The position numbers were made by a program, and so were the translations under genes. Below the pieces are notes generated by a model. The model had not been told where the DNA came from. It did no database searches and saw nothing but the letters and a program-made list of their open reading frames with translations. A stretch of 64,000 nucleotides of DNA from contig NZ_JACGWV010000002.1 in the NCBI RefSeq assembly GCF_014137995.1, positions 1,426,001 to 1,490,000 of the forward strand, given 5' to 3'. This document shows, piece after piece, positions 1-64,000 of the stretch. How positions within the stretch are numbered: position 1 is the stretch's first letter; every line of letters starts with the position of its first letter. The stretch comes from Promicromonospora sukumoe (lineage in GTDB: Bacteria > Actinomycetota > Actinomycetes > Actinomycetales > Cellulomonadaceae).

Positions 1-942
1 ACCACCGCGGTGTGCACCGTCGGGACGCTCTGGTCGGCGGTCGCGATCGGCTACGGGGACCTGATGGCCGCGCGCATGGTCACCGCGCTGGGGCAGGCGC
101 TGTTCTGGTCGGTCGTCACGCCCGCCGCCGCGAGCCTGTTCGCGCCCGCCGTCCGCGGCAAGATGATCGCGCGGCTGGCGATCGGCAACTCCCTCGCGCC
201 GCTGCTGGGCGTGCCGCTCGGCACGTTCGTGGGCCAGCAGGCGGGCTGGCGCACCGCGTTCCTGGTGTTCTCCGCGGTGAGCCTGCTGGCCTGCCTCGCG
301 ATGGCGATCGCCATGCCCGACGTCGACGCCGAGCAGAGCGGCACGGCCCGCGGCACGCACCCCAGCATGCGCCGCTTCGTGGTGCTCATGGTGGTCACGG
401 TGCTGCTCGTGACCGGCGGCTTCATGATGATCACGTTCGTCACCCAGTTCCTGCTGGAGACGGCGGGATTCCCCGACCGGTACCTCAGCGCGCTGCTGCT
501 GGGCCAGGGGGCGGCCGGCCTGACGGGCACGCTGCTCATCGGCCAGGTGCTCGACCGGCGGCCGTGGCAGACCGTGCTCGTGGCCCTCGGCCTGCTGACC
601 GCCGCGCTCGTGCTGCTCTGGGGGCTGGGGCATGTCCCGGCAATCGCCCTGGTCGGGCTGGCCCTGTTCGGCCTCGCGTTCAGCGCGATCCCGCCCGCCC
701 TGTCGTTCCTGTCCATGCAGGTCGCCCCGGGCGCCACCGAGTCGGCGACCGCGATCTCGAGCTCGGTGTTCAACATCGGGATCGGCGGCGGGGCGGCGCT
801 CGGGGCGCTGGTGGTGGCGACCGTCGGCGTCGGCACGGTGCCCCTGGTGGGGGCGTTCTTCGTGCTGGCCGGGCTGGTGGTCGTCGCGGTCGACGTGCGG
901 CTGGCGACCCGCCGGGCCGGCCTGCCGCACGCCGACCTCTGA
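1..942 (+). CDS. MFS transporter, 5' end cut off by the window
   Basis: This is the C-terminal part of a major facilitator superfamily permease; the frame is open from base 1, so the true start lies outside the window. About 313 residues remain, forming roughly nine hydrophobic segments. A loop with GQVLDRRPW near residue 185 resembles the G-x-x-x-D-R motif A copy in the second half of drug:proton antiporters. The family exports small molecules using the proton gradient. The length and loop pattern suggest a 12-helix DHA1/AraJ-like sugar or drug exporter, but the substrate cannot be read. The stop codon lies 4 bp from the convergent lipoprotein gene's stop, with no room for a separate terminator. 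Confidence 0.85.
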   Translation, partial: TTAVCTVGTLWSAVAIGYGDLMAARMVTALGQALFWSVVTPAAASLFAPAVRGKMIARLAIGNSLAPLLGVPLGTFVGQQAGWRTAFLVFSAVSLLACLAMAIAMPDVDAEQSGTARGTHPSMRRFVVLMVVTVLLVTGGFMMITFVTQFLLETAGFPDRYLSALLLGQGAAGLTGTLLIGQVLDRRPWQTVLVALGLLTAALVLLWGLGHVPAIALVGLALFGLAFSAIPPALSFLSMQVAPGATESATAISSSVFNIGIGGGAALGALVVATVGVGTVPLVGAFFVLAGLVVVAVDVRLATRRAGLPHADL

Positions 943-946
943 CGAG

Positions 947-1504
947 CTACTCCGCGACGCCCTGCAGGCTGCCCGTGAACGGCTCCTCGGAGCTGACGAT
1001 GCACTGCAGCGCCCGGTCGTTCAGCTGCTCCCAGGTGGCCTGGGTCGGGTAGAAGCCCGTGTAGCCGTAGACGGACTCGTCGTAGGACACGCCCACGAAC
1101 TTCTCGAACTCGTCGTAGCACCAGTCGTCGAACGTCTTCGACATGGACTCGTCGCCCGGGTACTCGTCGCCCTCCATGATGAGTTCCGCGTAGACCTCGC
1201 CGGTGTGCTCCTCGGCGCACGGCACCACGGGCACCGACTCGACCTCGAAGTCCTCGCCCTCCGCGGTCTCGCCGTAACCCTCGAGCGCCTCCAGGTCGAT
1301 GCAGTCGCCCTTGAGGATCTCGAACGCGTCCGCGTCCGCGGAGGCGGTGATCTCGCCGCCCGGCTCGTCACGCGGCGCGTCACCGCTCGACATGATCCCG
1401 TCCAGGACCGAGCAGCCGGTGAGCAGGGTCAGCGAGACGGTGGCGGCGGCCGCGACGGCCAGCAGCCGGACCGGACGACGAACGGGACGGACAGTGCGGT
1501 TCAT
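947..1504 (-). CDS. Septum-formation-family (PF13845-like) lipoprotein
   Basis: This encodes a 185-residue lipoprotein. An Arg-rich start is followed by a hydrophobic stretch and the lipobox LLTGC, with the lipidated Cys at residue 31. The mature part is strongly acidic. It has four further cysteines (GDC, PCAEEH, WCYDEF, LQCIV) and a tail resembling the actinobacterial Septum_form domain, where a late Trp and Cys are typical. The protein should sit on the outer face of the membrane. The start chosen is the ATG with GGAAG upstream; an in-frame ATG 24 bp earlier has no obvious ribosome site. Its role is unknown despite the family name. It is transcribed away from the phosphoesterase gene. Confidence 0.75.
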   Translation of the reverse strand: MNRTVRPVRRPVRLLAVAAAATVSLTLLTGCSVLDGIMSSGDAPRDEPGGEITASADADAFEILKGDCIDLEALEGYGETAEGEDFEVESVPVVPCAEEHTGEVYAELIMEGDEYPGDESMSKTFDDWCYDEFEKFVGVSYDESVYGYTGFYPTQATWEQLNDRALQCIVSSEEPFTGSLQGVAE

Positions 1505-1633
1505 CAAGTTCTTCCTTTGGTTCGGCACGACGGCGGGGACCCTCGCCGCGGCCGCATCGGGCCGCCCCGGAAAAATACCGTCTCGAACGTCCGTACTGGT
1601 GGCGAGCGGGCAACGATTCGATCACGGGGGCGA

Positions 1634-1677
1634 GTTCACGCACAGTTCACCCGCGCGAGCGGGCGCCGTCCTACGGT
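1634..1677 (+). promoter_or_regulatory. PHO box (two 11-bp direct repeats) plus -10 element for the phosphoesterase gene
   Basis: GTTCACGCACA at 1634-1644 is followed directly by GTTCACCCGCG at 1645-1655. These are adjacent 11-bp direct repeat units of the kind bound by PhoP in Streptomyces, and the second unit matches the published consensus exactly. A -10-like TACGGT at 1672-1677 follows about 16 bp later, so the repeats occupy the -35 position. The ATG is 48 bp further on. That PhoP binds here is an inference. Confidence 0.6.
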
Positions 1678-1724
1678 GTCTGACGCGGACCACCCGCGCA
1701 CGACACCCCGACGAAGGAGCAGTC

Positions 1725-3068
1725 ATGCGAGCCAGCACCCCCTCGCGCCTGACGGGCGCGGCCGCGGCGGCCGCCCTGCTGGCCGGGGCCTTCCTCGCCT
1801 CGGCGAGCACGGCCACGGCGGGCACAGTCCCAGCAGGCACGACGCCGGACGACGGCCCCGCCGCGACGTCGGCCACGACGTCGTCGGCCGGGCACGACCG
1901 GAACCACGGCAAGCCCCGGGCCCTGCGCGTCGCGACCTACAACCTGTCGCTCAACCGCGCGACCGAGGGCGAGCTCGTCGCCGACCTGTCCACGGGCGAC
2001 GACATCCAGGCGGCGACGGTGGCCGAGGTCATCCAGCACGCGAACCCCGACGTCGTGCTGCTCAACGAGTTCGACTACTCCGGCGACGCCGACCCGTACG
2101 CCGCGACCGACCTGTTCCGCGAGAACTACCTCGAGGTGCGGCAGGGCACGGGCAAGCCCGTGGAGTACCCGTACGCGTTCGTCGCGCCGTCGAACACGGG
2201 CATCCCCAGCGGGTTCGACCTGAACAACGACGGGACCGTCGGGGGCGGCGACGACGCGCTCGGCTTCGGCCTGTTCCCGGGGCAGTACGGCATGGTCGTG
2301 CTGTCCAAGTACCCGATCCAGCACCGCGACGTCCGCACGTTCCAGGACTTCAGGTGGCAGGACATGCCGGGCGCGCTGCTCCCGGACGACCCCGCCACAC
2401 CGGCCCCGGCCGACTGGTACTCGGCCGAGGAGCTGGCGGTGCTGCCGCTCTCGTCCAAGTCGCACTGGGACGTCCCGGTCCGTGTGGGGCGCGAGACGGT
2501 GCACGTGCTCGCCGCGCACCCCACCCCGCCGTCGTTCGACGGGGCCGAGGACCGCAACGGGCTGCGCAACCACGACGAGATCCGGCTCTGGGCGGACTAC
2601 GTGCGCGGCGGCCGCAGCGCCCGGTACATCTACGACGACGAGGGCCGGCGCGGCGGGCTGCGGCCCGGGTCGTCGTTCGTGATCGTCGGCGACTACAACG
2701 CCGACCCCCTCGACGGCGACTCCGCCACGGGCGGCGACGGCGTCCCCGCGATCGACCAGCTCCTGCGGCACTCCCGCATCACCGACCCGCGGCCGACGTC
2801 GGCGGGCGCGTCCGAGGCGTCCGCGCTGCAGGCCGGCGCGAACCTGACCCACGAGGGCGACCCGGCGCTGGACACGGCCGACTTCGCCGACACGACGCCG
2901 GGCAACCTCCGGGTCGACTACGTGCTCCCGTCGCGTGACCTGCGCGTCCGGGACGCGGGCGTGTTCTGGCCGGCCGCGGCGGACCCGCTGTCCCGGCTCA
3001 CGGGCGTGTACCCGTTCCCGAGCAGCGACCACCGGCTCACCTGGACCGACGTCAAGCTGCCGAAGTAG
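1725..3068 (+). CDS. Secreted endonuclease/exonuclease/phosphatase (EEP) family phosphoesterase
   Basis: This 447-residue protein has a Sec signal peptide (about residues 1-33) followed by an EEP fold. Blocks seen in order are VATYNLSLNR, NPDVVLLNEFDY (metal-binding Glu), AAHPTPPSFD, IVGDYNADP (Asp/Asn pair), RVDYVLPS and SSDHRL, which holds the catalytic His. Such enzymes hydrolyse phosphodiesters or phosphomonoesters with a divalent metal. With a signal peptide and no anchor, it should act outside the cell. A good GAAGGAG site precedes the ATG at 1725. The PHO box upstream suggests induction when phosphate is scarce, so a phosphate-scavenging role is inferred. The stop codon lies inside a 96-bp palindrome shared with livF. 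Confidence 0.85.
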   Translation: MRASTPSRLTGAAAAAALLAGAFLASASTATAGTVPAGTTPDDGPAATSATTSSAGHDRNHGKPRALRVATYNLSLNRATEGELVADLSTGDDIQAATVAEVIQHANPDVVLLNEFDYSGDADPYAATDLFRENYLEVRQGTGKPVEYPYAFVAPSNTGIPSGFDLNNDGTVGGGDDALGFGLFPGQYGMVVLSKYPIQHRDVRTFQDFRWQDMPGALLPDDPATPAPADWYSAEELAVLPLSSKSHWDVPVRVGRETVHVLAAHPTPPSFDGAEDRNGLRNHDEIRLWADYVRGGRSARYIYDDEGRRGGLRPGSSFVIVGDYNADPLDGDSATGGDGVPAIDQLLRHSRITDPRPTSAGASEASALQAGANLTHEGDPALDTADFADTTPGNLRVDYVLPSRDLRVRDAGVFWPAAADPLSRLTGVYPFPSSDHRLTWTDVKLPK

Positions 3069-3152
3069 GACCGTAGCGAGATAGAACTCTGGCGTACCCC
3101 CTGATCAGGAGGTACGCCAGAGTTCTATCTCGCTACGGTTCTACTTCGGCAG
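3057..3152. terminator. 96-bp near-perfect palindrome, bidirectional terminator
   Basis: Bases 3057-3104 and 3105-3152 are inverted copies. Within each arm there are only one G-T wobble and one C/A mismatch. The left arm includes the last codons and stop of the phosphoesterase gene (CTGCCGAAGTAG); the right arm carries the inverted copy CTACTTCGGCAG. It lies between convergent genes and ends 7 bp from the livF stop, so it can terminate transcription from both sides. There is no T-tract. Confidence 0.8.
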
Positions 3153-3158
3153 GGTGGG

Positions 3159-3923
3159 CTAGCTCGCCTTGTCGACGTCCTCCGCCAGGGTGCCCAGGTA
3201 CAGCGAGATCACCTTCGGGTCGGACTGCAGCTCCTTGCCCGTCCCGGTGTACGCGTCCTTGCCCTGGTCGAGCACGTAGCCGCGGTCGCAGATCTGCAGG
3301 CAGCGCCGGGCGTTCTGCTCGACCATGACCACGGACACGCCCGCCTTGTTGATCATCCGGGTGCGCAGGAACGTCTCGTCCTGACGCACCGGCGAGAGGC
3401 CGGCGGACGGCTCGTCGAGCAGCAGCACCGACGGGTTCATCATCAGCGCGCGGGCCATGGCGACCATCTGCCGCTCACCACCCGACATGGCGCCCGCACG
3501 CTGCGAGCGCCGCTCCCCCAGGGTGGGGAACAGGTCGGTGATGAACTCGAACCGCTCGTTGAACGCCTTGGGCCGCAGGTACACGCCCATCCGCATGTTC
3601 TCCTCGACGGTGAGCGAGGGGAACACGTTGTTGTTCTGCGGCACGAACCCGACACCCTGCGACACGAGGGTGTTCGCCTTCTGGTTCGTGATGTCCTCGC
3701 CGGCCAGGGTCACGCTGCCGGAGCGCACGTTGACCAGGCCGAACAGGGACTTCAGGAGCGTGGACTTGCCGGCGCCGTTGGGGCCGATGATGCCCACGAG
3801 CTCGCCCTTGGCGACCTCGAGGTTGCACCCGTTCAGGATGTTCACGCCCGGCAGGTAGCCGGCGACGATGTCGGTCGCCTTGAGCAGGGTCTCCCGCTTC
3901 TCGGTCTTGGCCGCGTCGTTCAT
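3159..3923 (-). CDS. livF: Branched-chain amino acid ABC transporter ATP-binding protein LivF
   Basis: This 254-residue ABC ATPase has Walker A GPNGAGKS at residues 47-54, the signature SGGERQ and Walker B VLLLDEPSAGLS. Those features and the short length match LivF, one of the two ATPases that drive uptake of leucine, isoleucine and valine (or related substrates) through LivHM. The ATG at 3923 overlaps the livG stop as ATGA, which fixes the start; the frame stays open upstream only as a shadow of livG. It is the last gene of livH-livM-livG-livF and ends at the giant palindrome. Substrate specificity is inferred from the family. Confidence 0.92.
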   Translation of the reverse strand: MNDAAKTEKRETLLKATDIVAGYLPGVNILNGCNLEVAKGELVGIIGPNGAGKSTLLKSLFGLVNVRSGSVTLAGEDITNQKANTLVSQGVGFVPQNNNVFPSLTVEENMRMGVYLRPKAFNERFEFITDLFPTLGERRSQRAGAMSGGERQMVAMARALMMNPSVLLLDEPSAGLSPVRQDETFLRTRMINKAGVSVVMVEQNARRCLQICDRGYVLDQGKDAYTGTGKELQSDPKVISLYLGTLAEDVDKAS

Positions 3924-4951
3924 CGCTTCTCCTCCTCGGCCTCGAGCCGGGCCAGCACTGCGGGGTCGAGCAGCGAGTCGTCCCCGAGGTCGGTGTCGTG
4001 GTGCGCACCCAGGTAGGCGTCGATGACGGCCTGGTCCTGCATGACGGACTTGGGCGGCCCCTCGGCGACGATCTTGCCCTCGGCCATCACCACGACCCAG
4101 TCGGAGATGTGCCGCACGGCGTGCATGTCGTGCTCGACGAACAGCACGGTCATGCCGTCGTCGCGCAGCGCCTGGATGTGGTGCAGCAGCGACTGGACCA
4201 GGGCCGGGTTCACGCCGGCCATGGGCTCGTCGAGCATGATCATGGTCGGGTCCGTCATCAGGGCCCGCGCCATCTCCAGGAGCTTGCGCTGGCCGCCGGA
4301 CAGCGAGCCCGCGAAGTCGTCCTTCTTGGCGTCGAGCTTGAACCGCTCCAGGAGCTCGAGCGCCTTCTCGGTGTTCCGCTTCTCGGTGCCCGCCCACAGC
4401 GGCTTCACCAGGGAGCCGAACAGGTTCTCGCCCGGGTTGCCCATCGCGGCGAGCAGCATGTTCTGCATCACCGTGAGGCGCGAGAGCGCCTTGGTGAGCT
4501 GGAACGTGCGGACCATGCCGTTGCGCGCCACCTTGGCGGCGCTGACCCCGCCGAGCGACCTGCCCTCGAACGACCACGTGCCCTGGTTGGGCTTGTCGAA
4601 CCCCGTGAGCAGGTTGAAGAAGGTCGTCTTGCCGGCACCGTTCGGACCGATGAGCGCCGTGATGACGCCGCGCTGGACCTCGAGGTGCTGCACGTCGACG
4701 GCGGTCATGCCGCCGAACCGGCGCTCGACGTCGTCGACGACCAGGATCGGGTCGGGCTTGCTGACGCCGACCGTCGGCTCGACCGCGGCCAGGACGTGCT
4801 CCGCCGCCTTGGCGGCCGCGGTCTCGGAGCGCTCGACGGCGTCGAGCGCCTCGACGGTGCTGTCGGGCACGTCGGTGCTCTCGGGCACGTCGGTCGCCTC
4901 GGGCACGTCGGACACCTCTGTCACCTTGTTCTCCGTCGTCTCATCGGGCAT
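3920..4951 (-). CDS. livG: Branched-chain amino acid ABC transporter ATP-binding protein LivG, with acidic N-terminal extension
   Basis: This 343-residue ABC ATPase has Walker A GPNGAGKT at residues 102-109, the LSGGQ signature, Walker B MIMLDEPMAGVNP and the switch His in FVEHDM. LivG is normally about 255-285 residues. The surplus is an N-terminal extension of about 65 residues that is acidic and repetitive (DVPEAT, DVPEST, DVPDST units), probably disordered, and not part of the ATPase fold. GAAGGAG stands before the ATG. The gene overlaps livM by 11 bp and livF by 4 bp, indicating tight translational coupling. Function as the second ATPase of the Liv importer is from family knowledge. Confidence 0.9.
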   Translation of the reverse strand: MPDETTENKVTEVSDVPEATDVPESTDVPDSTVEALDAVERSETAAAKAAEHVLAAVEPTVGVSKPDPILVVDDVERRFGGMTAVDVQHLEVQRGVITALIGPNGAGKTTFFNLLTGFDKPNQGTWSFEGRSLGGVSAAKVARNGMVRTFQLTKALSRLTVMQNMLLAAMGNPGENLFGSLVKPLWAGTEKRNTEKALELLERFKLDAKKDDFAGSLSGGQRKLLEMARALMTDPTMIMLDEPMAGVNPALVQSLLHHIQALRDDGMTVLFVEHDMHAVRHISDWVVVMAEGKIVAEGPPKSVMQDQAVIDAYLGAHHDTDLGDDSLLDPAVLARLEAEEEKR

Positions 4952-5930
4952 CGAAGGCGAGCTCCTTCTTGTTCCCCAAGATTCCTTGTGGTCGGAAGAT
5001 GACCAGCAGCATCAGGGTCACGCCGACGAGCAGACCACCGATCTGCTCGACCATCGTGGCCGACACGACGCCCTCCAGGCCCTCGCGCATACCGGCGCGG
5101 AGCAGCATGTAGACCGCATAAAAGAGCATGGACCCCAGGACGGGACCGAACAAGGTGGCGGCACCACCGAGCAGCAGGACGGTCCAGGCGAAGAAGGTCA
5201 GCGAGCGGCCCATGGCGTCAGGCGCGACCGACCTGGGCAGCACGTACAGCATGCCCGCGAGCGAACCGCACATGCCGCCGAGCACCAGCGCCTGCATCTT
5301 GTAGGCGAAGACGTTCTTGCCCAGTGCGCGGACGGCGTCCTCGTCCTCACGGATGCCCTTGAGCACGCGACCCCAGGGGCTGCGGGTCAGGAGCCAGACG
5401 AAGAGGACGGCGACGAGCACGACGGCCCACGCGAACAGACGGGTCCACCACGAGTCGGACCCGGTGAACACGTACTCCAGCGGGCCGAACGCGCCCCGCT
5501 CGGGCGGCGCCGGCAGGAACGAGAGCTCCTGGAACGTCGCCTTGAAGGAACCACCCGTGAGGCCCGCCGCGCCGCCGGTCCATTCCTGGAACACGGTGGC
5601 ACGGCCGAGCATTCGGATGATCTCCGCGGCCGAGATGGTCACGATCGCCAGATAGTCGCCGCGTAGCTGCAGCGTGGGTGCGCCGAGGATGAGCGCGAAC
5701 AGGGCTCCCGCGGCGAGCGAGATGAGCAGGGCCAGCCAGAACGGCGCGCCGGAGATCGTGGCGATGCCGAAGCCGTAGGCGCCCAGCAGCATGAAGCCTG
5801 CCTGCCCCATGTTGAGGAGGCCGGTGAACCCGAAGTGCAGGTTGAGGCCGATCGCGGCCAGCGCGATGGCGGCGGTGGTCGGAGCGATGAGCTCGGCGAG
5901 CGCCTGGGTGAGGATGCGGCTCAGTTCCAT
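4941..5930 (-). CDS. livM: Branched-chain amino acid ABC transporter permease LivM
   Basis: This 329-residue polytopic membrane protein has the LivM-type blocks GLNLHFGFTGLLNMGQAGF near the N terminus and LRGDYLAIVTISAAEIIR in the middle. It ends with IFRPQGILG, a hallmark of the LivM/LivH family. It pairs with LivH to form the membrane channel of the importer. AAAGGAG lies 6-7 bp before the ATG. It is separated from livH by 13 bp and overlaps livG. Length is normal for the family. It contains a charged periplasmic-side loop (residues about 135-170) rich in Phe/Pro. Confidence 0.92.
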   Translation of the reverse strand: MELSRILTQALAELIAPTTAAIALAAIGLNLHFGFTGLLNMGQAGFMLLGAYGFGIATISGAPFWLALLISLAAGALFALILGAPTLQLRGDYLAIVTISAAEIIRMLGRATVFQEWTGGAAGLTGGSFKATFQELSFLPAPPERGAFGPLEYVFTGSDSWWTRLFAWAVVLVAVLFVWLLTRSPWGRVLKGIREDEDAVRALGKNVFAYKMQALVLGGMCGSLAGMLYVLPRSVAPDAMGRSLTFFAWTVLLLGGAATLFGPVLGSMLFYAVYMLLRAGMREGLEGVVSATMVEQIGGLLVGVTLMLLVIFRPQGILGNKKELAFDAR

Positions 5931-5943
5931 GATGGTTCTCCTT

Positions 5944-7395
5944 TCAGCCGATCCGCTCGGCGCGGCCGAGCAGGCCCTGCGGCCTGAACAGCAGCACGAG
6001 GATGAGGATCACGAGTGCCGAGGCGTAGCGCAGGTCGCTCGGCATTCCGGGGATGAGGGTGGACATCTCGACGACCAGGCCGATCACGAGCGATCCGAGC
6101 AGTGCGCCGTAGGCGGTGCCGAGGCCACCGAGGGTGACGGCGGCGAACATCAGGAGCAGCAGCAGCATGCCGAGCGACCAGTTGAACGAGCCGAACGAGA
6201 TGGCCAGCAGCATGCCCGCGAGGCCGGCGAAGCCGGTGGACATGACCCACACGATGCGGATGATGCGGTCCGGGTTGATGCCGGTGGCCGACGCGAGCGC
6301 CGTGTTGTCCGAGACCGCTCGGGTGGCGCGGCCGATCCGGGTGCGGGTCAGGAACCAGCCGATGAAGAGGATGACCACGACCGCGACCACCATCGAGAGC
6401 CAGGACGCGGTGCTGAGCGTGATGCCCGCGATCTCCAGGGGCCGGGGGTTCTGCGGCAGGACGCGGTGCGACCGGCCGCCGATGACCATCTGGATCGTGT
6501 ACTGCAGCGCGAGCGACAGACCGATGGTCACGATCATCATCTGCGTGACCGGGGTGCCGCGTCGTCGTAGCGGCGCCCAGATGGCGGCGTCCTGCAGCCA
6601 GCCCGTCGCGCCGCAGGCCACGATCACGAGGATCACCGCGAGCCAGACCGGCATGTTCAGCCAGTTGACGCCGATGTAGCCGAACATGGCGCCGAGCGTC
6701 ACCTGCTCGCCGTGGGAGAAGCTGGAGAGCCCGGTGGTGCCGTAGATGAGGCTGATGCCCACCGAGGCCAGGGCCAGCAGCAGGCCGAACCTGATGCCGG
6801 AGCCGAACTGCTGCCAGATCTGCTCGAACGAGGGGCCGCCGCCACCGGTGGTGGTCGTGCCGGCCCCGCCGAGGCCTTCGCCCGCGGCGCCGCCGCTGGC
6901 GGCGTCGGTGGGCTCGGCTCCTCCGGTCTCGCCGTCACCGGGCGCGGTGGTGGCGCCGTCGGTGGGCTCGGCGCTCTCCGGGGGCGTGGTGCCCAGCCGG
7001 AACGCGGCGCGCGCGGAGCTGCCGGTCTGCGCCGTGACCTGGCGTTCGGTGGTGTCGGGGAAGAGACCGTCCGGGACGGTCGCCTCGTCGATCGTCAGTG
7101 TGTAGGAGCCGACCTGCGGCACCTCCACGGACGCCGGGCCCTCCTGGGTCGTGATCACGTCTTGCTCGAACCCCGCGCCGGAGATGGTGACACCCACGTC
7201 GGGGACGGGATTGCTCTCCTCGTCCAGGACGATCGCCACGACGCACGCGGTCGAGTCGTCGGGTGTGCACTCCGCGGCGGGCGCAGCGGCAGCCATCGCG
7301 GGCGCCGCAGCGATCACGGCGGGGATGGCCACCGCCGCGAGCGTGGCCAGCAGCCTGCGCGCGGCCGTCGCGAGGTTCGGTCGGTCGGCTGTCAT
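5944..7395 (-). CDS. livH: LivH permease fused to a secreted N-terminal beta-sandwich-like domain
   Basis: This encodes 483 residues, whereas LivH permeases are normally about 290-300. The first 37 residues look like a Sec signal peptide. Residues about 40-130 resemble a carboxypeptidase-regulatory/transthyretin-like beta domain (AIVLDEESNPVPDVGVTI, GSYTLTID). Residues about 130-190 form a Pro/Thr/Gly-rich linker, and from about 190 the LivH core follows (IYGTTGLSSFSHGEQVTL, ending in LLFRPQGLLG). The added domain should face outside, next to where LivK docks. GGAGGA precedes the ATG at 7395. A weak -10 candidate TACACT lies on the minus strand at 7519-7524. It is the first gene of livHMGF; livK is encoded elsewhere (13112). 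Confidence 0.88.
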   Translation of the reverse strand: MTADRPNLATAARRLLATLAAVAIPAVIAAAPAMAAAAPAAECTPDDSTACVVAIVLDEESNPVPDVGVTISGAGFEQDVITTQEGPASVEVPQVGSYTLTIDEATVPDGLFPDTTERQVTAQTGSSARAAFRLGTTPPESAEPTDGATTAPGDGETGGAEPTDAASGGAAGEGLGGAGTTTTGGGGPSFEQIWQQFGSGIRFGLLLALASVGISLIYGTTGLSSFSHGEQVTLGAMFGYIGVNWLNMPVWLAVILVIVACGATGWLQDAAIWAPLRRRGTPVTQMMIVTIGLSLALQYTIQMVIGGRSHRVLPQNPRPLEIAGITLSTASWLSMVVAVVVILFIGWFLTRTRIGRATRAVSDNTALASATGINPDRIIRIVWVMSTGFAGLAGMLLAISFGSFNWSLGMLLLLLMFAAVTLGGLGTAYGALLGSLVIGLVVEMSTLIPGMPSDLRYASALVILILVLLFRPQGLLGRAERIG

Positions 7396-7637
7396 CTGCC
7401 GGGTCCTCCGTCGGTTCTGGTGTGGTGGTGCTCCGAGGTCTCGGTGCCGCACGACGTCAGCATGATTCAGTCCTGCTTAACCAGGCCTGCATCAAACTGA
7501 TGCCATCGGCGTGCGGTGAGTGTAGCCGTGCCATGTGTCGGGCGTTACACCCGTGGGTCACACCGAGGTCACGGAGTCGCATCGATGAGGGCAGCGGGAG
7601 GGCGTGGAACACCCGCTCGCTCACCCCTCGTCACGGT

Positions 7638-7643
7638 TAGGCT
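7638..7643 (+). promoter_or_regulatory. -10 element of a probable leaderless promoter (oligopeptidase)
   Basis: TAGGCT ends 6 nt before the GTG start at 7650 and no Shine-Dalgarno sequence is present. In actinobacteria a TANNNT box at this spacing places the transcript start on the first base of the start codon. Confidence 0.5.
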
Positions 7644-7649
7644 GACGCG

Positions 7650-9971
7650 GTGTCCGACGACGCCCTGACTCCCCCAGCGGCCGCCCCCGCGGCCGACCGA
7701 CCGACGGCCGTGCGGGTCCTCCCGCCGTCCGAACCGCCCTTCACCGTGCGGCGCCCGAGCGAGCGCACCTTCCACGGCGACACCTTCACCGACGACTACG
7801 AGTGGCTCCGCACCAAGGAGGACCCCGAGGTCGTCGCGCACCTGGAGGCGCAGAACGCCTGGACCCTGGACCGCCAGGCGCACCTCGCGCCGCTGCGGCA
7901 GACCCTGTTCGACGAGATCAAGGGCCGCACGCTGGAGACCGACCTCTCGGTCCCCGCGCGCGACGGCGACTGGTGGTACTACGCCCGCACGGTCGAGGGC
8001 CAGCAGTACCCGATCCACGCGCGCTACCCCGTCGCCGGCCCGGACGACTGGACGCCCCGCGTCCTGGAACCGGGGCAGCCGGTGCCGGGCGAGCAGATCA
8101 TGCTGGACCAGAACGCCCAGGCGGAGGGTCACGACTTCTTCGCCCTCGGGTCGCTCGACGTCTCCGACGACGGCACCCGCCTGCTGTACGCGACCGACAC
8201 CGCGGGCGACGAGCGCTACACGCTCCGCGTCCGTGACCTCGCCACGGGTGAGGACCTCCGCGACGAGGTGCGCGAGACCGCGCCCGGCGCCATGTTCACC
8301 CCCGACGGCCAGCACGTCTTCTACCTGACCGTCGACGAGGCCTGGCGGCCCTGGCGCGTCTGGCGCCACCGGCTCGGCACCCCCGGATCCGACGACGTGC
8401 TGGTGTTCGAGGAGCCCGACGAGCGGTACTGGGTGGGCGTGGGCCTCTCCCGGTCCAAGAAGTACCTGCAGATCGAGCTCGGCTCCAAGGTGACGAGCGA
8501 GTCGTGGCTGCTGGAGTCCGACGATCCGACGGGCGAGTTCCGCGTCGTCTGGCCCCGCCGCGAGGGCGTCGAGTACACGGTCGAGCACGCGGTGCTGCCG
8601 ACGTCGCTGGTCGAGCCTGTGTCGCTGGTCGAGCCTGTCGAGACCCAGGTCTCGACAGGCTCGACCGGCGACGTGCTCCTGATCCTGCACAACAAGGACG
8701 CGCTGAACTTCGAGCTGGTCGCCTCCCCCGTCCCCGCTCCCGGCGGGACGGTCGCCCCGGAGGCGGCGGACGTCGTCGTGCCGCACGACCCCGACGTGCG
8801 GCTGGAGGGCGTGAGCGCCAGCGAGCGCTACCTGGTGCTCTACTACCGCCGCGAGGCGATCTCCCGCTCCGCCGTGCTGTCGCTGGTCGAGCCCGTCGAG
8901 ACCGGCGAAGGCCCCGTCGGCTGGGACTTCCAGGAGATCTCGTTCGGTCAGCCGCTGGAGTCCGTCGGCGCGGGCGTGGGCGTCTGGGAGCAGCCCAACC
9001 TGAAGGTCGGCTACACGTCGTTCGTGACGCCGTCGTCGCTCTACCTGTACGACGTCGCCTCCGGCGAGCGCACCCTGCTCAAGCAGCAGCCGGTGCTCGG
9101 CGGCTACGACGCGGGCGACTACGACCAGCGCCGGGAGTGGGCCGTCGCCGAGGACGGGACGCGCGTGCCGGTCTCGCTGGTCTGGCGCAAGGACAAGGTG
9201 CGGTTCGGGGTCTCGACAGGCTCGACCACCGGGACGAGCGAGGCACCCGCCGAGCCCGCCCCCCTGCTCCTGTACGGCTACGGCGCGTACGAGTACTCGA
9301 TCGACCCGTACTTCTCGGTGTCCCGCCTGAGCCTGCTCGACCGCGGGGTCGTCTTCGCCGTCGCGCACGTCCGGGGCGGCGGCGAGATGGGCCGCTCCTG
9401 GTACGACGACGGCAAGCTCGCCGCGAAGCGCAACACGTTCACCGACTTCGTGGCCTGCGGCCGCCACCTCGTCGCCACCGGCTGGACGGCGTCCGACCGC
9501 ATGGTGGCCGACGGCGGCAGCGCCGGCGGGCTGCTCGTCGGCGCTGCCACCAACCTGGCGCCCGACCTGTTCACGGGGGTGCTGGCCGGGGTGCCGTTCG
9601 TCGACGCGCTGACGTCGATGCTCGACCCGACGCTCCCCCTGACCGTGACCGAGCGCGACGAGTGGGGCGACCCCCTGAACGACGCCGACGTGTACGCCTA
9701 CATGCGCTCGTACACCCCGTACGAGAACGTGTCCGACGACGCGTCGCGTTATCCCCAGGTGCTCGCGACCACCAGCTTCAACGACACCCGCGTGCTCTAC
9801 GTGGAGCCGGCGAAGTGGGTGGCGCGGCTGCAGGCAGCGGGCGCGCCGGCGATGCTGAAGATCGAGATGTCGGCCGGGCACGGCGGCGTCTCGGGGCGCT
9901 ACTCCGCGTGGGAGCAGGTCGCGTTCGAGCAGGCCTGGATCCTGGACGTGCTGGGCCTGGCCGGCCTCTGA
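7650..9971 (+). CDS. Oligopeptidase B-like serine peptidase (S9A)
   Basis: This 773-residue prolyl-oligopeptidase-family enzyme has an N-terminal beta-propeller and a C-terminal alpha/beta-hydrolase. The catalytic Ser is in GGSAGG (residue 624), Asp in FNDTR (712) and His in AGHGG (744). DDYEWLR near the N terminus and HVRGGGEMG are typical of oligopeptidase B (PtrB), which cuts short peptides after basic residues. There is no signal peptide, so it is probably cytoplasmic. It is about 60 residues longer than usual. The excess includes in-frame REP-derived peptides near residues 319-340 (LVEPVET plus STGST), 410-418 (LVEPVET) and 520-527 (VSTGSTT), all in probable surface loops. GTG start, probably leaderless. 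Confidence 0.88.
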   Translation: MSDDALTPPAAAPAADRPTAVRVLPPSEPPFTVRRPSERTFHGDTFTDDYEWLRTKEDPEVVAHLEAQNAWTLDRQAHLAPLRQTLFDEIKGRTLETDLSVPARDGDWWYYARTVEGQQYPIHARYPVAGPDDWTPRVLEPGQPVPGEQIMLDQNAQAEGHDFFALGSLDVSDDGTRLLYATDTAGDERYTLRVRDLATGEDLRDEVRETAPGAMFTPDGQHVFYLTVDEAWRPWRVWRHRLGTPGSDDVLVFEEPDERYWVGVGLSRSKKYLQIELGSKVTSESWLLESDDPTGEFRVVWPRREGVEYTVEHAVLPTSLVEPVSLVEPVETQVSTGSTGDVLLILHNKDALNFELVASPVPAPGGTVAPEAADVVVPHDPDVRLEGVSASERYLVLYYRREAISRSAVLSLVEPVETGEGPVGWDFQEISFGQPLESVGAGVGVWEQPNLKVGYTSFVTPSSLYLYDVASGERTLLKQQPVLGGYDAGDYDQRREWAVAEDGTRVPVSLVWRKDKVRFGVSTGSTTGTSEAPAEPAPLLLYGYGAYEYSIDPYFSVSRLSLLDRGVVFAVAHVRGGGEMGRSWYDDGKLAAKRNTFTDFVACGRHLVATGWTASDRMVADGGSAGGLLVGAATNLAPDLFTGVLAGVPFVDALTSMLDPTLPLTVTERDEWGDPLNDADVYAYMRSYTPYENVSDDASRYPQVLATTSFNDTRVLYVEPAKWVARLQAAGAPAMLKIEMSAGHGGVSGRYSAWEQVAFEQAWILDVLGLAGL
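8607..8666 (+). repeat. REP-like element: partial copy plus a 40-bp inverted pair inside the oligopeptidase gene
   Basis: A partial copy (CTGGTCGAGCCTGT) at 8607-8620 is followed by a full inverted pair. GGTCGAGCCTGTCGAGACC lies at 8627-8645, then 2 nt, then its exact reverse complement at 8648-8666. The reading frame stays open and encodes LVEPV.LVEPVET.VSTGST. Confidence 0.85.
8884..8902 (+). repeat. REP-like element, single copy in the oligopeptidase gene
   Basis: GGTCGAGCCCGTCGAGACC is a one-base variant of the 19-bp element. It is in frame and encodes the VEPVET peptide. Confidence 0.75.
9209..9227 (-). repeat. REP-like element, single inverted copy in the oligopeptidase gene
   Basis: GGTCTCGACAGGCTCGACC is the exact reverse complement of the 19-bp element. 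It is read in frame as VSTGST just before the catalytic domain. Confidence 0.75.
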
Positions 9972-9987
9972 CCCTCAGAGGCCGGCC
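9959..9987. terminator. Bidirectional terminator made from two overlapping gene ends
   Basis: The 13-bp arms GGCCGGCCTCTGA and TCAGAGGCCGGCC enclose a 3-nt loop. Both convergent stop codons (TGA 9969-9971 and the minus-strand TGA at 9975-9977) lie within the palindrome. Both proteins therefore end in the same residues AGL. Confidence 0.7.
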
Positions 9988-11264
9988 TTGGCCGCGACCA
10001 CCCGGGCCGCGGCCGCGTCGATCTTGGCGGCGAAGGCCGGGTCCTGGCGTGCGGCCTTCACCAGGGCGTCCACCATCGCCGGGGCGACGGACGGCTTGGC
10101 GGACGCCAGCACCAGGTCCACCCCGGCGTCGACGGCGCGGACCGCCCGCTGGCCTGCGGGCACGCTCTGGACCTGCACGGCCGCGGACAGGTCGTCGGTG
10201 ATGATCACGCCGTGGAACCCGTGCTGGCGGACCAGGCCCACCGCCTTGGGGCTGAACACCGCCGGGGCCTTCGGGTCGATCCGCGCGTAGACCGCGGACG
10301 ACATCATGACCAGGCCGGTGCCGTCCTTGATGCCGGCGGCGAACACCGTCACGGACGGGTTGTTCGGCCCGGTCACGGTGTCGGTCACGCCGGCCGTGGT
10401 GTCGGTGTTCGCCGTGACCCGGCCCAGCCCCGGGAAGTGCTTGATCGCCGTCTGCACGCCCGCGGACCGCTGGCCCTCGGCGAACGCGTCGCCGTGCGTG
10501 ATCACCGACGTCGAGGTGTACCCGAAGTTGCGGTCGAACGCGCCGATGGGTGCGTTCGAGGCGGCGGTCGCGCGCGGCACCAGGTCCATGACGGGCGCGA
10601 GGTTGAGGTTCACGCCCGCGAGGGCGAGCTCCTGCCCCCAGACCTTGGACCGGGCGCGCAGGTCCGACGGCGTCAGCCGGGCCTGGTCGAGCGCGCTCGG
10701 GATGGTGCTGAAGCCCTTGCCGCGCAGCACCTGCACCGCGCCGCCCTCCTGGTCGGTCGCGACGAAGAGGGGGACCGGGGAGTCCGACGCCGCGATGGCG
10801 GCGTTCACCAGGTTCTTCACGGGCTGCCGCCCGGCCTGGGTGCGGCCCGCCAGGAACACGCCGCCGATCTTCTGGTCCCGCAGCATGGTGAACGTCGGCT
10901 GGAACGGGCCCTTGACGGGCAGGCCCACCATCACGACCTGACCCACCTTCTGCTCCAGGGTCCAGCCGGCGACGAGCGACAGGTCGGGCTCGGCCGGCGC
11001 GGGATCCGCCGCGGGCGGGGTGGACGGCGTCGCGCCGGAGGCGGACGGCGAGGCGTCGGCCGACGGCGTCGCCCCGCCGGACGACGGGGAGGCGCTCGGG
11101 CTCGGTGAGGGGCTCGGTGTGGGACTCGACGGCGTGCTGGACTGAGCGGGTCCGGGGATGGAGGAGGGTCCGGGCTCACCGGCCGGAGCGGAACATCCCG
11201 CGGCCAGCGTCGCTACCGTGAGAACGGTGGCGACCAGCAGGCCCGCGGGGCGAAAGCGGATCAT
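9975..11264 (-). CDS. Glycoside hydrolase family 3 lipoprotein (NagZ-like beta-N-acetylhexosaminidase)
   Basis: This 429-residue lipoprotein has lipobox LAAGC with Cys24, then a Ser/Thr/Pro-rich linker to about residue 92 and a GH3 (alpha/beta)8 domain. The NagZ-type blocks are recognisable: FVATDQEGGAVQ, NLNLAPVMDL, IKHFPGLGRV (a KHFPGHG variant with Leu for His), MMSSAVYARID and GVIITDDL with the nucleophile Asp. Such enzymes release N-acetylglucosamine from peptidoglycan or chitin fragments. As a lipoprotein it would act at the cell surface. The loss of the histidine in the KH-F/I-PG-H-G motif may alter catalysis. The start chosen is the ATG at 11264; a GTG at 11279 is also possible. Confidence 0.82.
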   Translation of the reverse strand: MIRFRPAGLLVATVLTVATLAAGCSAPAGEPGPSSIPGPAQSSTPSSPTPSPSPSPSASPSSGGATPSADASPSASGATPSTPPAADPAPAEPDLSLVAGWTLEQKVGQVVMVGLPVKGPFQPTFTMLRDQKIGGVFLAGRTQAGRQPVKNLVNAAIAASDSPVPLFVATDQEGGAVQVLRGKGFSTIPSALDQARLTPSDLRARSKVWGQELALAGVNLNLAPVMDLVPRATAASNAPIGAFDRNFGYTSTSVITHGDAFAEGQRSAGVQTAIKHFPGLGRVTANTDTTAGVTDTVTGPNNPSVTVFAAGIKDGTGLVMMSSAVYARIDPKAPAVFSPKAVGLVRQHGFHGVIITDDLSAAVQVQSVPAGQRAVRAVDAGVDLVLASAKPSVAPAMVDALVKAARQDPAFAAKIDAAAARVVAAKAGL

Positions 11265-11321
11265 GTACACCAGTCTCACCCCGCTACCGGCCCTCTGCGC
11301 AACAGTCCGGCGAGACCTGTT

Positions 11322-12455
11322 TCAGAGCGCCGCTGCGACCGCCCGGACGAACTCGTCGACGTCGTCCGCCGTGGTGTCCCACGCGCACATCCAGCGCACC
11401 TCGACCCGGTCGGCCGTCTCGCCCGGCGCCCAGTCGTAGAAGCGGGCGTGGGCCCGCGCCCGGTCGGCGGCCGCGCGCGGCAGCGTCGCGAACACGACGT
11501 TCGCCTCGGTCGGGCACGTCACGCGGACGCCCGCCTCCGGCAGCCCCGCCCCCTCGATCCCCGCGCGCAGGCGCGCGGCCATCGTGTTGGAGTGCGCCGC
11601 GTTGCGCAGCCACAGCGGCCCGTCCGCGGCGGTGCCCTCCGCCGCAGACTCCGTGCCCGACGTCGGCGTGCCCGGCTCGCCGAGCAGCGCCAGGAGCTGG
11701 GCCGACACGAACCGCGTCTTGGAGGCGAGCTGCATCGTCGCCTTGCGCAGGTACGGGACCGCCTCGGTCAGCCGCCCCGGTCCGCCCGGCCCGGCCACCG
11801 CGTCGTCGTCGGACAGGACCACCACGGCCTCGCCCAGCATGCCGCCGTTCTTGGCCGCGCCGAACGAGAGGATGTCGACGCCCACGTCGGTGGTGATCTC
11901 CCGCAGCCCGACGCCGAGTGCGGCCGCCGCGTTCGCGAGGCGCGACCCGTCCAGGTGCACGCGCAGGCCCGCCGCGTGGGCGGCGTCCGCGAGCAGCTTG
12001 AGGTCGGCCACGGAGTAGACCGTGCCCAGCTCGGTCACCTGCGTGAGGCTGAGGACCGCGGGCTGCGCCCGCTGCACGTTGCCGATGTCGCCGGCGTAAC
12101 GGTCGACGGCGTCGGGGCCGATGCGGCCGGCGACGCTCGGGACGGCGAGGACCTTGAGGCTGCCCACCCGCTCGGGCGCCCCGTTCTCGTCGGTGTGGAT
12201 GTGCGCGACGTCGCTGGCGATCACCGCACCCCAGCGCGGGGCCGCGGCCATCAGGCTGATGACGTTCGCGCCCGTGCCGTTCAGGACGGGGAAGATGCGG
12301 GCGCGCTCACCGAACACCTCGGTGGCGCGGACCTGCAGACGGGCCGAGACGGGGTCGTCGCCGTACGAGACGGCCGCGCCGTCGTTGGCCGCGACGATCG
12401 CGGCCATGACCTCGGGGTGGACGGGGGCGTAGTTGTCGGAGGCGAAGTGCTGCAC
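11322..12455 (-). CDS. Low-specificity threonine aldolase / beta-eliminating lyase family PLP enzyme
   Basis: This 377-residue fold-type I PLP enzyme begins QHFASDNYAPVHPEV, typical of the threonine aldolase family. It carries NGTGANV (cofactor phosphate region), HLDGSRLANA (Asp contacting the pyridine nitrogen) and FGAAKNG with the Schiff-base Lys at residue 202. The family splits threonine or allo-threonine to glycine and acetaldehyde in the cytoplasm. An Ala-rich insert near residues 255-275 (GTPTSGTESAAEGTAADG) is unusual. The GTG start directly abuts GGGGAG, too close for a ribosome site. A GAGAAT box 6 nt upstream suggests a leaderless mRNA. Confidence 0.85.
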   Translation of the reverse strand: MQHFASDNYAPVHPEVMAAIVAANDGAAVSYGDDPVSARLQVRATEVFGERARIFPVLNGTGANVISLMAAAPRWGAVIASDVAHIHTDENGAPERVGSLKVLAVPSVAGRIGPDAVDRYAGDIGNVQRAQPAVLSLTQVTELGTVYSVADLKLLADAAHAAGLRVHLDGSRLANAAAALGVGLREITTDVGVDILSFGAAKNGGMLGEAVVVLSDDDAVAGPGGPGRLTEAVPYLRKATMQLASKTRFVSAQLLALLGEPGTPTSGTESAAEGTAADGPLWLRNAAHSNTMAARLRAGIEGAGLPEAGVRVTCPTEANVVFATLPRAAADRARAHARFYDWAPGETADRVEVRWMCAWDTTADDVDEFVRAVAAAL

Positions 12456-12461
12456 CTCCCC

Positions 12462-12467
12462 ATTCTC
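12462..12467 (-). promoter_or_regulatory. -10 element of a probable leaderless promoter (threonine aldolase)
   Basis: On the minus strand GAGAAT is followed by 6 nt and then the GTG start. The same GGGAGAAT stretch precedes hrpA and the CCA-transferase gene. Confidence 0.4.
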
Positions 12468-12484
12468 CCGCCCGGGGACAGGCC

Positions 12485-12520
12485 GAGGGCCCGGCCACCT
12501 CGAAAGGTGACCGGGCCCTC
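12485..12520 (-). terminator. Rho-independent-type hairpin after the cold-shock gene
   Basis: The 16-bp arms GAGGGCCCGGCCACCT and AGGTGACCGGGCCCTC have one mismatch and enclose a CGAA tetraloop. It lies 49 bp after the csp stop and before the next gene. Confidence 0.75.
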
Positions 12521-12569
12521 GTAGTGCAACCGGGCGAACTCAGGAGCCCGCCGTGCCGGCTGTCAGAGA

Positions 12570-12773
12570 TCAGATCGGGCGGATGTTCTCCGCCTGGAGG
12601 CCCTTGGGGCCCTGCTTCACGTCGAACTCGACGCGCTGGTTCTCCTCGAGCGAGCGGTAGCCGCTCGACTGGATCGCGCTGAAGTGGGCGAACACGTCCT
12701 GCCCACCGTCCTCGGGTGCGATGAACCCGAAGCCCTTCTCGGCGTTGAACCACTTGACGGTTCCGAAAGCCAT
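12570..12773 (-). CDS. Cold-shock protein (CspA family)
   Basis: This 67-residue single-domain cold-shock protein carries RNP1-like KGFGFI and RNP2-like VFAHF. The N terminus [14 protein letters not shown] is the family hallmark. It binds single-stranded RNA/DNA and acts as an RNA chaperone in the cytoplasm. AAGGAG lies 7 nt before the ATG. The leader appears long, as in other csp genes, with -10-like TATCCT on the minus strand at 12897-12902 (a leader of about 115 nt). A stable hairpin follows the gene. Confidence 0.95.
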
Positions 12774-13111
12774 GTACTGCTCCTTGCAAGATGCGACGAC
12801 CCCGGCCTTCGGGATCGCTGTAATCACGGTGTCGTCGTCATCTCTTGGAAGAACGATCGAGGCACTGCAACACGGCAAGCGTACCTGCCCGTGCCCAGGA
12901 TAGCCCGACCAATCTCCGCGAGGTGCGTCTGACCGGCCAGCGGATGAACTTTCCTTGGGTCTAGGGTGATGTGGGTCACGTCCTCGTAACGATCTAGGCC
13001 GTGGCGGGGGATTCGTGACACAGGCGTCACACAAGGTGACTACTTTCAGCGACCACGACGGGGCAAAGTGCGCCGTTCAGATCCACTCCCGCTTGAAGGG
13101 GAACAGCAGAC
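12774..13111. other. Divergent regulatory region between csp and livK (338 bp)
   Basis: This region contains no gene that can be supported. It holds the csp leader and promoter (minus strand). On the livK side are two dyads. The first, at 12966-12979, is GTGA-N6-TCAC, matching the core and spacing of CRP/GlxR-type sites. The second, at 13015-13030, is a perfect GTGAC-N6-GTCAC. A weak -10 candidate TAACGAT lies near 12988-12994. Binding by a CRP-family regulator is inferred. Confidence 0.4.
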
Positions 13112-14389
13112 ATGATTCGACGTTCCACGGCTGCGCGCGGGCTCGCGCTAGCGGCAGTCCTCAGCGTGGGCTTGGCAGCCTGCTCCACCTCGGGTTCTGG
13201 CGATGGAGAGGGCGGGGGCTCCGCGGAGCCGCTCGTCGTCGGCACCATCCTCCCGATCACCGGCTCTCTTGCCTACCTCGGTCCGCCCGAGGTCGCGGGC
13301 GTCGGACTTGCGGTCGACGACATCAACGCCGCCGGGGGTGTGCTGGGCGAGGATGTCACCCTCGAGTCCGGTGACTCCGGCGACTCGACCGACATGAGCG
13401 TCTCGACCAACACGGCCACCGACCTGATCGGCAAGGGCGTGCAGGTCGCGATCGGCGCGGCGTCCTCGTCCGTGTCGCAGAACGTGGTGGACCAGTTCAC
13501 CGAGGCCGGGGTTCTCCAGATCTCGCCCGCGAACACCGCCACCGAGCTCTCCGGCGTGAGCGACCTGTTCACCCGTACCGCCCCGCCGGACACCGTCCAG
13601 GGTGCGGCGCTCGGCTCGCTCGTGCTCGACGGCGGCCACCAGAAGGTCGCCTTCCTCGTGCAGAACGAGACCTACGGCACCGGCCTGCGCGACAACGTGC
13701 AGAAGGCCATCGAGGAGGGTGGCGCCGAGGCTGTCTACGGCGGCACCGGCGCCGGCGAGGAGTTCGCCCCCGGCGAGACCAACTTCTCGTCCATCGTGAC
13801 CGACGCGCTGGCCGCCAAGCCGGACGCCATCGTCATCCTCGCGTTCGAGGAGACCAAGGCGGCCGTGGCCGAGCTCGTCTCCCAGGGCTGGGACTTCGAC
13901 GGCACCACGTACCTGTGCGACGGCAACACCGCCGACTACTCCAAGGACTTCGACCCGGGCACGCTCGTGGGCGTCCAGGGCACCATCCCCGGCGCCGACC
14001 CGGCGCAGGAGTTCAAGGACAACGCCAGCGCCTGGTACGAGGAGGCCGAGGGCTCGGCCCTGACCGACTACGCCTACGCCGCTGAGTCGTACGACGCCGT
14101 GATCCTCGCCGCGCTCGCCGCGGTGAAGGCCGAGTCGACCTCCGGCACCGACATCGCCGCCCAGATCCGTTCCGTGTCCGGTGCGGACGGTGGCACCGAG
14201 GTGTCCACGTTCCAGGAGGGCGTCGACGCGCTCGAGGCCGGCGAGGACATCCACTACACGGGTGTCTCCGGCATCGGCCCGATCAACGAGGACAACGACC
14301 CGTCGTCCGCGTTCATCGGCGTCTACAACTACGCCGACGACAACACGCTCGTGTTCGACCGTGCGATCGAGGGCTCCGTCGAGGGCTGA
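13112..14389 (+). CDS. livK: Branched-chain amino acid ABC transporter substrate-binding lipoprotein LivK
   Basis: This 425-residue periplasmic-binding-protein-like lipoprotein has lipobox LAAC with Cys24. It is followed by VGTILPITGSLAYLG and VDDINAAGGVLG, the typical opening of the type I Leu/Ile/Val-binding family (Peripla_BP_6). GAAGGGG precedes the ATG. It captures amino acid outside the membrane and delivers it to LivHMGF. The other four subunits are encoded at 3159-7395 on the opposite strand, 5.7 kb away, so livK has its own promoter. A strong hairpin follows 20 bp after the stop. Ligand identity is inferred only from the family. Confidence 0.9.
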   Translation: MIRRSTAARGLALAAVLSVGLAACSTSGSGDGEGGGSAEPLVVGTILPITGSLAYLGPPEVAGVGLAVDDINAAGGVLGEDVTLESGDSGDSTDMSVSTNTATDLIGKGVQVAIGAASSSVSQNVVDQFTEAGVLQISPANTATELSGVSDLFTRTAPPDTVQGAALGSLVLDGGHQKVAFLVQNETYGTGLRDNVQKAIEEGGAEAVYGGTGAGEEFAPGETNFSSIVTDALAAKPDAIVILAFEETKAAVAELVSQGWDFDGTTYLCDGNTADYSKDFDPGTLVGVQGTIPGADPAQEFKDNASAWYEEAEGSALTDYAYAAESYDAVILAALAAVKAESTSGTDIAAQIRSVSGADGGTEVSTFQEGVDALEAGEDIHYTGVSGIGPINEDNDPSSAFIGVYNYADDNTLVFDRAIEGSVEG

Positions 14390-14409
14390 CGCTCCCGGCT
14401 GATCCAGCA

Positions 14410-14443
14410 CGAAGGCCCGGTCACCTCGGTGGCCGGGCCTTCG
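14410..14443 (+). terminator. Terminator hairpin after livK
   Basis: The 16-bp arms CGAAGGCCCGGTCACC and GGTGGCCGGGCCTTCG pair with one wobble around a 2-nt loop, 20 bp after the livK stop. Confidence 0.8.
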
Positions 14444-14553
14444 TCATGTCCTGTTCGTGCAGCAAGGGGACGATGGGCGGGAACCCAGGGCGACGGCACG
14501 CCGTTGACCGGGGTGGACCGTCAGGACCGAACACTCACGAAGGACTTGAGAAC

Positions 14554-15303
14554 ATGGGCTTCCTCGACCGACTGCTCGGCCGCGAGCCGCGCGAGCAGAT
14601 CCCCGGTATGCACCAGGGCGGCGGCGCACCGCGGCCGCAGTACCAGCAGGCGCCGGGCCAGACCCCGGCCTACGGCACGGCTCCCGTCTACGGGTCCGCC
14701 GCGAGCACGGGCCGCAGCGAGGACGAGGTCGCGGTCGAGCGCTACCGCTACCTCCTGCGCACCGCACCGCCGGACCGGGTCGAGGAGGCCCACGCCGAGG
14801 CGTTCGCGCAGCTCACGCCCGAGCAGCGCAACCAGGTGCTGGCCCAGCTCAGCGAGACGGTGCCGCCCAACGAGCGCGCGACGTCGGACGAGCCGCGCGA
14901 CCTGGCCCGCATGGCCACCCGCGCCGAGATGCGCAACCCCGGCACGCTGGAGCGCAACTTCGGCGCGAGCCGCGGCCCGGGCTTCGGCTCGATGCTGGGC
15001 GCGAGCATGCTCGGCACCATCGGCGGCATGGTCATCGGCTCGGCCGTGGCCGACATGATGTTCGGCAGCTCGTTCGGCGACCCCGGGCAGGACTTCGCCG
15101 GCGGCGAGGAAGCGGGCGCCGAGGGCGGGGCTGAAGAGGCCGGGGCCGAGGAGGCGGGCGGCGAGCCCGTCGAGGCGGCGGGTGCCGAGGGCGACCCCGG
15201 CGCGGACGCCGGTGGCGACGGCGGCGGCTTCTTCGGCGACATGTTCGGTGGCGGCGACGGCGGCGGGGACTTCGGCGGCGACTTCGGTGGCGGCGAGTTC
15301 TAG
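14554..15303 (+). CDS. Glycine-rich hypothetical protein with a hydrophobic glycine-zipper-like segment
   Basis: I do not recognise a characterised function. The 249-residue protein starts MGFLDRLLGRE. A Gln/Pro/Tyr-rich stretch runs to about residue 50. A helical, charged region follows (residues 50-135: ERYRYLLRTAPPDRVEEAH and ALTPEQRNQVL-type sequence). A Gly/Met-rich hydrophobic segment near 145-170 (GASMLGTIGGMVIG) could insert into a membrane, and the tail is acidic and made of Gly, Asp, Glu and Ala ending in GGDFGGGEF. GAAGGA lies before the ATG. Similar proteins recur in actinobacteria without a known role. It stands alone between two terminators. Confidence 0.7.
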   Translation: MGFLDRLLGREPREQIPGMHQGGGAPRPQYQQAPGQTPAYGTAPVYGSAASTGRSEDEVAVERYRYLLRTAPPDRVEEAHAEAFAQLTPEQRNQVLAQLSETVPPNERATSDEPRDLARMATRAEMRNPGTLERNFGASRGPGFGSMLGASMLGTIGGMVIGSAVADMMFGSSFGDPGQDFAGGEEAGAEGGAEEAGAEEAGGEPVEAAGAEGDPGADAGGDGGGFFGDMFGGGDGGGDFGGDFGGGEF

Positions 15304-15326
15304 CCTCCTGCCTGCCTGACGCAGAG

Positions 15327-15378
15327 CCGTGGCGAGGGAGGACCCAGACGTACGTCGTCGGGTCCTCCCTCGCCACGG
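15327..15378. terminator. Long bidirectional hairpin between convergent genes
   Basis: The 19-bp perfect arms CCGTGGCGAGGGAGGACCC and GGGTCCTCCCTCGCCACGG enclose a 14-nt loop that contains a smaller palindrome (GACGTACGTC). It is 23 bp after the upstream stop and 18 bp from the nuclease/helicase stop. Confidence 0.8.
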
Positions 15379-15396
15379 TGCTGTCCGGCGCCAGCC

Positions 15397-18300
15397 CTAG
15401 GTGCCGATCAGGCGCAGGAATCCGCCGAGCTCCATGAGGTGACGCACGCCGTCGGCCTCCAGGTCGCCCGGCAGGTAGTCGGTGAGCCGGGGCGACGAGA
15501 CCACGACGGCCCGCCACTGCGCGCGCGACACCCCCACGTTGATGCGGTTCCGCGACAGCAGGAAGCCCATGCCACGGGACACGTTCTCGGGGGCCGAGGC
15601 GGCGAGCGTCAGGATCGCGACCGGCGCCTCCCGCCCCTGGAACATGTCCACGGTGCCGACGGGCACGCCGTCGAGCCCGGCCGCACGCAGCGCCTGGCGC
15701 ACCGTGTGGACCTGCGCGTTGTACGCGGCGACCACCACCACGTCGTCGGGGCCGAGCGGCCGGGCCGGGCGACCCGCACCGGGGTCCCACGTGCGGCCGA
15801 CGACGGACCGCACCTGGCGCGCCACCTCGTCGGCCTCCTCCCGGGACGACGTCGAGCGCCCCTCGTGGACCACCGGCACGTGCACCACCCCGGGCGGCAC
15901 CCCGTCGAGCGAGCGCTCGGTCGTGACCGGGTGCGCGAAGAGCCGGCCGGCGTACGAGAGCTGGGACACGGCGGCGCAGACCTCGGGGTGCATCCGCCAC
16001 GACTCGGGCAGCAGGTAGCCCAGCCCCTCGGGCAGCACGGCACTGCCGGCGGCGAGCCACGCGAGCGCCGACTCGTCCACCGGTTCGGGGTGCCGGCCCT
16101 GGCTGACCTGCGGAAGCTGCTGCGGGTCGCCGAGCAGCAGCAGCCGCTGCGCGGCCCGGCCGACGGCGACCGTGTCGGCGAGCGAGAACTGCCCGGCCTC
16201 GTCGATCACGAGCAGGTCCAGGCCCTCGTCGGGCCAGCGCTCGTGCGCGAAGTCCCACGCGGTGCCGCCCACCACGCAGCCGCCGTCGCTGGTCGCGGCG
16301 AACTCCGCGAGCTGGGTGCCCGAGAGCTCCTGCCACGGGCCGGCGGCCTCGTTCCCGATGCCCTTCGCCCGCTGCTTCTTGGCGACCACCTCGACGGGCA
16401 CCCCCGCCTTGTCGACCAGGCAGGTCAGCAGGTTCTCCACCGCCGCGTGCGACTGCGCCACCACGCCCACACGCCAGCCGGAGCCGACGAGCCGGGCCAC
16501 GACGTGCGAGCCGACGTGCGTCTTGCCGGTCCCGGGCGGGCCCTGCACCGCGAGGTAGGAGTGGTCGAGCCGCTGGACCGCGGAGAGCACGGCGGCCTCG
16601 AGGTGCCGCCCGGTCGCGTCTCCTTCGGCGGGCGTGTCGGGGGTGCCGGCCGCGCCTTCTCGTTCGGCGGTCGTGTCGGGTGTGCCGGCCGCACCCGTGG
16701 CGCCGCCGAGCTCCGGCAGGTCCCCGCCGCCGACCAGCCGCGGCGGCCTGCGGCGCAGCAGGTCGATCGCGGCGCCGTCCGGCAGGGTGCGGTCCGTGGT
16801 CCACGCGGCGAGCGCGGCCCGCGCGGCGTCCTCGGTCGCCCGCTCCTGCGCGTCGTGCGCCGGGCCGCGCTGCGGCGCGAGTGCCACGGGTGCCTGGTCG
16901 TGCGGTTCCGCGCCGCCGGACAGCCGCTCGCGCAGCACCACGACGTCGCGGCCGCGGGGCGCCTCGTCGGTCCCGGGTTCCTCCCGGACCTCCAGGATCG
17001 TGCCGCCGGAGTGCTCGCCGCGCACGGCCCGCACCTCCAGCGGGCCCACGACCGGGGGCACCGGCTGGTCGTAGAGCACGTGCACCGGGTCGCCGACGCC
17101 CAGGTCGGACCCGTCGATCCGCGACCCGTCGAGCATCCGGCCCACCAGCTCGACCTCGCGGGAGGGCAGCCGGTCCCGGCCCACGACGCCCCAGTCCCGC
17201 AGCACGCGGGTTTGTTCCACGTGGAACGTCGACCGGCGGCCGGGCCACTCGTCCAGCGGCAGCTCCAGGCGGGCGAAGTGCTCCTGCCAGAAGGGCTTCT
17301 CCTCCCGCTGGTAGTAGCCGACGGCGGCACCCAGCAGCGCGAGCGCCTGCACGTCCAGCGAGCGGTCGCCCCGGTTCTCGCCGACCCGTTCGGCGATGTC
17401 GGCGGCCAGCGCCAGCCGCCGGTCCCGGGCCTCCCGCCGCGCCTCGGCCCGTACCGCCGCCGCTTCCCCGTTCCCGCCTGCGGCGGGAACGGGCGGTTCT
17501 CCCCCGCTGCCGCCGGCAGGCTCACCCGGGCCCGACCCGGCGAACCCGGTCTCGACGGGCTCGACCTGCGTGGGGACCCGTCCGGCCGTCCCGATCTCGA
17601 CAGGCTCGACCTGCGTCGGCGCGGGTCCGGTCGCGGCGATCCTGGTCTCGACAGGCTCGACCCGCGAGGGCGGATCGACCCGCGAGGGCGGCACGGTCGG
17701 CGGGGGCACCACCCGGGCCGACCCGTCCTCGACCAGCGGGGGCAGCGACGTCACGGACCCGGTCTCGACGGTCTCGACCAGCGAGGGCCTCGGCCCCCGG
17801 GCCCAGCGCAGCCAGTCCAGCAGCCGCAGCGTCGACCGGCAGTCGTACTCGTTGTAGTCCAGGATGCGCTGCTTCAGTGCCGCCGCCCGCTCGTCGCCGT
17901 CGGCGGCGAGCTTCGCGTACTCCGCGTACTCGGTGACCGAGGCCGTGGCGCTCGTGACCCCCTCCCGCGCGGGATCGTCCTGCATGTAGAGCGGTTCGAG
18001 CTTCTTGATCGACTTGGACCGGTTGGAGATGCGCAGGCACGACCGGACCACCGCGTAGAGGTCGACGAGCACGCCGTCGCGCAGGAGCTGGTCCACCTCG
18101 TCCTCGTAGACGCCATGGCGGGCCGCGATCGAGAGCAGGTGCGTCTTCTCGTAGGCGGCGTAGTGGTAGACGTGCAGGTCGGGGTAGGTCTCGAGCCGTG
18201 CGCGCAGGTGGTCCACGAACCGCACGAGCGCGTCGCGCTCGCCCACCAGGTCGTCGGCCCAGAGCCCGTGGAACGGCGGAGTCCCGTCGTCCGGGCCGGG

Positions 18301-19458
18301 CCGCTCGACCCAGCCGAAGAGGTAGTCGAGGCCCATGGCCGGTGCCTGGTCGTCACCGGGCAGCCGGGCCGCCTCCCACAGGGGGTCGCCCTCGAAGTCG
18401 AAGAACACGTCGCCCGGGCTCGGCGGCGGGAGGCGGTCGACGGCCTCGGTCGCCACGAGCTGCCAGCGCAGCCGCGCGTCGGGGCCGTCCGGGTCCACGC
18501 CGTCGGGCAGGTGGTCGAGCGGGACCGACCCGTCGCCGTCGTCCAGGCCGAGCTGGAGGCGCGCCTGGGCGCGCAGGCCCTCGAAGCGGCCGGCGGCCAT
18601 GCCGTCCGGCGGCGCCTCGGCGGTGGCGAGGCCGTCGATGGTGGTGATCCCTCCGGCGGCGAGCCGCGCCCGTTGTGCCCCGTAGACCCCGCCGACGAGC
18701 AGCACGTCCCGGCTCTCGCGGGCGGCGTCGGCGCAGTCCGGGCAGTCGCGCAGCCGGCCGCAGGCCAGATAGCGCTCGTCCTGCCAGCGCACCGGCCCCG
18801 TGTCGGCGACGTGCGTGTCCAGGACCTCGACGAGCCGGGTCCGCCGCTTGCGGAAGACGGGCAGCAGGTCGGCGAGCCGGTGCGAGGTGGTCTCGCCGGT
18901 GCCGAGCACCAGGTGCACCTCGTCGGTCGGGTCGACCCGCGCCGCCATGAGCTGGTCGGCGTAGGCGGCGAGCTGGAGCAGCGCCCGCACCTTGGTGCGG
19001 CGCGCGAGCTTGGAGTCGTGCACGGCGTACCGCAGCCCATCGCCCAGCGGGTCGCGCACCAGGAAGTCGGCCCGGCCGTGGAACCGCCCGTCGAAGAACG
19101 ACGCCTGGTAGACGACGTCGGCGCCCTGCTCCAGCGCCGCCAGCGTGCGGGCGTGCGCGTCGACCAGCTCGTCCCGCGTCATCCGGCGCGCGGGCGCCAC
19201 CTCGAGCACGCCGCCGGGCCGTCCGCCGTCGGCCGGCCCGAAGGCGCGCAGGTGCCCGGCGAGCACGCGGCGTTCGTGGTCCTCGCCGAGGGCCGCCGTG
19301 CGCGCGAGCATCTCGTCCTCCTCCCGCGCCCGTCGGGGGCTGCGGCCCAGGAGCTCGTCGAGGCGGCGCAGCAGGCGGAACTCACACTCGCCCGCGACCA
19401 CGAGGTCGCTGGCCGAGTGCACGAGGGTGCCGGCGTCTTCACGCTCCAGGAGGAACAT
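15397..19458 (-). CDS. TM0106-type RecB-like nuclease fused to RNase H-like and superfamily 1 DNA helicase domains
   Basis: This 1353-residue cytoplasmic protein has three parts. Residues about 10-200 carry a RecB/PD-(D/E)XK-like nuclease (FHGRADFLV, then VHDSKLA with the D-x-K pair) and cysteine motifs near residue 245 (CGRLRDCPDC). Residues about 350-540 form an RNase H-like domain (VFFDFEGDP, YNEYDC). From about 960 a DNA2/UPF1-type helicase follows, with Walker A GPPGTGKT near 972, DEAGQ near 1084 and YNAQVHTVRQ. The family is linked to DNA repair or nucleic-acid processing, but its role is unproven. The linker at residues 555-640 contains four REP-derived VEPVET-like peptides. The start chosen is the ATG preceding FLLERED. 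Confidence 0.82.
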   Translation of the reverse strand: MFLLEREDAGTLVHSASDLVVAGECEFRLLRRLDELLGRSPRRAREEDEMLARTAALGEDHERRVLAGHLRAFGPADGGRPGGVLEVAPARRMTRDELVDAHARTLAALEQGADVVYQASFFDGRFHGRADFLVRDPLGDGLRYAVHDSKLARRTKVRALLQLAAYADQLMAARVDPTDEVHLVLGTGETTSHRLADLLPVFRKRRTRLVEVLDTHVADTGPVRWQDERYLACGRLRDCPDCADAARESRDVLLVGGVYGAQRARLAAGGITTIDGLATAEAPPDGMAAGRFEGLRAQARLQLGLDDGDGSVPLDHLPDGVDPDGPDARLRWQLVATEAVDRLPPPSPGDVFFDFEGDPLWEAARLPGDDQAPAMGLDYLFGWVERPGPDDGTPPFHGLWADDLVGERDALVRFVDHLRARLETYPDLHVYHYAAYEKTHLLSIAARHGVYEDEVDQLLRDGVLVDLYAVVRSCLRISNRSKSIKKLEPLYMQDDPAREGVTSATASVTEYAEYAKLAADGDERAAALKQRILDYNEYDCRSTLRLLDWLRWARGPRPSLVETVETGSVTSLPPLVEDGSARVVPPPTVPPSRVDPPSRVEPVETRIAATGPAPTQVEPVEIGTAGRVPTQVEPVETGFAGSGPGEPAGGSGGEPPVPAAGGNGEAAAVRAEARREARDRRLALAADIAERVGENRGDRSLDVQALALLGAAVGYYQREEKPFWQEHFARLELPLDEWPGRRSTFHVEQTRVLRDWGVVGRDRLPSREVELVGRMLDGSRIDGSDLGVGDPVHVLYDQPVPPVVGPLEVRAVRGEHSGGTILEVREEPGTDEAPRGRDVVVLRERLSGGAEPHDQAPVALAPQRGPAHDAQERATEDAARAALAAWTTDRTLPDGAAIDLLRRRPPRLVGGGDLPELGGATGAAGTPDTTAEREGAAGTPDTPAEGDATGRHLEAAVLSAVQRLDHSYLAVQGPPGTGKTHVGSHVVARLVGSGWRVGVVAQSHAAVENLLTCLVDKAGVPVEVVAKKQRAKGIGNEAAGPWQELSGTQLAEFAATSDGGCVVGGTAWDFAHERWPDEGLDLLVIDEAGQFSLADTVAVGRAAQRLLLLGDPQQLPQVSQGRHPEPVDESALAWLAAGSAVLPEGLGYLLPESWRMHPEVCAAVSQLSYAGRLFAHPVTTERSLDGVPPGVVHVPVVHEGRSTSSREEADEVARQVRSVVGRTWDPGAGRPARPLGPDDVVVVAAYNAQVHTVRQALRAAGLDGVPVGTVDMFQGREAPVAILTLAASAPENVSRGMGFLLSRNRINVGVSRAQWRAVVVSSPRLTDYLPGDLEADGVRHLMELGGFLRLIGT
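17548..17779 (-). repeat. Four REP-like elements in the linker of the nuclease/helicase gene
   Basis: Copies lie at 17548-17566, 17593-17611, 17644-17662 and a diverged copy at 17761-17779. All are in the same orientation as the gene and in frame, giving VEPVET, VEPVEI, VEPVET and VETVET. They fall between the RNase H-like and helicase domains. Confidence 0.8.
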
Positions 19459-19601
19459 GTCCCCAGGTCTACCAGTGACCTCTGACACGAGCGCGCTACT
19501 GTCGCTCCCACACGCGGGAGAAATGTCCGGCCGGACCGAGGTCCTGGCGCCGACCCGCCTGCATGGCCGATAGTGGGGCCGACCGTATCGAAGGAGCAAC
19601 C

Positions 19602-20759
19602 ATGCCCGTGCGCTTCAACCCGCCTCCGGGTTGGCAGGTGCCCCCGGGATTCCGACCCGACTCCACCTGGGCTCCCGACCCGTCGTGGCCCCCGGCCCCG
19701 CCCGGTTGGGACTACTGGGTCGACCGCCCCGACGCCCCCCAGCCCGATTCCGGACCCACCGGTGCCGCTCCCCCGGCACCCCCCGTGCCCCCGGCACCTC
19801 CGGCCCGCACCGACGGCCCCGACGGCGGTGGCGACACGCGGACCGTCGCGATCCAGGTGATCGACGCCCCCGGCCGGCGCCAGGCCCCCGCACCATCGGC
19901 CCCGCCCGCCCTGGCTCCCGCGGACGCCATGGGCTCGACCATGACGATGGCACCGATCGGCGCCCCGCCCGCAGGTCCGCCGCGGACGAGCTCCGGCCCG
20001 CAGCCGGTCTACCCGCCCCAGCCCGGGATGGCGCCGCCGCCCCCGCCGCCCGAGGCCAAGGGACCGACGTCGGGCGTGCTCGCCGCCCTCAAGGGCCTCG
20101 GCGGCCGGAAGGCGACGACGCCTGCCGCCGCAGAGCGACCGGGCGCCTCCGGTCCCGGCCCGCTGAGCATCGACGACGCGAACCGCCAGCCCGGCGGCCA
20201 GATCCCCGTCGGCACCATCTCGCCCGGGCAGCGGCCCGGCGGCCCGGCCCGCCAGGGCGGCGCTCGCCCGCCGGGCGTCGGGCTCATGGTCGCCATCGGC
20301 GTGGCCGGGCTCGCGCTGGGCGTGATCCTGGGCGTGATCATCACCGCCGGGCAGCAGGCCGACGCGAACCAGGCGATCTCCGACGCCCAGAACATCCAGT
20401 CGGAGATCGACGACCAGCGGGCCGAGATCGAGGCGGACCGGGCGCAGGTCGACAAGCAGCGCGACGAGGTGGCCAAGCGCGAGCAGGCGCTCGGCGAGCG
20501 CGAGGCGCAGGTCAAGGAGCAGGAGGCCGCGCTCAAGCAGCAGCAGGAACAGCAGCAGCAACAGCAGCAGGAACAAGAGCAGCAGGAGCAGGAGAACGAC
20601 AACAACGGGAACGGCAACGGGAACGGCGGCGCCGTCTTCTACTGGAACTGCGACGCGGTCCGTGCCGCGGGAGCGGCGCCCCTGCAGAGCGGCCAGCCCG
20701 GCTACCTGCCGCACCTCGACCGGAACGGCAACGGCGTCGCCTGCGAGGACGGCGAGTAA
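19602..20759 (+). CDS. Membrane-anchored Excalibur-domain protein with coiled coil
   Basis: This 385-residue protein opens with a Pro/Trp-rich region (residues 1-60, FNPPPGWQVPPGF, WPPAPPGW) and a Pro-rich stretch to about 225. One membrane segment near 228-250 (MVAIGVAGLALGVILGVI) follows, then a charged coiled coil (about 255-315) that ends in a Gln/Glu tract, an Asn/Gly linker and a C-terminal Excalibur domain. That domain has the calcium-loop-like DRNGNGVACED and a partner Cys in YWNCDAV. Excalibur domains are extracellular and thought to bind calcium. The cytoplasmic half should be disordered. AAGGAG precedes the ATG. It is divergent from the nuclease/helicase gene, and a -10-like GATAGT lies at 19569-19574. 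Confidence 0.82.
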   Translation: MPVRFNPPPGWQVPPGFRPDSTWAPDPSWPPAPPGWDYWVDRPDAPQPDSGPTGAAPPAPPVPPAPPARTDGPDGGGDTRTVAIQVIDAPGRRQAPAPSAPPALAPADAMGSTMTMAPIGAPPAGPPRTSSGPQPVYPPQPGMAPPPPPPEAKGPTSGVLAALKGLGGRKATTPAAAERPGASGPGPLSIDDANRQPGGQIPVGTISPGQRPGGPARQGGARPPGVGLMVAIGVAGLALGVILGVIITAGQQADANQAISDAQNIQSEIDDQRAEIEADRAQVDKQRDEVAKREQALGEREAQVKEQEAALKQQQEQQQQQQQEQEQQEQENDNNGNGNGNGGAVFYWNCDAVRAAGAAPLQSGQPGYLPHLDRNGNGVACEDGE

Positions 20760-20822
20760 CGGACCGGCCGGCCCGGGAACCAGCCGAGCGACCTGAGCTC
20801 CACGCTCAGGGACAGAAGTGAA

Positions 20823-20859
20823 CGGGCCGAGGCAGATCCCCAGATTCTGCCTCGGCCCG
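20823..20859 (+). terminator. Terminator hairpin after the Excalibur gene
   Basis: The 14-bp perfect arms CGGGCCGAGGCAGA and TCTGCCTCGGCCCG enclose a 9-nt loop and are followed by CTCGGTTGTTC. Confidence 0.75.
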
Positions 20860-20915
20860 CTCGGTTGTTCCCGGCCCACGCCATCTCCCCAGACGAGACG
20901 CGGACCGGGAAGTCC

Positions 20916-22268
20916 TTAACCCCCGAAGAGTCCCTCCAGGAGTTCACCGAGACCGAGGGGATCCTCGTTCCCGGGAGCTTGTGTCGGCTCCTCGCTGGGA
21001 GCCGGGCTGGGCGACACACCGCCGTCGGGCTGGACCTCGCCCGTCGCGGCGAGCTGCAGCGCCTCGCTCATGTCGATCAGGCAGAGCCGCCAGACGTCGC
21101 CGTCGACGCCCTTGGGCGCACGCCAGAACGCCTTGCCGGTGAGCCCCTCCGGGGCCGTCCAGCCGGTACCGGTGCGCTGCGCGACGCAGGTCTCCATCGC
21201 GGGCACCTCGTTCGCCTGCGGGTCCTCGACCAGCATCGGGGCGAGCTCCGCGACCATCGGCGCGGGCTTCGCGGGCTTGGGCGTGTCCACGGACTTGCCG
21301 GCGACGTCGTGGATGACGGCGCACTCCGGTGACGTGACGCGGCACCAGGAGGCGCTCCAGGTGTCCTTGTTCGCGTAGACGAACCCACGCGGCTCCGCCG
21401 TCGAGCGGTCCACCTGCAGCACGCGCATCCACACGCTGCCGTCGCCGAGCACGTCGAACGGCGTCACCGGGAGCGACGCGCCCGCCTGGGGCGCACCCTT
21501 CTCGGCGCCGGCCCCCGACCCCGGTGCCGCGGACGCCCCCTGCGCGTCCGCGGCACCATCGGTCTCCGGGTCGTCGAAGACCAGGAACTGGTTCCCCTCC
21601 TCCGCACCGGAGGAGAAGCCGAACACGAGGGCCGGCCCGCCGTCGGACGGCAGGACCATCGCGTCGGACGTGACGCCCCGCCAGAGCAGGGTTCCGCCGA
21701 GGTTCCCCGCGCGGAGGTTCTGCAGGGCGGTGTCGCCGCCCGCGAGGACCTCCAGGTCGGTGGCGCTGTGCCGGCCGTCGATCTTCGCCAGGGTCACGAC
21801 CGCCAGGTAGCGGTCGCCGTCCCCGGCGGGCAGGCCGAGGTCCAGCACGGCGGTGTCCGCGTCGACCCGGTAGGCCGCGGGCTGCGCCACGGACGTCACG
21901 CCCGGCGCGAGGTCCGTGAGCGCCGTCGCCGGGTCCGGCTCCGGGATCGAGGTGGGCGACGGCGGCGCGGGGTCGACGTCGACCGTGGCCATCGGCTCCG
22001 GCGAGCCGAGGGGCGTGACCTCCACCGGGGCGCTGCTCCAGAGCCCGGGGATCCCGGGGAGCGCACCCGCCACGCCGGCGCCGGCCGTGGCCAGCACGAC
22101 CGTCGAGGCCAGCGAGACGCCGGCCCGGCGCACGGCGTGCTTGCGCCGGCTGGACCGCAGCACGCCGTCCAGGTCGAGGGTCGACGCGGGCACCGACGCG
22201 TGCGCCGACTCGCGGAGCCGGGCGACGAAGTCGTCGTCGGGCCCACCGTGGGAGAGGTTCATGTTCAT
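20916..22268 (-). CDS. Membrane protein paired with a SigE-family sigma factor (probable anti-sigma/sensor), cassette 1
   Basis: This 450-residue protein has a short cytoplasmic N terminus (about 45 residues, charged), one membrane helix near 48-75 and a large extracytoplasmic part of about 370 residues. That part is rich in Pro/Asp/Ala, with Cys in SWCRV, PECAV, METCV and RLCLI, and it ends in a Ser/Pro-rich tail. The ATG overlaps the stop of the sigma gene as ATGA, so the two are co-translated. By context it should hold or sense for that sigma factor, but I see no ZAS zinc motif, so it is not a classical anti-sigma. Cassette 2 downstream in the sequence has the same layout but little obvious sequence identity. 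Confidence 0.65.
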   Translation of the reverse strand: MNMNLSHGGPDDDFVARLRESAHASVPASTLDLDGVLRSSRRKHAVRRAGVSLASTVVLATAGAGVAGALPGIPGLWSSAPVEVTPLGSPEPMATVDVDPAPPSPTSIPEPDPATALTDLAPGVTSVAQPAAYRVDADTAVLDLGLPAGDGDRYLAVVTLAKIDGRHSATDLEVLAGGDTALQNLRAGNLGGTLLWRGVTSDAMVLPSDGGPALVFGFSSGAEEGNQFLVFDDPETDGAADAQGASAAPGSGAGAEKGAPQAGASLPVTPFDVLGDGSVWMRVLQVDRSTAEPRGFVYANKDTWSASWCRVTSPECAVIHDVAGKSVDTPKPAKPAPMVAELAPMLVEDPQANEVPAMETCVAQRTGTGWTAPEGLTGKAFWRAPKGVDGDVWRLCLIDMSEALQLAATGEVQPDGGVSPSPAPSEEPTQAPGNEDPLGLGELLEGLFGG

Positions 22269-22786
22269 CGCGTGCCGCCCAGGGCGTCGAGATCGAGGAT
22301 CGCGCGCAGGTGGGCGAGGCCGCGCGAGGCCGTGGACTTGACGGTGCCGAGCGGGATGCCGAGCTCGGTCGACACCTCGGACTCCGACAGGTCCAGGAGA
22401 TGGCGCAGCACCACGACGCGCCGCTGCTTGAGCGGGAGGCGCAGCAGGGCGCGCACGACGGTGTCGCGGTCGTCCACGGTGCGCGTGGGCGTCCGGCTCG
22501 ACGCGCGGGCGACGCGGGCGTCGTCCTGCGGCAGCTCGTCCGGCCCGGTGAGCACCTCGCGCCGCGTGCGGCGCCAGGCGTCGATCCGCAGGTTCGCCAG
22601 GACCCGGCGCGCGTACACCAGCGGGTCGCCCTGCCGGGCCTTGTGCCAGTGCCGGTAGCAACGCTCGAAGGTCTGCTGCGTGAGCTCCTCCGCGCGGTGG
22701 GCGTCACCGCTCAGGAGGAAGGCCATCCGGTGCAGCGGGTCCTTGGCCTCTCGCATGAACGCGGTGAACTCTTCGTTCTTCGACAC
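22265..22786 (-). CDS. SigE-family ECF RNA polymerase sigma factor, cassette 1
   Basis: This 173-residue sigma-70 family protein has a region 2 (FTAFMREAKDPLHRMAFLLSGD, YARRVLANLRIDAWRR) and a region 4 helix-turn-helix (PLKQRRVVVLRHLLDLSE, GIPLGTVKSTASRGLAHLR). It matches the Streptomyces SigE-like subfamily of short sigma factors. It should direct RNA polymerase to stress or envelope genes. I chose the GTG at 22786 because CAGGA lies upstream and the length is normal. The frame is open to an ATG at 23167, but that extra part is low-complexity and overlaps a likely ECF promoter. It is coupled by ATGA to the membrane protein gene downstream. Confidence 0.8.
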   Translation of the reverse strand: MSKNEEFTAFMREAKDPLHRMAFLLSGDAHRAEELTQQTFERCYRHWHKARQGDPLVYARRVLANLRIDAWRRTRREVLTGPDELPQDDARVARASSRTPTRTVDDRDTVVRALLRLPLKQRRVVVLRHLLDLSESEVSTELGIPLGTVKSTASRGLAHLRAILDLDALGGTR

Positions 22787-23137
22787 CTGTGCGTTCCTGC
22801 GCGCGTGAGTGGCCCTCGGCCGTTCTGTACGCACGGGGAGCGAGGTTACGTCATCGGGCTCCCCCGCCCCACCACGAACCACCGTGAGCGGCCGCGTCGT
22901 GGAGGTGGGGTCTGCCGGGGTCCTGCGAGGTCCGTCCTTGGTCCTGCCGGGGGTGCCGTTCGACGAGGCCGACGCCGGCGTCGTGTCGGATGGGGAGTCT
23001 GGGGTGTTCTGCTGGGTGGTCACGGTCTCCAGGTCGTCCGCAGAGCTGGAGTCGGCGCGCACGAGACGCAGGACCACGGGCTTGGGGGCCCGGGACTCTG
23101 GCGCTCGAACACGCGGACTCGTGACTGTCACGAACGG

Positions 23138-23165
23138 AACACGGCCCGACCGGGACGAAGGTTCC
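23138..23165 (-). promoter_or_regulatory. ECF-type promoter candidate for sigma cassette 1
   Basis: On the minus strand GGAACC (-35) is followed by 16 nt and CGTGTT (-10). This resembles the GGAAC...CGT pattern of ECF sigma factors, which often drive their own gene. The neighbouring cassette has the same arrangement. Confidence 0.45.
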
Positions 23166-23198
23166 ATTTTGGTTCAGAGAAATTTTCCGGGCGCGGAT

Positions 23199-23250
23199 CG
23201 ACGTGTCAGACGTACAGGTCACCCCGGTGACCTGTACGTCTGACACGTCG
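23199..23250. repeat. GTGTCAGACG palindrome, copy 1
   Basis: Two perfect 25-bp arms flank a 2-nt loop. The core is GTGTCAGACGTACAGGTCAC. It ends 6 nt from the stop of the cassette-2 membrane protein gene, so it probably terminates that operon. Confidence 0.85.
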
Positions 23251-23256
23251 GCCTGG

Positions 23257-24624
23257 TCAGCGCCGGAAGTCCAGGGTCCCCAGGAAGGTGTGCAGGTTCC
23301 GCAGGCCCTGCTCGGTACCGTCGAACTCCAGCACGAGGAACAGGTTCTCCCCCTGGTCCTCCTGGTGGAGGAAGAGCTGGGCCCAGTAGTAGTCGACCTC
23401 GCCGTCCACGGTGTAGACGGTCGGCACCAGCTCGGCGTAGTCGGCGCCGGGCACGTCGATCATCTGGGCCCGCGGGTTGCCCACGGTCGGGGTCCACCAG
23501 CTGCCGCCGGGTTTCCCGCCCTGGACCATGACCTGCTCGGGCATGTCCTTGTCCTCGGCGGCCTCCGCGATCTGCTTCTCCGTGAGGTTTCCCATCTGCC
23601 CGAGGAGCTCCGGGTCGGCGCCCGGTTCGACGTGCGTGATCGTCGTCCCGGTCCAGTCCACGCCCGGCGAGTGCTCGCCCTCCGTCTCCTTCGAGGTCCA
23701 GCCCTCCGGGAGCGCGAACCTCAGACCGTTGTGCTCGGTCGGGACCCAGCCCGCCGGGACCCCGCGCTCGACGGCGCCGAGCACCTCGGGCGAGAGCTCC
23801 GGCTGGTACCAGTCGGGCACGCCCTCCTCCTCGAGCCACAGGTTGCCCACGAAGTCGCGGAGCGCCTTGTCGCCCTCGGCGTCCGCCGCGAACCGGGTGT
23901 CGATCACCCAGCCCTCGGCGCCGCTGCGGACGGTGACCGTCACCGGCCGGACGCCCTCCTCGGGCGCGTGCTGCTCGATGACGACGAGGTCCGCGCCCTC
24001 GATGTCGACCGTCGTCGCGCCCGAGTCCCGTGCCGGCACCGTCCAGTCCGCGACGTCGGTGACGTTGCGCATCTCGATCGTGGCGTCCATGTCGTCGATG
24101 GTGACGTTCTCGCCCGGGCCTTGCGCCTCCGGGTGGTCCTCGTCCAGCCAGCCCGCGACGCCGCCCGCGTTGACGTCGCCGACGGTGGTCCACTCGCCCG
24201 CCGGGACGGTGTACCAGAGCCCGCCGAGGACATAGGGGGCCCCGTCCTGGGGCACTCCGTGCTCGACGTCGGGCAGGACGGGCAGCGTGCCGTCACCGGT
24301 CCGCTGCTCCTCGGTGGGCGCGGTGTCCAGCGCGTCGGTCGGCTCGGCCGGCGTCGGGACCGTCGTCTTGACCATGCCGGGCAGGGGTTCCTGGCGGTCC
24401 GCGTACAGCGCGCCGGCCGCGCCGATGCCGGCGCCCGTCAGCACCACCGCGGCGACGCACGCCGTCACCGTGGTCACGACCCGGCGCCGTCGGACGTTCC
24501 GGACGGCACTCGTCGCCATCGCGACCGCGTCGAGGCCGGCGGGCGGCTCGATGGTCGACCCGACGGCCCGGAGGTCGGCGAGCACGGCCGCGTCCTTCTT
24601 GGTGTGGATGTCGTGCACGTTCAT
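23257..24624 (-). CDS. Membrane protein paired with a SigE-family sigma factor (probable anti-sigma/sensor), cassette 2
   Basis: This 455-residue protein has an N-terminal cytoplasmic part of about 48 residues ending in RNVRRRR, a membrane helix near 50-72 and a large acidic extracytoplasmic region. That region contains two Trp-rich stretches (LPEGWTSKETEGEHS, SWWTPTVGNP) and no cysteines in obvious motifs. The ATG overlaps the sigma stop as ATGA. Context suggests it controls the adjacent sigma factor. The layout repeats that of cassette 1 (sigma, ATGA, single-pass protein of about 450 residues, ECF-like promoter, palindrome), but sequence similarity is weak. The biochemical role is not established. 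Confidence 0.65.
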   Translation of the reverse strand: MNVHDIHTKKDAAVLADLRAVGSTIEPPAGLDAVAMATSAVRNVRRRRVVTTVTACVAAVVLTGAGIGAAGALYADRQEPLPGMVKTTVPTPAEPTDALDTAPTEEQRTGDGTLPVLPDVEHGVPQDGAPYVLGGLWYTVPAGEWTTVGDVNAGGVAGWLDEDHPEAQGPGENVTIDDMDATIEMRNVTDVADWTVPARDSGATTVDIEGADLVVIEQHAPEEGVRPVTVTVRSGAEGWVIDTRFAADAEGDKALRDFVGNLWLEEEGVPDWYQPELSPEVLGAVERGVPAGWVPTEHNGLRFALPEGWTSKETEGEHSPGVDWTGTTITHVEPGADPELLGQMGNLTEKQIAEAAEDKDMPEQVMVQGGKPGGSWWTPTVGNPRAQMIDVPGADYAELVPTVYTVDGEVDYYWAQLFLHQEDQGENLFLVLEFDGTEQGLRNLHTFLGTLDFRR

Positions 24625-25196
24625 GATCCGCTCCCCTCCGCGCCGGGCACCACGAGGGTGCGCAGACGCTCCAGCGCGCGCGAGGCGGTGGACTTGACCG
24701 TCCCGGTGGAGATGCCGAGCTCCGCAGCCGTGTCGGCCTCGGACCGGTCGAGCAGGTAGCGCAGCACCACCACGCGGCGCTGCTTGACGGACAGCGCCAG
24801 CAGGGCGCGGACCAGGCGGTCGCGGTCGGCCAGCCCGGTGTCCGACCCCGGGGCGCTCCGCTCCCGCAGGCCCAGGACGGGGTCGTCGGTGAGCACCTCG
24901 CGGCGGGTGCGGCGCCACGTGTCGATGCGTGCCGTCGCCAGGACGCGGCGCGCGTAGGCGAACGGGTCGCCGTCGCCCACCTTCTTCCACGCCTTGAACG
25001 TGCGCTCGAGGGCGAGCTGCACCAGGTCCTTCGCCCGGTGCTCGTCGCCGCTCAGGAGGTACGCGATGCGGTACAGCGCGGGGGTGTTGGCCTGCGCGAA
25101 CGCCGTGAAGTCGGCGACGGGGTCGAGCCCGCTCCGGACGACGGGGATCTCGCCGGTGCCCCGCTCGGGCTCCAGGCTCACCGCGACCTCGCTCAT
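24621..25196 (-). CDS. SigE-family ECF RNA polymerase sigma factor, cassette 2
   Basis: This 191-residue sigma-70 family protein has region 2 (FTAFAQANTPALYRIAYLLSGD, YARRVLATARIDTWRR) and region 4 (SVKQRRVVVLRYLLDRSE, GISTGTVKSTASRALERLR). It is clearly paralogous to the cassette-1 sigma: the segments YARRVLA, RIDWRRTRREVLT and KQRRVVVLRLLD-SE are almost shared. GGGAGG lies 8 nt before the ATG at 25196, which sets the start. An ECF-like promoter sits about 90 bp upstream. It is coupled by ATGA to the membrane protein gene. Confidence 0.85.
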   Translation of the reverse strand: MSEVAVSLEPERGTGEIPVVRSGLDPVADFTAFAQANTPALYRIAYLLSGDEHRAKDLVQLALERTFKAWKKVGDGDPFAYARRVLATARIDTWRRTRREVLTDDPVLGLRERSAPGSDTGLADRDRLVRALLALSVKQRRVVVLRYLLDRSEADTAAELGISTGTVKSTASRALERLRTLVVPGAEGSGS

Positions 25197-25283
25197 CCGG
25201 TACACCTCCCGGAGGTGTGGCCGGCGACCTGCCCCGGCGTGCGTTCGCGGCGCCGCGTGCGCCGCATCGTGTGCGTCATGCAC

Positions 25284-25314
25284 CTTAGACGCAGGCCGGC
25301 CCCGCCGAGGTTCC
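25284..25314 (-). promoter_or_regulatory. ECF-type promoter candidate for sigma cassette 2
   Basis: On the minus strand GGAACC is followed by 17 nt and CGTCTAAG. It is the same -35 hexamer and nearly the same spacing as in cassette 1, consistent with autoregulation by a SigE-family factor. Confidence 0.45.
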
Positions 25315-25332
25315 GTCCTTTTCGAACGGATA

Positions 25333-25378
25333 CGTGTCAGACGTACAGGTCACCCGAGGGACCTGTACGTCTGACACG
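25333..25378. repeat. GTGTCAGACG palindrome, copy 2
   Basis: The 19-bp arms CGTGTCAGACGTACAGGTC and GACCTGTACGTCTGACACG flank an 8-nt loop. It ends 3 nt from the stop of the ABC ATPase gene, so it is likely that operon's terminator. Confidence 0.85.
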
Positions 25379-25381
25379 GGG

Positions 25382-26197
25382 TCACAGCACGTGCGCCAGG
25401 AAGTCCTTGGTGCGCCGCTCCTGCGGGTCGTCCAGCACCTTGCCCGGCGGGCCCGACTCGACGATCACGCCGTCGTCCATGAACACGACGTGGTCGGCGA
25501 CCTCCCGGGCGAACCCGATCTCGTGCGTCACGACGATCATCGTCATGCCGGACCGCGCCAGGTCCTGCATCACCGACAGCACCTCGCCCACGAGCTCGGG
25601 GTCGAGGGCCGACGTCGGCTCGTCGAACAGCATGAGCTCGGGGTCCATGGCGAGCGCGCGGGCGATGGCGACGCGCTGCTGCTGGCCGCCGGAGAGCTGC
25701 GCCGGGTAGTGGTCCGTCCGGTCGGACAGCCCCACGCGGTCGATCAGCTCGACCGCGCGCTTCCGCGCCGCCGCCTTCGACAGGCCCCGCACCTGGACGG
25801 GCGCCTCCATGATGTTCTCGAGCGCCGTCATGTGCGGGAACAGGTGGAACCGCTGGAACACCATGCCGATGCGCGAGCGCTGCTTCGCGACCACCTTGGG
25901 GTGCAGCCGGTGCAGCGTCCCCTTGTCGTCCTTGCGGTAGCCCATGAGGTCGCCCCCGACGACGACGGAGCCGCCGGTGATCTCCTCCAGCTCGTTGATG
26001 CAGCGCAGGAGGGTGGACTTGCCGGAGCCGGACGGCCCCAGGATCACGGTGACCTCGCCGCGCGCGACGTCGAGGTCCACGCCCTTGAGCACGTGCACGG
26101 CGTCCTGCCCGTGGCCGAACACCTTGTGCACGGCACGCACGGTCACCATCTCGGTGGCGCCGGCCCGGGTGGCCGCGCCGTCGGTCAGGGCGCTCAT
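25382..26197 (-). CDS. Polar amino acid ABC transporter ATP-binding protein (GlnQ type)
   Basis: This 271-residue ATPase has Walker A GPSGSGKS, signature LSGGQQQR, Walker [15 protein letters not shown] and the switch His in VTHE. The block [16 protein letters not shown] is typical of polar amino acid importers (GlnQ/HisP/TcyN). The ATG overlaps the permease stop as ATGA. It supplies energy for the adjacent permease with the lipoprotein encoded at 27259. The substrate cannot be fixed from sequence; glutamine, glutamate, arginine or cystine are all possible. The gene ends at palindrome copy 2. Confidence 0.92.
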
Positions 26198-27168
26198 GGC
26201 GTCACGTCCTTGTTCACGTCGTCCTGCACTGTCCCGGCGGCGGCGATGGCCGCCTGCTTGCCGCCGGCCGGGCCCTTGCCCCGGCCCTTGCGGCCGGTGG
26301 CGGTACCGAAACCGCGCCCGTAGTACTGCTCCAGGTAGTGCTGGCCCACCATCAGGATCGAGGTGATGAGCAGGTACCAGAGCGCCGCGATGACCAGCAG
26401 CGGGATGGGCAGGAAGGTGCGGTTGCCGATCGCGCTGGTGGCGTAGGTCAGCTCGAAGGTGAGCGGCACGGCGACCACCAGGGAGGTGGTCTTCAGCATC
26501 GAGATGGTCTCGTTGCCCGTCGGCGGCACGATCACGCGCATGGCCTGCGGCAGGATCACGCGGCGCATGATCTTGCCGTCCTTCATGCCGAGCGCCTTGG
26601 CGGCCTCGGTCTGGCCCGGGTCCACGGACGTCAGGCCGGCGCGCACGATCTCGGCGAGGTAGGCCGACTCGTTGAACGCCAGGCCGAACAGCGCCAGCCA
26701 GAACGCGGTCAGCACGTCGTCCGTGCGGAAGGAGAAGAACTCCGGACCGAACGGGATGCCCAGCGACAGCCGCGGGTACAGCACCGCGAGCAGCCCCCAG
26801 AAGATGAGCTGCGTGTAGATCGGCGTGCCCCGGAAGAACCAGATCCAGGCCCAGCTCACCCAGCGCATGACCGGGTTGTCCGACCGGCGCATCATGGCGA
26901 GCGCGACGGCGAGCACCACGGCGATGGCCATGGACCCGAACGTCAGGACCAGGGTCCACATGACACCGCGGATCACCACGATGTCGCGCAGGTAGAGCCA
27001 GACCACGTCCCAGCGGAAGTTCTCGTTCGTGATCAGCGCGTTGGCCGCCATGGCGGCCAGCACGAGCACGGCGACGGCCGCCACGAGGCGGCCGGGGCGC
27101 GGCACGGGCCGCGCGTGGATGCGGTTGGGCACGGGATCGCTGCCCGACGGCGACGTCTGCGTCGTCAC
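26194..27168 (-). CDS. Polar amino acid ABC transporter permease
   Basis: This 324-residue HisM/GlnP-type permease has about six membrane helices. The EAA loop reads [22 protein letters not shown], marking it as the ATPase-contacting subunit. [10 protein letters not shown] and [11 protein letters not shown] are family hallmarks. The C-terminal 45 residues are an Ala/Gly/Lys-rich tail beyond the normal fold. The start is a GTG with GGAAGGAAGGG upstream. It lies 90 bp after the binding-protein gene, and a strong hairpin stands between them. Confidence 0.92.
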
Positions 27169-27196
27169 GTCACCCTTCCTTCCCTCGAAAAGTTGA

Positions 27197-27246
27197 GTGC
27201 ACGGTACCCGTGGTCGCGCGGGGCGCGGACCACGGGTGCCGTGCAC
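27197..27246 (-). terminator. Intra-operon hairpin between binding-protein and permease genes
   Basis: Arms of about 22 bp pair GTGCACGGTACCCGTGGTC with GACCACGGGTGCCGTGCAC, with one wobble and a small interior mismatch. It stands 12 bp after the stop of the binding-protein gene. It probably acts as a partial terminator or an mRNA-end stabiliser. Confidence 0.65.
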
Positions 27247-27258
27247 CGGAGGACGGGG

Positions 27259-28188
27259 TCACTCGGCGGGGTTGAGCTCCGCCTGGTCCACCACGGCGTC
27301 CGCGCTGCCCCAGGCGGCGAAGACCTCCTCAAGGGTGCCGTCGTCGATGAGCTTCTGCACCGCGGCCTGCACGGCCGCGGTCAGGTCCTCGTCGTCCTGC
27401 GCGACGACGATGCCGTACGGCGCCGCGTCCAGGATCTCGCCGACGGTCTCGATCTCGCCGGACGTCTGCTCGACGGCGTAGGCGGTGATCGGCGAGTCGG
27501 CGTACATGGCCTGGAGCTTGCCGCCCACGAGGTTGGTCGTGACGTCGGCCTGCGACTCGTAGCGCACGACGTCGATCGGCTCCTCGCCGTCCTTCTCGCA
27601 CTGCTCGGTGGCGGCGGTGAGCTCGTCGTCCTGGATGGTCGACGTCTGCACGCCGATGGTGGTGCCGCACAGGCTCTCGGGGTCGAAGCCCTCGGGGTTG
27701 CCGGCGGCGACGCCGTACTGCGAGCCGGCCACGGCGTAGCTGATCATGTTGGCCTCGGCGGTGCGCTCGGCCGTGATGGTGAACGCCGAGATGCCCGCGT
27801 CGTACTTGGAGCCGATGGCGGGGATGATGCCGTCGAACGCTGCCGACTGGACGTCGACCTCCAGGCCGAGCACGGCCGCGACCGCGGTGATGGTGTCGAT
27901 GTCGAAGCCGACCGGCGTCTTGCCGTCGACGTCGATGAACTCGGCCGGCGCGTAGGCGGTGTCGGAACCCACGGTCAGCGTGCCCTTGTCCGCGATCTCC
28001 TTCGGGAGCAGCGCGGCGATCTCCTCGTCGGCCTCGACGGACGACGGGTCGAACGACGCCGCGGCGCTGGTCTCGTCGGTGGCTCCGTCGGAGCCGGCGG
28101 GCTGCTGCGACGCGTCGGTGCACGCAGTCAGCGCGAGGGTGGCGGTGGCGAGTGCGGCCACGGCGGTCAGGGCGGGAAGCCTGCGCAT
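27259..28188 (-). CDS. Polar amino acid ABC transporter substrate-binding lipoprotein
   Basis: This 309-residue lipoprotein has lipobox LTAC with Cys23 and a type II binding-protein fold (SBP_bac_3). Seen blocks are KGTLTVGSDTAYAPAEFID, VGFDIDTITAVAAVLGL, YDAGISAFTITAERT and GVQTSTIQDDEL. It binds an amino acid outside the membrane and hands it to the permease encoded next. AGGAGA precedes the ATG. It is the first gene of the operon. Upstream is a dyad GACAGA-TC-TCTGTC at 28242-28255, a possible operator. The ligand is not identifiable. Confidence 0.9.
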   Translation of the reverse strand: MRRLPALTAVAALATATLALTACTDASQQPAGSDGATDETSAAASFDPSSVEADEEIAALLPKEIADKGTLTVGSDTAYAPAEFIDVDGKTPVGFDIDTITAVAAVLGLEVDVQSAAFDGIIPAIGSKYDAGISAFTITAERTAEANMISYAVAGSQYGVAAGNPEGFDPESLCGTTIGVQTSTIQDDELTAATEQCEKDGEEPIDVVRYESQADVTTNLVGGKLQAMYADSPITAYAVEQTSGEIETVGEILDAAPYGIVVAQDDEDLTAAVQAAVQKLIDDGTLEEVFAAWGSADAVVDQAELNPAE

Positions 28189-28485
28189 CAGGGGTCTCCT
28201 GGTCGGGTTTTTTGATCGTCTCGCGAGGCCCCCGGCGACCCGACAGATCTCTGTCATCAGGGGAGCAGAGAACCCGACGGCGCACGTGGCGCCTCGACTC
28301 GAGTCTCACCCAACCGTGACTGGTCCCTGGCGTAAACCCGCAAGTTAGAGACCATTGTCACACTGTGATGAAGGGCATGTTTCTGGTACGTTTCGCCCAC
28401 CTCAAAGCCTCTGACCTGCGCAAACGCTCCGACAGCCACGTTCGCAATCTTTCCCGTCGCCGGGGGCGTCCTGCGGACGGACCGG

Positions 28486-28662
28486 TCAGGTGTCGTGCTC
28501 GACGGGGCCGTCGGGCCGGGCCGCGGGACGGCCCTCGTGCTCCCCGCCCTCGGGGTAGTCGGCACGCTCCGGGCGCCGGACGAGTGCCACGATGCTCACG
28601 GCGAGCCCACCCCAGACGACGACGAGCGAGACGACCAGCAGGGCGACGGCTGCGCTGCTCAT
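28486..28662 (-). CDS. MetS-like small subunit of an NSS amino acid importer
   Basis: This 58-residue protein begins MSSAAVALLVVSLVVVW, forms a single membrane helix to about residue 28, then VRRPERADYP and a charged tail. This matches the methionine/alanine importer small subunit (MetS), first described with MetP in Corynebacterium. There the small helix is needed for transport activity. The ATG overlaps the stop of the NSS transporter as ATGA, so the two are translated together. It is too short for most gene callers. Confidence 0.85.
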   Translation of the reverse strand: MSSAAVALLVVSLVVVWGGLAVSIVALVRRPERADYPEGGEHEGRPAARPDGPVEHDT

Positions 28663-30221
28663 GACTTACCTCCGAACGTGGGCCAGGCATCGAAGCGGTC
28701 GGGCTCGACGCGCCACCGCATGCGGGTCAGCACGACGGCCGCGACGAGGAACAGGGCGACGACGCCCCACCCCATGACGTTGAGGTACCACGCGGCATAT
28801 CCCTCGTACCCGTCGACGACCAGGCTGACGATGCGCGAGACCAGCATGGACGTGAGCACGACCGGGCCGAGCACCACGATGCAGAAGCTCCACCAGCGGC
28901 CCACCGGGATGGTGGACACGCTGTTCAGGTGGAAGCGCATCTCCTCCGTACGCCGCAGCACCCAGCCGACGACCACGGTGGTCACGACGGCGGAGGCCAC
29001 GATGCCGATGTTGTTGGCCCACTGGTCCACGGTGTCCAGGGCGACCAGGCCCGTGGTGGTGGAGAACGCCAGCACCGAGAGCACCGCGGCGACCACGCCG
29101 ATCCGCACGGAGGCCTGCGCCCTGGTCCAGCCGAACTTCTCCTGGAAGGACGCCGAGACCACCTGCAGGATCGACAGCAGCGACGTGTACCCGGCCATCA
29201 CCAGCGAGCCGAAGAACAACGCCCCGAAGAGCCCGCCGGCGGGCATCTGGGAGACCAGCGCGGGGAACGTCACGAACGCGAGGATGGGGCCCGTGAGGCC
29301 CTCCAGCTCGGCCACCGCGACCCCCTGCTCGTGCGCGAGGAACCCGAGTGCAGCGAACACGCCGATGCCCGCGAACACCTCGAAGCCCGAGTTGGCGAAG
29401 GCCACCACGAAGCCGGGCGACGTCAGGTTGGCGCGGCGTTTCCGGTAGGAGGCGTACGTGATCATGATGCCGAACGCGATGGACAGCGAGAAGAAGATCT
29501 GGCTGTAGGCGGCGATCCAGACGTTCGGGTCGCCCATCGCACCCCAGTCCGGGGTGAACAGCGCGTTCAGCCCGTCGGCGGCGCCGGGCAGGAACAGCGC
29601 CCGCACCACGAGGGTGCCGAACGCGAGCAGCAGCAGCGGCATGAAGACGAAGTTGACCTTCTCGAGGCCCTTCGCGACGCCTGCCGCGAGCACGACGATC
29701 GTCGCGACCCAGACCAGCACGAGCGGGATCAGCACCGCGGGCACGAAGTCGAGCGTGAACCACGGGTCCGCTCCCCCGACGTCGGCGAGCTGCAGGTACG
29801 TGCCGGTGAAAAAGCCCGCCGTGTCGTCGCCCCAGCGCAGGTCGAACGAATACACGAAGAAGCTCAGCGCCCACGCGATGATCACCGCGTAGTAGACGGC
29901 GATGACGAAGCAGATGGCCACCTGGAACCAGCCCAGGCCCTCCAGCCAGCGCTTGACCCGGCGGAAGGCCAGCGGCGCCGAGCCGCGGTACCGGTGCCCG
30001 ATCGCGTAGTCGAGGAGGAGGATCGGGATGCCCGCCGTCAGCAGCGCGATCAGGTAGGGCACCAGGAAGGCGCCCCCGCCGTTCTCGTAGGCCACCCCTG
30101 GGAACCGCCAGATGTTCCCCAGTCCGACGGCGGACCCGATCGCGGACAGGATGAACCCCAGCTGCCCGCTGAACTCCTCCCGCTTCTCGGGCTTCGCGGT
30201 CGTGCTCTGCGCGTCGCTCAT
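28659..30221 (-). CDS. Neurotransmitter:sodium symporter (NSS) family amino acid transporter, MetP-like
   Basis: This 520-residue protein has about 12 helices with the NSS landmarks GFILSAIGSAVGLGNIWRFP (sodium and substrate site in helix 1) and NGGGAFLVPYL. It imports amino acids (methionine, alanine or others) with sodium. The 58-residue MetS-like gene overlapping its stop supports a MetPS-type system. The start chosen is the ATG at 30221; GGAAGA lies upstream. There are no neighbours in the same operon besides the small subunit. The substrate is inferred. Confidence 0.9.
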   Translation of the reverse strand: MSDAQSTTAKPEKREEFSGQLGFILSAIGSAVGLGNIWRFPGVAYENGGGAFLVPYLIALLTAGIPILLLDYAIGHRYRGSAPLAFRRVKRWLEGLGWFQVAICFVIAVYYAVIIAWALSFFVYSFDLRWGDDTAGFFTGTYLQLADVGGADPWFTLDFVPAVLIPLVLVWVATIVVLAAGVAKGLEKVNFVFMPLLLLAFGTLVVRALFLPGAADGLNALFTPDWGAMGDPNVWIAAYSQIFFSLSIAFGIMITYASYRKRRANLTSPGFVVAFANSGFEVFAGIGVFAALGFLAHEQGVAVAELEGLTGPILAFVTFPALVSQMPAGGLFGALFFGSLVMAGYTSLLSILQVVSASFQEKFGWTRAQASVRIGVVAAVLSVLAFSTTTGLVALDTVDQWANNIGIVASAVVTTVVVGWVLRRTEEMRFHLNSVSTIPVGRWWSFCIVVLGPVVLTSMLVSRIVSLVVDGYEGYAAWYLNVMGWGVVALFLVAAVVLTRMRWRVEPDRFDAWPTFGGKS

Positions 30222-30320
30222 GCCCCGATCTTCCGAGAAATTCACCCGAAACGCGAAATCAGATGCTTCGGGCGAGGATTCACACGGGCGGAGGGCCTTC
30301 CGGCCCGGCTCAGCGGACGA

Positions 30321-30338
30321 CCCGGCGGCCCCGCCGGG
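30321..30338 (-). terminator. Short GC hairpin after the alditol oxidase gene
   Basis: The 8-bp arms CCCGGCGG and CCGCCGGG enclose a 2-nt loop immediately after the stop codon at 30340. Confidence 0.55.
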
Positions 30339-30339
30339 C

Positions 30340-31608
30340 TCACCGGCCGAGCAGCGCCTCCACGTAGCCGCCGCGGAACTTTCCGGCCGGGTCGAGGCGC
30401 GCGGCCAGCGCGGCGAAGTCGCCGAAGCGCGGGTACAGGCCCGGGAGGTCGGACACCGGGACGGTGAACAGCTTGCCCCAGTGCGGGCGCGCGCCGAGCG
30501 GCAGCAGCGCGGCCTCCAGCTCGGGCAGCGCGGCGCGGACGGCGGGCCAGTCCTGCTTCCAGGTGAAGTGCAGCGCGAGGCTGTCCCCCGGCGTCGTGCT
30601 GAGCCACAGGTCGTCGCCCGCGACCGTGCGGATCTCGGACGTGAGCAGCAGCGGGCCGAGCCGGTCCCCGAGGGCCCGCACCGCGCGGACGGCGTCGGGA
30701 CCCGCGGCGCGCGGGAGCAGGTACTCCGACTGGAGCTCCTCGCCCAGCGAGGGCGTGAAGTCCAGGCGGAAGTGCGGCAGCCGCTCGAACCACGGCCCGG
30801 GCACCCCGCCCTGCTCGGTGCACGCGACGGCGGCGACGTCGGGCAGCGGGTGCATCGGTCCGGTCGCCGGGACGGCCCCGAGGCCGGTCAGCAGGTCCGC
30901 CGCGGGGGCGGGCCCGGTGGCGCCGGCGTCGTCCACCCGGGACTTGCACCAGACCATGCGGACGTCGGGCTCGAACCAGCTCGTGAAGACGCTGACGGAG
31001 TACGCGCTGCCCATGACGGCGTCGAGGTTCTCGGTGAGCGCGTCCCAGGGCAGCCCGGTGAAGACGTCCTGGCGCACGTCGAAGGTGGGCACGGTCGCGA
31101 GCTCCACCCGCGTCACGACGCCGAGGGCGCCGAGCGCGACGACCGACCCCGGGAAGTCCTCGTCGCCGCGGCGCAGCGTCAGGGCCTCCCCGGACGCGGT
31201 CACGAGCTCCAGCCCGACGACGTCGCCCGCGAGCGAGCGCGTGCCGTCGCCGGAGCCGTGGGTGCCCGTGGCGACCGCGCCGGCGACCGAGATGTGCGGC
31301 AGGGAGGCCATCGCGGTGAGCGCGCGGCCGTTCGCGTGCAGGTCGGCGACGACGTCGCCGTAGCGCAGGCCGGCGCGGACCGAGGCAACGCCCGTGGCGG
31401 GGTCGACCTCGAGGGCCGGGCGGCCGTCGTCGAGCAGGTCGAGCAGGACGTGCACGCCCGTGGTGTCCGCGACGTCCGAGAACGAGTGGCGGGAGCCGAG
31501 GGCCCGGACGCGGGGCTCGCCGGCGACGATGCCGGCAAGCTCCGCGAGGGTCCGGGGGCGCTCGGTGCGCGCGGACGAGTACGTGAGGTTCGCTGCCCAG
31601 TTCTTCAC
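30340..31608 (-). CDS. aldO: Alditol oxidase (FAD-dependent, VAO family)
   Basis: This 422-residue flavoprotein closely follows the Streptomyces coelicolor alditol oxidase. It has NWAANLTYSSA at the start, LGSRHSFSDVADT with the flavin-linking His at residue 41 (His46 in AldO), MASLPHISVAGAVATGTHGSG, AVACTEQGGVPGPW and SEIRTVAGDDLWLS, ending in RPHWGKLFTVP. AldO oxidises sugar alcohols such as xylitol and sorbitol to aldoses, using oxygen and releasing hydrogen peroxide. It is cytoplasmic. It follows the STAS gene by 65 bp with the same orientation, but no functional link is apparent. Confidence 0.9.
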   Translation of the reverse strand: MKNWAANLTYSSARTERPRTLAELAGIVAGEPRVRALGSRHSFSDVADTTGVHVLLDLLDDGRPALEVDPATGVASVRAGLRYGDVVADLHANGRALTAMASLPHISVAGAVATGTHGSGDGTRSLAGDVVGLELVTASGEALTLRRGDEDFPGSVVALGALGVVTRVELATVPTFDVRQDVFTGLPWDALTENLDAVMGSAYSVSVFTSWFEPDVRMVWCKSRVDDAGATGPAPAADLLTGLGAVPATGPMHPLPDVAAVACTEQGGVPGPWFERLPHFRLDFTPSLGEELQSEYLLPRAAGPDAVRAVRALGDRLGPLLLTSEIRTVAGDDLWLSTTPGDSLALHFTWKQDWPAVRAALPELEAALLPLGARPHWGKLFTVPVSDLPGLYPRFGDFAALAARLDPAGKFRGGYVEALLGR

Positions 31609-31673
31609 CGGACCAGGGTGCCACCCCCGCGCCCGGTCGGGCGCGGTCGTTCACATGGTGTGCGGCTGAGGAC

Positions 31674-32078
31674 TCAGGCGCTGGCGCCGGCGCTGCGTAC
31701 CACCGGGATCCGCTGGCTGATACCGACCATGTCCAGGACCTCCATCACGACGGCGGACGGCTCGCGGAGCTGGACGGGCGAACCCGTCTCCTCACCGAGC
31801 ACGAACACCTGGAGGATGAAGGCGACCCCGGAGGAGTCGATGAACGTGACGTCCCGGGCGTCGACGATGACGGGGTCGGGATCGGGTCGTGCGGCGAGCG
31901 TGGCCATCGCCTCGCTCGCGTTCTCGCGCAGCAGCGCGTCGATGTCGCCCCAGAGGGTCAGCACCGTGCCCTCGTAGGTGTTCCGGCAGGCGATACCGGA
32001 TCCCATTCGTTCGGGAGCCATGTCCTGCGCTGAGTCTGACGGGAGAGGGTCCATGGGGTCATTCGCTCCGTCCTGCAT
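31674..32078 (-). CDS. STAS-domain anti-anti-sigma factor-like protein
   Basis: This 134-residue protein has a STAS fold: VLTLWGDIDALLRENASEAM, VIVDARDVTFIDSSGVAFIL and VVMEVLDMVGI. The Ser pair in IDSSGV is the usual site of phosphorylation by an anti-sigma kinase, which switches the protein's binding. No kinase or phosphatase gene is nearby, so its partner is elsewhere. The ATG at 32078 is preferred over one 13 codons earlier. The upstream region contains a perfect dyad at 32166-32184. Confidence 0.8.
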   Translation of the reverse strand: MQDGANDPMDPLPSDSAQDMAPERMGSGIACRNTYEGTVLTLWGDIDALLRENASEAMATLAARPDPDPVIVDARDVTFIDSSGVAFILQVFVLGEETGSPVQLREPSAVVMEVLDMVGISQRIPVVRSAGASA

Positions 32079-32165
32079 TGGTCGGGCCTCGACGTGTTGA
32101 CACTTGCTTCTGCACAACTGACGCGGACGTCAACTTGGACACTTCTTGGTGCTGTCTGACTACCC

Positions 32166-32184
32166 CTTGCCCGTGCAGGGCAAG
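32166..32184. promoter_or_regulatory. Perfect dyad upstream of the STAS gene (operator or small hairpin)
   Basis: CTTGCCC, 5 nt and GGGCAAG form a 7-bp inverted repeat, 88 bp before the STAS start. Its spacing is compatible with a dimeric repressor; no regulator can be named. Confidence 0.35.
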
Positions 32185-32300
32185 AATTGCCTAGGGCGAG
32201 TGTTCACCCGACACCGGGCTTACGTCCACCCCCCAGGCGTTACGGTCACGTTGCACGGAGGAGAACGACCGGGCCTCGCGCCCTGCGAACCCGCTCGACG

Positions 32301-32326
32301 CCCGCCCTGAGCAGGGCTCAGGCGGG
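32301..32326 (-). terminator. Hairpin overlapping the ybaK stop codon
   Basis: CCCGCCCTGAGC and GCTCAGGCGGG pair with a single bulge around AGG. The stop codon of the ybaK-like gene (TGA, 32318-32320) is inside the right arm. Confidence 0.5.
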
Positions 32327-32785
32327 GTCGGTCACGTCCGCGACCGTGGCACCGAGCGCCGACGTGAGGTCGACGGCATCGAGCGTGGCGCCCACTCCGT
32401 GGGCACCTCCGCCGATCGAGACGGGCCCCGGCTCGGCGAGCCGGGAGTCCGCGACGACGGGCCACCTGTGCAACGACCCGAACGGGGTGATGGTTCCCCG
32501 CTCATAGCCCGTGACCTCGAAAGCGACGTCCTTGCTGGGCATGGACAGGCGAGACACCCCGAGCAGCGCGCGCAGCTTCGGCCACGAGATCTGCCGGTCA
32601 CCGGGAACGAGCACGAACAGGAAGTCGTCGTCGGCACGGCGCACGACGATCGTCTTGATCAGCTTGGCGGGCTCCACCCCGCGCGCGGCGGCCGCCTCGG
32701 CGAGGCTCGCCACCTGACCGTGCCGGGTGATCTCGAACGGGATGCCCGCCGCCTCGAGCGCGGTGACAGCACGTTCTTCGCTCAT
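32318..32785 (-). CDS. YbaK/EbsC-family aminoacyl-tRNA deacylase
   Basis: This 155-residue protein is a stand-alone editing domain. It carries KLIKTIVVRRADDDFLFVLVPGDRQ, the family block with the catalytic Lys, GTITPFGSLHRWPVVAD and ISIGGG-like VSIGGGAHGV. Members hydrolyse mischarged tRNAs, for example Cys-tRNA(Pro), in the cytoplasm. AGGA lies before the ATG. It follows the DUF2087 gene by 70 bp in the same direction. Confidence 0.88.
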   Translation of the reverse strand: MSEERAVTALEAAGIPFEITRHGQVASLAEAAAARGVEPAKLIKTIVVRRADDDFLFVLVPGDRQISWPKLRALLGVSRLSMPSKDVAFEVTGYERGTITPFGSLHRWPVVADSRLAEPGPVSIGGGAHGVGATLDAVDLTSALGATVADVTDPA

Positions 32786-32855
32786 GAAATTTCCTATCCT
32801 GAAAACGCGAGTCTTCGTTGTCTCGCAATATGGTCAAGTTTCTGCTTTGAGGTAC

Positions 32856-33176
32856 TCACCCGTCGTACTCGGTGCGCTCGGTGCGCCAGTACTCGGCGCC
32901 GTCCCGCGTGCGCTGCACCAGCCCGTGGTCCACCATCGCACGCCGGGCCCCCACCGGGTCGTAGGACAGCTCGCTGAGCCGGTCCGTCAGCTCACGCTCG
33001 GTGACCGGCTCCAGGAGCGTGGGCAGGGCCTGGGCGGCCAGGTACCGGGTCACCGCGACCTTGTCCCGCCAGCGCCGCGGCATGGTCTCCAGGCGCCCTG
33101 AGCGCAGGAAGCGCCGCGGGTCGCCCGCCGGGGTCTCGCCCGGCGGCGTCGCGTGCTCCCTGGGCTCCGCCGTCAT
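32856..33176 (-). CDS. DUF2087-domain protein
   Basis: This 106-residue protein has a DUF2087 region: MPRRWRDKVAVTRYLAAQ, TERELTDRLSELSYDPVGARRAMVDHGLVQR and GAEYWRT. The fold resembles a winged helix, and the domain is often joined to ArsR-type regulators. Here it stands alone with a short disordered N terminus, so a DNA- or partner-binding role is possible but unproven. Its start lies 3 bp after the M15 peptidase stop, so the two are probably co-transcribed. Confidence 0.8.
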   Translation of the reverse strand: MTAEPREHATPPGETPAGDPRRFLRSGRLETMPRRWRDKVAVTRYLAAQALPTLLEPVTERELTDRLSELSYDPVGARRAMVDHGLVQRTRDGAEYWRTERTEYDG

Positions 33177-33179
33177 CCG

Positions 33180-35039
33180 TCAGCTCAGCTCCGGGCGGCG
33201 TGGGCGACGGCTCGCACGGACCACGGCCGCCGTCTTCGAGGCGGTGCCGGCCGGGCTGGACGACGTCGTGTCGCCCTTGGCGTCCTGCGCCTCGTCGGAG
33301 GCGCAGGGGTCCTCCTCGGTCGCGTCGGTGGTGTCGCCGTCGGCGGCGGCCTTCTCGGCGGCCTCCTTGGCCTCCTCAGCGGCCTTGGCCGCTGCGGCCT
33401 TCTCGGCCGCCGTCGCGTCCGGGTCCGGGGTCTGGCACTCCGCCGGGTCGGACGGGTCCGGGTCCGGCTCCTCAGTGGGCGGGTCGGACGGCGACGGGGT
33501 CGGCGTCGGGGTCGGGGTCGGCGTGGGCGTCGGCCCCTCCGAGGGCTCCTCGGTCGGGTCGGACGGGTCGGGGCTAGGCGTGGGCTTCGTCGTCGGCTTC
33601 GTCGGCTTGGGGTCGCTCGGCGTCGGCTTCGGGGTCGGCTTCGGCGGCTTCTGCGACGGCGGGTTGTCGCTCGGCTCGTCCCCGGGCTTCGTGCTCGGCT
33701 TGCCCGTGGACCCGCCGGTGCTCGGCTTCGGGTCCAGCGAGGGCTTGTAGCGCGGGCTCGCGGAGTCGGTGGGCGTCCAGGTGCCGACGTCGGACGGGTC
33801 GATGGCGCGGTTCGGGATGGAGCCCGCCGCGAAGAACTCGAAGTGCCACGGCTCGGGCTTGGCGCCGCCCAGCTGCGCCCAGGACGGGTTGTCCCAGCCG
33901 TAGTCGGGGCCGTGCAGGCGCAGCCAGACGTACTCGTCGGAGCCGCCGCCCGCGATCGGGTTGCCCAGGTCGACGGCGAGGCCCCAGCCGTGGTTCGACG
34001 TGCCGGGGATGGCGGCCAGGTGCGGCTTGGCCTGCGCCACCGCGACCTGCAGCTCGTAGGACCGGTAGGAGTCGGTGATCGGGATCGAGTAGCCGAACTC
34101 CGCCCGGAACTCGGCGTTCAGCGCGGTGAAACGCTCCGCGGCGTCGCAGCGCAGCATGTGCCCCGGCGCGAACTCCAGCGGGCACAGCACGTCGGCGGGG
34201 ATGCGACCGTTGGCGTAGCCCAGGGTGGAGCCGCCGAACGTCGTCACCACGTCGAGCAGGCTCTCGCGGAGCGAGACACCGGCGCGCTCGCCGAGGCCGC
34301 CGAGGCCCTCGACCTCCACCAGGGCGTTGGGCACCGACGGGTCCAGCATGTTCGCCAGCCGCACGGCCGCGATGACCACCTGGTCGTAGGTGACATAACC
34401 AGCGTGCGGGTCGTCCGTCTCCGGGTCGATCACGGAGGTCTGCTCGTCGGACACCTGGACGGCCGGCGGGGCGTCCTCGTCCGACGGCGCCGGGGTCTTG
34501 TCCTGGCCGGTGTCGTCGCGGTCCGCGTCGTCCCGCCCGGGGCCCTCGGCCGCGCCGTCGTCCGTGTCGTCCCGACCGGAGCCCGGCGTCGCCGCGTCGT
34601 CGTGCTGGGACCCGCGCGACGGGGCGTCCTCGACACGGAGGCCCTCGTTGTTCTCGCCGAACGCGAGCTGCTGCATCTGGTACGTCGTGTAGAGCATGCC
34701 GAGCTCGGCCGCGGCCTGCGCGACCGCGGGGCTGAAGTCGGGTCCCTGCTCGCGTGCTTCCTGCTCAGCACGCTCGAGGACCGCGACGATCTGGCTCAGC
34801 GTGACGCCCTCGGGGGCGGTCTCGGTCTCGCCGACGGTGACGCTCTGGAGCAGCCCGTAGAGCCGGATCGGAAGGTCGCTCTCGTCGCGGGACGTCTGCG
34901 CACCAGGGACGCTCGCCGCCGCCGAGACCAGCACACCCGCCGCGATCACGGTCGCGACCGCACTGGTCCAGGCCGTGCGGAGGTGCTTGCGCAGGCCCGC
35001 ACGAGGAACGTGCGGAACGAGCATCTTCGCTGGGTTCAC
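33180..35039 (-). CDS. M15-family (VanY-type) D-Ala-D-Ala carboxypeptidase with Pro-rich wall-spanning tail
   Basis: This 619-residue exported protein has an N-terminal hydrophobic signal/anchor near residues 15-45. A helical, acidic region follows to about 300. The M15 catalytic domain reads ITDSYRSYE, SNHGWGLAVDLG (zinc-binding His and Asp, near residue 345) and EPWHFEF (catalytic Glu and His, near 398). After residue 420 comes a very long Pro/Thr/Ser/Lys repeat region (KPTPKPTP, PTPTPTPTP) and an Ala/Lys/Glu-rich end. The family trims peptidoglycan stem peptides outside the cell. The start is the GTG with AAGGGG upstream. A candidate extended -10 TAAGGAT lies on the minus strand near 35093-35099. 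Confidence 0.85.
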   Translation of the reverse strand: MNPAKMLVPHVPRAGLRKHLRTAWTSAVATVIAAGVLVSAAASVPGAQTSRDESDLPIRLYGLLQSVTVGETETAPEGVTLSQIVAVLERAEQEAREQGPDFSPAVAQAAAELGMLYTTYQMQQLAFGENNEGLRVEDAPSRGSQHDDAATPGSGRDDTDDGAAEGPGRDDADRDDTGQDKTPAPSDEDAPPAVQVSDEQTSVIDPETDDPHAGYVTYDQVVIAAVRLANMLDPSVPNALVEVEGLGGLGERAGVSLRESLLDVVTTFGGSTLGYANGRIPADVLCPLEFAPGHMLRCDAAERFTALNAEFRAEFGYSIPITDSYRSYELQVAVAQAKPHLAAIPGTSNHGWGLAVDLGNPIAGGGSDEYVWLRLHGPDYGWDNPSWAQLGGAKPEPWHFEFFAAGSIPNRAIDPSDVGTWTPTDSASPRYKPSLDPKPSTGGSTGKPSTKPGDEPSDNPPSQKPPKPTPKPTPSDPKPTKPTTKPTPSPDPSDPTEEPSEGPTPTPTPTPTPTPSPSDPPTEEPDPDPSDPAECQTPDPDATAAEKAAAAKAAEEAKEAAEKAAADGDTTDATEEDPCASDEAQDAKGDTTSSSPAGTASKTAAVVRASRRPRRPELS

Positions 35040-35356
35040 GCGTCGCCCCTTCGGTCGGTGCGCCGCCCGTGGTGCGCGGCCCATGCCGTTCGGATCCTTA
35101 CACAGCAGTATCACGATCTGGTGAACTCAGATGGGGTAATTATCGGCGCGCAGGTGAACCACCCTCTCGGGCGGGAGACCCTGTACGTCGACGTCGGTGA
35201 CGCCCCACGATCGACAAGAGTAACGATTCGGGCGTACAACGCAATGAAGTCTTCCTGGTACATCTCCGGATGCTTCACACTGACCCGGGTCCGTACGGGC
35301 GCGCTCGCGCCCGCATCCGAGCGGCCGGAAGTGTGGCCGTGAAAGGAAGTACCCCC
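35040..35356. other. Divergent promoter region between the M15 peptidase and small membrane protein genes (317 bp)
   Basis: This region is AT-richer than its surroundings near 35100-35145. On the plus strand GTGACG (35197-35202), 18 nt and TAACGA (35221-35226) form a plausible promoter. On the minus strand TAAGGAT near 35093-35099 suits the peptidase. A perfect 8-bp GC hairpin (35296-35313) lies in the plus-strand leader. A 32-codon open frame starting at 35244 ends 14 bp before the next gene's ATG and has no clear ribosome site. No established riboswitch was recognised. Confidence 0.4.
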
Positions 35357-35629
35357 ATGACCGAGACTCCCAACGCACCCGCAGTCCAGGAGAACGTCCA
35401 GGACCCGCAGGCGAACGTCCTCGCGATCGTCGGCTTCGTGCTCGCGTTCGTCGCGCCTCCCGTCGGGATCATCCTCTCGGCGATCGCCGTGTCGAAGGCC
35501 GGCAAGACGGGCATCGACAGCAAGCTCGCGAAGTGGGGTCTGGCCCTCTCGATCATCTTCACCGTGCTGTACCTGATCTTCGTGGGACTGGGCGTCGTCG
35601 CGGCGCTCTCCCTTCCCGCCGGCGCCTAG
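35357..35629 (+). CDS. Small two-helix membrane protein (DUF4190-like)
   Basis: This 90-residue protein has a short hydrophilic N terminus, a helix (ANVLAIVGFVLAFVAPPVGII), a basic loop (VSKAGKTGIDSKLAKWG) and a second helix ending in ALSLPAGA. The arrangement resembles DUF4190 proteins, whose function is unknown. GAAAGGAAG lies before the ATG. The gene next to it encodes a paralogue with the same helix-loop-helix unit. A strong terminator follows. Confidence 0.75.
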   Translation: MTETPNAPAVQENVQDPQANVLAIVGFVLAFVAPPVGIILSAIAVSKAGKTGIDSKLAKWGLALSIIFTVLYLIFVGLGVVAALSLPAGA

Positions 35630-35690
35630 GTGGCCTGAGGTCGCACGCCTCGGGCGCCCGCACCGGCGCCCGGCAGCACCACCCACAGCA

Positions 35691-35726
35691 CAGAGGCTGT
35701 CGCTCCTGCGGGAGCGACAGCCTCTG
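35691..35726 (+). terminator. Perfect 16-bp terminator hairpin
   Basis: CAGAGGCTGTCGCTCC, TGCG loop and GGAGCGACAGCCTCTG, followed by CTGTTCCTACCT, lie 61 bp after the stop of the small membrane protein gene. Confidence 0.85.
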
Positions 35727-35831
35727 CTGTTCCTACCTACGGGCTGATATCGGTCTATCCAAGACCATTCGGATACTCCACAATATGGCCTGACATTTCC
35801 GAGAACCTGCAACCAGGGGAGCACGACCACC

Positions 35832-36416
35832 ATGACCACGCCCGACACCACGACCCCCGAGGCCACGACCGACGAGAGCGCGGCCACGGCTGCCTCCGAG
35901 GTCGTGGAGACCGAGTCCGCCGAGCCGGCGGCGACGTCCGAGGCGAAGGCAGAGACCGAGGCCCCCGCCGCCGAGGAGACCACCGCGGCGCCCGTCGCGC
36001 AGACCGCTCCGGTCGAGACGGCCCCGGTCGAGGCCGCCCCGGTGACGACTCCGGCCGAGACCGCGCCCGTCGCCGCCCCGGTCGTCGAGACCCCGGCCGC
36101 CGTCGTCCCCGCGACCGAGGTCGCCGCACCGGCCGCCGCGACCGCTGCCGGCGTTGTCGCCGCGCCCGCCGTCGTCGAGGAGGAAGAGGAGGACCCGCAG
36201 ACCACGGTCTTCAGCCTCGTCACCTTCTTCCTCGCCGCCCTGCCGGTCATCGGCGTCATCCTGAACGCCATCGCGGTCGCGCGCGCCGGCAAGGAGGGCT
36301 TCGACCTGTGGCTCGCCAAGTGGGGCCTCGCGCTCGCCATCGTCGAGACCGTCGGCGCCCTGATCCTGGTCGGCATCGGCTACTACTTCGGCCTGCTCAC
36401 CGCCGGCGCCGTCTGA
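35832..36416 (+). CDS. Two-helix membrane protein with long acidic Thr/Ala/Pro-rich N terminus (DUF4190-like paralogue)
   Basis: This 194-residue protein has about 115 N-terminal residues of low-complexity Thr/Ala/Pro/Glu sequence with repeats (APVETAPVEAAPV). A run of five Glu leads into the helix-loop-helix unit (VFSLVTFFLAALPVIGVIL, ARAGKEGFDLWLAKWGLAL). That unit matches the protein encoded just upstream (LAKWGLALSI), so the two are tandem paralogues with different N termini. The function is unknown. The long tail is probably disordered and cytoplasmic or wall-facing, depending on topology. A small GCCGGA/TCCGGC hairpin follows near 36532. Confidence 0.7.
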   Translation: MTTPDTTTPEATTDESAATAASEVVETESAEPAATSEAKAETEAPAAEETTAAPVAQTAPVETAPVEAAPVTTPAETAPVAAPVVETPAAVVPATEVAAPAAATAAGVVAAPAVVEEEEEDPQTTVFSLVTFFLAALPVIGVILNAIAVARAGKEGFDLWLAKWGLALAIVETVGALILVGIGYYFGLLTAGAV

Positions 36417-36658
36417 GCGCCCCCACGGCCCCGCCGAGGCCCGCCCCCACCGAGCTGCCGCACGGTCTCTCCCCAGACCCCGTGCCGGACCGCCCGGCGA
36501 GGAGCGGGCCTCGTGCTGTGCACGGCGTCGGCCGGAAAGGTCCGGCACCCTGCCAGATCGGGTGAAATTTCGCTAACCTACACATGGTGGTCATTCGGGT
36601 GTCATCGGACACCTCGACCATGAACGGGCCCGGTCGGTCTTCGAGGAAGGTCTGTCCC

Positions 36659-37333
36659 ATGTCGCAGCTCGTCCAGCACGACCTCCGGCGCGGGTCCCGC
36701 GCCCGTCACCTGATCGCCTCGGTCACGGCCCTGGCGCTGCTCGCGCTCCTCATGACGGTGCAGCCCCCGGCCGCGAGCGCCTACCCGCCCGGCCTCCCGT
36801 CCAAGGCGGTGGCGCAGTCCGAGCTCGACGCGCTCACGGTGCGCGCGGAGAGCGCCTCGGCCCCGTACGACCGGGACCTGTTCCCGCACTGGGTCACGGT
36901 GAACGGGTGCACCACCCGCGAGACGGTTCTGAAGCGGGACGGCGACGGCGTGGTGGTGGGCAGCGACTGCTACCCGACGTCGGGCAGCTGGTACAGCGAG
37001 TACGACGGCGTGACCCGCACCGCACCGGCCGACATCTCGATCGACCACGTGGTCGCGCTGGCCGAGGCCTGGTACTCGGGCGCCAGCACGTGGACGACGG
37101 CGCGGCGGCAGGACTTCGCGAACGACCTCACCGGCCCCCAGCTCATCGCGGTCACGGCCGAGGTGAACAGCTCGAAGAGCGACAAGGACCCCGCCGAGTG
37201 GGTGCCGCCGCTGGCGAGCAAGCGCTGCGCCTACTCGAAGATGTGGATCCACACGAAGTCCCGCTGGGGGCTGAGCGTGGACGCGGCGGAGAAGGCGGCG
37301 CTGCAGCCGCTGCTGGACTCCTGCTCGTACTGA
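36659..37333 (+). CDS. Secreted HNH-type nuclease (DUF1524/GmrSD C-terminal-like)
   Basis: This 224-residue protein begins with a signal peptide (to about residue 41, ASAYP). The mature part carries DISIDHVVALAEAWYSGA and ITAEVNSSKSDKDPAEWVPP, the His and Asn/Asp-rich blocks of secreted HNH/DUF1524 proteins. Two Cys pairs (NGCTTR, SDCYP; KRCAY, DSCSY) could form disulfides, as expected outside the cell. The likely role is cleavage of external DNA or RNA, for nutrients or competition. An ATG 75 bp upstream in frame is possible, but the chosen one begins the signal sequence. The stop is 5 bp before palindrome copy 3. Confidence 0.8.
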   Translation: MSQLVQHDLRRGSRARHLIASVTALALLALLMTVQPPAASAYPPGLPSKAVAQSELDALTVRAESASAPYDRDLFPHWVTVNGCTTRETVLKRDGDGVVVGSDCYPTSGSWYSEYDGVTRTAPADISIDHVVALAEAWYSGASTWTTARRQDFANDLTGPQLIAVTAEVNSSKSDKDPAEWVPPLASKRCAYSKMWIHTKSRWGLSVDAAEKAALQPLLDSCSY

Positions 37334-37338
37334 CCACT

Positions 37339-37392
37339 CCGACGTGTCAGACGCTCAGGTCACCCGGGTGACCTGAGCGTCTGACACGTCGG
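37339..37392. repeat. GTGTCAGACG palindrome, copy 3 (54 bp, no loop)
   Basis: This is a perfect palindrome: two 27-bp arms meet directly at CACCCGGGTG. Compared with the other copies, the two bases after GACG change to CT, and the opposite arm changes to match. It starts 5 nt after the HNH gene stop. Confidence 0.9.
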
Positions 37393-37434
37393 AAGGCGCC
37401 TCCATCCACGGACGACAGAGCACAGGGAGAACCG

Positions 37435-39036
37435 ATGACAACGCTGTCAGAGATGCCCTCGCACCGCACGGCCCGACGCCCCGGGAGACTTCCCGGCGCC
37501 CGACCCCGGCGTCGGGCCGTGGGTATCGCCGCGGCGGTCGCCGCCGCCTGCCTGCTGGCCGTGCCGCTGGCGCCCGCTCCCCCGGCCGAGGCGGACGCCG
37601 CTCCGGCGGCCGCCACCCCGGTCCGGACGGCGCCGCACAACGCCGCCGCGGCCGTCCGCGCCGCCGCAGCCGCCGAGATCTGCGACATCCACTGCGACGC
37701 CCGCGACCCCGGTACCGCGGCGGGCGACCGGGTCCCGGTCACGGCGGCGGTCCACGGCCGGACGCTCCGACTCCACGTCTCGGACCCCGACGTCATGGGC
37801 TGGGGCTCGATCGAGGGCGGCCGGCCGGGCGACGAGGTGTGGCTGGACCGCTCGTTCGACGGCGGGAAGACGTGGGCGTCCGGCAGCCGCCTCGGCGCGA
37901 CGACGGTACCGGCCGGCTCCACGGGCTGGCGCACGCAGATGTACAACGTCGACGACTGGGCGAACGCCGGCGTCGGGGCGCTGCGGGCCTGCGGCAAGGC
38001 GGGCGACCGCGCCGAGATCGCCTGCACCGGGTGGGCGCGCAACGACCGGAACGCCGGGAGCCGCTCGACGGCGGCCGCCACGGCGCTGATGATGCTCTGG
38101 GACCGGGACACGGGCCTGTTCGAGACGAACGGCTGGTGGACGGGCGCCAACGCGCTGACCGCCGTCATCGACAACGCCCGGATCAGCGGCATGGGCAGCT
38201 ACCGGTACGCGATCGCGCAGACCTACGACAAGAACGTGAACGCGCGCGACGGCCAGTTCCGCAACGAGTACCTGGACGACACCGGCTGGTGGGGGCTCGC
38301 GTGGGTCGCCGCGTACGACCTGACCGGCGACAGCAGGTACCTGAGCACTGCCCGCGCCGACGCCGACCACATGCGCGCTTACTGGACGACCAAGTGCGGC
38401 GGCGGCGTCCAGTGGAACACCGGCATCGCGTACAAGAACGCCATCACCAACGAGCTGTACGTGCAGCTCAACGCGGCGCTGCACAACCGCATCCCCGGCG
38501 ACACCACGTACCTGCAGCGAGCGCAGGAGGGGTGGGACTGGTTCGAGGCCAGCGGCATGATCAACTCCGGCAACCTGGTCAACGACGGGCTGAACGACTC
38601 GTGCGCCAACAACGGCGAGCCCACGTGGACCTACAACCAGGGCGTGGTCCTGGGCGCCCTGACCGAGCTGCACCGGGCCACGGGTGACGCCGAACTGCTG
38701 GAGACCGCGCGGGACCTGGCCGACGCCTCGACCGGCTCGACGTACCTCAACCCCGGCGGCATCCTCCGCGAGGTCAACGAGGGCGAGGACTGCAGCAGCG
38801 ACGGCGCCTCCTTCAAGGGCGCCTACGTGCGCGGCCTGGGCCGGCTCAACGCGTACCTGGCCGACCGGCCGTACGGCGCCTACCTCGACCGGCAGGCCGA
38901 CGCCGCGTACGCCAACGACCGCGACGCCCTCGGCATGTACGGCCCGCACTGGGCCGGGCCGCTCGTCCGGCCCGCGACGGGGCACGGCTGCCAGCAGGGC
39001 GCGCTGGACCTGATGAACGCAGCGGAGGCCGGCTAG
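37435..39036 (+). CDS. Secreted glycoside hydrolase family 76 protein (alpha-1,6-mannanase-like)
   Basis: This 533-residue protein has a long Arg-rich signal peptide (hydrophobic core near 30-45) and an N-terminal beta-like module (residues about 80-200, HGRTLRLHVSDPDVMGWG). A GH76 (alpha/alpha)6 barrel follows from about 205. The block RNEYLDDTGWWGLAWVAAY holds the Asp pair that is catalytic in GH76. ETNGWWTGANALTAVIDN and NEPTWTYNQGVVLGAL-type sequence are family hallmarks. Such enzymes cut alpha-1,6-mannans of yeast walls or actinobacterial glycolipids. AGGGAGA precedes the ATG. It is flanked by palindrome copies 3 and 4. Confidence 0.88.
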   Translation: MTTLSEMPSHRTARRPGRLPGARPRRRAVGIAAAVAAACLLAVPLAPAPPAEADAAPAAATPVRTAPHNAAAAVRAAAAAEICDIHCDARDPGTAAGDRVPVTAAVHGRTLRLHVSDPDVMGWGSIEGGRPGDEVWLDRSFDGGKTWASGSRLGATTVPAGSTGWRTQMYNVDDWANAGVGALRACGKAGDRAEIACTGWARNDRNAGSRSTAAATALMMLWDRDTGLFETNGWWTGANALTAVIDNARISGMGSYRYAIAQTYDKNVNARDGQFRNEYLDDTGWWGLAWVAAYDLTGDSRYLSTARADADHMRAYWTTKCGGGVQWNTGIAYKNAITNELYVQLNAALHNRIPGDTTYLQRAQEGWDWFEASGMINSGNLVNDGLNDSCANNGEPTWTYNQGVVLGALTELHRATGDAELLETARDLADASTGSTYLNPGGILREVNEGEDCSSDGASFKGAYVRGLGRLNAYLADRPYGAYLDRQADAAYANDRDALGMYGPHWAGPLVRPATGHGCQQGALDLMNAAEAG

Positions 39037-39042
39037 ACCGCA

Positions 39043-39088
39043 CGTGTCAGACGCACAGGTCACCCCCGTGACCTGTGCGTCTGACACG
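39043..39088. repeat. GTGTCAGACG palindrome, copy 4
   Basis: The 21-bp arms flank a CCCC loop, with core GTGTCAGACGCACAGGTCAC. It starts 6 nt after the GH76 stop. The variable bases are CA on one arm and TG on the other, keeping the pairing. Confidence 0.85.
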
Positions 39089-39137
39089 GGAGAGAGGGGT
39101 TCCAGGGCCTTGCGGCAAATCATCTTGCCGTTCCTGG

Positions 39138-39143
39138 GAGAAT
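39138..39143 (+). promoter_or_regulatory. -10 element of a probable leaderless promoter (hrpA)
   Basis: GAGAAT lies 8 nt before the GTG start within the shared context TGGGAGAAT. GAGGGG in the gap could alternatively serve as a ribosome site, but its spacing is only 2 nt. Confidence 0.35.
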
Positions 39144-39151
39144 GAGGGGTT

Positions 39152-42100
39152 GTGAGTACCGAGCCTTCTTCCACCCCAGTGTCCGACGGCGACCGCGGCC
39201 GCGCGGGCGGGGGCCGGAACCGTCGTCGTGGCTCGGGCAGGCAGACGAGCAACCCGAACCGCCGGCCGCGCCGGACCGGCCCGCAGCGCGTCTCCACGGA
39301 ACAGCTCGAGGCGGCCGCCGCCAAGCGCGCCGCCGTCGAGATGCCGCCCATCACCTACCCGGCGCAGCTGCCCGTCTCGGCGCGGCGCGAGGACATCGCC
39401 GCGGCGATCCGCGACCACCAGGTCGTGATCGTCGCGGGCGAGACCGGGTCCGGCAAGACGACGCAGATCCCGAAGATCGCGCTCGAGCTCGGCCGGGGAC
39501 GCCAGGGCCAGATCGGGCACACCCAGCCCCGCCGGCTGGCGGCACGCACCGTCGCGGAGCGCATCGCGGAGGAGCTCGGCACGCAGCTCGGCGGCGTCGT
39601 CGGCTACCAGGTGCGGTTCACCGACCAGTCCAGCGACGAGACGCTGGTCAAGGTCATGACCGACGGCATCCTGCTCGCCCAGATCCAGCGCGACCCGCAG
39701 CTCCTGGCCTACGACACGATCATCATCGACGAGGCGCACGAGCGGTCCCTCAACATCGACTTCCTGCTCGGCTACCTGTCGCGGCTGCTGCCCCAGCGGC
39801 CCGACCTCAAGCTGATCATCACCTCGGCCACGATCGACTCGGAGCGGTTCGCGGCCCACTTCTCCCCCGCCGCCCTCGCCGGGCGCGGCGGCGCTCCCGA
39901 GTACGTCACGGACGTGCTGCCGGACCTCGCCCCGATCGTCGAGGTCTCCGGCCGGACGTTCCCGGTCGAGATCCGCTACAAGCCGCTGTCGCCGGACGAG
40001 GGTCAGGACGACGGCTCCTCGCCGGTCGAGCCTGTCGAGACCCCTGGTGGGTCCCGAGGGGCTCGACCGGCGCGGGCCAAGAAGGGCAGGGCGCGCGGCG
40101 ACGAGGAGAAGGACCTGGTCACGGGCATCATCGAGGCCTGCGACGAGCTGATGCGGGAGGGCAGCGGCGACATCCTCGTGTTCCTCTCGGGCGAGCGCGA
40201 GATCCACGACGCCGCCGACGGCCTCGCCGGCCACCTGAAGGAACGCGCGCGCGACCCCAAGCACCCGCAGCACGTCGAGATCCTGCCGCTGTACGCGCGC
40301 CTGTCGAGCGCCGAGCAGCACCGGGTGTTCCAGCAGCACGCGTCGCGGCGCATCGTGCTGGCGACCAACGTCGCCGAGACCTCGCTGACCGTGCCGGGCA
40401 TCCACTACGTGGTGGACCCCGGGACGGCGCGCATCAGCCGCTACTCCAAGCAGACCAAGGTGCAGCGGCTGCCCATCGAGCCGATCTCCCAGGCCTCGGC
40501 CAACCAGCGCAGCGGCCGCTCCGGCCGGGTCGCCGACGGCATCGCGATCCGCCTCTACTCCGAGGAGGACTTCGACGGCCGGTCGGAGTTCACCGAGCCC
40601 GAGATCCTGCGCACCTCGCTGGCGTCGGTGCTGCTGCAGATGATCTCGGTCGGCGTGGTCGCCACGCCCGACGACGTCGCCCGCTTCCCCTTCGTCGAGC
40701 CGCCGGACACCCGCGCGATCCGCGACGGCGTGCAGCTCCTGACCGAGCTCGGCGCCCTGGAGGAGGAGGACGGGGTCACCCGGCTCACCGAGGTGGGCCG
40801 CACGCTCGCCCAGCTCCCGATGGACCCGCGTCTGGCGCGCATGGTCATCGAGGGCTCGAAGCACGGCGTCGCCCGCGAGGTCGCGATCGTCGCGGCCGCG
40901 CTCTCGATCCAGGACCCCCGCGAGCGCCCCGCCGAGCAGCGCGCGCAGGCCGACCAGCTGCACGCCCGGTTCGCCGACCCACGCTCCGACTTCCTCACCT
41001 ACCTCAACCTCTGGGAGTACGTGCGGGAGCAGCAGCGGCTGCTGTCCAGCTCGGCGTTCCGCCGGCAGTGCAAGGCCGAGTACCTCAACTTCCTGCGCAT
41101 CCGCGAGTGGCAGGACGTCGTGGCGCAGCTCCGCGAGATGGCCAAGCCCCTGGGCATCGAGATGTCGTTCCAGCCGCGCCACCGCGCGTCGAGCCAGGAC
41201 CGCGGGTCGAGCCAGGACCGCGGGTCGAGCCAGGACCGCGGGTCGAGCCTGTCGAGACCGGAAGAGGCCTCGACAGGCTCGACCACCGATGTCGCGGAGG
41301 AGACGGCGTCGTACCGGCAGACCTGGGACGACGACACGATCCACCGGTCCCTGCTGGCGGGCCTCCTGTCGCAGATCGGCATGCAGGACACCGGCGAGGT
41401 CAAGGCGTCCGCCGTCGCGCACCTGCGCGGGACCCAGCGCGAGATCGCGCTGAAGCGCGCGAAGAAGCAGGCCCGCAACGAGTACGTCGGCGCCCGCGGG
41501 GCGCGGTTCGCGATCTTCCCCGGTTCGCCCCTGTCCAAGAAGCCGCCCGTGTGGATCATGGCGGGCGAGCTGGTCGAGACCAGCCGCCTGTGGGCCCGCG
41601 ACGTCAGCCGCATCCAGCCCGAGTGGGCCGAGGACCTCGCCGGGCCGCTCGCGAAGCGCACCTACTCCGAGCCGCACTGGTCCAGCAAGCAGGGCGCGGC
41701 GATGTGCACCGAGAAGGTGCTGCTGTACGGGGTGCCCATCGTGTCCGACCGCCGCGTGCTCTACGCCAAGGTGGACCCCGAGGCCGCGCGCGAGATGTTC
41801 GTGCGGCACGCGCTCGTGCAGGGCGAGTGGACCACGCACCACCGGTTCTTCCACGACAACCGCGCCCTCCTGGAGGAGGCCGGCGAGCTGGAGGCACGCT
41901 CCCGGCAGCGCGGCCTGGTCGCGGACGAGGACGACCTGTTCGCCTTCTACGACGAGCGCGTGCCCGACTCCGTGGTCTCCGCGGCGCACTTCGACCGCTG
42001 GTGGTCGCGGGCCCGCAAGGAGACGCCCGACCTGCTCGCCTTCACCATGGAGCAGCTCGTCGGCGACGCCTCCGTGGACACGGCCGAGTTCCCGGAGAGC

Positions 42101-43798
42101 TGGCCGCAGGGCGAGCTCTCCCTTCCGCTCACCTACCAGTTCCAGCCCGGGTCCGACGCCGACGGCGTGACCGTGCACGTCCCCGTCGCCGTGCTCGCCC
42201 GCGTGGTGCCCGACGGCTTCGACTGGATGGTGCCGGGGCTCCTCGAGGAGCTGACCGTCGCGACCATCAAGTCGCTGCCCAAGACGGTGCGGCGCGAGCT
42301 GGTGCCGGCGCCCGACGTGGCGCGCGACGTCGTCGCCTGGATGCGTACCGAGTGCCCGGCCTGGGAGGACATCGCCCGTGCGGGCGACATGGCGGAGCCC
42401 TACACGGCGGCGTTCACGCGTGCGGTGCGGGCGCTGCGTGACGTCGTCGTGCCGCCCGAGGTGTGGGACGACGAGCGCGTCTCGCGGCTCCCGCGGCACC
42501 TCCGGGTCACGTTCCGGGTGATCGAGGAGCGCGGGCGGGGACGTTCTGCGTCGTCCGTGGTGCTGGACGAGTCCAAGGATCTGGTGCTGCTGCAGCGCAA
42601 GCTCGCGTCCCGGGCCGAGGCGGCCGTGCGGTCGGCGGTGCGCGGGGCCGTGGGCGCTGCGCTGGCGGAGGCCCGGGCGGCCGCCGTCGCCGGGCCGGGG
42701 ACGCCTGTGGTGCCCTCCGCGCCGAACGGTGCTCCGGCAGCCCCGGGCTCCGCCGTGCCGACGCCGCCCGCGCCCGCGCCGTCGCCGGGCGGCCGGTCCG
42801 CGAGCCCGGCCGCTGGGGCGTCGAGCGTCGTCGGCGAGCAGACCGGGCTCACCTCGTGGCCCTCCGGCCTGCCCGACGGCGGGGTGCTGCCCGGGTCGGT
42901 GTCCACCGACGTCGGCGCCGGGGTGGTGGTGCGGGGGTTCCCCGCGCTGGTCGAGGAGACCGCCCCCAAGGTGAAGGGGCAGGCGCGGACGGTCGGCGTC
43001 GCACTGCGCGTGCTGGCCGACGAGACCGCGCAGGCCGCGGCCCATGCCGCGGGCGTGCGGCGGCTGCTGCTGTCGGAGACGACGCTCGGGACCGGGCGGA
43101 TCACGTCGCGGTGGACCGGGACGCAGTCGCTGACCCTGGCGGCGTCGCCGTACCCGAGCACCGAGGCGCTCGTGGCGGACCTGCAACTCGCGGCCGTCGT
43201 CTCGCTGACGTCGCCGGCGGACGAGGCACGGTACGACACGCCTCCGGGCGGGACCGACGCGGCGACGGTGCGGTCGGCGACCGACTACGCGGACGCGCTC
43301 GCCTTCGTGCGCAAGCACCTGGAGGACGAGGTGCACCGCGTCGTCGGGCACGTCGTCGCCGCGCTGTCGGCGAGCCGGACCCTGGAGGCGGAGGTCCGCG
43401 GGTCGGGCAGCCTGGCGCTGCTCAACACGCTGCAGGACATCCGCGAGCACCGCGCCGGCCTGGTCCACGACGGGTTCGTGTCGGCGACGCCGCCCCGGCG
43501 GCTGCCGCACCTGGCGCGATACCTGCGGGCCGACTCGCACCGCCTGACGAAGGCGGCGGAGAACCCGGGGCGGGACGCGGACCTCGCCTGGCGGATCGGC
43601 GACGTGACCTCGGCCTACGAGAAGGCCCAGGCCACGTACGCCGCCGGCTCCCCCGACGCCGCCCGCGCCGCCGAGCTCTCCGAGGTGCGCTGGATGCTGG
43701 AGGAGCTGCGCGTCTCGCTGTTCGCGCAGCAGCTCGGCACGGACGGGCCGGTCAGCGAGAAGCGGATCAGGAAGGTGCTGGCGCCGGGCGGGTGGTGA
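39152..43798 (+). CDS. hrpA: ATP-dependent RNA helicase HrpA
   Basis: This 1548-residue DEAH-box helicase has an Arg-rich N terminus and motif I GETGSGKTT near residue 100, then motif Ib QPRRLAA, DEAH in IIIDEAHERS and motif III SATID. The motif VI region is QRSGRSGR, followed by ratchet/OB regions and the large HrpA-specific C-terminal domain. It remodels RNA in the cytoplasm; HrpA is linked to rescue of stalled ribosomes in E. coli. It is longer than the usual 1300 residues. Two REP-like insertions add peptides near 290-306 (PVEPVETPGG) and 678-710 (three SSQDRG units, then SSLSRP and STGST). An Ala/Pro-rich insert lies near 1175-1240. Confidence 0.93.
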   Translation: MSTEPSSTPVSDGDRGRAGGGRNRRRGSGRQTSNPNRRPRRTGPQRVSTEQLEAAAAKRAAVEMPPITYPAQLPVSARREDIAAAIRDHQVVIVAGETGSGKTTQIPKIALELGRGRQGQIGHTQPRRLAARTVAERIAEELGTQLGGVVGYQVRFTDQSSDETLVKVMTDGILLAQIQRDPQLLAYDTIIIDEAHERSLNIDFLLGYLSRLLPQRPDLKLIITSATIDSERFAAHFSPAALAGRGGAPEYVTDVLPDLAPIVEVSGRTFPVEIRYKPLSPDEGQDDGSSPVEPVETPGGSRGARPARAKKGRARGDEEKDLVTGIIEACDELMREGSGDILVFLSGEREIHDAADGLAGHLKERARDPKHPQHVEILPLYARLSSAEQHRVFQQHASRRIVLATNVAETSLTVPGIHYVVDPGTARISRYSKQTKVQRLPIEPISQASANQRSGRSGRVADGIAIRLYSEEDFDGRSEFTEPEILRTSLASVLLQMISVGVVATPDDVARFPFVEPPDTRAIRDGVQLLTELGALEEEDGVTRLTEVGRTLAQLPMDPRLARMVIEGSKHGVAREVAIVAAALSIQDPRERPAEQRAQADQLHARFADPRSDFLTYLNLWEYVREQQRLLSSSAFRRQCKAEYLNFLRIREWQDVVAQLREMAKPLGIEMSFQPRHRASSQDRGSSQDRGSSQDRGSSLSRPEEASTGSTTDVAEETASYRQTWDDDTIHRSLLAGLLSQIGMQDTGEVKASAVAHLRGTQREIALKRAKKQARNEYVGARGARFAIFPGSPLSKKPPVWIMAGELVETSRLWARDVSRIQPEWAEDLAGPLAKRTYSEPHWSSKQGAAMCTEKVLLYGVPIVSDRRVLYAKVDPEAAREMFVRHALVQGEWTTHHRFFHDNRALLEEAGELEARSRQRGLVADEDDLFAFYDERVPDSVVSAAHFDRWWSRARKETPDLLAFTMEQLVGDASVDTAEFPESWPQGELSLPLTYQFQPGSDADGVTVHVPVAVLARVVPDGFDWMVPGLLEELTVATIKSLPKTVRRELVPAPDVARDVVAWMRTECPAWEDIARAGDMAEPYTAAFTRAVRALRDVVVPPEVWDDERVSRLPRHLRVTFRVIEERGRGRSASSVVLDESKDLVLLQRKLASRAEAAVRSAVRGAVGAALAEARAAAVAGPGTPVVPSAPNGAPAAPGSAVPTPPAPAPSPGGRSASPAAGASSVVGEQTGLTSWPSGLPDGGVLPGSVSTDVGAGVVVRGFPALVEETAPKVKGQARTVGVALRVLADETAQAAAHAAGVRRLLLSETTLGTGRITSRWTGTQSLTLAASPYPSTEALVADLQLAAVVSLTSPADEARYDTPPGGTDAATVRSATDYADALAFVRKHLEDEVHRVVGHVVAALSASRTLEAEVRGSGSLALLNTLQDIREHRAGLVHDGFVSATPPRRLPHLARYLRADSHRLTKAAENPGRDADLAWRIGDVTSAYEKAQATYAAGSPDAARAAELSEVRWMLEELRVSLFAQQLGTDGPVSEKRIRKVLAPGGW
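40024..40068 (+). repeat. REP-like inverted pair inside hrpA (second arm decayed)
   Basis: GGTCGAGCCTGTCGAGACC at 40024-40042 is followed after 7 nt by a diverged inverted copy, GGTCCCGAGGGGCTCGACC, at 40050-40068. The insertion stays in frame and lies between helicase domains 1 and 2. Confidence 0.75.
41187..41284 (+). repeat. Triplicated 18-bp unit plus REP-like inverted pair inside hrpA
   Basis: Three tandem 18-bp units (GTCGAGCCAGGACCGCG core, 41187-41240) are followed by GGTCGAGCCTGTCGAGACC (41241-41259), 6 nt and the inverted copy at 41266-41284 with one change. Here the element is read in a different frame (SSLSRP instead of VEPVET). Confidence 0.8.
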
Positions 43799-43811
43799 CA
43801 CCCGCCCGGCG
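43782..43811. terminator. Bidirectional hairpin containing the hrpA stop codon
   Basis: The 13-bp perfect arms CGCCGGGCGGGTG and CACCCGCCCGGCG enclose GTGA, which is part of the hrpA stop. It lies 11 bp from the convergent ChW-protein stop. Confidence 0.7.
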
Positions 43812-43822
43812 GCAGCGCCGGC

Positions 43823-46204
43823 TCAGCGCAGGTAGGCCACCCGGCCGTTGCCGCTCTGCGGTGCCGGATCACCCTTCGGCACGAGCAGCACCTGCACGGC
43901 GGTGACCCGCTTCGCGTACGACGCCGAACCCGCCTCGCCGCCGTTCCTGGCCCAGCCGAGCCAGCCGGTACCGGCCACGTGCGCCCGGTAGTAGACGTGA
44001 TAGTGCTCGGCCATCTGGCCGGTCAGCCGCATCCGGTACCCGGAGACCCGGTGGCTCTTGTGGTACGTCCCCGCGACGCGGTCGTTCCCCACGTAGCCGC
44101 GCCACCCGCTGCCCTCGACCTTGGCGGCCACCTGCACGCCGCCCGAGTAGCTGGTGCCGTCGACATCGACGCGCAGCGCGCTCAGGCGCTGGTTCGTCTT
44201 GGTCAGGCCGGCGGTCGACCCTCCGCCGACGGCCTTGCGCCACACGTTCGACGTCTTCAGGTACGACCGGACCTGCACCTGGCGCTGCGTGGCCGCCGAG
44301 TAGTAGGCCGCGTTGCCGGTCCCGGAGACCAGGCTCTTGCCCTGGGGCAGGACCTTGACCTGGATGGCCTCGATCCGGTTGCCGTAGCCCACGGTGCCGG
44401 CGTTCCCGCCGTTCTTGGCCCAGCCCAGCCAGCCGTACCCCGGCACGTAGGCGCGGTACCAGACGTCGTAGTGCGGGGCCAGGACGCCGCCGTCGTCGAT
44501 CCGGAAGGCCTCCAGGCGGCGGCGCTCACCGACGCTGCCGACGTAGTAGACGTCGCCCTTCTTCTTGAGCCCCTCCCAGCCGCGGCCCTGGACGTAGCCC
44601 TCCATGTCGAACCAGTAGTCGGCCGGGTAGCCCTGGTCGGCGGGCGGTTCGCCGGAGCTCGACGCCGAGTAGCCGGCCGGCCGGGGCTCGGCGACCAGCA
44701 TCTCGAGGGCGCGGCCGCTCCCCGGGTCACCCGCGGCGGCGTCCGCGCGCGTGCTGCAGTACGGGGAGCTGCTCAGCCATGCCGACCCCACGAACTTGCC
44801 GCCGGCACAGACCGCGGGATCAGGCCGGTCGCCGATCCTGACCGAGGCCGTGACGGTCCTGGGCAGCATGCGCGGGCCGTGAGCAGTCACCCTGAGGGTC
44901 AGCGTCTGGCCCTCGTCCGGAGGAAGGCTGAGGTAGTGGGCGTCGTCGTCGCTGGCGCCGGACGAGACCACCTTGCCTCCGCGAAGCCACTCGTACTCGT
45001 ACGACGACGGCACCGGTGAGAAGCCGGACACCTTCGCGAACAGGTTCGGGTCGAGGCGGACGTCGCCGGGCGACGTGATCTCCGCCGTGCCTCCGGTGAA
45101 GGCGCAGTCCTTCGCGCAGATCCGGGCGGTCGTGGAGAGCACCGGGGCACCCGCCAGCTGCTGGTACTCCGCGGTGACCTGCTGGAACCCGGTACCGAGC
45201 GGCGCCTGGTCCACGAGGACGGTCTCGGTCGGTGCGTCGAACGTCGCGCGGCCGATCTCGCGGCTCCCGAACCGGAGCACGACCTCTCCCATCGGCTTGT
45301 CCACGAGGTCGCTCGTCAGGGAGACCTTCAGCGGGATGCGGCTGTCGTCGGGAGTTGCGTCCTCCGCGCCGACCGCCGTGACCGGCGGCGGGACCGGCCT
45401 CGACGTGCCCGCCGTGCCCACGAGGAGGTTCTTCCGCCACGTCGGACCGGCGACCCCGTACTCGTCGACCCCCCGCACGTGCAGGTACCGGCTGCCCGAT
45501 ACTGTCGGGACCACCGGGATCCTCGTCGGGCCGGCGTCCGACGCCGCGACGGTCTCCCACGCCGCGGGCCGGGCCGTGCTCCCGGTCAGGGCGTACTCGT
45601 ACGCGACGGCCTCTCCCCGCCCCTGGTACGTGTCGGCCACCAGGTACCGCCCGGCCACGCCCGCGCCGCCGCGGGGCTCGCCGGACACGTACACCGCGTC
45701 GGCCCCGAGGTCCGGCACCGCCGCCCTGATGACGGGTGGGTGGCGGACGCCGAAGACGCACGACGCCACCGGCTCCTGCGCCCAGACCCCGTCCGCGTCA
45801 CGGAGCCGCACCTCGAGGGTGTAGGCCGTGCCGTGGTCCAGAGGCAACGTGCGCGCCCTCGCCGTGGCGACGCCGTCGTCGACCGGCGCGGGGAGACGGT
45901 CGATGTCCACACCGTCCGGTCCGACGAGCGTGTAGAAGACGGATGTCTCCGTCGTCGGCGCAGTGAAGGTTGAGACCCACTGCAGCGTGATGTAGGTGCC
46001 GTCGCCCGTGTGCCAGACCGGCTCGTCGGCGCACGCCTCGCCGTTGACCGTGGTCGACAGGGCGGGGGCCGCCTCGGCGGCCGAGGGCTCCGTATCGGCT
46101 GTGGCCGGGACCGCCGGCACCGTCATCAGACCGGCCAGGAGGGCGCCTCCGGTCAGAAGGGCCAGCGTCCGGCTCGGTCCCGCCGAGAGTCGAAAGGGCT
46201 TCAC
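43823..46204 (-). CDS. Secreted protein with C-terminal ChW (clostridial hydrophobic Trp) repeats
   Basis: This 793-residue exported protein has a signal peptide (about 1-36). Residues about 45-480 look like beta-rich, Ig- or fibronectin-like modules (AYTLEVRLRDADGVW, LTLRVTAHGPR) with paired cysteines (PVASCVFG, RICAKDCAF). After about 500, four or five ChW-type repeats follow: VQGRGWEGL, VPGYGWLGWAKNGGNAGT, KVEGSGWRGYVGNDRVAGT and VAGTGWLGWARNGGEAG, each leading to a conserved hydrophobic strand. ChW repeats were described in clostridial surface proteins; here they probably bind a polymer or wall. No enzyme domain is seen. The start is a GTG with GGGAGGA upstream. Confidence 0.8.
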   Translation of the reverse strand: MKPFRLSAGPSRTLALLTGGALLAGLMTVPAVPATADTEPSAAEAAPALSTTVNGEACADEPVWHTGDGTYITLQWVSTFTAPTTETSVFYTLVGPDGVDIDRLPAPVDDGVATARARTLPLDHGTAYTLEVRLRDADGVWAQEPVASCVFGVRHPPVIRAAVPDLGADAVYVSGEPRGGAGVAGRYLVADTYQGRGEAVAYEYALTGSTARPAAWETVAASDAGPTRIPVVPTVSGSRYLHVRGVDEYGVAGPTWRKNLLVGTAGTSRPVPPPVTAVGAEDATPDDSRIPLKVSLTSDLVDKPMGEVVLRFGSREIGRATFDAPTETVLVDQAPLGTGFQQVTAEYQQLAGAPVLSTTARICAKDCAFTGGTAEITSPGDVRLDPNLFAKVSGFSPVPSSYEYEWLRGGKVVSSGASDDDAHYLSLPPDEGQTLTLRVTAHGPRMLPRTVTASVRIGDRPDPAVCAGGKFVGSAWLSSSPYCSTRADAAAGDPGSGRALEMLVAEPRPAGYSASSSGEPPADQGYPADYWFDMEGYVQGRGWEGLKKKGDVYYVGSVGERRRLEAFRIDDGGVLAPHYDVWYRAYVPGYGWLGWAKNGGNAGTVGYGNRIEAIQVKVLPQGKSLVSGTGNAAYYSAATQRQVQVRSYLKTSNVWRKAVGGGSTAGLTKTNQRLSALRVDVDGTSYSGGVQVAAKVEGSGWRGYVGNDRVAGTYHKSHRVSGYRMRLTGQMAEHYHVYYRAHVAGTGWLGWARNGGEAGSASYAKRVTAVQVLLVPKGDPAPQSGNGRVAYLR

Positions 46205-46404
46205 GTCGCCGTCCTCCCACGGACCCCTCAGGGGTCGCCAAGGCCCCACGCAGGTCGGCAGGGATCTCGCTGAGAGTAGGGCCGGCGAGAACGCGGCAAC
46301 AACGAAGTTCCGGGAAGATCACCCGAATCTGGACCGGAGCATCCTGGCGGGTTCTCAGGGCAAGATCCGGGAGAGCCCGGATGCCGCCGGGGGTGCGTCC
46401 CCCG

Positions 46405-46410
46405 TACCGT
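46405..46410 (+). promoter_or_regulatory. -10 element of a probable leaderless promoter (first PspC gene)
   Basis: TACCGT ends 7 nt before the ATG at 46418 and there is no ribosome site. The second PspC gene shows the same layout. Confidence 0.5.
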
Positions 46411-46417
46411 CGTCGGC

Positions 46418-46615
46418 ATGAGCACAAACACCCTGTCCCGTCCGCGCCAGGGGCGCATCATCGGCGGTGTCTGCGCCGGGATCGCCCGCCGATTCGGCTG
46501 GAGCCCCACCGTCGTGCGGGTCGTCACCGTCGCGTCGATCCTCATCCCCGGCCCGCAGGTGCTGGCCTACGTCATCTGCTGGGTCGCCATCCCGAACGAG
46601 CGTCCGGCCGCCTGA
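46418..46615 (+). CDS. Small PspC-domain membrane protein 1
   Basis: This 65-residue protein is a single PspC domain: LSRPRQGRIIGGVCAGIARRFGWSP is followed by one hydrophobic helix (VVRVVTVASILIPGPQVLAYVICWV). PspC domains occur in membrane-stress systems; small stand-alone versions are common in actinobacteria and may sense membrane state. A near-identical paralogue follows 112 bp downstream, so the pair arose by tandem duplication. The gene has a -10 box 7 nt before the ATG and probably a leaderless mRNA. Confidence 0.9.
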   Translation: MSTNTLSRPRQGRIIGGVCAGIARRFGWSPTVVRVVTVASILIPGPQVLAYVICWVAIPNERPAA

Positions 46616-46714
46616 CCCCCTGGGTCCGGGCCCTCACCGCACCCCGACAGCCGTCAGGGCAGGTTCAGGGCCAGGCCCGGGGGTCACCGGATACCCGGCA
46701 GACCGCGGCGAACG

Positions 46715-46720
46715 TAGCGT
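46715..46720 (+). promoter_or_regulatory. -10 element of a probable leaderless promoter (second PspC gene)
   Basis: TAGCGT ends 7 nt before the ATG at 46728, with CGACGAC between them and no ribosome site. Confidence 0.5.
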
Positions 46721-46727
46721 CGACGAC

Positions 46728-46916
46728 ATGAGCACACAGACACTTTCCCGTCCGCGCCAGGGGCGCATGATCGCCGGTGTCTGCGCCGGTATCGCCCACC
46801 GATTCGGCTGGGACCCGACGCTCGTCCGGGTCCTCGCCGTCGCCTCGATCTTCATTCCCGGACCGCAGTTCCTCGCGTACATCGCGTTCTGGATCCTCAT
46901 GCCCAACGAGGACTGA
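46728..46916 (+). CDS. Small PspC-domain membrane protein 2
   Basis: This 62-residue paralogue of the protein just upstream reads LSRPRQGRMIAGVCAGIAHRFGWDP, then a helix (LVRVLAVASIFIPGPQFLAYIAFWIL). About two thirds of the residues match protein 1. It has its own probable leaderless promoter, so the copies may be regulated separately. A 22-bp terminator follows 19 bp after the stop. Confidence 0.9.
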   Translation: MSTQTLSRPRQGRMIAGVCAGIAHRFGWDPTLVRVLAVASIFIPGPQFLAYIAFWILMPNED

Positions 46917-46935
46917 GCCCCTCCCCGACAGACCA

Positions 46936-46984
46936 CCGACACGCCAGAGGCCCGGGTTTTTCACCCGGGCCTCTGGCGTGTCGG
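46936..46984 (+). terminator. Perfect 22-bp terminator hairpin after the PspC pair
   Basis: The arms begin CCGACACGCCAGAGGCCC and pair perfectly for 22 bp around TTTTC. It isolates the alpha-amylase promoter from upstream transcription. Confidence 0.9.
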
Positions 46985-46993
46985 CGTACGCGT

Positions 46994-47009
46994 CTGCAAC
47001 GCTTTGCAG
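46994..47009. promoter_or_regulatory. LacI-family-type operator upstream of the alpha-amylase gene
   Basis: CTGCAA, CGCT and TTGCAG form a perfect 16-bp dyad 67 bp before the ATG. Actinobacterial amylase and maltose promoters carry TTGCA-type dyads bound by MalR-like LacI regulators. No regulator gene is in the window. Confidence 0.5.
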
Positions 47010-47076
47010 CAAGATCCGGAAACGGCCGTGCAATGCCGCACGGGCCTCCGCCGGGACGACGCCGCAAGGAGCCGCC

Positions 47077-48516
47077 ATGACGCGCCATCCGAACGTGCCC
47101 CGCCGCCTGCTAGCCACCCTGACGATGTTCGCGACCGCTCTCACGCTGGGCCTGGTCGCGACCGCCGCCACCCCTGCCGCCGAGCCGGCGCGGGCGGCGA
47201 CCCCCGAGCACGGCGACGGGGACGTCATCCTGAACCTGTTCCAGTGGACCTGGGACTCCGTCGCCGCGGAGTGCACGAACGTCGTCGGCCCGGCCGGGTT
47301 CGGCTACGTGCAGGTCTCCCCGCCGATGGAGCACATCCGCGGCTCGCAGTGGTGGACCTCGTACCAGCCGGTCAGCTACCGGATCGAGTCGAAGCTCGGC
47401 ACTCGCGCCGAGTTCGCGAACATGGTCGCGACCTGCGACGCCGCCGGGGTGGGCGTGATCGCGGACGCCGTCGTCAACCACATGGCGGGTGCCGGCCAGT
47501 CCGGCACGGGCGTGGCGGGCACGCAGTTCTCGGACGACAGCTTCGCCGGGACGTACAGCGCGGCGGACTTCAACGACTGCCGCAGCAACATCTCGAACTA
47601 CGGCGACCGATACCAGGTGCAGAACTGCCGCCTGGTCTCGCTGCAGGACCTGCGCACCGGCTCCGACAACGTGCGGGGCCGGCTCGCCGCGTACTTCGAC
47701 GACCTGGTCTCCCTCGGCGTCGACGGGTTCCGGATCGACGCCGCGAAGCACATCCCGGCGTCGGACCTGGAGGCGATCAAGGCGCGGATGGGCAACCCGA
47801 ACGTGTTCTGGGTGCACGAGGTGATCGGGGCCGCGGGCGAGCCGATCCAGCCGTCGGAGTACCTGGGCAGCGGGGACTCGCACGAGTTCGACTACTCCCG
47901 GCAGCTCAAGCACGACTTCGACGGGCAGATCAAGAACCTGCGCTTCATCGGCGACGGCAAGCTGCCGAACGCCCGGGCGGGCGTGTTCGTGGACAACCAC
48001 GACACCGAGCGCAACGGCGAGTCGATGAACTACAAGTGGGGCGCCAAGTACGTCCTGGCCAACACGTTCCTGCTGTCGTGGCCGTACGGCTCGCCCAGCG
48101 TGTACTCGGGCTACGAGTTCTCGAACAACGACGCCGGCGCGCCCGGCGCCAGCGACACCACGGTGCCCGACGCGACCTGCGGCACGGGCCGGTGGACGTG
48201 CACGCAGCGCTGGACGGAGGTCCGCGGCATGGTCGGCTTCCACAACGAGGTGGCCGGCACCGAGGTCACCAACTGGTGGGACGACGGCGGCAACCTCGTC
48301 TCCTACGGCCGCGGCTCGAAGGGCTACGTGGTGCTGAACAACACCGCGTCCGCGGTGCAGCGCTCGTTCCAGACGTCGCTCCCGGCGGGCACGTACTGCG
48401 ACGTCGTCGCGTCGTCGAACTGCTCGGTGACCCGCACCGTCGACGCCAACGGCTGGTTCACGGCCTCGGTCCCGGCCTACGGCGCCCTCGCGCTCCACAC
48501 GGCCGCCCGATCCTGA
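47077..48516 (+). CDS. Secreted alpha-amylase (GH13)
   Basis: This 479-residue enzyme has a signal peptide (about 1-40). The GH13 conserved regions appear in order: GVIADAVVNHM, GVDGFRIDAAKHIP with the nucleophile Asp, VFWVHEVIG with the acid/base Glu, and FVDNHDTER with the transition-state Asp. The length and pattern match the single-chain actinobacterial/animal-like subfamily (GH13_32 type) without a starch-binding module. It cuts internal alpha-1,4 bonds of starch outside the cell. AAGGAG precedes the ATG. A LacI-type dyad upstream suggests induction by maltodextrin, an inference. A long bidirectional hairpin follows the stop. Confidence 0.93.
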   Translation: MTRHPNVPRRLLATLTMFATALTLGLVATAATPAAEPARAATPEHGDGDVILNLFQWTWDSVAAECTNVVGPAGFGYVQVSPPMEHIRGSQWWTSYQPVSYRIESKLGTRAEFANMVATCDAAGVGVIADAVVNHMAGAGQSGTGVAGTQFSDDSFAGTYSAADFNDCRSNISNYGDRYQVQNCRLVSLQDLRTGSDNVRGRLAAYFDDLVSLGVDGFRIDAAKHIPASDLEAIKARMGNPNVFWVHEVIGAAGEPIQPSEYLGSGDSHEFDYSRQLKHDFDGQIKNLRFIGDGKLPNARAGVFVDNHDTERNGESMNYKWGAKYVLANTFLLSWPYGSPSVYSGYEFSNNDAGAPGASDTTVPDATCGTGRWTCTQRWTEVRGMVGFHNEVAGTEVTNWWDDGGNLVSYGRGSKGYVVLNNTASAVQRSFQTSLPAGTYCDVVASSNCSVTRTVDANGWFTASVPAYGALALHTAARS

Positions 48517-48532
48517 CCCTCCCCCAGAACGA

Positions 48533-48603
48533 CGCTCGCTGAGTGCTGGATATTCGCCCTTCTCGCGTACGAGAAAGGGCGAATACCCAGCACTCAGCGA
48601 GCG
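48533..48603. terminator. 71-bp bidirectional hairpin after the amylase gene
   Basis: Arms of about 33 bp, starting CGCTCGCTGAGTGCTGG, pair with one mismatch and one bulge around CGTA. It lies between the convergent amylase and phytase-like genes, 17 and 20 bp from their stops. Confidence 0.85.
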
Positions 48604-48623
48604 GGGTTACAGACGAGGGCGGG

Positions 48624-49376
48624 TCAGCGGAAGATCTTGCGGGCGCTGCCCAGGTCGAGGAACACCGTCTCGCCGGTCGCGTCCTGCACGCCGTCGTTGT
48701 CGGTGATCGCGTACACGCGGCCGTCGCCGCCGATCGTGAGGCCCTCGAGCTTCTCCTGCGTCCAGCCGTTGGTGGCGCGGAGCGCCGGCAGCACGTCGAC
48801 GGCGAGCTTCTTGCGCAGCACCGGGACGGTCCCGGGCTGCGGGTCCCGCTTCGGCAGGTCCACCGTGTAGACCGCCTTGAGCGACGCCGCCGGGCCGTTG
48901 AGCTTGTCCCGCTCGATGACGGCGAGCGTGTCGCGGTCGACGACGGTCACCTCGGACAGGCCCACCCAGTCGCCGTCGGCCGTCGGCTCGGACAGCTCGT
49001 AGCCAAACCAGGTCCACTCCTCCGACTCGACGTCGTACCGCCCGATGCGGGCGTAGCCGCCCAGGCCGTCGTCGCTGGTCAGGCCCCGCTGCAGGGCGAC
49101 GAACAGGTGCTCGCCGTCGCGGTCCACGGTGCCGGCCACGCCCTCGATGCCCCACTTGCCGAGGCCCGCGGCGACGTCGTCGGGCAGGCTGACGCGCTCC
49201 TGCACGCGGCCCGACGCCGAGACGCGCACCAGGGCGTTCTCCGCACCGGTCGCGCCCTCGACGCCGAGCCAGAACCCGCCCGCCTGGCCCCGGACCGCCG
49301 GGCGCACCCAGATGCCCTCGGCGTCCAGGCCCACCGGCGCGCCGTCCTCCGTCACGACGATCTCGCGGTCGATCAC
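48624..49376 (-). pseudogene. Esterase-like activity of phytase (PF13449-like) protein, 5'-truncated
   Basis: This 250-residue open frame resembles the C-terminal part of actinobacterial proteins with the phytase-like esterase domain: APVGLDAEGIWVRPA, GGFWLGVEG, EGVAGTVDRDG, GYARIGRYDVESEEWTWFGY and KLEGLTIGGDGRVYAITDNDG. Relatives are normally 400 residues or more and exported. Here the signal peptide and N-terminal half are missing. Homology-like sequence stops at about 49385, where the reading continues into DNA that belongs to a secretion ATPase on the other strand. The GTG at 49376 is only the first usable start. It is likely non-functional. Confidence 0.65.
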
Positions 49377-49462
49377 GGCGGGGCTGTTCTTCGAGCCGCG
49401 TTGGCCGGAGGTCGAGACTCGCGCGGCACCTCGAGGAGGAATGCGAGTTCTCGGGCGCCAAG
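49377..49462. other. Junction of two truncated genes (probable deletion scar)
   Basis: To the left the minus strand reads phytase-like protein; to the right the plus strand reads a secretion ATPase whose frame stays open and protein-like from about 49400 (RLARHLEEECEFSGAKM). Both genes lack their 5' halves, as expected if one deletion removed the DNA between them. No promoter or ribosome site is visible. Confidence 0.55.
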
Positions 49463-50188
49463 ATGCTGGCCGACGAGATGCGCATCTTCTCCGAGCTCGA
49501 CTTCGGGCGCGCCCTCTTCGACGACACCCTGCCGCCGCTCGACCTGAGCTCGCCGGCGATCGTGCTGCACACGCACAAGATGCAGCTGCCGTCGCGCGCC
49601 GACATGGAGCACGGGCACCTGTTCGCCGAGCTCAAGGCGGAGAAGGTGTTCGGCCGCGCGGCCTTCGCGCTCATCGCGGCCCTCGCGCGCTACCGCTGCT
49701 TCGCGGACCGCTCCCGGCTCGACATCTTCGCCGCCGACGAGGCGTCCAAGACGATGTCGTCACCCGAGGCGGCCGAGGAGATCGGCACGTTCATCCGCGA
49801 CGGCCGTAAGCACAAGGCCGCGCTCCTGCTCGGCAGCCACGACGCCGAGGAGGACTTCGGCAACGAGGTGGTCCGGGGCCTGATCCCGTTCCGGGTGCTG
49901 CTGCGCCACCGCGACTCCAACCTCGCCCGCAGAGGCCTGCGCTGGCTGCACGGCCTGCCGACCGACGCCCCGGTGGACGAGGGCCTGGTCAAGCTGGTCA
50001 CCGAGGGCACCGCCCCGGTGACGGACGCCGCGGTCGGCGTGGTCGAGGAGCGTCGCGGGGAGTGCCTCATCCGTGACTTCCAGGCCCGGTACGGCCGGGC
50101 GAAGGTCATGGCACCGCTCGTGGAGAAGCGCGCCCAGACGGTCAAGACGACGCCGACCAGCTCCGCCGGTGCGGTGATCGGGGCATGA
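49463..50188 (+). pseudogene. Type IV secretion/conjugation ATPase (VirB4/TraC-like), 5'-truncated
   Basis: About 241 residues from the first ATG (more if the open frame from about 49400 is counted) match the C-terminal part of a VirB4-type ATPase. They include LDIFAADEAS (Walker B), GRKHKAALLLGSHDAEEDFG (sensor-like Gln/His region) and a tail with IRDFQARYGRAKVMAPL. Walker A and the N-terminal domain are absent, so it cannot hydrolyse ATP in the usual way. It is coupled by ATGA to the next membrane protein gene, which shows it was part of a conjugation operon. It is probably a remnant. Confidence 0.65.
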
Positions 50189-52191
50189 TCCGGCTGGCTC
50201 CCCTCGCGTTCGCCGACCCACAGGGTGGGCTGAACCTCGAGGACACGCAGGGCGTGAACTACAACCGGTTCACGCTGCAGTGGGACACGGGCTCGCCGTG
50301 GAACCCGCTCAACGTCGACTCCGAGATCTTCTCGACCCTCGCGGGCATGTTCTGGGTCTGGTACCGGGACATGGTCGCGGTGCAGATCTGGGTGCTCGAC
50401 TGGGTGCTCGGGATGGACTGGCTCGGCTACATCCTGGCGCCGCTGGCCGGCCTGAGCATCATCGTGCAGGGCATGATCGCGCAGATCGGCCTGCTCAACG
50501 TGATGCTCATCATCCTGGCGTTCGTGGTGGGCTTCTGGCTACTCAAGGGCAGGTACGCGGGCGGCTTCATGGAGCTGCTCATCGGTTGTGTGATCGCCGC
50601 CCTGGCCACCGGGTTCCTCGCCAACCCCATGGCGACGATCGGCGGCGAGCAGGGCGTCATCATGCAGTCGCGCAACGCGGGCATGGACATCGCCACGGGC
50701 TTCGCCACGGAGGGCGCGTCGTTCGAGCGGGACTCCACGGTGATCCGGGACGGGCTCAAGGGCCAGCTCGTGGACACGCTGCTGCGCGCGCCGCACCAGA
50801 TCATCAACTACGGCTCGGTCATCGACGGCACGGGCTGCGAGGACACCTACACCGAGAACGTGGGCCGTGAGGACGCCGTCGACGAGATCGGCGGCTGCGA
50901 CTCGGCCTACGGCGAGGCGGCCTCCACGGTCGACGCCGGCACCGTCGTCTCGACGCTCAGTCTGCTCACCACCGGGTTCGTGTTCCTGCTGCTCTCGGTC
51001 GTGATCGTGGGCGGCACCATCTTCGCGGTGCTGCTGCTGGGCTGGTCGGCGATCAAGCTGCTCTGGCAGCTCCCGGTCGGCGTGATCTCGAGCGGCACGC
51101 GCGCGCAGCTCTTCCGCACGTTCGCGAGCGTGGGCTTCGGCTGCATCCTCGTCGCGATGGCCACGATGTTCCTGGTCGCGTGGATGAAGATGCTGCTCGG
51201 CTTCTACGACGCGACGAGCGGCCTGCCGTTCCTCGTGCGCCTGTACCTCTTCAACACGCTGGTCGTCGCGGGCGCCGTGTTCTACGTGCTGATGGGCGCG
51301 AGCGTGCGGCAGGGCCTGCGGGCGCTGGCCGACAAGCTCGCGGCCGCCGGCGTCCCCTCCCAGATCGGCGAGCCCGCGGCCATGCCGTGGGACGGCACCG
51401 CGAAGTGGCGCGACCGGTACAACAAGGCCAAGTCCTGGGCCGGCGTCGGGCTGGGCCCGGCACCCGTGCAGCCGAACGGCAACGCGGTGGAGGTCGACGG
51501 CGGCGACGCGCCGTCCGCGGGCCCGTCCGCCATGGACGGCACCCCCGGCGGGGGCACCGTCGGCGGCGCCGCGGCCGGTGCGGCGGCGGGAGCCGTCGCG
51601 GGCCGCGTGGCCGGCGACGACAACCGCACGGTCCCGATCCCGGTCGACGGTTCCGGCCGTGACGGCGGGCCCGACGGCGGTCCGGGCGGGCCGGGCGGCG
51701 CGAACGGCGGCGGGAACGCCTGGAGCACCGCCGCACGGACCGTCCAGGACGGTTCGCCCGACGGCGGACGCGCGGGCGACCCGCTGCCCGACGGGACCAA
51801 CGTGGGCGAGAAGGCGTCGAACGAGCCGGCACCGCACCTGCCCCCCACGGCCGGCGAGCGGCTCAGCGACCGGCTGAGCAGCGCCGGCCGCACGGGCACG
51901 TCGGTCGCGCTGCAGGCGGGCGCCATGGTCGCGAGCGGCGGCACGTCCGCCGCCGCGGCCGGGGCCTCCAAGGCGCTCACCGTGGCCCGCCGGGCCGGGC
52001 AGGCCAAGCAGATGCTCGGCGCGGTGCGCGGCCTCGGCCGCCGGGGCGAACGCTCGCAGAGCGCGGCCCGGCTGGCGCAGTCCCTCAACGCCGCGCGGCA
52101 GGGCGGCGCGGCGCCGGGCGCCGGGCCGCAGCCCTCCGCCATCGTGCACAACCCGGGACGGCGTCAGATGCGAGGGCTGGGCCGCTCATGA
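50185..52191 (+). CDS. Polytopic TrbL/VirB6-like conjugal transfer membrane protein
   Basis: This 668-residue protein has about seven membrane segments between residues 45 and 370 (LGYILAPLAGLSIIVQGMIA, NVMLIILAFVVGFWLL and others). A loop contains two Cys (GTGCEDTY, GGCDSAYG), and a Gly/Pro/Ala-rich C-terminal tail of about 270 residues follows. The order ATPase, this protein, a single-pass protein and a cell-wall hydrolase matches type IV secretion clusters of actinobacterial integrative elements, where the VirB6-like protein forms the inner-membrane channel. Its ATG overlaps the ATPase stop and its stop overlaps the next start. Confidence 0.75.
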   Translation: MIRLAPLAFADPQGGLNLEDTQGVNYNRFTLQWDTGSPWNPLNVDSEIFSTLAGMFWVWYRDMVAVQIWVLDWVLGMDWLGYILAPLAGLSIIVQGMIAQIGLLNVMLIILAFVVGFWLLKGRYAGGFMELLIGCVIAALATGFLANPMATIGGEQGVIMQSRNAGMDIATGFATEGASFERDSTVIRDGLKGQLVDTLLRAPHQIINYGSVIDGTGCEDTYTENVGREDAVDEIGGCDSAYGEAASTVDAGTVVSTLSLLTTGFVFLLLSVVIVGGTIFAVLLLGWSAIKLLWQLPVGVISSGTRAQLFRTFASVGFGCILVAMATMFLVAWMKMLLGFYDATSGLPFLVRLYLFNTLVVAGAVFYVLMGASVRQGLRALADKLAAAGVPSQIGEPAAMPWDGTAKWRDRYNKAKSWAGVGLGPAPVQPNGNAVEVDGGDAPSAGPSAMDGTPGGGTVGGAAAGAAAGAVAGRVAGDDNRTVPIPVDGSGRDGGPDGGPGGPGGANGGGNAWSTAARTVQDGSPDGGRAGDPLPDGTNVGEKASNEPAPHLPPTAGERLSDRLSSAGRTGTSVALQAGAMVASGGTSAAAAGASKALTVARRAGQAKQMLGAVRGLGRRGERSQSAARLAQSLNAARQGGAAPGAGPQPSAIVHNPGRRQMRGLGRS

Positions 52192-52817
52192 AGCGCACCG
52201 TGATCGTCGTGCTGACGGTGGTCGTCCTCGCGATCGGCACCTGGGTCGGCTGGCCCCGCGAGGGCGGTCCCGCGGCCGACCCGACGGCGGACGTCAACCC
52301 GAACGCGGTGGCGCCCGGCGGCCAGGACGACTTCGGCAACCCCGAGGGGACGTCCGCCGGGGCGGCCGAGGACGCCGCCGCGACCGAGGAGGTCGACCAG
52401 CAGCCGGGCGCGGGCGACCCGGCGGTCGAGGTGACGGGCGAGCCGGAGTTCGACGAGGCCGCCCCCGCCGAGCCCGTCGAGGCGAGGTGGAACGACGGCG
52501 TCCGGCAGGCCGCGCGGGACGCGGCCCTCGCGACCGTCTCGGCGTTCGCCGCCACGGCCCGGGGCGAGGACGCCTGGTGGGACGGCCTGAAGCCGCACCT
52601 GACCCCGCAGGCGCAGCCCGTCTACCAGGACGTCGACCCGCGCCTCGTCCCGGTCACCGAGGTGACGGGCGACCCGGAGGTCACCGACGAGACGTCCACG
52701 CTGCTCGCCGAGGTCGCGGTGCCCACGGACGTGGGCTCGTACACGGTGCTGCTGACCCGGGCCGACGGCGCGGCGCCCTGGCTGGCCGAGCAGATCAGGC
52801 CGCCGGAGGGGTCGTGA
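52188..52817 (+). CDS. Single-pass membrane protein of the conjugation cluster (VirB8/NTF2-like candidate)
   Basis: This 209-residue protein has an N-terminal membrane anchor (residues 4-22). An acidic linker follows to about 95. The compact C-terminal domain is AALATVSAFAATARGEDAWWDGLKPHLTP, then a strand-rich part ending SYTVLLTRADGAAPWLAEQIRPPEG. This helix-strand pattern resembles NTF2-like VirB8/TcpC proteins, which brace the secretion channel from outside. The assignment is tentative. It is coupled by ATGA upstream and GTGA downstream, in the conjugation operon. Confidence 0.55.
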   Translation: MKRTVIVVLTVVVLAIGTWVGWPREGGPAADPTADVNPNAVAPGGQDDFGNPEGTSAGAAEDAAATEEVDQQPGAGDPAVEVTGEPEFDEAAPAEPVEARWNDGVRQAARDAALATVSAFAATARGEDAWWDGLKPHLTPQAQPVYQDVDPRLVPVTEVTGDPEVTDETSTLLAEVAVPTDVGSYTVLLTRADGAAPWLAEQIRPPEGS

Positions 52818-54112
52818 GCGGGCGGGACGGCGTCGGGGTCGCGACGCGGGTCGTGTCGCAGGCGGTCCGGTCCTCGCGGTCCCGCAACGGCAGGAAGAAG
52901 GACGACGCGACCAGGCGCGCCGTGCTCGTGCTGGCCGTCCTGGTCGCGGCCGCCCTGGCCGTGCCCGCCGCGGTGGTCGCGATGGTCGTGCTGGTGGGCG
53001 GCGCCGTGAGCGAGAACCAGTCGCAGAACGGCTGCAGCATGTCGGCGTCGGTGGTGCCCGCCGGGCAGGTGGACGCCGCCGGCGGCTTCACGGCCGAGCA
53101 GATGCAGAACGCGGCCGTGATCCTCCAGGTGGGCGAGGAGCGCGGGGTCCCGGCCCGGGCCCAGGCCGTCGCGGTGATGACGGCGCTCGGCGAGTCCGGC
53201 ATGCGCAACATCGACTACGGCGACGACCGGTTCGGGGTGCGCAACCCGGACGGCACGCTGACCTCCTCGATCGGCATGTTCCAGGAGCAGAAGTGGTACG
53301 GCACGGTCGAGGAGCGGCTCGATCCGGTGCAGTCGTCGGGCCGGTTCTACGACCGGCTGCTCGCCGTCACCGGTTGGGAGACGCTCGAGCCGACCATCGC
53401 GGCGCACAAGGCGCAGCGGAACGCCGACCCGTACCACTACCAGAAGTACTGGGACCAGGCGCTCCAGGTGATCCAGCTCGTCAGCGGCGCCGACCCGCAG
53501 GACCTCGAGGCGCTCTCGCGGTCCATCCAGGGCTCCTCGGCCGCCGCGCCCTGCATGAGCGGCTCGATCGGCCAGGCGGCCGTCAGCGCCGGCGGCTGGG
53601 CCAACCCGGCGGTCGGTTCCAAGGCGTCGGGGTTCGGGCCCCGCAACACCGGCATCGCGGGCGCGTCGACCTACCACCTCGGCCAGGACATCGCGGCGTC
53701 CTGCGGCACCCAGGTGTACGCGGCCGCGGCCGGGCGCGTGGTGATCTCCGGCGCGACCGGCTGGGGCACCGGCAACACGATCCGCATCGAGCACGGCCTG
53801 GGCCTCGACTCGACCTACGGGCACCTGCTCACGGGCACCAACCTGGTGCGGGTCGGCCAGACGGTGCAGGCGGGACAGCAGATCGCGTCCATGGGCGGCG
53901 ACTCGCGCATCGACCCGGCGGGCGCAGGCACGTCGTCGGGCTGCCACCTGCACTACGAGGTGCGGATGAACGGCGAGGCCGTGGACCCCGAACCGTTCAT
54001 GGCGGGGCAGGGCGTGACGCTCGGCGTCGCGACGCCGGTCACCGAGCCGGTCTCGCCCTCGGGCGGTCCCGCGGGCGACGGCGCGGAGCCGGCCGACGCG
54101 TCGGGCAACTGA
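52814..54112 (+). CDS. Bifunctional cell-wall hydrolase of the conjugation cluster (lysozyme-like plus M23 peptidase)
   Basis: This 432-residue protein has a membrane anchor near residues 35-60 (VLVLAVLVAAALAVPAAVVAMVVLV). A lytic-transglycosylase-like helical region (about 95-215, ARAQAVAVMTALGESGMRN with the likely catalytic Glu) is followed by a C-terminal LytM/M23 domain (about 255-395). There STYHLGQDIA and STYGHLL with CHLHYEVR carry the zinc ligands. It should open peptidoglycan locally so a conjugation channel can cross. The start is a GTG overlapping the upstream stop. It is the last gene of the remnant. Confidence 0.85.
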   Translation: MSGRDGVGVATRVVSQAVRSSRSRNGRKKDDATRRAVLVLAVLVAAALAVPAAVVAMVVLVGGAVSENQSQNGCSMSASVVPAGQVDAAGGFTAEQMQNAAVILQVGEERGVPARAQAVAVMTALGESGMRNIDYGDDRFGVRNPDGTLTSSIGMFQEQKWYGTVEERLDPVQSSGRFYDRLLAVTGWETLEPTIAAHKAQRNADPYHYQKYWDQALQVIQLVSGADPQDLEALSRSIQGSSAAAPCMSGSIGQAAVSAGGWANPAVGSKASGFGPRNTGIAGASTYHLGQDIAASCGTQVYAAAAGRVVISGATGWGTGNTIRIEHGLGLDSTYGHLLTGTNLVRVGQTVQAGQQIASMGGDSRIDPAGAGTSSGCHLHYEVRMNGEAVDPEPFMAGQGVTLGVATPVTEPVSPSGGPAGDGAEPADASGN

Positions 54113-54180
54113 GGCCGGCACCCGACCGATGATTTCTGCCGACCGCAGACGTCGACAAAAACAGGTCGCGATCGTCATCG

Positions 54181-54206
54181 GGAATACCGGACGATGATCC
54201 GGCGTC
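54181..54206 (+). promoter_or_regulatory. ECF-like promoter candidate upstream of the MFS exporter gene
   Basis: GGAATA (54181-54186) is followed by 16 nt and CGTC (54203-54206). This is close to the GGAACC/CGT pairs upstream of both sigma cassettes. A loose dyad (TCATCG, 11 nt, CGATGA) overlaps it. The match may be chance. Confidence 0.3.
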
Positions 54207-54276
54207 GTTAGACGTAGGTCGTGTGCAATGTCGCCCTCGATCTCGGCCCGCGCACCGTACCGAGAGGGCAGTCCCC

Positions 54277-55806
54277 ATGACGACCGAAACACTCGACACC
54301 ACAGATCCGCTCAACGACCGACCCGTCCGTCCGACGGCGGACGCCGTCGTCGTCGACGCCCCCTACGGGACGCGGTCCGACAAGCTGGCCCCCGGCCACT
54401 TCCGCGCCATCGCGCTGCTGATGGCGAGCGCCTTCACCGTGATCCTCAACGAGACCACCATGTCGGTGGCGCTCCCGCCGATCATGGACGAGCTGGGCAT
54501 CACCCCGACGGTCGGCCAGTGGCTCACCACGGCCTTCCTGCTGACGATGGCGGTCGTCATCCCGGCGACCGGGTACCTCATCAACCGGCTCGGCACGCGC
54601 GGTGCCTACCTGCTGGCGATGTCCCTGTTCACCGTCGGCACCGCCCTGGCGATGATCGCGCCGGGCTTCAGCATCCTGGTGACGGGCCGCGTGGTGCAGG
54701 CGACCGGCACGGCGATCATGATGCCGTTGCTCATGACCACGATCATGACCATCGTGCCCCCGCACATGCGCGGCCGGATCATGGGCAACGTCGGCCTGGT
54801 CATCGCGGCGGCGCCGGCCCTCGGCCCCACCCTGTCCGGCGCGATCCTGGAGCCCCTCGGCTGGCGCGGCGTGTTCGGCGTCGTCCTGCCGATCTCGGTG
54901 CTGGCGCTGGTCGCCGGCCTGCTCTGGATCCGCGACGTCAACGACAAGGAGCACCACACCCTCGACCCGCTGTCGCTGCTGCTCACGCTCGTCGCGTTCG
55001 GTGGTCTGGTGTGGGGCCTGTCCGGCCTGGGTGAGGGCGCGCACGCCGGCGGCGGCACGCTGAACCCGTGGATCCCGCTGGTCACGGGCCTGGTATTCCT
55101 CGGCCTGTTCGTCTGGCGGCAGATCGTGCGGCAGCGGACGGAGTCCGCGCTGCTGGACCTGCGCACGTTCCTCGAGCCCAACTTCCGCGTGGCGATCGGC
55201 ATCATGGCGGTCGCGATGCTGGCGATGCTCGGCACCCTGATCGTGCTGCCGCTGGTGCTGCAGGAGGCCATGGGCCTCTCGCCGCTCCAGTCCGGGCTGA
55301 TCGTCCTGCCCGGCGCGCTCGCGATGGGCCTCCTGGGCCCGGTCGTCGGCCGCTGGTACGACAAGATCGGGCCGCGTCCGATCCTCGTGCCCGGCACGGT
55401 GCTCGTGACCCTCGGCATCGGGATGCTCGCGTTCCTGCACCCCGGTATCTCCCCGCTCTACGTGCTCGGCGCGCACGTCCTGCTGAGCCTGGGCCTGTCC
55501 GCGGTGTTCACGCCGCTGTTCAGCGCGGCGCTCGGGGTGCTCAAGCCGCACCAGTACTCGCACGGGTCGGCCACGATCAACACGGTCCAGCAGGTCGCGG
55601 GTGCCGCGGGCATCGCTCTCTTCATCGCGATCATGACGCTCCGCTCGGACACGCTGACCGCGGCCGGTGAGTCCGCCGCCGACGCCCTGACGGCCGGTGC
55701 GGGCCTGGCCTTCGCGATCGGCGCCAGCGTGATGGCGCTGACCATCGGCCTGGCCGTGATGATCAGGCGGCCCGAGACCGACGGCGAGTTCCACGGCGGG
55801 CACTGA
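54277..55806 (+). CDS. MFS drug exporter, DHA2 family (EmrB/QacA type)
   Basis: This 509-residue permease has about 14 membrane helices. It carries NETTMSVALPPIMDEL in helix 1, GYLINRLGTRGAYLL (motif A) and GRVVQATGTAIMMPLLMT with the antiporter motif C GLVIAAAPALGPTLSGAIL. These mark proton-driven multidrug exporters. The hydrophilic first 45 residues are cytoplasmic. GAGAGGGCAG lies before the ATG. An ECF-like promoter is possible upstream. No regulator gene adjoins it. The substrate is unknown. Confidence 0.9.
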   Translation: MTTETLDTTDPLNDRPVRPTADAVVVDAPYGTRSDKLAPGHFRAIALLMASAFTVILNETTMSVALPPIMDELGITPTVGQWLTTAFLLTMAVVIPATGYLINRLGTRGAYLLAMSLFTVGTALAMIAPGFSILVTGRVVQATGTAIMMPLLMTTIMTIVPPHMRGRIMGNVGLVIAAAPALGPTLSGAILEPLGWRGVFGVVLPISVLALVAGLLWIRDVNDKEHHTLDPLSLLLTLVAFGGLVWGLSGLGEGAHAGGGTLNPWIPLVTGLVFLGLFVWRQIVRQRTESALLDLRTFLEPNFRVAIGIMAVAMLAMLGTLIVLPLVLQEAMGLSPLQSGLIVLPGALAMGLLGPVVGRWYDKIGPRPILVPGTVLVTLGIGMLAFLHPGISPLYVLGAHVLLSLGLSAVFTPLFSAALGVLKPHQYSHGSATINTVQQVAGAAGIALFIAIMTLRSDTLTAAGESAADALTAGAGLAFAIGASVMALTIGLAVMIRRPETDGEFHGGH

Positions 55807-55834
55807 CACCTGAGCGGCCGGTCGCCGCGGGACT

Positions 55835-55872
55835 GACGAGGGCGGGAACCCATCCGGGTTCCCGCCCTCGTC
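55835..55872. terminator. Perfect 17-bp hairpin between convergent genes
   Basis: GACGAGGGCGGGAACCC, ATCC and GGGTTCCCGCCCTCGTC lie 28 bp after the MFS stop and 15 bp from the SUKH-protein stop. Confidence 0.85.
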
Positions 55873-55887
55873 GCGTGTGGGTGCCGG

Positions 55888-57285
55888 TCAGCGGTCGAAG
55901 AGGCGGCCGAGCAGACCCTTGCGTCGCGGACGATCCGCTCCCTCCGAGGACTCCTTGGACTCCGGAGCCCCCGGACGGTCGCCCTCCGGGCGGGTCAGCC
56001 GGGTGACCTCGATCAGCGCCTGACCGTGCAGCTCCAGCAGCCGGTTCGCCACCGCGATCGCGTCGGGCAGCGCCGGCGGGTTCGCACGGTCGGGCACCAA
56101 CCCGGCGGCCTTGAGGCCGGGCGGCACGGTCCCGGCGTCGAGCTGCTCGGCCCAGACGGCCGGGTCGAGGTTCAGGAACTCGGGGTCCGACGACGAGCCG
56201 GGGTCGGCCTCCTCGTCCTCCGACCTGTCCGCCCGGTCCGGCCCGTCCACCGTCGGGTCCGAGCCGGCTCGGCCCACGCTGGCTCGGCCGGAGCCCTCCA
56301 GGTCGACGTCGCCGGACCCGGACCCCTGCCCCACGAGAAGCGCCGTCAGGCTCTCGGCCCGATACACCGCCCCGGCGTGCTGCTCGTGGTCAAGCAATAC
56401 GACCTGACCCACGCGGCCGTTCGACGCCGGCGCGAGGTCGGCGGCGAAGACGTTCCCGGCGCCGTCGGTCCCGACCGGGAACCAGAGAGGCGAACCGATC
56501 GCGGCCCGCACCCGGCCCGCGGGGTCGGCCGGGGCCGAGGTGCCGGCGTCGGCGGTCCAGGTGCTGAAGCGGGCCGCGGGCAGGAACGCCTCGCGGAGAA
56601 AGCTCCCGCGCAGCGGCACGATCTCGAACCCGCCGAACCCACCCTGCTCGGCCGCGAGGCTCAGGTTGCCCGATCCGGCCGCCGCGTACAGCGCCCGCAC
56701 CTCGTCCGGCAGCCGTGCGCCGTCGGGCAGCGCCGCCTCAGCCTCGTCGATCTCCGCGGCCTCCGCGCCAGCGGCGTCGGGCATCCGGTCCGCAATCAGC
56801 CGGGTCACGGCGTCCGGGTCGGCCGACGCCGCGGGTGCGCCGTCCGGCGGCGGCGAGATCGTCTCCCGGTACCGCGCCGGCAGCGCGCCGGGCTCCAGCA
56901 CCACCTCGAGCACCGGCGTGACCGGCCCGGACACCACCGAGGGCGGCAGGTCGACGAGCTCGACCACGTCGTCGGCGGGGCGCGGGCCGGCGACGACCCG
57001 CACCGTCTGCCCGTCGTCGGGCGACAGGTCCGCGATCGCGCGGAGGGCGTCGTCCAGCTCGGCCTTGGGCCCGCGCCCGCCGGTCCGGGCGGCCTCCCGC
57101 GCGGCCTCGCGGTAGTGCGCGCGCCGGGCATCGGCGTCGCCGTCGTCCAGGTAGGACCCGTCCCACGCGCCGCCGCCCACGGTCCCGGCGAACTCGCTGA
57201 CGTCGGTCCCGGGTGGCGCCGAGCGTCGGAGCGCGTCGACGAAGGGTGCCCAGGTCTGCCACTCGGTGAGGCTCACGACCCACAT
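55888..57285 (-). CDS. SMI1/KNR4 (SUKH)-like domain protein
   Basis: This 465-residue soluble protein has an N-terminal region of unknown fold (residues 1-150, LTEWQTWAPFVDALRRS) and a SUKH-like domain near 165-310 (LPDEVRALYAAAGSGNLSL, GGFEIVPLRGSF, WFPVGTDGAGNVFAADLAP, VVLLDHEQH). A disordered acidic stretch and a basic C-terminal tail (RPRRKGLLGRLFDR) follow. SUKH domains often act as immunity proteins or scaffolds; no toxin gene is near. The ATG at 57285 is chosen; a GTG at 57276 is also possible. It is divergent from the PRPP-synthetase-like gene with 51 bp between them, so promoters overlap. Confidence 0.7.
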   Translation of the reverse strand: MWVVSLTEWQTWAPFVDALRRSAPPGTDVSEFAGTVGGGAWDGSYLDDGDADARRAHYREAAREAARTGGRGPKAELDDALRAIADLSPDDGQTVRVVAGPRPADDVVELVDLPPSVVSGPVTPVLEVVLEPGALPARYRETISPPPDGAPAASADPDAVTRLIADRMPDAAGAEAAEIDEAEAALPDGARLPDEVRALYAAAGSGNLSLAAEQGGFGGFEIVPLRGSFLREAFLPAARFSTWTADAGTSAPADPAGRVRAAIGSPLWFPVGTDGAGNVFAADLAPASNGRVGQVVLLDHEQHAGAVYRAESLTALLVGQGSGSGDVDLEGSGRASVGRAGSDPTVDGPDRADRSEDEEADPGSSSDPEFLNLDPAVWAEQLDAGTVPPGLKAAGLVPDRANPPALPDAIAVANRLLELHGQALIEVTRLTRPEGDRPGAPESKESSEGADRPRRKGLLGRLFDR

Positions 57286-57324
57286 GATGCCTGTTCCCGC
57301 TCGGCGTGTCGGCCCGACGTTCCG

Positions 57325-57330
57325 TAGACT
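57325..57330 (+). promoter_or_regulatory. -10 element of a probable leaderless promoter (prs-like gene)
   Basis: TAGACT ends 6 nt before the ATG at 57337 and no ribosome site is present. Confidence 0.5.
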
Positions 57331-57336
57331 CCAGCC

Positions 57337-58287
57337 ATGGCCGAGGTGAGGGTCTTTGCCGGTACCGGGGGCCAGCGATTCGCTCGGGAGATGTGTGCTG
57401 ATCTCGACGTGCCGCTGAGCCCGATCAACATCCAGCGCTTCGCGAACGACTGCCTGCAGGTCCAGCTCCTGGAGAACTGCCGCGAACGCGACGTCTATCT
57501 CGTGCAGCCAGTCGTGCGCCCCGCGCAGGAGAGCCTCATGGAGCTCCTGCTGATGATCGACGCCGCCAAGGGCGCGTCGGCCGGCCGGATCACCGCCGTC
57601 ATGCCGCACTTCGCGTACGCCCGCTCGGACAAGAAGGACGCACCGCGCATCTCGCTCGGGGGGCGCCTCGTCGCGGACCTGCTGGAGACGGCGGGCGTGA
57701 ACCGCATCCTCACGATGACGCTGCACGCGCCGCAGGTGCACGCGTTCTTCCGGGTGCCGACCGACCAGCTCAACGCGCTCCGCGAGCTCGCGGAGCACTT
57801 CCTGCCGAGCGACCTCTCGAAGGCCACGGTGGTCTCCCCCGACCTGGGCAACGCGAAGAGCGCGTCGGCGTTCGCGAAGATGCTCGGGGTCCCCGTCGCG
57901 GCGGCCGCGAAGGAGCGGTTCGACGGCGACCGGGTCGAGATCACGTCCCTGATCGGCGACGTCACCGGCCGCGACATCATCGTGCTCGACGACGAGATCG
58001 CCAACGGGTCGACCATCCTCGCGATCCTCGACCTGCTCCGCGAGCACGGCGCGCGCAGCGTGCGGATCGCCTGCACGCACGGCATCTTCGCCAACGACGC
58101 CGCGCACCGCATCGCGGCCGACCCCGACGTCGTCGAGATCGTCACCACCAACACGGTGCCGTCCACCGGGCTCCTGGCGCACGACAAGCTGACGGTGATC
58201 AGCGTCGCCCCGGCGTTCGCCGAGGCGGTCCGCCGCATCCACAGCGGCGAGTCGGTCAGCGCCCTCTTCGACCCCACCCACGTCTAG
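57337..58287 (+). CDS. Divergent ribose-phosphate pyrophosphokinase (PRPP synthetase) homologue
   Basis: This 316-residue protein follows Prs over its whole length (LMELLLMIDAAKGASAGRITAVMPHFAYARSDKK, LHAPQVHAFF, IGDVTGRDIIVLDDE, VAPAFAEAVRRIHSGESVSALFD). Prs makes PRPP from ribose 5-phosphate and ATP. Several normally invariant sites differ: the ATP-binding GRFSDGE region is QRFANDC, the catalytic KRR loop is KER, and the PRPP-binding DDxxDTAGT reads DDEIANGST. It may therefore be a paralogue with altered activity, with the housekeeping prs elsewhere. It is probably leaderless. REP-like elements follow the stop. Confidence 0.75.
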   Translation: MAEVRVFAGTGGQRFAREMCADLDVPLSPINIQRFANDCLQVQLLENCRERDVYLVQPVVRPAQESLMELLLMIDAAKGASAGRITAVMPHFAYARSDKKDAPRISLGGRLVADLLETAGVNRILTMTLHAPQVHAFFRVPTDQLNALRELAEHFLPSDLSKATVVSPDLGNAKSASAFAKMLGVPVAAAAKERFDGDRVEITSLIGDVTGRDIIVLDDEIANGSTILAILDLLREHGARSVRIACTHGIFANDAAHRIAADPDVVEIVTTNTVPSTGLLAHDKLTVISVAPAFAEAVRRIHSGESVSALFDPTHV

Positions 58288-58303
58288 GCCGCGCCCCGCC
58301 GCT

Positions 58304-58384
58304 GGTCGAGCTTGTCGAGACCCCGCCACTCGACCGCACCCGCCGGTCGAGCTGCACCCCCCGCTGGTCGAGCTTGTCGAGACC
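58304..58384 (+). repeat. Two forward REP-like elements upstream of the GIY-YIG gene
   Basis: GGTCGAGCTTGTCGAGACC occurs at 58304-58322 and 58366-58384, each preceded by CGCT or GCT. Between them is a partial copy (GGTCGAGC near 58345). The T in GCTTG distinguishes these from the GCCTG copies inside genes. Confidence 0.85.
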
Positions 58385-58436
58385 CCGCTCGATAGCTCAA
58401 GACTCGGCCCGTGAACAGTTTTCTTTGACACCTGGG

Positions 58437-58445
58437 TTATCCACA
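58437..58445 (+). promoter_or_regulatory. Consensus DnaA box
   Basis: TTATCCACA matches the high-affinity DnaA box exactly. It lies 7 nt after a TTGACA hexamer (58425-58430), upstream of the GIY-YIG gene. It is single, so it is not an origin by itself. Confidence 0.55.
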
Positions 58446-58495
58446 GATCCGCGACAAGCATCTCCGGACCCAGCTCCCCATGGCACCGTCACCCC

Positions 58496-58789
58496 ATGGC
58501 CCACATGTACATACTCCGGTGCGGCGACGGTTCGTTCTACGTCGGGAGCACTGTCGACCTCGAACGGCGCCTCTGTCAGCACAACGAAGGCGAGGGTGCC
58601 GCATACACGCGTCGGCGTCGACCCGTCGAGCTCGTTCACTCCGAGGAGTTCTCCCGCATCGACGACGCGTATGCCCGAGAGAAGCAGGTACAGGGCTGGT
58701 CTCGAGCGAAACGGCTGGCGCTCATCGAAGATCGCCTGGAAGCACTGCCGGAGCTTGCTCGCTCGAGGACAGGCGTCAGAACGCGGTGA
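58496..58789 (+). CDS. GIY-YIG nuclease domain protein (UPF0213-like)
   Basis: This 97-residue single-domain protein has MYILRCGDGSFYVGST (the GIY...YIG strand pair), ERRLCQHN with the catalytic Arg, AAYTRRRRPVELVHSEEF, and AYAREKQVQGWSRAKRLALI with the metal-binding Glu. GIY-YIG domains nick DNA with one metal ion; this small class has no proven role. The gene is visibly lower in GC than its neighbours (roughly 60 percent by eye). It is flanked by inverted 23-bp copies of the REP-like element (58362-58384 and 58800-58822). This suggests a mobile or repeat-associated unit. The usual start has no strong ribosome site. Confidence 0.85.
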   Translation: MAHMYILRCGDGSFYVGSTVDLERRLCQHNEGEGAAYTRRRRPVELVHSEEFSRIDDAYAREKQVQGWSRAKRLALIEDRLEALPELARSRTGVRTR

Positions 58790-58799
58790 GGCGCTTCAG

Positions 58800-58822
58800 G
58801 GTCTCGACAAGCTCGACCAGCG
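58800..58822 (-). repeat. Inverted REP-like element downstream of the GIY-YIG gene
   Basis: GGTCTCGACAAGCTCGACC (58800-58818), followed by AGCG, is the exact reverse complement of the 23-bp copy at 58362-58384. It starts 11 nt after the GIY-YIG stop. Confidence 0.85.
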
Positions 58823-58849
58823 ATGGAGTACCAGCCGACCTGTACCAGG

Positions 58850-60289
58850 TCACCCCCGCTCGGCCCACCACTTCCTGAGCTCCTCGGTCGCGACCTCCTC
58901 GCCCAGCGGCCCCCGCTCCATGCGCAGGCCCAGCAGGTACTTGTAGGCCTCGCCGACCTCGCGCGACGGCGAGATCCCGAGGATCTCCATGATCTGCGTG
59001 CCGTCGAGGTCGGGCCGGATCGCGTCGATCTCCTCCTGCTCGCGCAGCGCGGAGATGCGGTGCTCCAGGTTGGTGTACGCGTCGGACAGCCGCTTGGCCT
59101 TGCGCTTGTTGCGCGTGGTCGAGTCGGCGCGGGTGAGGCGGTGCAGCCGCTCCAGGAGCGGGCCGGCGTCGGTCACGTACCGCCGGACGGCGGAGTCGGT
59201 CCACGCGCCGTCGCCGTACCCGTGGAACCGCAGGTGCAGCTCGACGAGCCGCGACACGTCCTTCACCACCTGCTTCTCGTACTTGAGCGCCCGCAGCCGC
59301 TTGGTGGTGAGCTTGGCGCCGACCACCTCGTGGTGGTGGAAGCTCACGCCGCCGCCGGACTCGAAGCGCCGCGTGGCCGGCTTGCCGATGTCGTGCAGGA
59401 GCGCGGCGAGGCGCAGCACCAGGTCGGGCGCGGGCACCGCGCCGTCGGCCCCGGTCTCCTGCGCGATCGCCTGGTCGAGCACGGTGAGCGAGTGCTGGTA
59501 GACGTCCTTGTGCCGGTGGTGCTCGTCGATCTCGAGCTGGAGGGCCGGCAGCTCGGGCAGCACCTGGTCGGCGAGGCCCGTGTCGACCAGCACCTCGAGG
59601 CCCGCGCGCGGGTTGTCGCTCAGCAGCAGCTTGGTGATCTCCGCCTGCACCCGTTCGGCCGACACGATCTCGATCCGGTCCGCCATGGCGACCAGCGCGG
59701 CGAGCGTCCCCGGTTCCACGTGAAACGAGAGCTGGGCCGCGAACCGCGCGGCGCGCATCATCCGCAGCGGGTCGTCGTCGAACGACCGCTCGGGCGCGAT
59801 CGGCGTGCGCAGCACCCCGGCGGCGAGGTCGCTCAGCCCGTCGTACGGGTCGACGAAGGTCAGCTCGGGCACGCGCACCGCCATCGCGTTGACGGTGAAG
59901 TCGCGGCGCGACAGGTCGCCGTCGAGCGAGTCGCCGAACTCCACGAGCGGCTTGCGCGAGGCCGGGTCGTACTTGTCCGTCCGGTACGTCGTCACCTCGA
60001 CGACGACGTCGCCCCGGCGCGCCCCGATGGTGCCGAACTCCTTGCCGATGTCCCAGTGCGCGTCGCCCCAGCGTGCGAGGAGCCGCTGCGTCTGGTCCGG
60101 CGACGCCGACGTCGCGAAGTCGAGGTCGTTGCTCGCGCGGCCGAGGAACGCGTCGCGGACCGGACCACCGACCAGCGAGAGCTCGTGGCCGGCGGCGCGG
60201 AACTGCTCGCCCAGCTCGAGCGCGGCGGGCGCCATCTCGGTCAGCACGCCGAGCGCACGACGCAGCAGATCCTGTTCAGGGGTAGACAC
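58850..60289 (-). CDS. cca: CCA tRNA nucleotidyltransferase
   Basis: This 479-residue enzyme has a class II nucleotidyltransferase head, GGPVRDAFLGRASNDLDFATSA with the metal-binding Asp pair and DLSRRDFTVNAMAV, followed by PLRMMRAARFAAQL (tRNA-binding neck). A C-terminal HD domain (LRLAALLHDIGKPATRR, VSFHHHEVVG) is present. It adds or repairs the 3' CCA end of tRNAs in the cytoplasm. In Micrococcales it lies beside the NUDIX, DUF6049 and murJ genes, as here. The GTG at 60289 is chosen because a GAGAAT box stands 8 nt upstream and no ribosome site is found. Confidence 0.93.
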   Translation of the reverse strand: MSTPEQDLLRRALGVLTEMAPAALELGEQFRAAGHELSLVGGPVRDAFLGRASNDLDFATSASPDQTQRLLARWGDAHWDIGKEFGTIGARRGDVVVEVTTYRTDKYDPASRKPLVEFGDSLDGDLSRRDFTVNAMAVRVPELTFVDPYDGLSDLAAGVLRTPIAPERSFDDDPLRMMRAARFAAQLSFHVEPGTLAALVAMADRIEIVSAERVQAEITKLLLSDNPRAGLEVLVDTGLADQVLPELPALQLEIDEHHRHKDVYQHSLTVLDQAIAQETGADGAVPAPDLVLRLAALLHDIGKPATRRFESGGGVSFHHHEVVGAKLTTKRLRALKYEKQVVKDVSRLVELHLRFHGYGDGAWTDSAVRRYVTDAGPLLERLHRLTRADSTTRNKRKAKRLSDAYTNLEHRISALREQEEIDAIRPDLDGTQIMEILGISPSREVGEAYKYLLGLRMERGPLGEEVATEELRKWWAERG

Positions 60290-60297
60290 AGCCCAAG

Positions 60298-60303
60298 ATT
60301 CTC
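60298..60303 (-). promoter_or_regulatory. -10 element of a probable leaderless promoter (cca)
   Basis: On the minus strand GAGAAT within TGGGAGAAT lies 8 nt before the GTG start, as upstream of hrpA. Confidence 0.35.
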
Positions 60304-60396
60304 CCAGACCCGGCGCGGCCCCACTCACCGGGGACCAGCCCCTGCCCGAAACCGCCCGCACCCCCTCACCTGACCAGATCAAGGGTGGTCAGTCGG

Positions 60397-60402
60397 TAGT
60401 GT
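60397..60402 (+). promoter_or_regulatory. -10 element of a probable leaderless promoter (NUDIX gene)
   Basis: TAGTGT ends 6 nt before the ATG at 60409. TGGGGC in the gap is adjacent to the ATG and too close to act as a ribosome site. Confidence 0.5.
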
Positions 60403-60408
60403 TGGGGC

Positions 60409-61044
60409 ATGTCCACCCCTGTTCCGGCGAGCGACCGTCCCGACGGTCGCCCGGAGGTGCCCACGCCGCCCGGCGGGGCTCCGCTGCGGGTGAACCCTGC
60501 CCGGCGTGCCGCCGCCGCGACCGCTCCCGTGCACCTGCCGATCGTGGACGAGACCTCGGCGGGCGGGCTCGTCCTGCGGGCCGAGTCGGAGCGGCCCGAG
60601 GAGTTCAGCGCCGCGGTGCTGCTGCGGCGCAACCGCACGGGCCGCCTGGAGTGGTGCCTGCCCAAGGGGCACCTCGAGGGGCGCGAGACCCCGCAGGAGG
60701 CCGCGATCCGCGAGATCCGTGAGGAGACCGGCATCCGCGGCTCGATCCAGGCGGAGCTCGGCGTGATCGACTACTGGTTCACCGGTGAGGACCGGCGGGT
60801 GCACAAGGTGGTGCACCATTACCTCTTGCGCGCGGAGGGCGGTCACCTGACCGTGGAGAACGATCCGGACGGCGAAGCCGAGGACGCTCTCTGGGTCAGG
60901 GTGGACGAGCTCGCCGAGCGCCTGTCGTACCCGAACGAGCAGCGACTGGCCGCGGCCGCCCTGGATCTCCTCGTGTCGTCGAGGAACCTCCGGGACGCAC
61001 TGCGCGCCGACGCCTTCCCCACGGAGCGCCCAGACCTGCCATGA
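60409..61044 (+). CDS. NUDIX hydrolase
   Basis: This 211-residue protein has a disordered Pro-rich N terminus (about 1-40) and a NUDIX domain. The NUDIX box is GHLEGRETPQEAAIREIREETGI, preceded by WCLPK. Such enzymes cleave nucleoside diphosphates linked to another group; this class, encoded beside murJ near oriC, has no settled substrate. The stop overlaps the DUF6049 start (ATGA), so the two are coupled. It is divergent from cca with 119 bp between them and has a probable leaderless promoter. Confidence 0.9.
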   Translation: MSTPVPASDRPDGRPEVPTPPGGAPLRVNPARRAAAATAPVHLPIVDETSAGGLVLRAESERPEEFSAAVLLRRNRTGRLEWCLPKGHLEGRETPQEAAIREIREETGIRGSIQAELGVIDYWFTGEDRRVHKVVHHYLLRAEGGHLTVENDPDGEAEDALWVRVDELAERLSYPNEQRLAAAALDLLVSSRNLRDALRADAFPTERPDLP

Positions 61045-63296
61045 CGCAGCACCCCGACTTCTCCCGCAGTCCCGCCCGCAGCCGGGCGGCCCGCCGTCCC
61101 GGCACGCTCGGCGCCGTCCTCCTGGCGGGGGCGGTGCTCGCCGGGTCGGTCCTGCCCACGGCGTCCGCCGTCGTCCCGACGACGCCGCGCGCGGACGCGG
61201 CGACCGCCGCGCTCCCCGCCGGCACGCCGGTCCGTGCCGCCGAGGCCGAGGAGGGCTCTGTCGACGTCTCCGTCGTCAGTATCTCGCACCCGGTCGCGCA
61301 CCCCGGCGACGAGGTGACCATCCGCGCGAAGGTCACCAACACGAGCGACGACGTGGTGCCGGACGCCACGGCCCAGCTGACCATCGACTACGTGGCGCTG
61401 ACGTCGCGCACCCAGATCGACGAGTGGGCCTCCGCGAGCCTGCTCGACCCGGTCCCCGGCGCTCCCACGCAGAAGTCGGTCGGGAAGCTGTCACCGGGCG
61501 CGTCCAAGACCGTCTCGTTCACCTACGACCCGGGCGCCGCGACGTTCCAGGGCTTCGGCGCGCGCAAGCTCGCCGTCGCAGTGGGCGACGCCACGGGCCG
61601 CCTGGGCATCGCCCGCTCCTTCCTCGTGTACGACGCCGACGGCCTGGAGCGCGAGCCGATGCAGCTCAGCGTGCTGGCCGCCGTGACGAGCCCGGCCATC
61701 GACCCGGCCGACCCGAGCACCGCCCAGATCGAGCTCGCGCAGCAGACGGCGAGCGGCCAGCGGTTGGACGGCGTGCTGCAGGTCGCCGAGAAGTCCCGGC
61801 TGTCGCTGGCGATCGACCCGGACACGATGGGCGTGGCCGCAGGGTCGGACGACCCGGCCCTCATCGACTGGTCCGAACGCATGCTCGCGGCCGCCGGGAA
61901 GACCACGACGTACACCCTCCCGAGCCACGACCCCGACCTCGCCGCGCTCGCGCACGCGAACGTGCGGACCACCGGGGCGCGTAGCTTCCTCCACTCCCCC
62001 CGCCGGGGGAACTGGGACGTCCCGGAGGCGTGGAAGTCGAACCTGGCCTGGCCCGCGGACGGGGTCGTGCCGGACGTCGAGACCCTGAACCTCGCGGTCT
62101 CCGCCGGGCGCCGGAACGTCGTGGTCGGCAGCGGCGGGCTCGCGTACGACGGCACGCAGACCGTGACGGGCCGCGCGGAGGTCCGCACCCCGTCCGGCAT
62201 GGCGCACGCCGTCCTGGCCGACACGGACCTCACGCGGGCGTTCCTCGCCGCCACCGACCTGTCGGCCGCGGACACCGCCTCGTCCACCGAGAGCTCCGCC
62301 ACCGCGACGGCCGCCACCACGGTGTCCACCACCGCCGAGGGCACGCAGCGGCTCCTCGCGGAGACCGCGGCGGTCGCGAGCCAGTCGCCGACCGACCCGC
62401 CGGCGCTGGCGATCGTCGCACCCCGGACCTGGACGCCGGACGCCGAGAGCGCGAACACCGTCCTGGCCGAGCTCGACGAGGCGGGCTGGGTGGACCTCAC
62501 CACCGTCGACACGCTGTTCGAGCAGGACGCGCCGGACGTCGCCCGCACCCCCCTGGAGCAGCGCCGCGTGGCCAAGGCCGAGCTGGGCGCGTCGAACGTG
62601 GCGGCCCTGGAGCGCGGGCGCGACGCCGTCGTCACGTTCTCCGCGGTCGGCGTCGACGGTTCCGCGCAGATCTGGCGGCCGGGCGTCACCCGCCTGGCCA
62701 CGCCGCTCTCCGTGGCGCACCGCGCCGACACCGGGCTCCGCGAGGCGCTCGTCCAGCAGACCCTGGAGTCGACGAACGAGCTGACGCAGCAGTCGGTGAC
62801 GGTCGTCCCCCGTCAGGACATCAACTTCATCACGGACTCGGGGGACATCCCGGTGCGGGTGCGCAACACGCTCGGCGTCGACGCGACGGTGACCGTGGTC
62901 CTGCGCCCCGACCACCCGCGCCTGACCGTCGACGCGCGCACCACCGAGGTCATCCCCGCCCGCCGTGAGGTGGACGTGCAGGTACCGGTGCGTGCCATCG
63001 GCTCGGGCGACGTCGAGGTGACCGCCCAGGTGCTCACGCCGTCCGGCGCCAAGATCAGCGACGACTCGTCGTTCCAGGTCCGCGTCCGCGCGGGCTGGGA
63101 GGAGCTCGGTACGTGGATCGCGGCCGGCGTCGTCGCGCTGCTGTTCCTGGCCGGGATCTGGCGCACGGCGCGCCGCGGGCGCTCCCCGTACCGCGCCACC
63201 AGCGAGGACGTCGAGGAGGCGACCGGGACGGGTGCCGAGGCGCCGGAGTCCGCCCAGGCGGCGTCGGCGGACTCGGTGACCGTCCGGGCAGAGTAG
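61041..63296 (+). CDS. DUF6049 family exported membrane-anchored protein
   Basis: This 751-residue protein has a signal peptide (about 1-45), a beta-rich domain with DEVTIRAKVTNTSDDVVPDA (CARDB-like) and a long central region. A second beta domain near 600-680 (VRVRNTLGVDATVTVVLRPD) follows. A C-terminal membrane helix (ELGTWIAAGVVALLFLAGIW) ends in a short basic tail. Proteins of this kind sit between the NUDIX gene and murJ in many actinobacteria, suggesting a role at the wall-synthesis membrane; none is proven. A Ser/Thr/Ala-rich insert lies near 410-435. Confidence 0.82.
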   Translation: MTQHPDFSRSPARSRAARRPGTLGAVLLAGAVLAGSVLPTASAVVPTTPRADAATAALPAGTPVRAAEAEEGSVDVSVVSISHPVAHPGDEVTIRAKVTNTSDDVVPDATAQLTIDYVALTSRTQIDEWASASLLDPVPGAPTQKSVGKLSPGASKTVSFTYDPGAATFQGFGARKLAVAVGDATGRLGIARSFLVYDADGLEREPMQLSVLAAVTSPAIDPADPSTAQIELAQQTASGQRLDGVLQVAEKSRLSLAIDPDTMGVAAGSDDPALIDWSERMLAAAGKTTTYTLPSHDPDLAALAHANVRTTGARSFLHSPRRGNWDVPEAWKSNLAWPADGVVPDVETLNLAVSAGRRNVVVGSGGLAYDGTQTVTGRAEVRTPSGMAHAVLADTDLTRAFLAATDLSAADTASSTESSATATAATTVSTTAEGTQRLLAETAAVASQSPTDPPALAIVAPRTWTPDAESANTVLAELDEAGWVDLTTVDTLFEQDAPDVARTPLEQRRVAKAELGASNVAALERGRDAVVTFSAVGVDGSAQIWRPGVTRLATPLSVAHRADTGLREALVQQTLESTNELTQQSVTVVPRQDINFITDSGDIPVRVRNTLGVDATVTVVLRPDHPRLTVDARTTEVIPARREVDVQVPVRAIGSGDVEVTAQVLTPSGAKISDDSSFQVRVRAGWEELGTWIAAGVVALLFLAGIWRTARRGRSPYRATSEDVEEATGTGAEAPESAQAASADSVTVRAE

Positions 63297-63380
63297 TGTT
63301 TCGGCCGCCGCACACCTCGGCCGACAGCGCCGGGCAGGGCCCCAGACCACGGGAGTAGTCGCTTGACCCAGGAGAACGCC

Positions 63381-64000
63381 GTGACCGCACCGACCGACCC
63401 GACGTCGGACCCGAGCGCCGAGGCCGCGAGCGGTCCGGGCGCGCCCGAGACACCGACCTCGGCGGCGTCGTCGGCCAGCAGCCTGGGGCGTAACTCCGTG
63501 GTGATGGCGGCCGGCACGGCCGCCTCCCGCCTCGGCGGCCTGGTCCGCAACCTGATGCTCGTGGCCGCCATCGGTGCCACGGGCACCGTCGCCGACGCGT
63601 TCGACGTCGCGAACAAGCTGCCCAACGTCCTGTTCGCGATCCTCGCGGGCGGGATGCTGAACGCCGTCCTCGTGCCGCAGATCGTCAAGGCGTTCCGCGC
63701 GCACAACGCGCAGGAGCGCGTCGACAAGCTGCTCACGATCTCGGCGGTCGGCATCCTCGCGATCACCGCCGTGCTGACCGGTGCCGCCGCGTGGGTCGTC
63801 ATGCTCTACACCGACGGCTGGTCGGCCGAGCAGCTCGCGCTGGGCACCGTCTTCGCGTACTGGTGCATCCCCCAGCTCTTCTTCTACGGCCTGTACACGC
63901 TGCTGGGCCAGGTGCTGAACGCCCGCGAGCAGTTCGGGCCGTTCATGTGGGCGCCGGTCGCCAACAACGTGGTCTCCGTGCTCGGTTTCGCCATCTTCCT
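63381..64000 (+). CDS. murJ: Lipid II flippase MurJ (MviN), 3' end beyond the window
   Basis: The first 206 residues are present. After a disordered N terminus (about 40 residues) comes NSVVMAAGTAASRLGGLVRN, then ATGTVADAFDVANKLPNVLFAILAGGMLNAVLVPQ, the standard start of MurJ. MurJ flips the peptidoglycan precursor lipid II across the membrane. The GTG at 63381 is chosen because AGGAG lies 6 nt upstream; a TTG 18 bp earlier is in frame. It follows the DUF6049 gene by 84 bp, probably in the same operon. Confidence 0.93.
   Translation, partial: MTAPTDPTSDPSAEAASGPGAPETPTSAASSASSLGRNSVVMAAGTAASRLGGLVRNLMLVAAIGATGTVADAFDVANKLPNVLFAILAGGMLNAVLVPQIVKAFRAHNAQERVDKLLTISAVGILAITAVLTGAAAWVVMLYTDGWSAEQLALGTVFAYWCIPQLFFYGLYTLLGQVLNAREQFGPFMWAPVANNVVSVLGFAIF

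Follow-up and report, generated by a model that had tools for sequence, protein, structure and literature searches.

A small GIY-YIG protein as the probable endonuclease partner of a CG-tagged, REP-like hairpin family

We analysed a stretch of 64,000 nucleotides (called the window) from the 6.5 Mb, four-contig genome of Promicromonospora sukumoe. Between a ribose-phosphate pyrophosphokinase-type gene and a CCA/poly(A)-polymerase-type gene lies a segment that holds a short gene of the GIY-YIG family together with copies of a palindromic element, further copies of which are found elsewhere in the window (Table 1). A first-pass annotation, made from the sequence alone, had described a 97-residue GIY-YIG gene of lower GC bracketed by perfect 23-bp inverted copies of an element that also occurs inside three unrelated genes. 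This description was borne out in all its parts: the gene has a GC content of 63.6% compared to 72.3% for the window and its product matches PF01541, the inner left copy and the right copy are identical, and the peptidase, RNase_H_2/AAA and DEAD-box helicase reading frames all carry copies. The helicase combines a DEAD-box domain with DUF3418 according to its domain annotation and is presumably HrpA-like. A search of positions 57000-60000 against Rfam gave no convincing match (single hit with E = 0.78).

Table 1. Genes and element copies at the GIY-YIG locus and elsewhere in the window.
Feature	Position	Strand	Basis or remark
Head-to-head element pair inside S9 peptidase gene (prolyl oligopeptidase-type)	8627-8666	.	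additional copies: 8885, 9209
Four element copies (0 to 2 mismatches) inside RNase_H_2/AAA gene	17548-17779	-	
Element pair inside helicase gene	40024-40068	.	3 mismatches in the second copy
Second element pair in this helicase, at a variable linker	41241-41284	.	shorter or absent in four relatives
Ribose-phosphate pyrophosphokinase-type gene, left neighbour	57337-58287	+	
Segment with gene and repeats, between the ribose-phosphate pyrophosphokinase-type and CCA/poly(A)-polymerase-type genes	58288-58849	.	genus comparison
Outer left element copy (GGTCGAGCTTGTCGAGACC)	58304-58322	+	sequence reading and mismatch search
Inner left element copy with 5' CGCT tag (CGCT-GGTC-GAG-CTTG-TCGA-GACC)	58362-58384	+	sequence reading; tag conservation
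Putative GIY-YIG endonuclease gene	58496-58789	+	97 aa, single GIY-YIG domain (Pfam)
Right element copy, inverted, equal to 58362-58384 over 23 bp	58800-58822	-	sequence reading
CCA/poly(A)-polymerase-type gene, right neighbour	58850-60382	-	

The 97-residue protein scored 69.8 bits against PF01541 (cut-off 22.6) and showed no Pfam match to the Y1 (HUH) transposase domain, and among the NCBIfam models only TIGR01453 was hit, below its cut-off. In an alignment of 44 sequences, the window protein plus 43 picked for variety from the 80 first-set loci described below, Y15, R25, H29 and E62 were invariant and Y5 nearly so; we take the conserved tyrosines, arginine and glutamate to be those characteristic of GIY-YIG enzymes. 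Domain score and conserved residues together place the protein among the GIY-YIG nucleases, and nuclease activity is predicted. An AlphaFold2 model had a mean pLDDT of 89.9. The closest solved structures were UPF0213 proteins (1zg2, 1ywl), followed more weakly by Slx1, a branched-DNA nuclease. No second match of this kind was obtained in the host genome at E 0.01, and two further PF01541 matches lie in far longer frames.

The element is abundant in the host genome. Allowing up to three mismatches, GGTCGAGCYTGTCGAGACC matched the window 16 times versus 0.16 times expected in shuffles, a count that includes a match at 41563 which we rejected as an element because the four relatives compared all have it as ordinary coding sequence. 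Genome-wide, 142 exact copies were found (71 on either strand) and none of the pattern read backwards; with up to two mismatches there were 97 plus-strand and 103 minus-strand copies compared to 2 and 1 for the backwards pattern. Among 100 exact copies listed, 56 formed 28 plus/minus neighbour pairs with gaps below 60 bp, as opposed to a single minus/plus pair, and 22 of the 28 had a gap of 2, 6 or 7 bp. In the flanks of eight pairs, CGCT stood at the left of six and AGCG at the right of seven. A head-to-head pair is predicted to fold into a hairpin of 25 bp with -34.6 kcal/mol (z = -12.2 relative to shuffles). The lone 23-nt element folded no better than shuffles (z = -0.14), and the long element displayed a GA bulge in a fold not significantly above shuffles (z = -1.29). 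Tandem partial copies accompany the intragenic copies at 17548-17779 and 41190-41284, in protein linkers that differ between relatives; clean empty sites for intragenic copies were not found in the relatives compared. No support was obtained for element orientation simply following the direction of replication, the full lists of two genomes (G424 and G233) showing mixed strands. On one contig of another genome (G024, contig C3) all 33 listed elements lie on the same strand; many of them are direct copies at short spacing, in contrast to the head-to-head pairing seen in the host.

The surroundings of related genes were read in two sets of loci using the motif X4-GAG-loop-TCGA-X4' with X4 left free. 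The first set comprised the best 80 of 133 confirmed relatives (one genome per species), the window and four family members, i.e. 85 loci with at least one duplicate among them, as L060 and L117 contain the same elements and look like one locus taken twice. Independently of any repeat model, an inverted-repeat score of at least 15 was reached at 49 of the 80 homologue loci compared to 3 of 429 windows elsewhere in the loci. The motif was present within 350 bp of the gene at 77 of the 85 loci and was not found within this distance at the other 8; it was oriented plus on the left and minus on the right at 49 loci and oppositely at 18, some loci holding both arrangements. In control windows, which are mostly coding, the corresponding numbers were 43 of 289 for the motif and 2 of 289 for the left-plus/right-minus arrangement. 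The backwards motif occurred in the same flanks at 1 of 85 loci and in the left-plus/right-minus arrangement at none, and seven other core pairs were seen at 0 to 7 loci. Loci with the left-plus/right-minus arrangement include Actinobacteria, Cyanobacteria and Bacteroidota; five Fibrobacter loci have at most one motif copy each. The second set stems from a class-wide sample of 394 genomes, 39 of which carry the gene at 54 places including the window. Among the other 53, which were read, the motif was found at 48 and not at 5, and the left-plus/right-minus arrangement at 36, versus 81 and 4 of 193 control windows, which lie 800-1100 bp off and partly overlap the gene's own flanks. Dropping the 6 places shared with the first set left 47 further places, 42 of them with the motif and 32 with the left-plus/right-minus arrangement (backwards motif: 1 and 0).

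The repeats are lineage-specific and share one architecture, 5'-CGNN-X4-GAG-loop-TCGA-X4'-3', in which X4 types include GGTT, GGTC, GGCT, CCCT, CGTC, GATC and GACT. Depending on the stem type, the base at position -3 upstream of X4 was G in 80-100% of the copies, making G the majority in each stem type profiled, and the base at -4 was C in 45-100%. In the second set, G was found at -3 in 206 of 215 elements and the complete CG tag in 161 of 215. The 3' flanking bases mostly stayed below 60%, with values of up to 70% (CGTC type) and 82% (GATC type) for two types with few copies, and did not exceed 61% among 42 host copies. Since the upstream tag is conserved and the 3' flank bases mostly are not, the element is asymmetric and consists of CG-NN followed by the hairpin. 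Covariation was evaluated for one genome (G147) on 72 distinct elements from 83 listed of its 105 copies, chosen by their ends alone (a first run used 50). On average 4.00 of 6 inner-stem pairs were complementary compared to 2.97 after shuffling of the partners (at most 3.22 in 1000 shuffles), and one inner-stem position uses all four Watson-Crick pairs.

In a sample of the host family, the six gene-bearing genomes contained 142, 109, 96, 48, 0 and 0 exact copies. At least 48 copies were thus present in 4 of 6 genomes with the gene versus 3 of 115 without it (Fisher p = 6e-5), and 100 of these 115 held none. Three repeat-rich genomes without the gene (G077, G110 and G006 with 179, 69 and 66 exact copies) had no GIY-YIG relative at E 1e-6; because such genomes exist, the gene is not needed for the repeats to persist, which fits either gene loss after spreading or another source of repeats. 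Among the gene-bearing genomes of the class sample, 16 of 39 held at least five GGTT-type elements, compared to 7 of 355 lacking the gene (p = 5e-13), the difference being weaker within one family (13 of 24 versus 3 of 12). The sample was counted for GGTT, and most of the 23 gene-bearing genomes (of 39) with fewer than five GGTT elements have genes flanked by other types; at least five were present in 10 of 11 genomes with a GGTT-flanked gene compared to 6 of 28 other gene-bearing genomes. In a comparison covering 48 gene-bearing genomes, GGTT elements outnumbered GGTC elements in 16 of 22 genomes with GGTT-type flanks, and the reverse was seen in 8 of 10 with GGTC-type flanks. Of 12 genomes with CTGAG-type flanks, 6 had a broad count of at least three times the reversed control and 6 a lower one. 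Paralogues within one genome (G233) can differ in type, with GGTT at L172 and GGTC at L245 and L246. Mapped onto a FastTree of 156 enzymes, in which many forks are unresolved, the coarse repeat class changed 15 times compared to 48.4 times with shuffled labels (0 of 200 shuffles as low; 25 rows lacking a coarse label not counted). The enzyme clade goes with the repeat type, to which relatedness and taxonomy contribute, and relatedness alone can cluster labels. One of the genes of G233 (C1:2360695-2361584) is embedded in an alternating array of two repeat types (+ - + gene - + -), which resembles the BIMEs of enterobacteria.

More distant relatives were collected from plasmid records (34 found with the window protein, 32 with a relative from Azospirillum, which had no phage relative at E 1e-5), and 27 loci were taken for variety. 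Within 350 bp of the gene, hairpins with a CGTC-type tag were found both to its left and to its right at 14 of the 27 loci, to its right only at 4 (three of these being near-identical Rhizobium loci) and on neither side at 9. By flank, the count was 32 of 54; in control windows, which in part overlap the right flank, it was 19 of 108. In Azospirillum lipoferum, CGTCATCCCCGCGAAGGCGGGGATCCAG is found on either side of the gene, between sufB and sufC, and the Neisseria gonorrhoeae locus has CGTCATTCCCGC...GCGGGAATC copies; further tagged examples come from Shinella, Rhizobium CIAT894, Novosphingobium, Sphingobium, Neorhizobium and Aeromonas. Three of the nine untagged loci, those of Bacillus subtilis yazA and of a pair of Cupriavidus genes that group close to it, are without flanking repeats; one Sphingomonas locus has CTGAG-type copies at the left only, and a Methylobacterium locus has a different inverted 17-mer. 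In the other four, from Sphingomonas paeninsulae, Acidiphilium, Planktothrix and Spirosoma, no repeats were seen in the gene flanks. The tagged loci fall within a single supported branch of the tree, together with the Planktothrix and Spirosoma rows, which have no repeats. The Planktothrix relative (L239, 1181-2097), without CGTC-type repeats, has an MmeI-type restriction enzyme on one side and DISARM drmA on the other and was possibly recruited to a defence island.

CGTC-tagged REPs have been surveyed before (Di Nocera et al., 2013; PMC3733652). That survey describes a superfamily, apparently without a dedicated transposase, that includes dRS3 of Neisseria and the rickettsial RPE-4 and RPE-6, and it names A. 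lipoferum and S. meliloti; the GTAG class alone had an associated enzyme. A CGTC-type tag followed by a short stem-loop was found next to the distant GIY-YIG genes at L218, L222-L225, L229, L230, L232 and L236-L238, the tags at the distant loci being CGTC, TGTC or CCTC. In most, the stem starts with AT and there is a CCA tail, as in A. lipoferum, Shinella, Rhizobium, Neorhizobium, Sinorhizobium, Aeromonas and Neisseria (tail variable), whereas the Novosphingobium and Sphingobium repeats have the CGTC tag and a different stem start. The window element shares the CG at -4 and -3 with these repeats, its tag being CGCT, not CGTC, at 58362 and in most host copies, but differs in its GGTC stem, GA bulge and GAG/TCGA core and does not have the 8-9 bp AT-start stem and CCA tail of the superfamily.

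Sites lacking the gene were found in relatives. Among 13 genomes of the genus, the gene occupies the 58288-58849 site in two (G000 and G048); in the other 11 the neighbours are joined by a short spacer, gene and repeats both being absent. Over a 671-bp query, G105 (96% identity) and G077 (95%) lack the gene and G048 (92%) has it. As the two closest genomes are without the gene and the less close one carries it, more than one gain or loss in the genus is suggested. The sufB-sufC region of two Azospirillum relatives contains neither the gene nor the repeats, and in one Sphingobium relative both are absent from the site. Because the intergenic sequences also diverge outside the insert, no target-site duplication could be clearly recognised in Promicromonospora, Azospirillum or Sphingobium.

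The first-pass annotation had likened the locus to a REPtron and had suggested that the nuclease may generate, spread or be carried with the element. The analogy holds far beyond the window, the pattern of a gene between inverted repeats recurring in many loci; repeat abundance is not independent of the gene, some gene-less genomes being copy-rich all the same, and gene and flanking elements are absent together in relatives. As in REPtrons, in which the enzyme is a RAYT (TnpA-REP, HUH Y1), a small gene for a DNA-processing enzyme lies between inverted short palindromes that are dispersed in tens to hundreds of copies, form head-to-head pairs (REPINs) and have a short unpaired 5' tag at the foot of the hairpin. 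Unlike in REPtrons, the enzyme is of the GIY-YIG and not of the HUH/Y1 type, and the tag is CG-NN whereas RAYT-associated REPs carry GTAG. GIY-YIG domains also take part in DNA mobility in Penelope-like elements and in homing endonucleases of the I-TevI type, from which the present protein differs as a 97-aa single domain without intron, reverse transcriptase or DNA-binding extension. Its nearest solved structures belong to the UPF0213/YazA family, which has a similar single-domain size; unlike the window gene, yazA of B. subtilis and the Cupriavidus pair have no flanking repeats, and they lie on long branches apart from the window's group, with a placement that the program marks as unsure.

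We consider it probable, at roughly 70%, that this small protein serves a REP-like hairpin family as its dedicated GIY-YIG endonuclease, with gene and elements forming what may be called a 'GIY-YIG REPtron'. This reading builds on features that the sequences themselves display, namely the bracketing, the fixed anatomy of the element (CG tag, outer stem, GA bulge and a variable, self-complementary inner part with covariation), the abundance, the pairing of enzyme and repeat and their joint absence from empty sites, and further on the CGTC hairpins at distant loci, the conserved catalytic-type residues and the nearest structures. Counted against it are the copy-rich genomes without the gene, the gene-bearing genomes with fewer than five GGTT elements, the loci without the motif, the distant loci without CGTC-type hairpins, the CTGAG counts, the fold of the lone element, the poor resolution of the tree and the lack of a resolved target-site duplication. 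The enzyme would bind the hairpin extruded on single-stranded or cruciform DNA, formed by single elements or as the 25-bp hairpin of a pair, and would cut at the CG tag at its foot; host repair would then copy the element sequence at the break, allowing it to spread to new sites. Unlike for RAYTs, covalent transposase chemistry is not expected, since no covalent DNA-protein link is known for GIY-YIG enzymes, and for this reason the final step of spread would fall to host repair. The copies that bracket the gene would be the source and paired copies (REPINs) their non-autonomous derivatives.

Alternatively, the nuclease might recognise the elements and resolve or trim their cruciforms without spreading them, the elements spreading by other means. 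The weak structural similarity to Slx1, the hairpin predicted for paired elements and the persistence of copies in genomes without the gene speak for such a housekeeping role, but the gene is patchy and found at different sites together with its repeats, and an enzyme that only resolves cruciforms has no need of its own type of repeat in inverted copies around it; we regard this explanation as unlikely. Hairpins can terminate transcription, and the elements may be terminators or insulators around an acquired gene of low value where insertions are harmless. The low GC content of the gene agrees with this, yet neither the bias towards left-plus/right-minus (49 of 85 versus 18 of 85 for the opposite) nor the pairing of enzyme and repeat would be expected from it, and the B. 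subtilis and Cupriavidus relatives are without repeats, so that we consider it very improbable. Any gene trapped between inverted copies would resemble the window locus, and a nuclease without a role in the elements could be carried as part of a REP-gene-REP unit moved by a RAYT or IS transposase. According to Di Nocera et al. (PMC3733652), tyrosine transposases do occur in some species with CGTC repeats, but none of those genes is CGTC-flanked, and other transposases show only a few fortuitous associations with the repeats. Given further that one small enzyme family lies between the repeats across many genera and that its clades go with repeat classes, a passenger gene appears improbable. Chance or ascertainment could enter through the choice of the best-scoring relatives for the first set; the second set, drawn evenly from the class, agrees with the first and the backwards motif is almost never found in the same flanks, which leaves this explanation a negligible probability.

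The dedicated-endonuclease reading extends to a broader proposition, to which we give an even chance: GIY-YIG proteins may be a second, HUH-independent class of enzymes that create and spread REPs by cutting at the CG tag and relying on host repair for copying, and may be the missing enzyme of both the CGTC-tagged and the CGNN-X4-GAG/TCGA-X4' superfamilies. The latter, which spans Actinobacteria, Cyanobacteria, Bacteroidota and others, was not found described in the literature searched, and searches with six of the repeat sequences found no paper. Titles and the first parts of abstracts of the papers listed contained no link between GIY-YIG proteins and bacterial REP-like repeats; bioRxiv and most subscription journals were outside this coverage, and a prior description is possible. 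REP palindromes are widespread in bacteria, and for a large class of them the data suggest that the partner so far missing is a GIY-YIG enzyme, which makes the enzyme question testable with a 97-aa protein and oligonucleotides of 23-54 nt. If true, repeats would spread by a mechanism without a transposase, and matched enzyme-hairpin pairs would become available for recognition studies. The copy-rich genomes G077, G110 and G006 are useful for studying enzyme loss after spread.

At L037, L061, L091 and L092 (Microbacteriaceae-like), the longest exact inverted repeats around the gene are GTTTCACGTGAAAC, which we take to resemble the ParB site parS, and the gene may lie near a partition locus there. 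Eight loci (L062, L103, L114, L183, L186, L192, L253 and L262) form an enzyme branch with a support of 97, and none of them has any of the common X4 labels; L062, L103 and L114 among them contain variant inverted repeats such as TCGCTCAACGACC.
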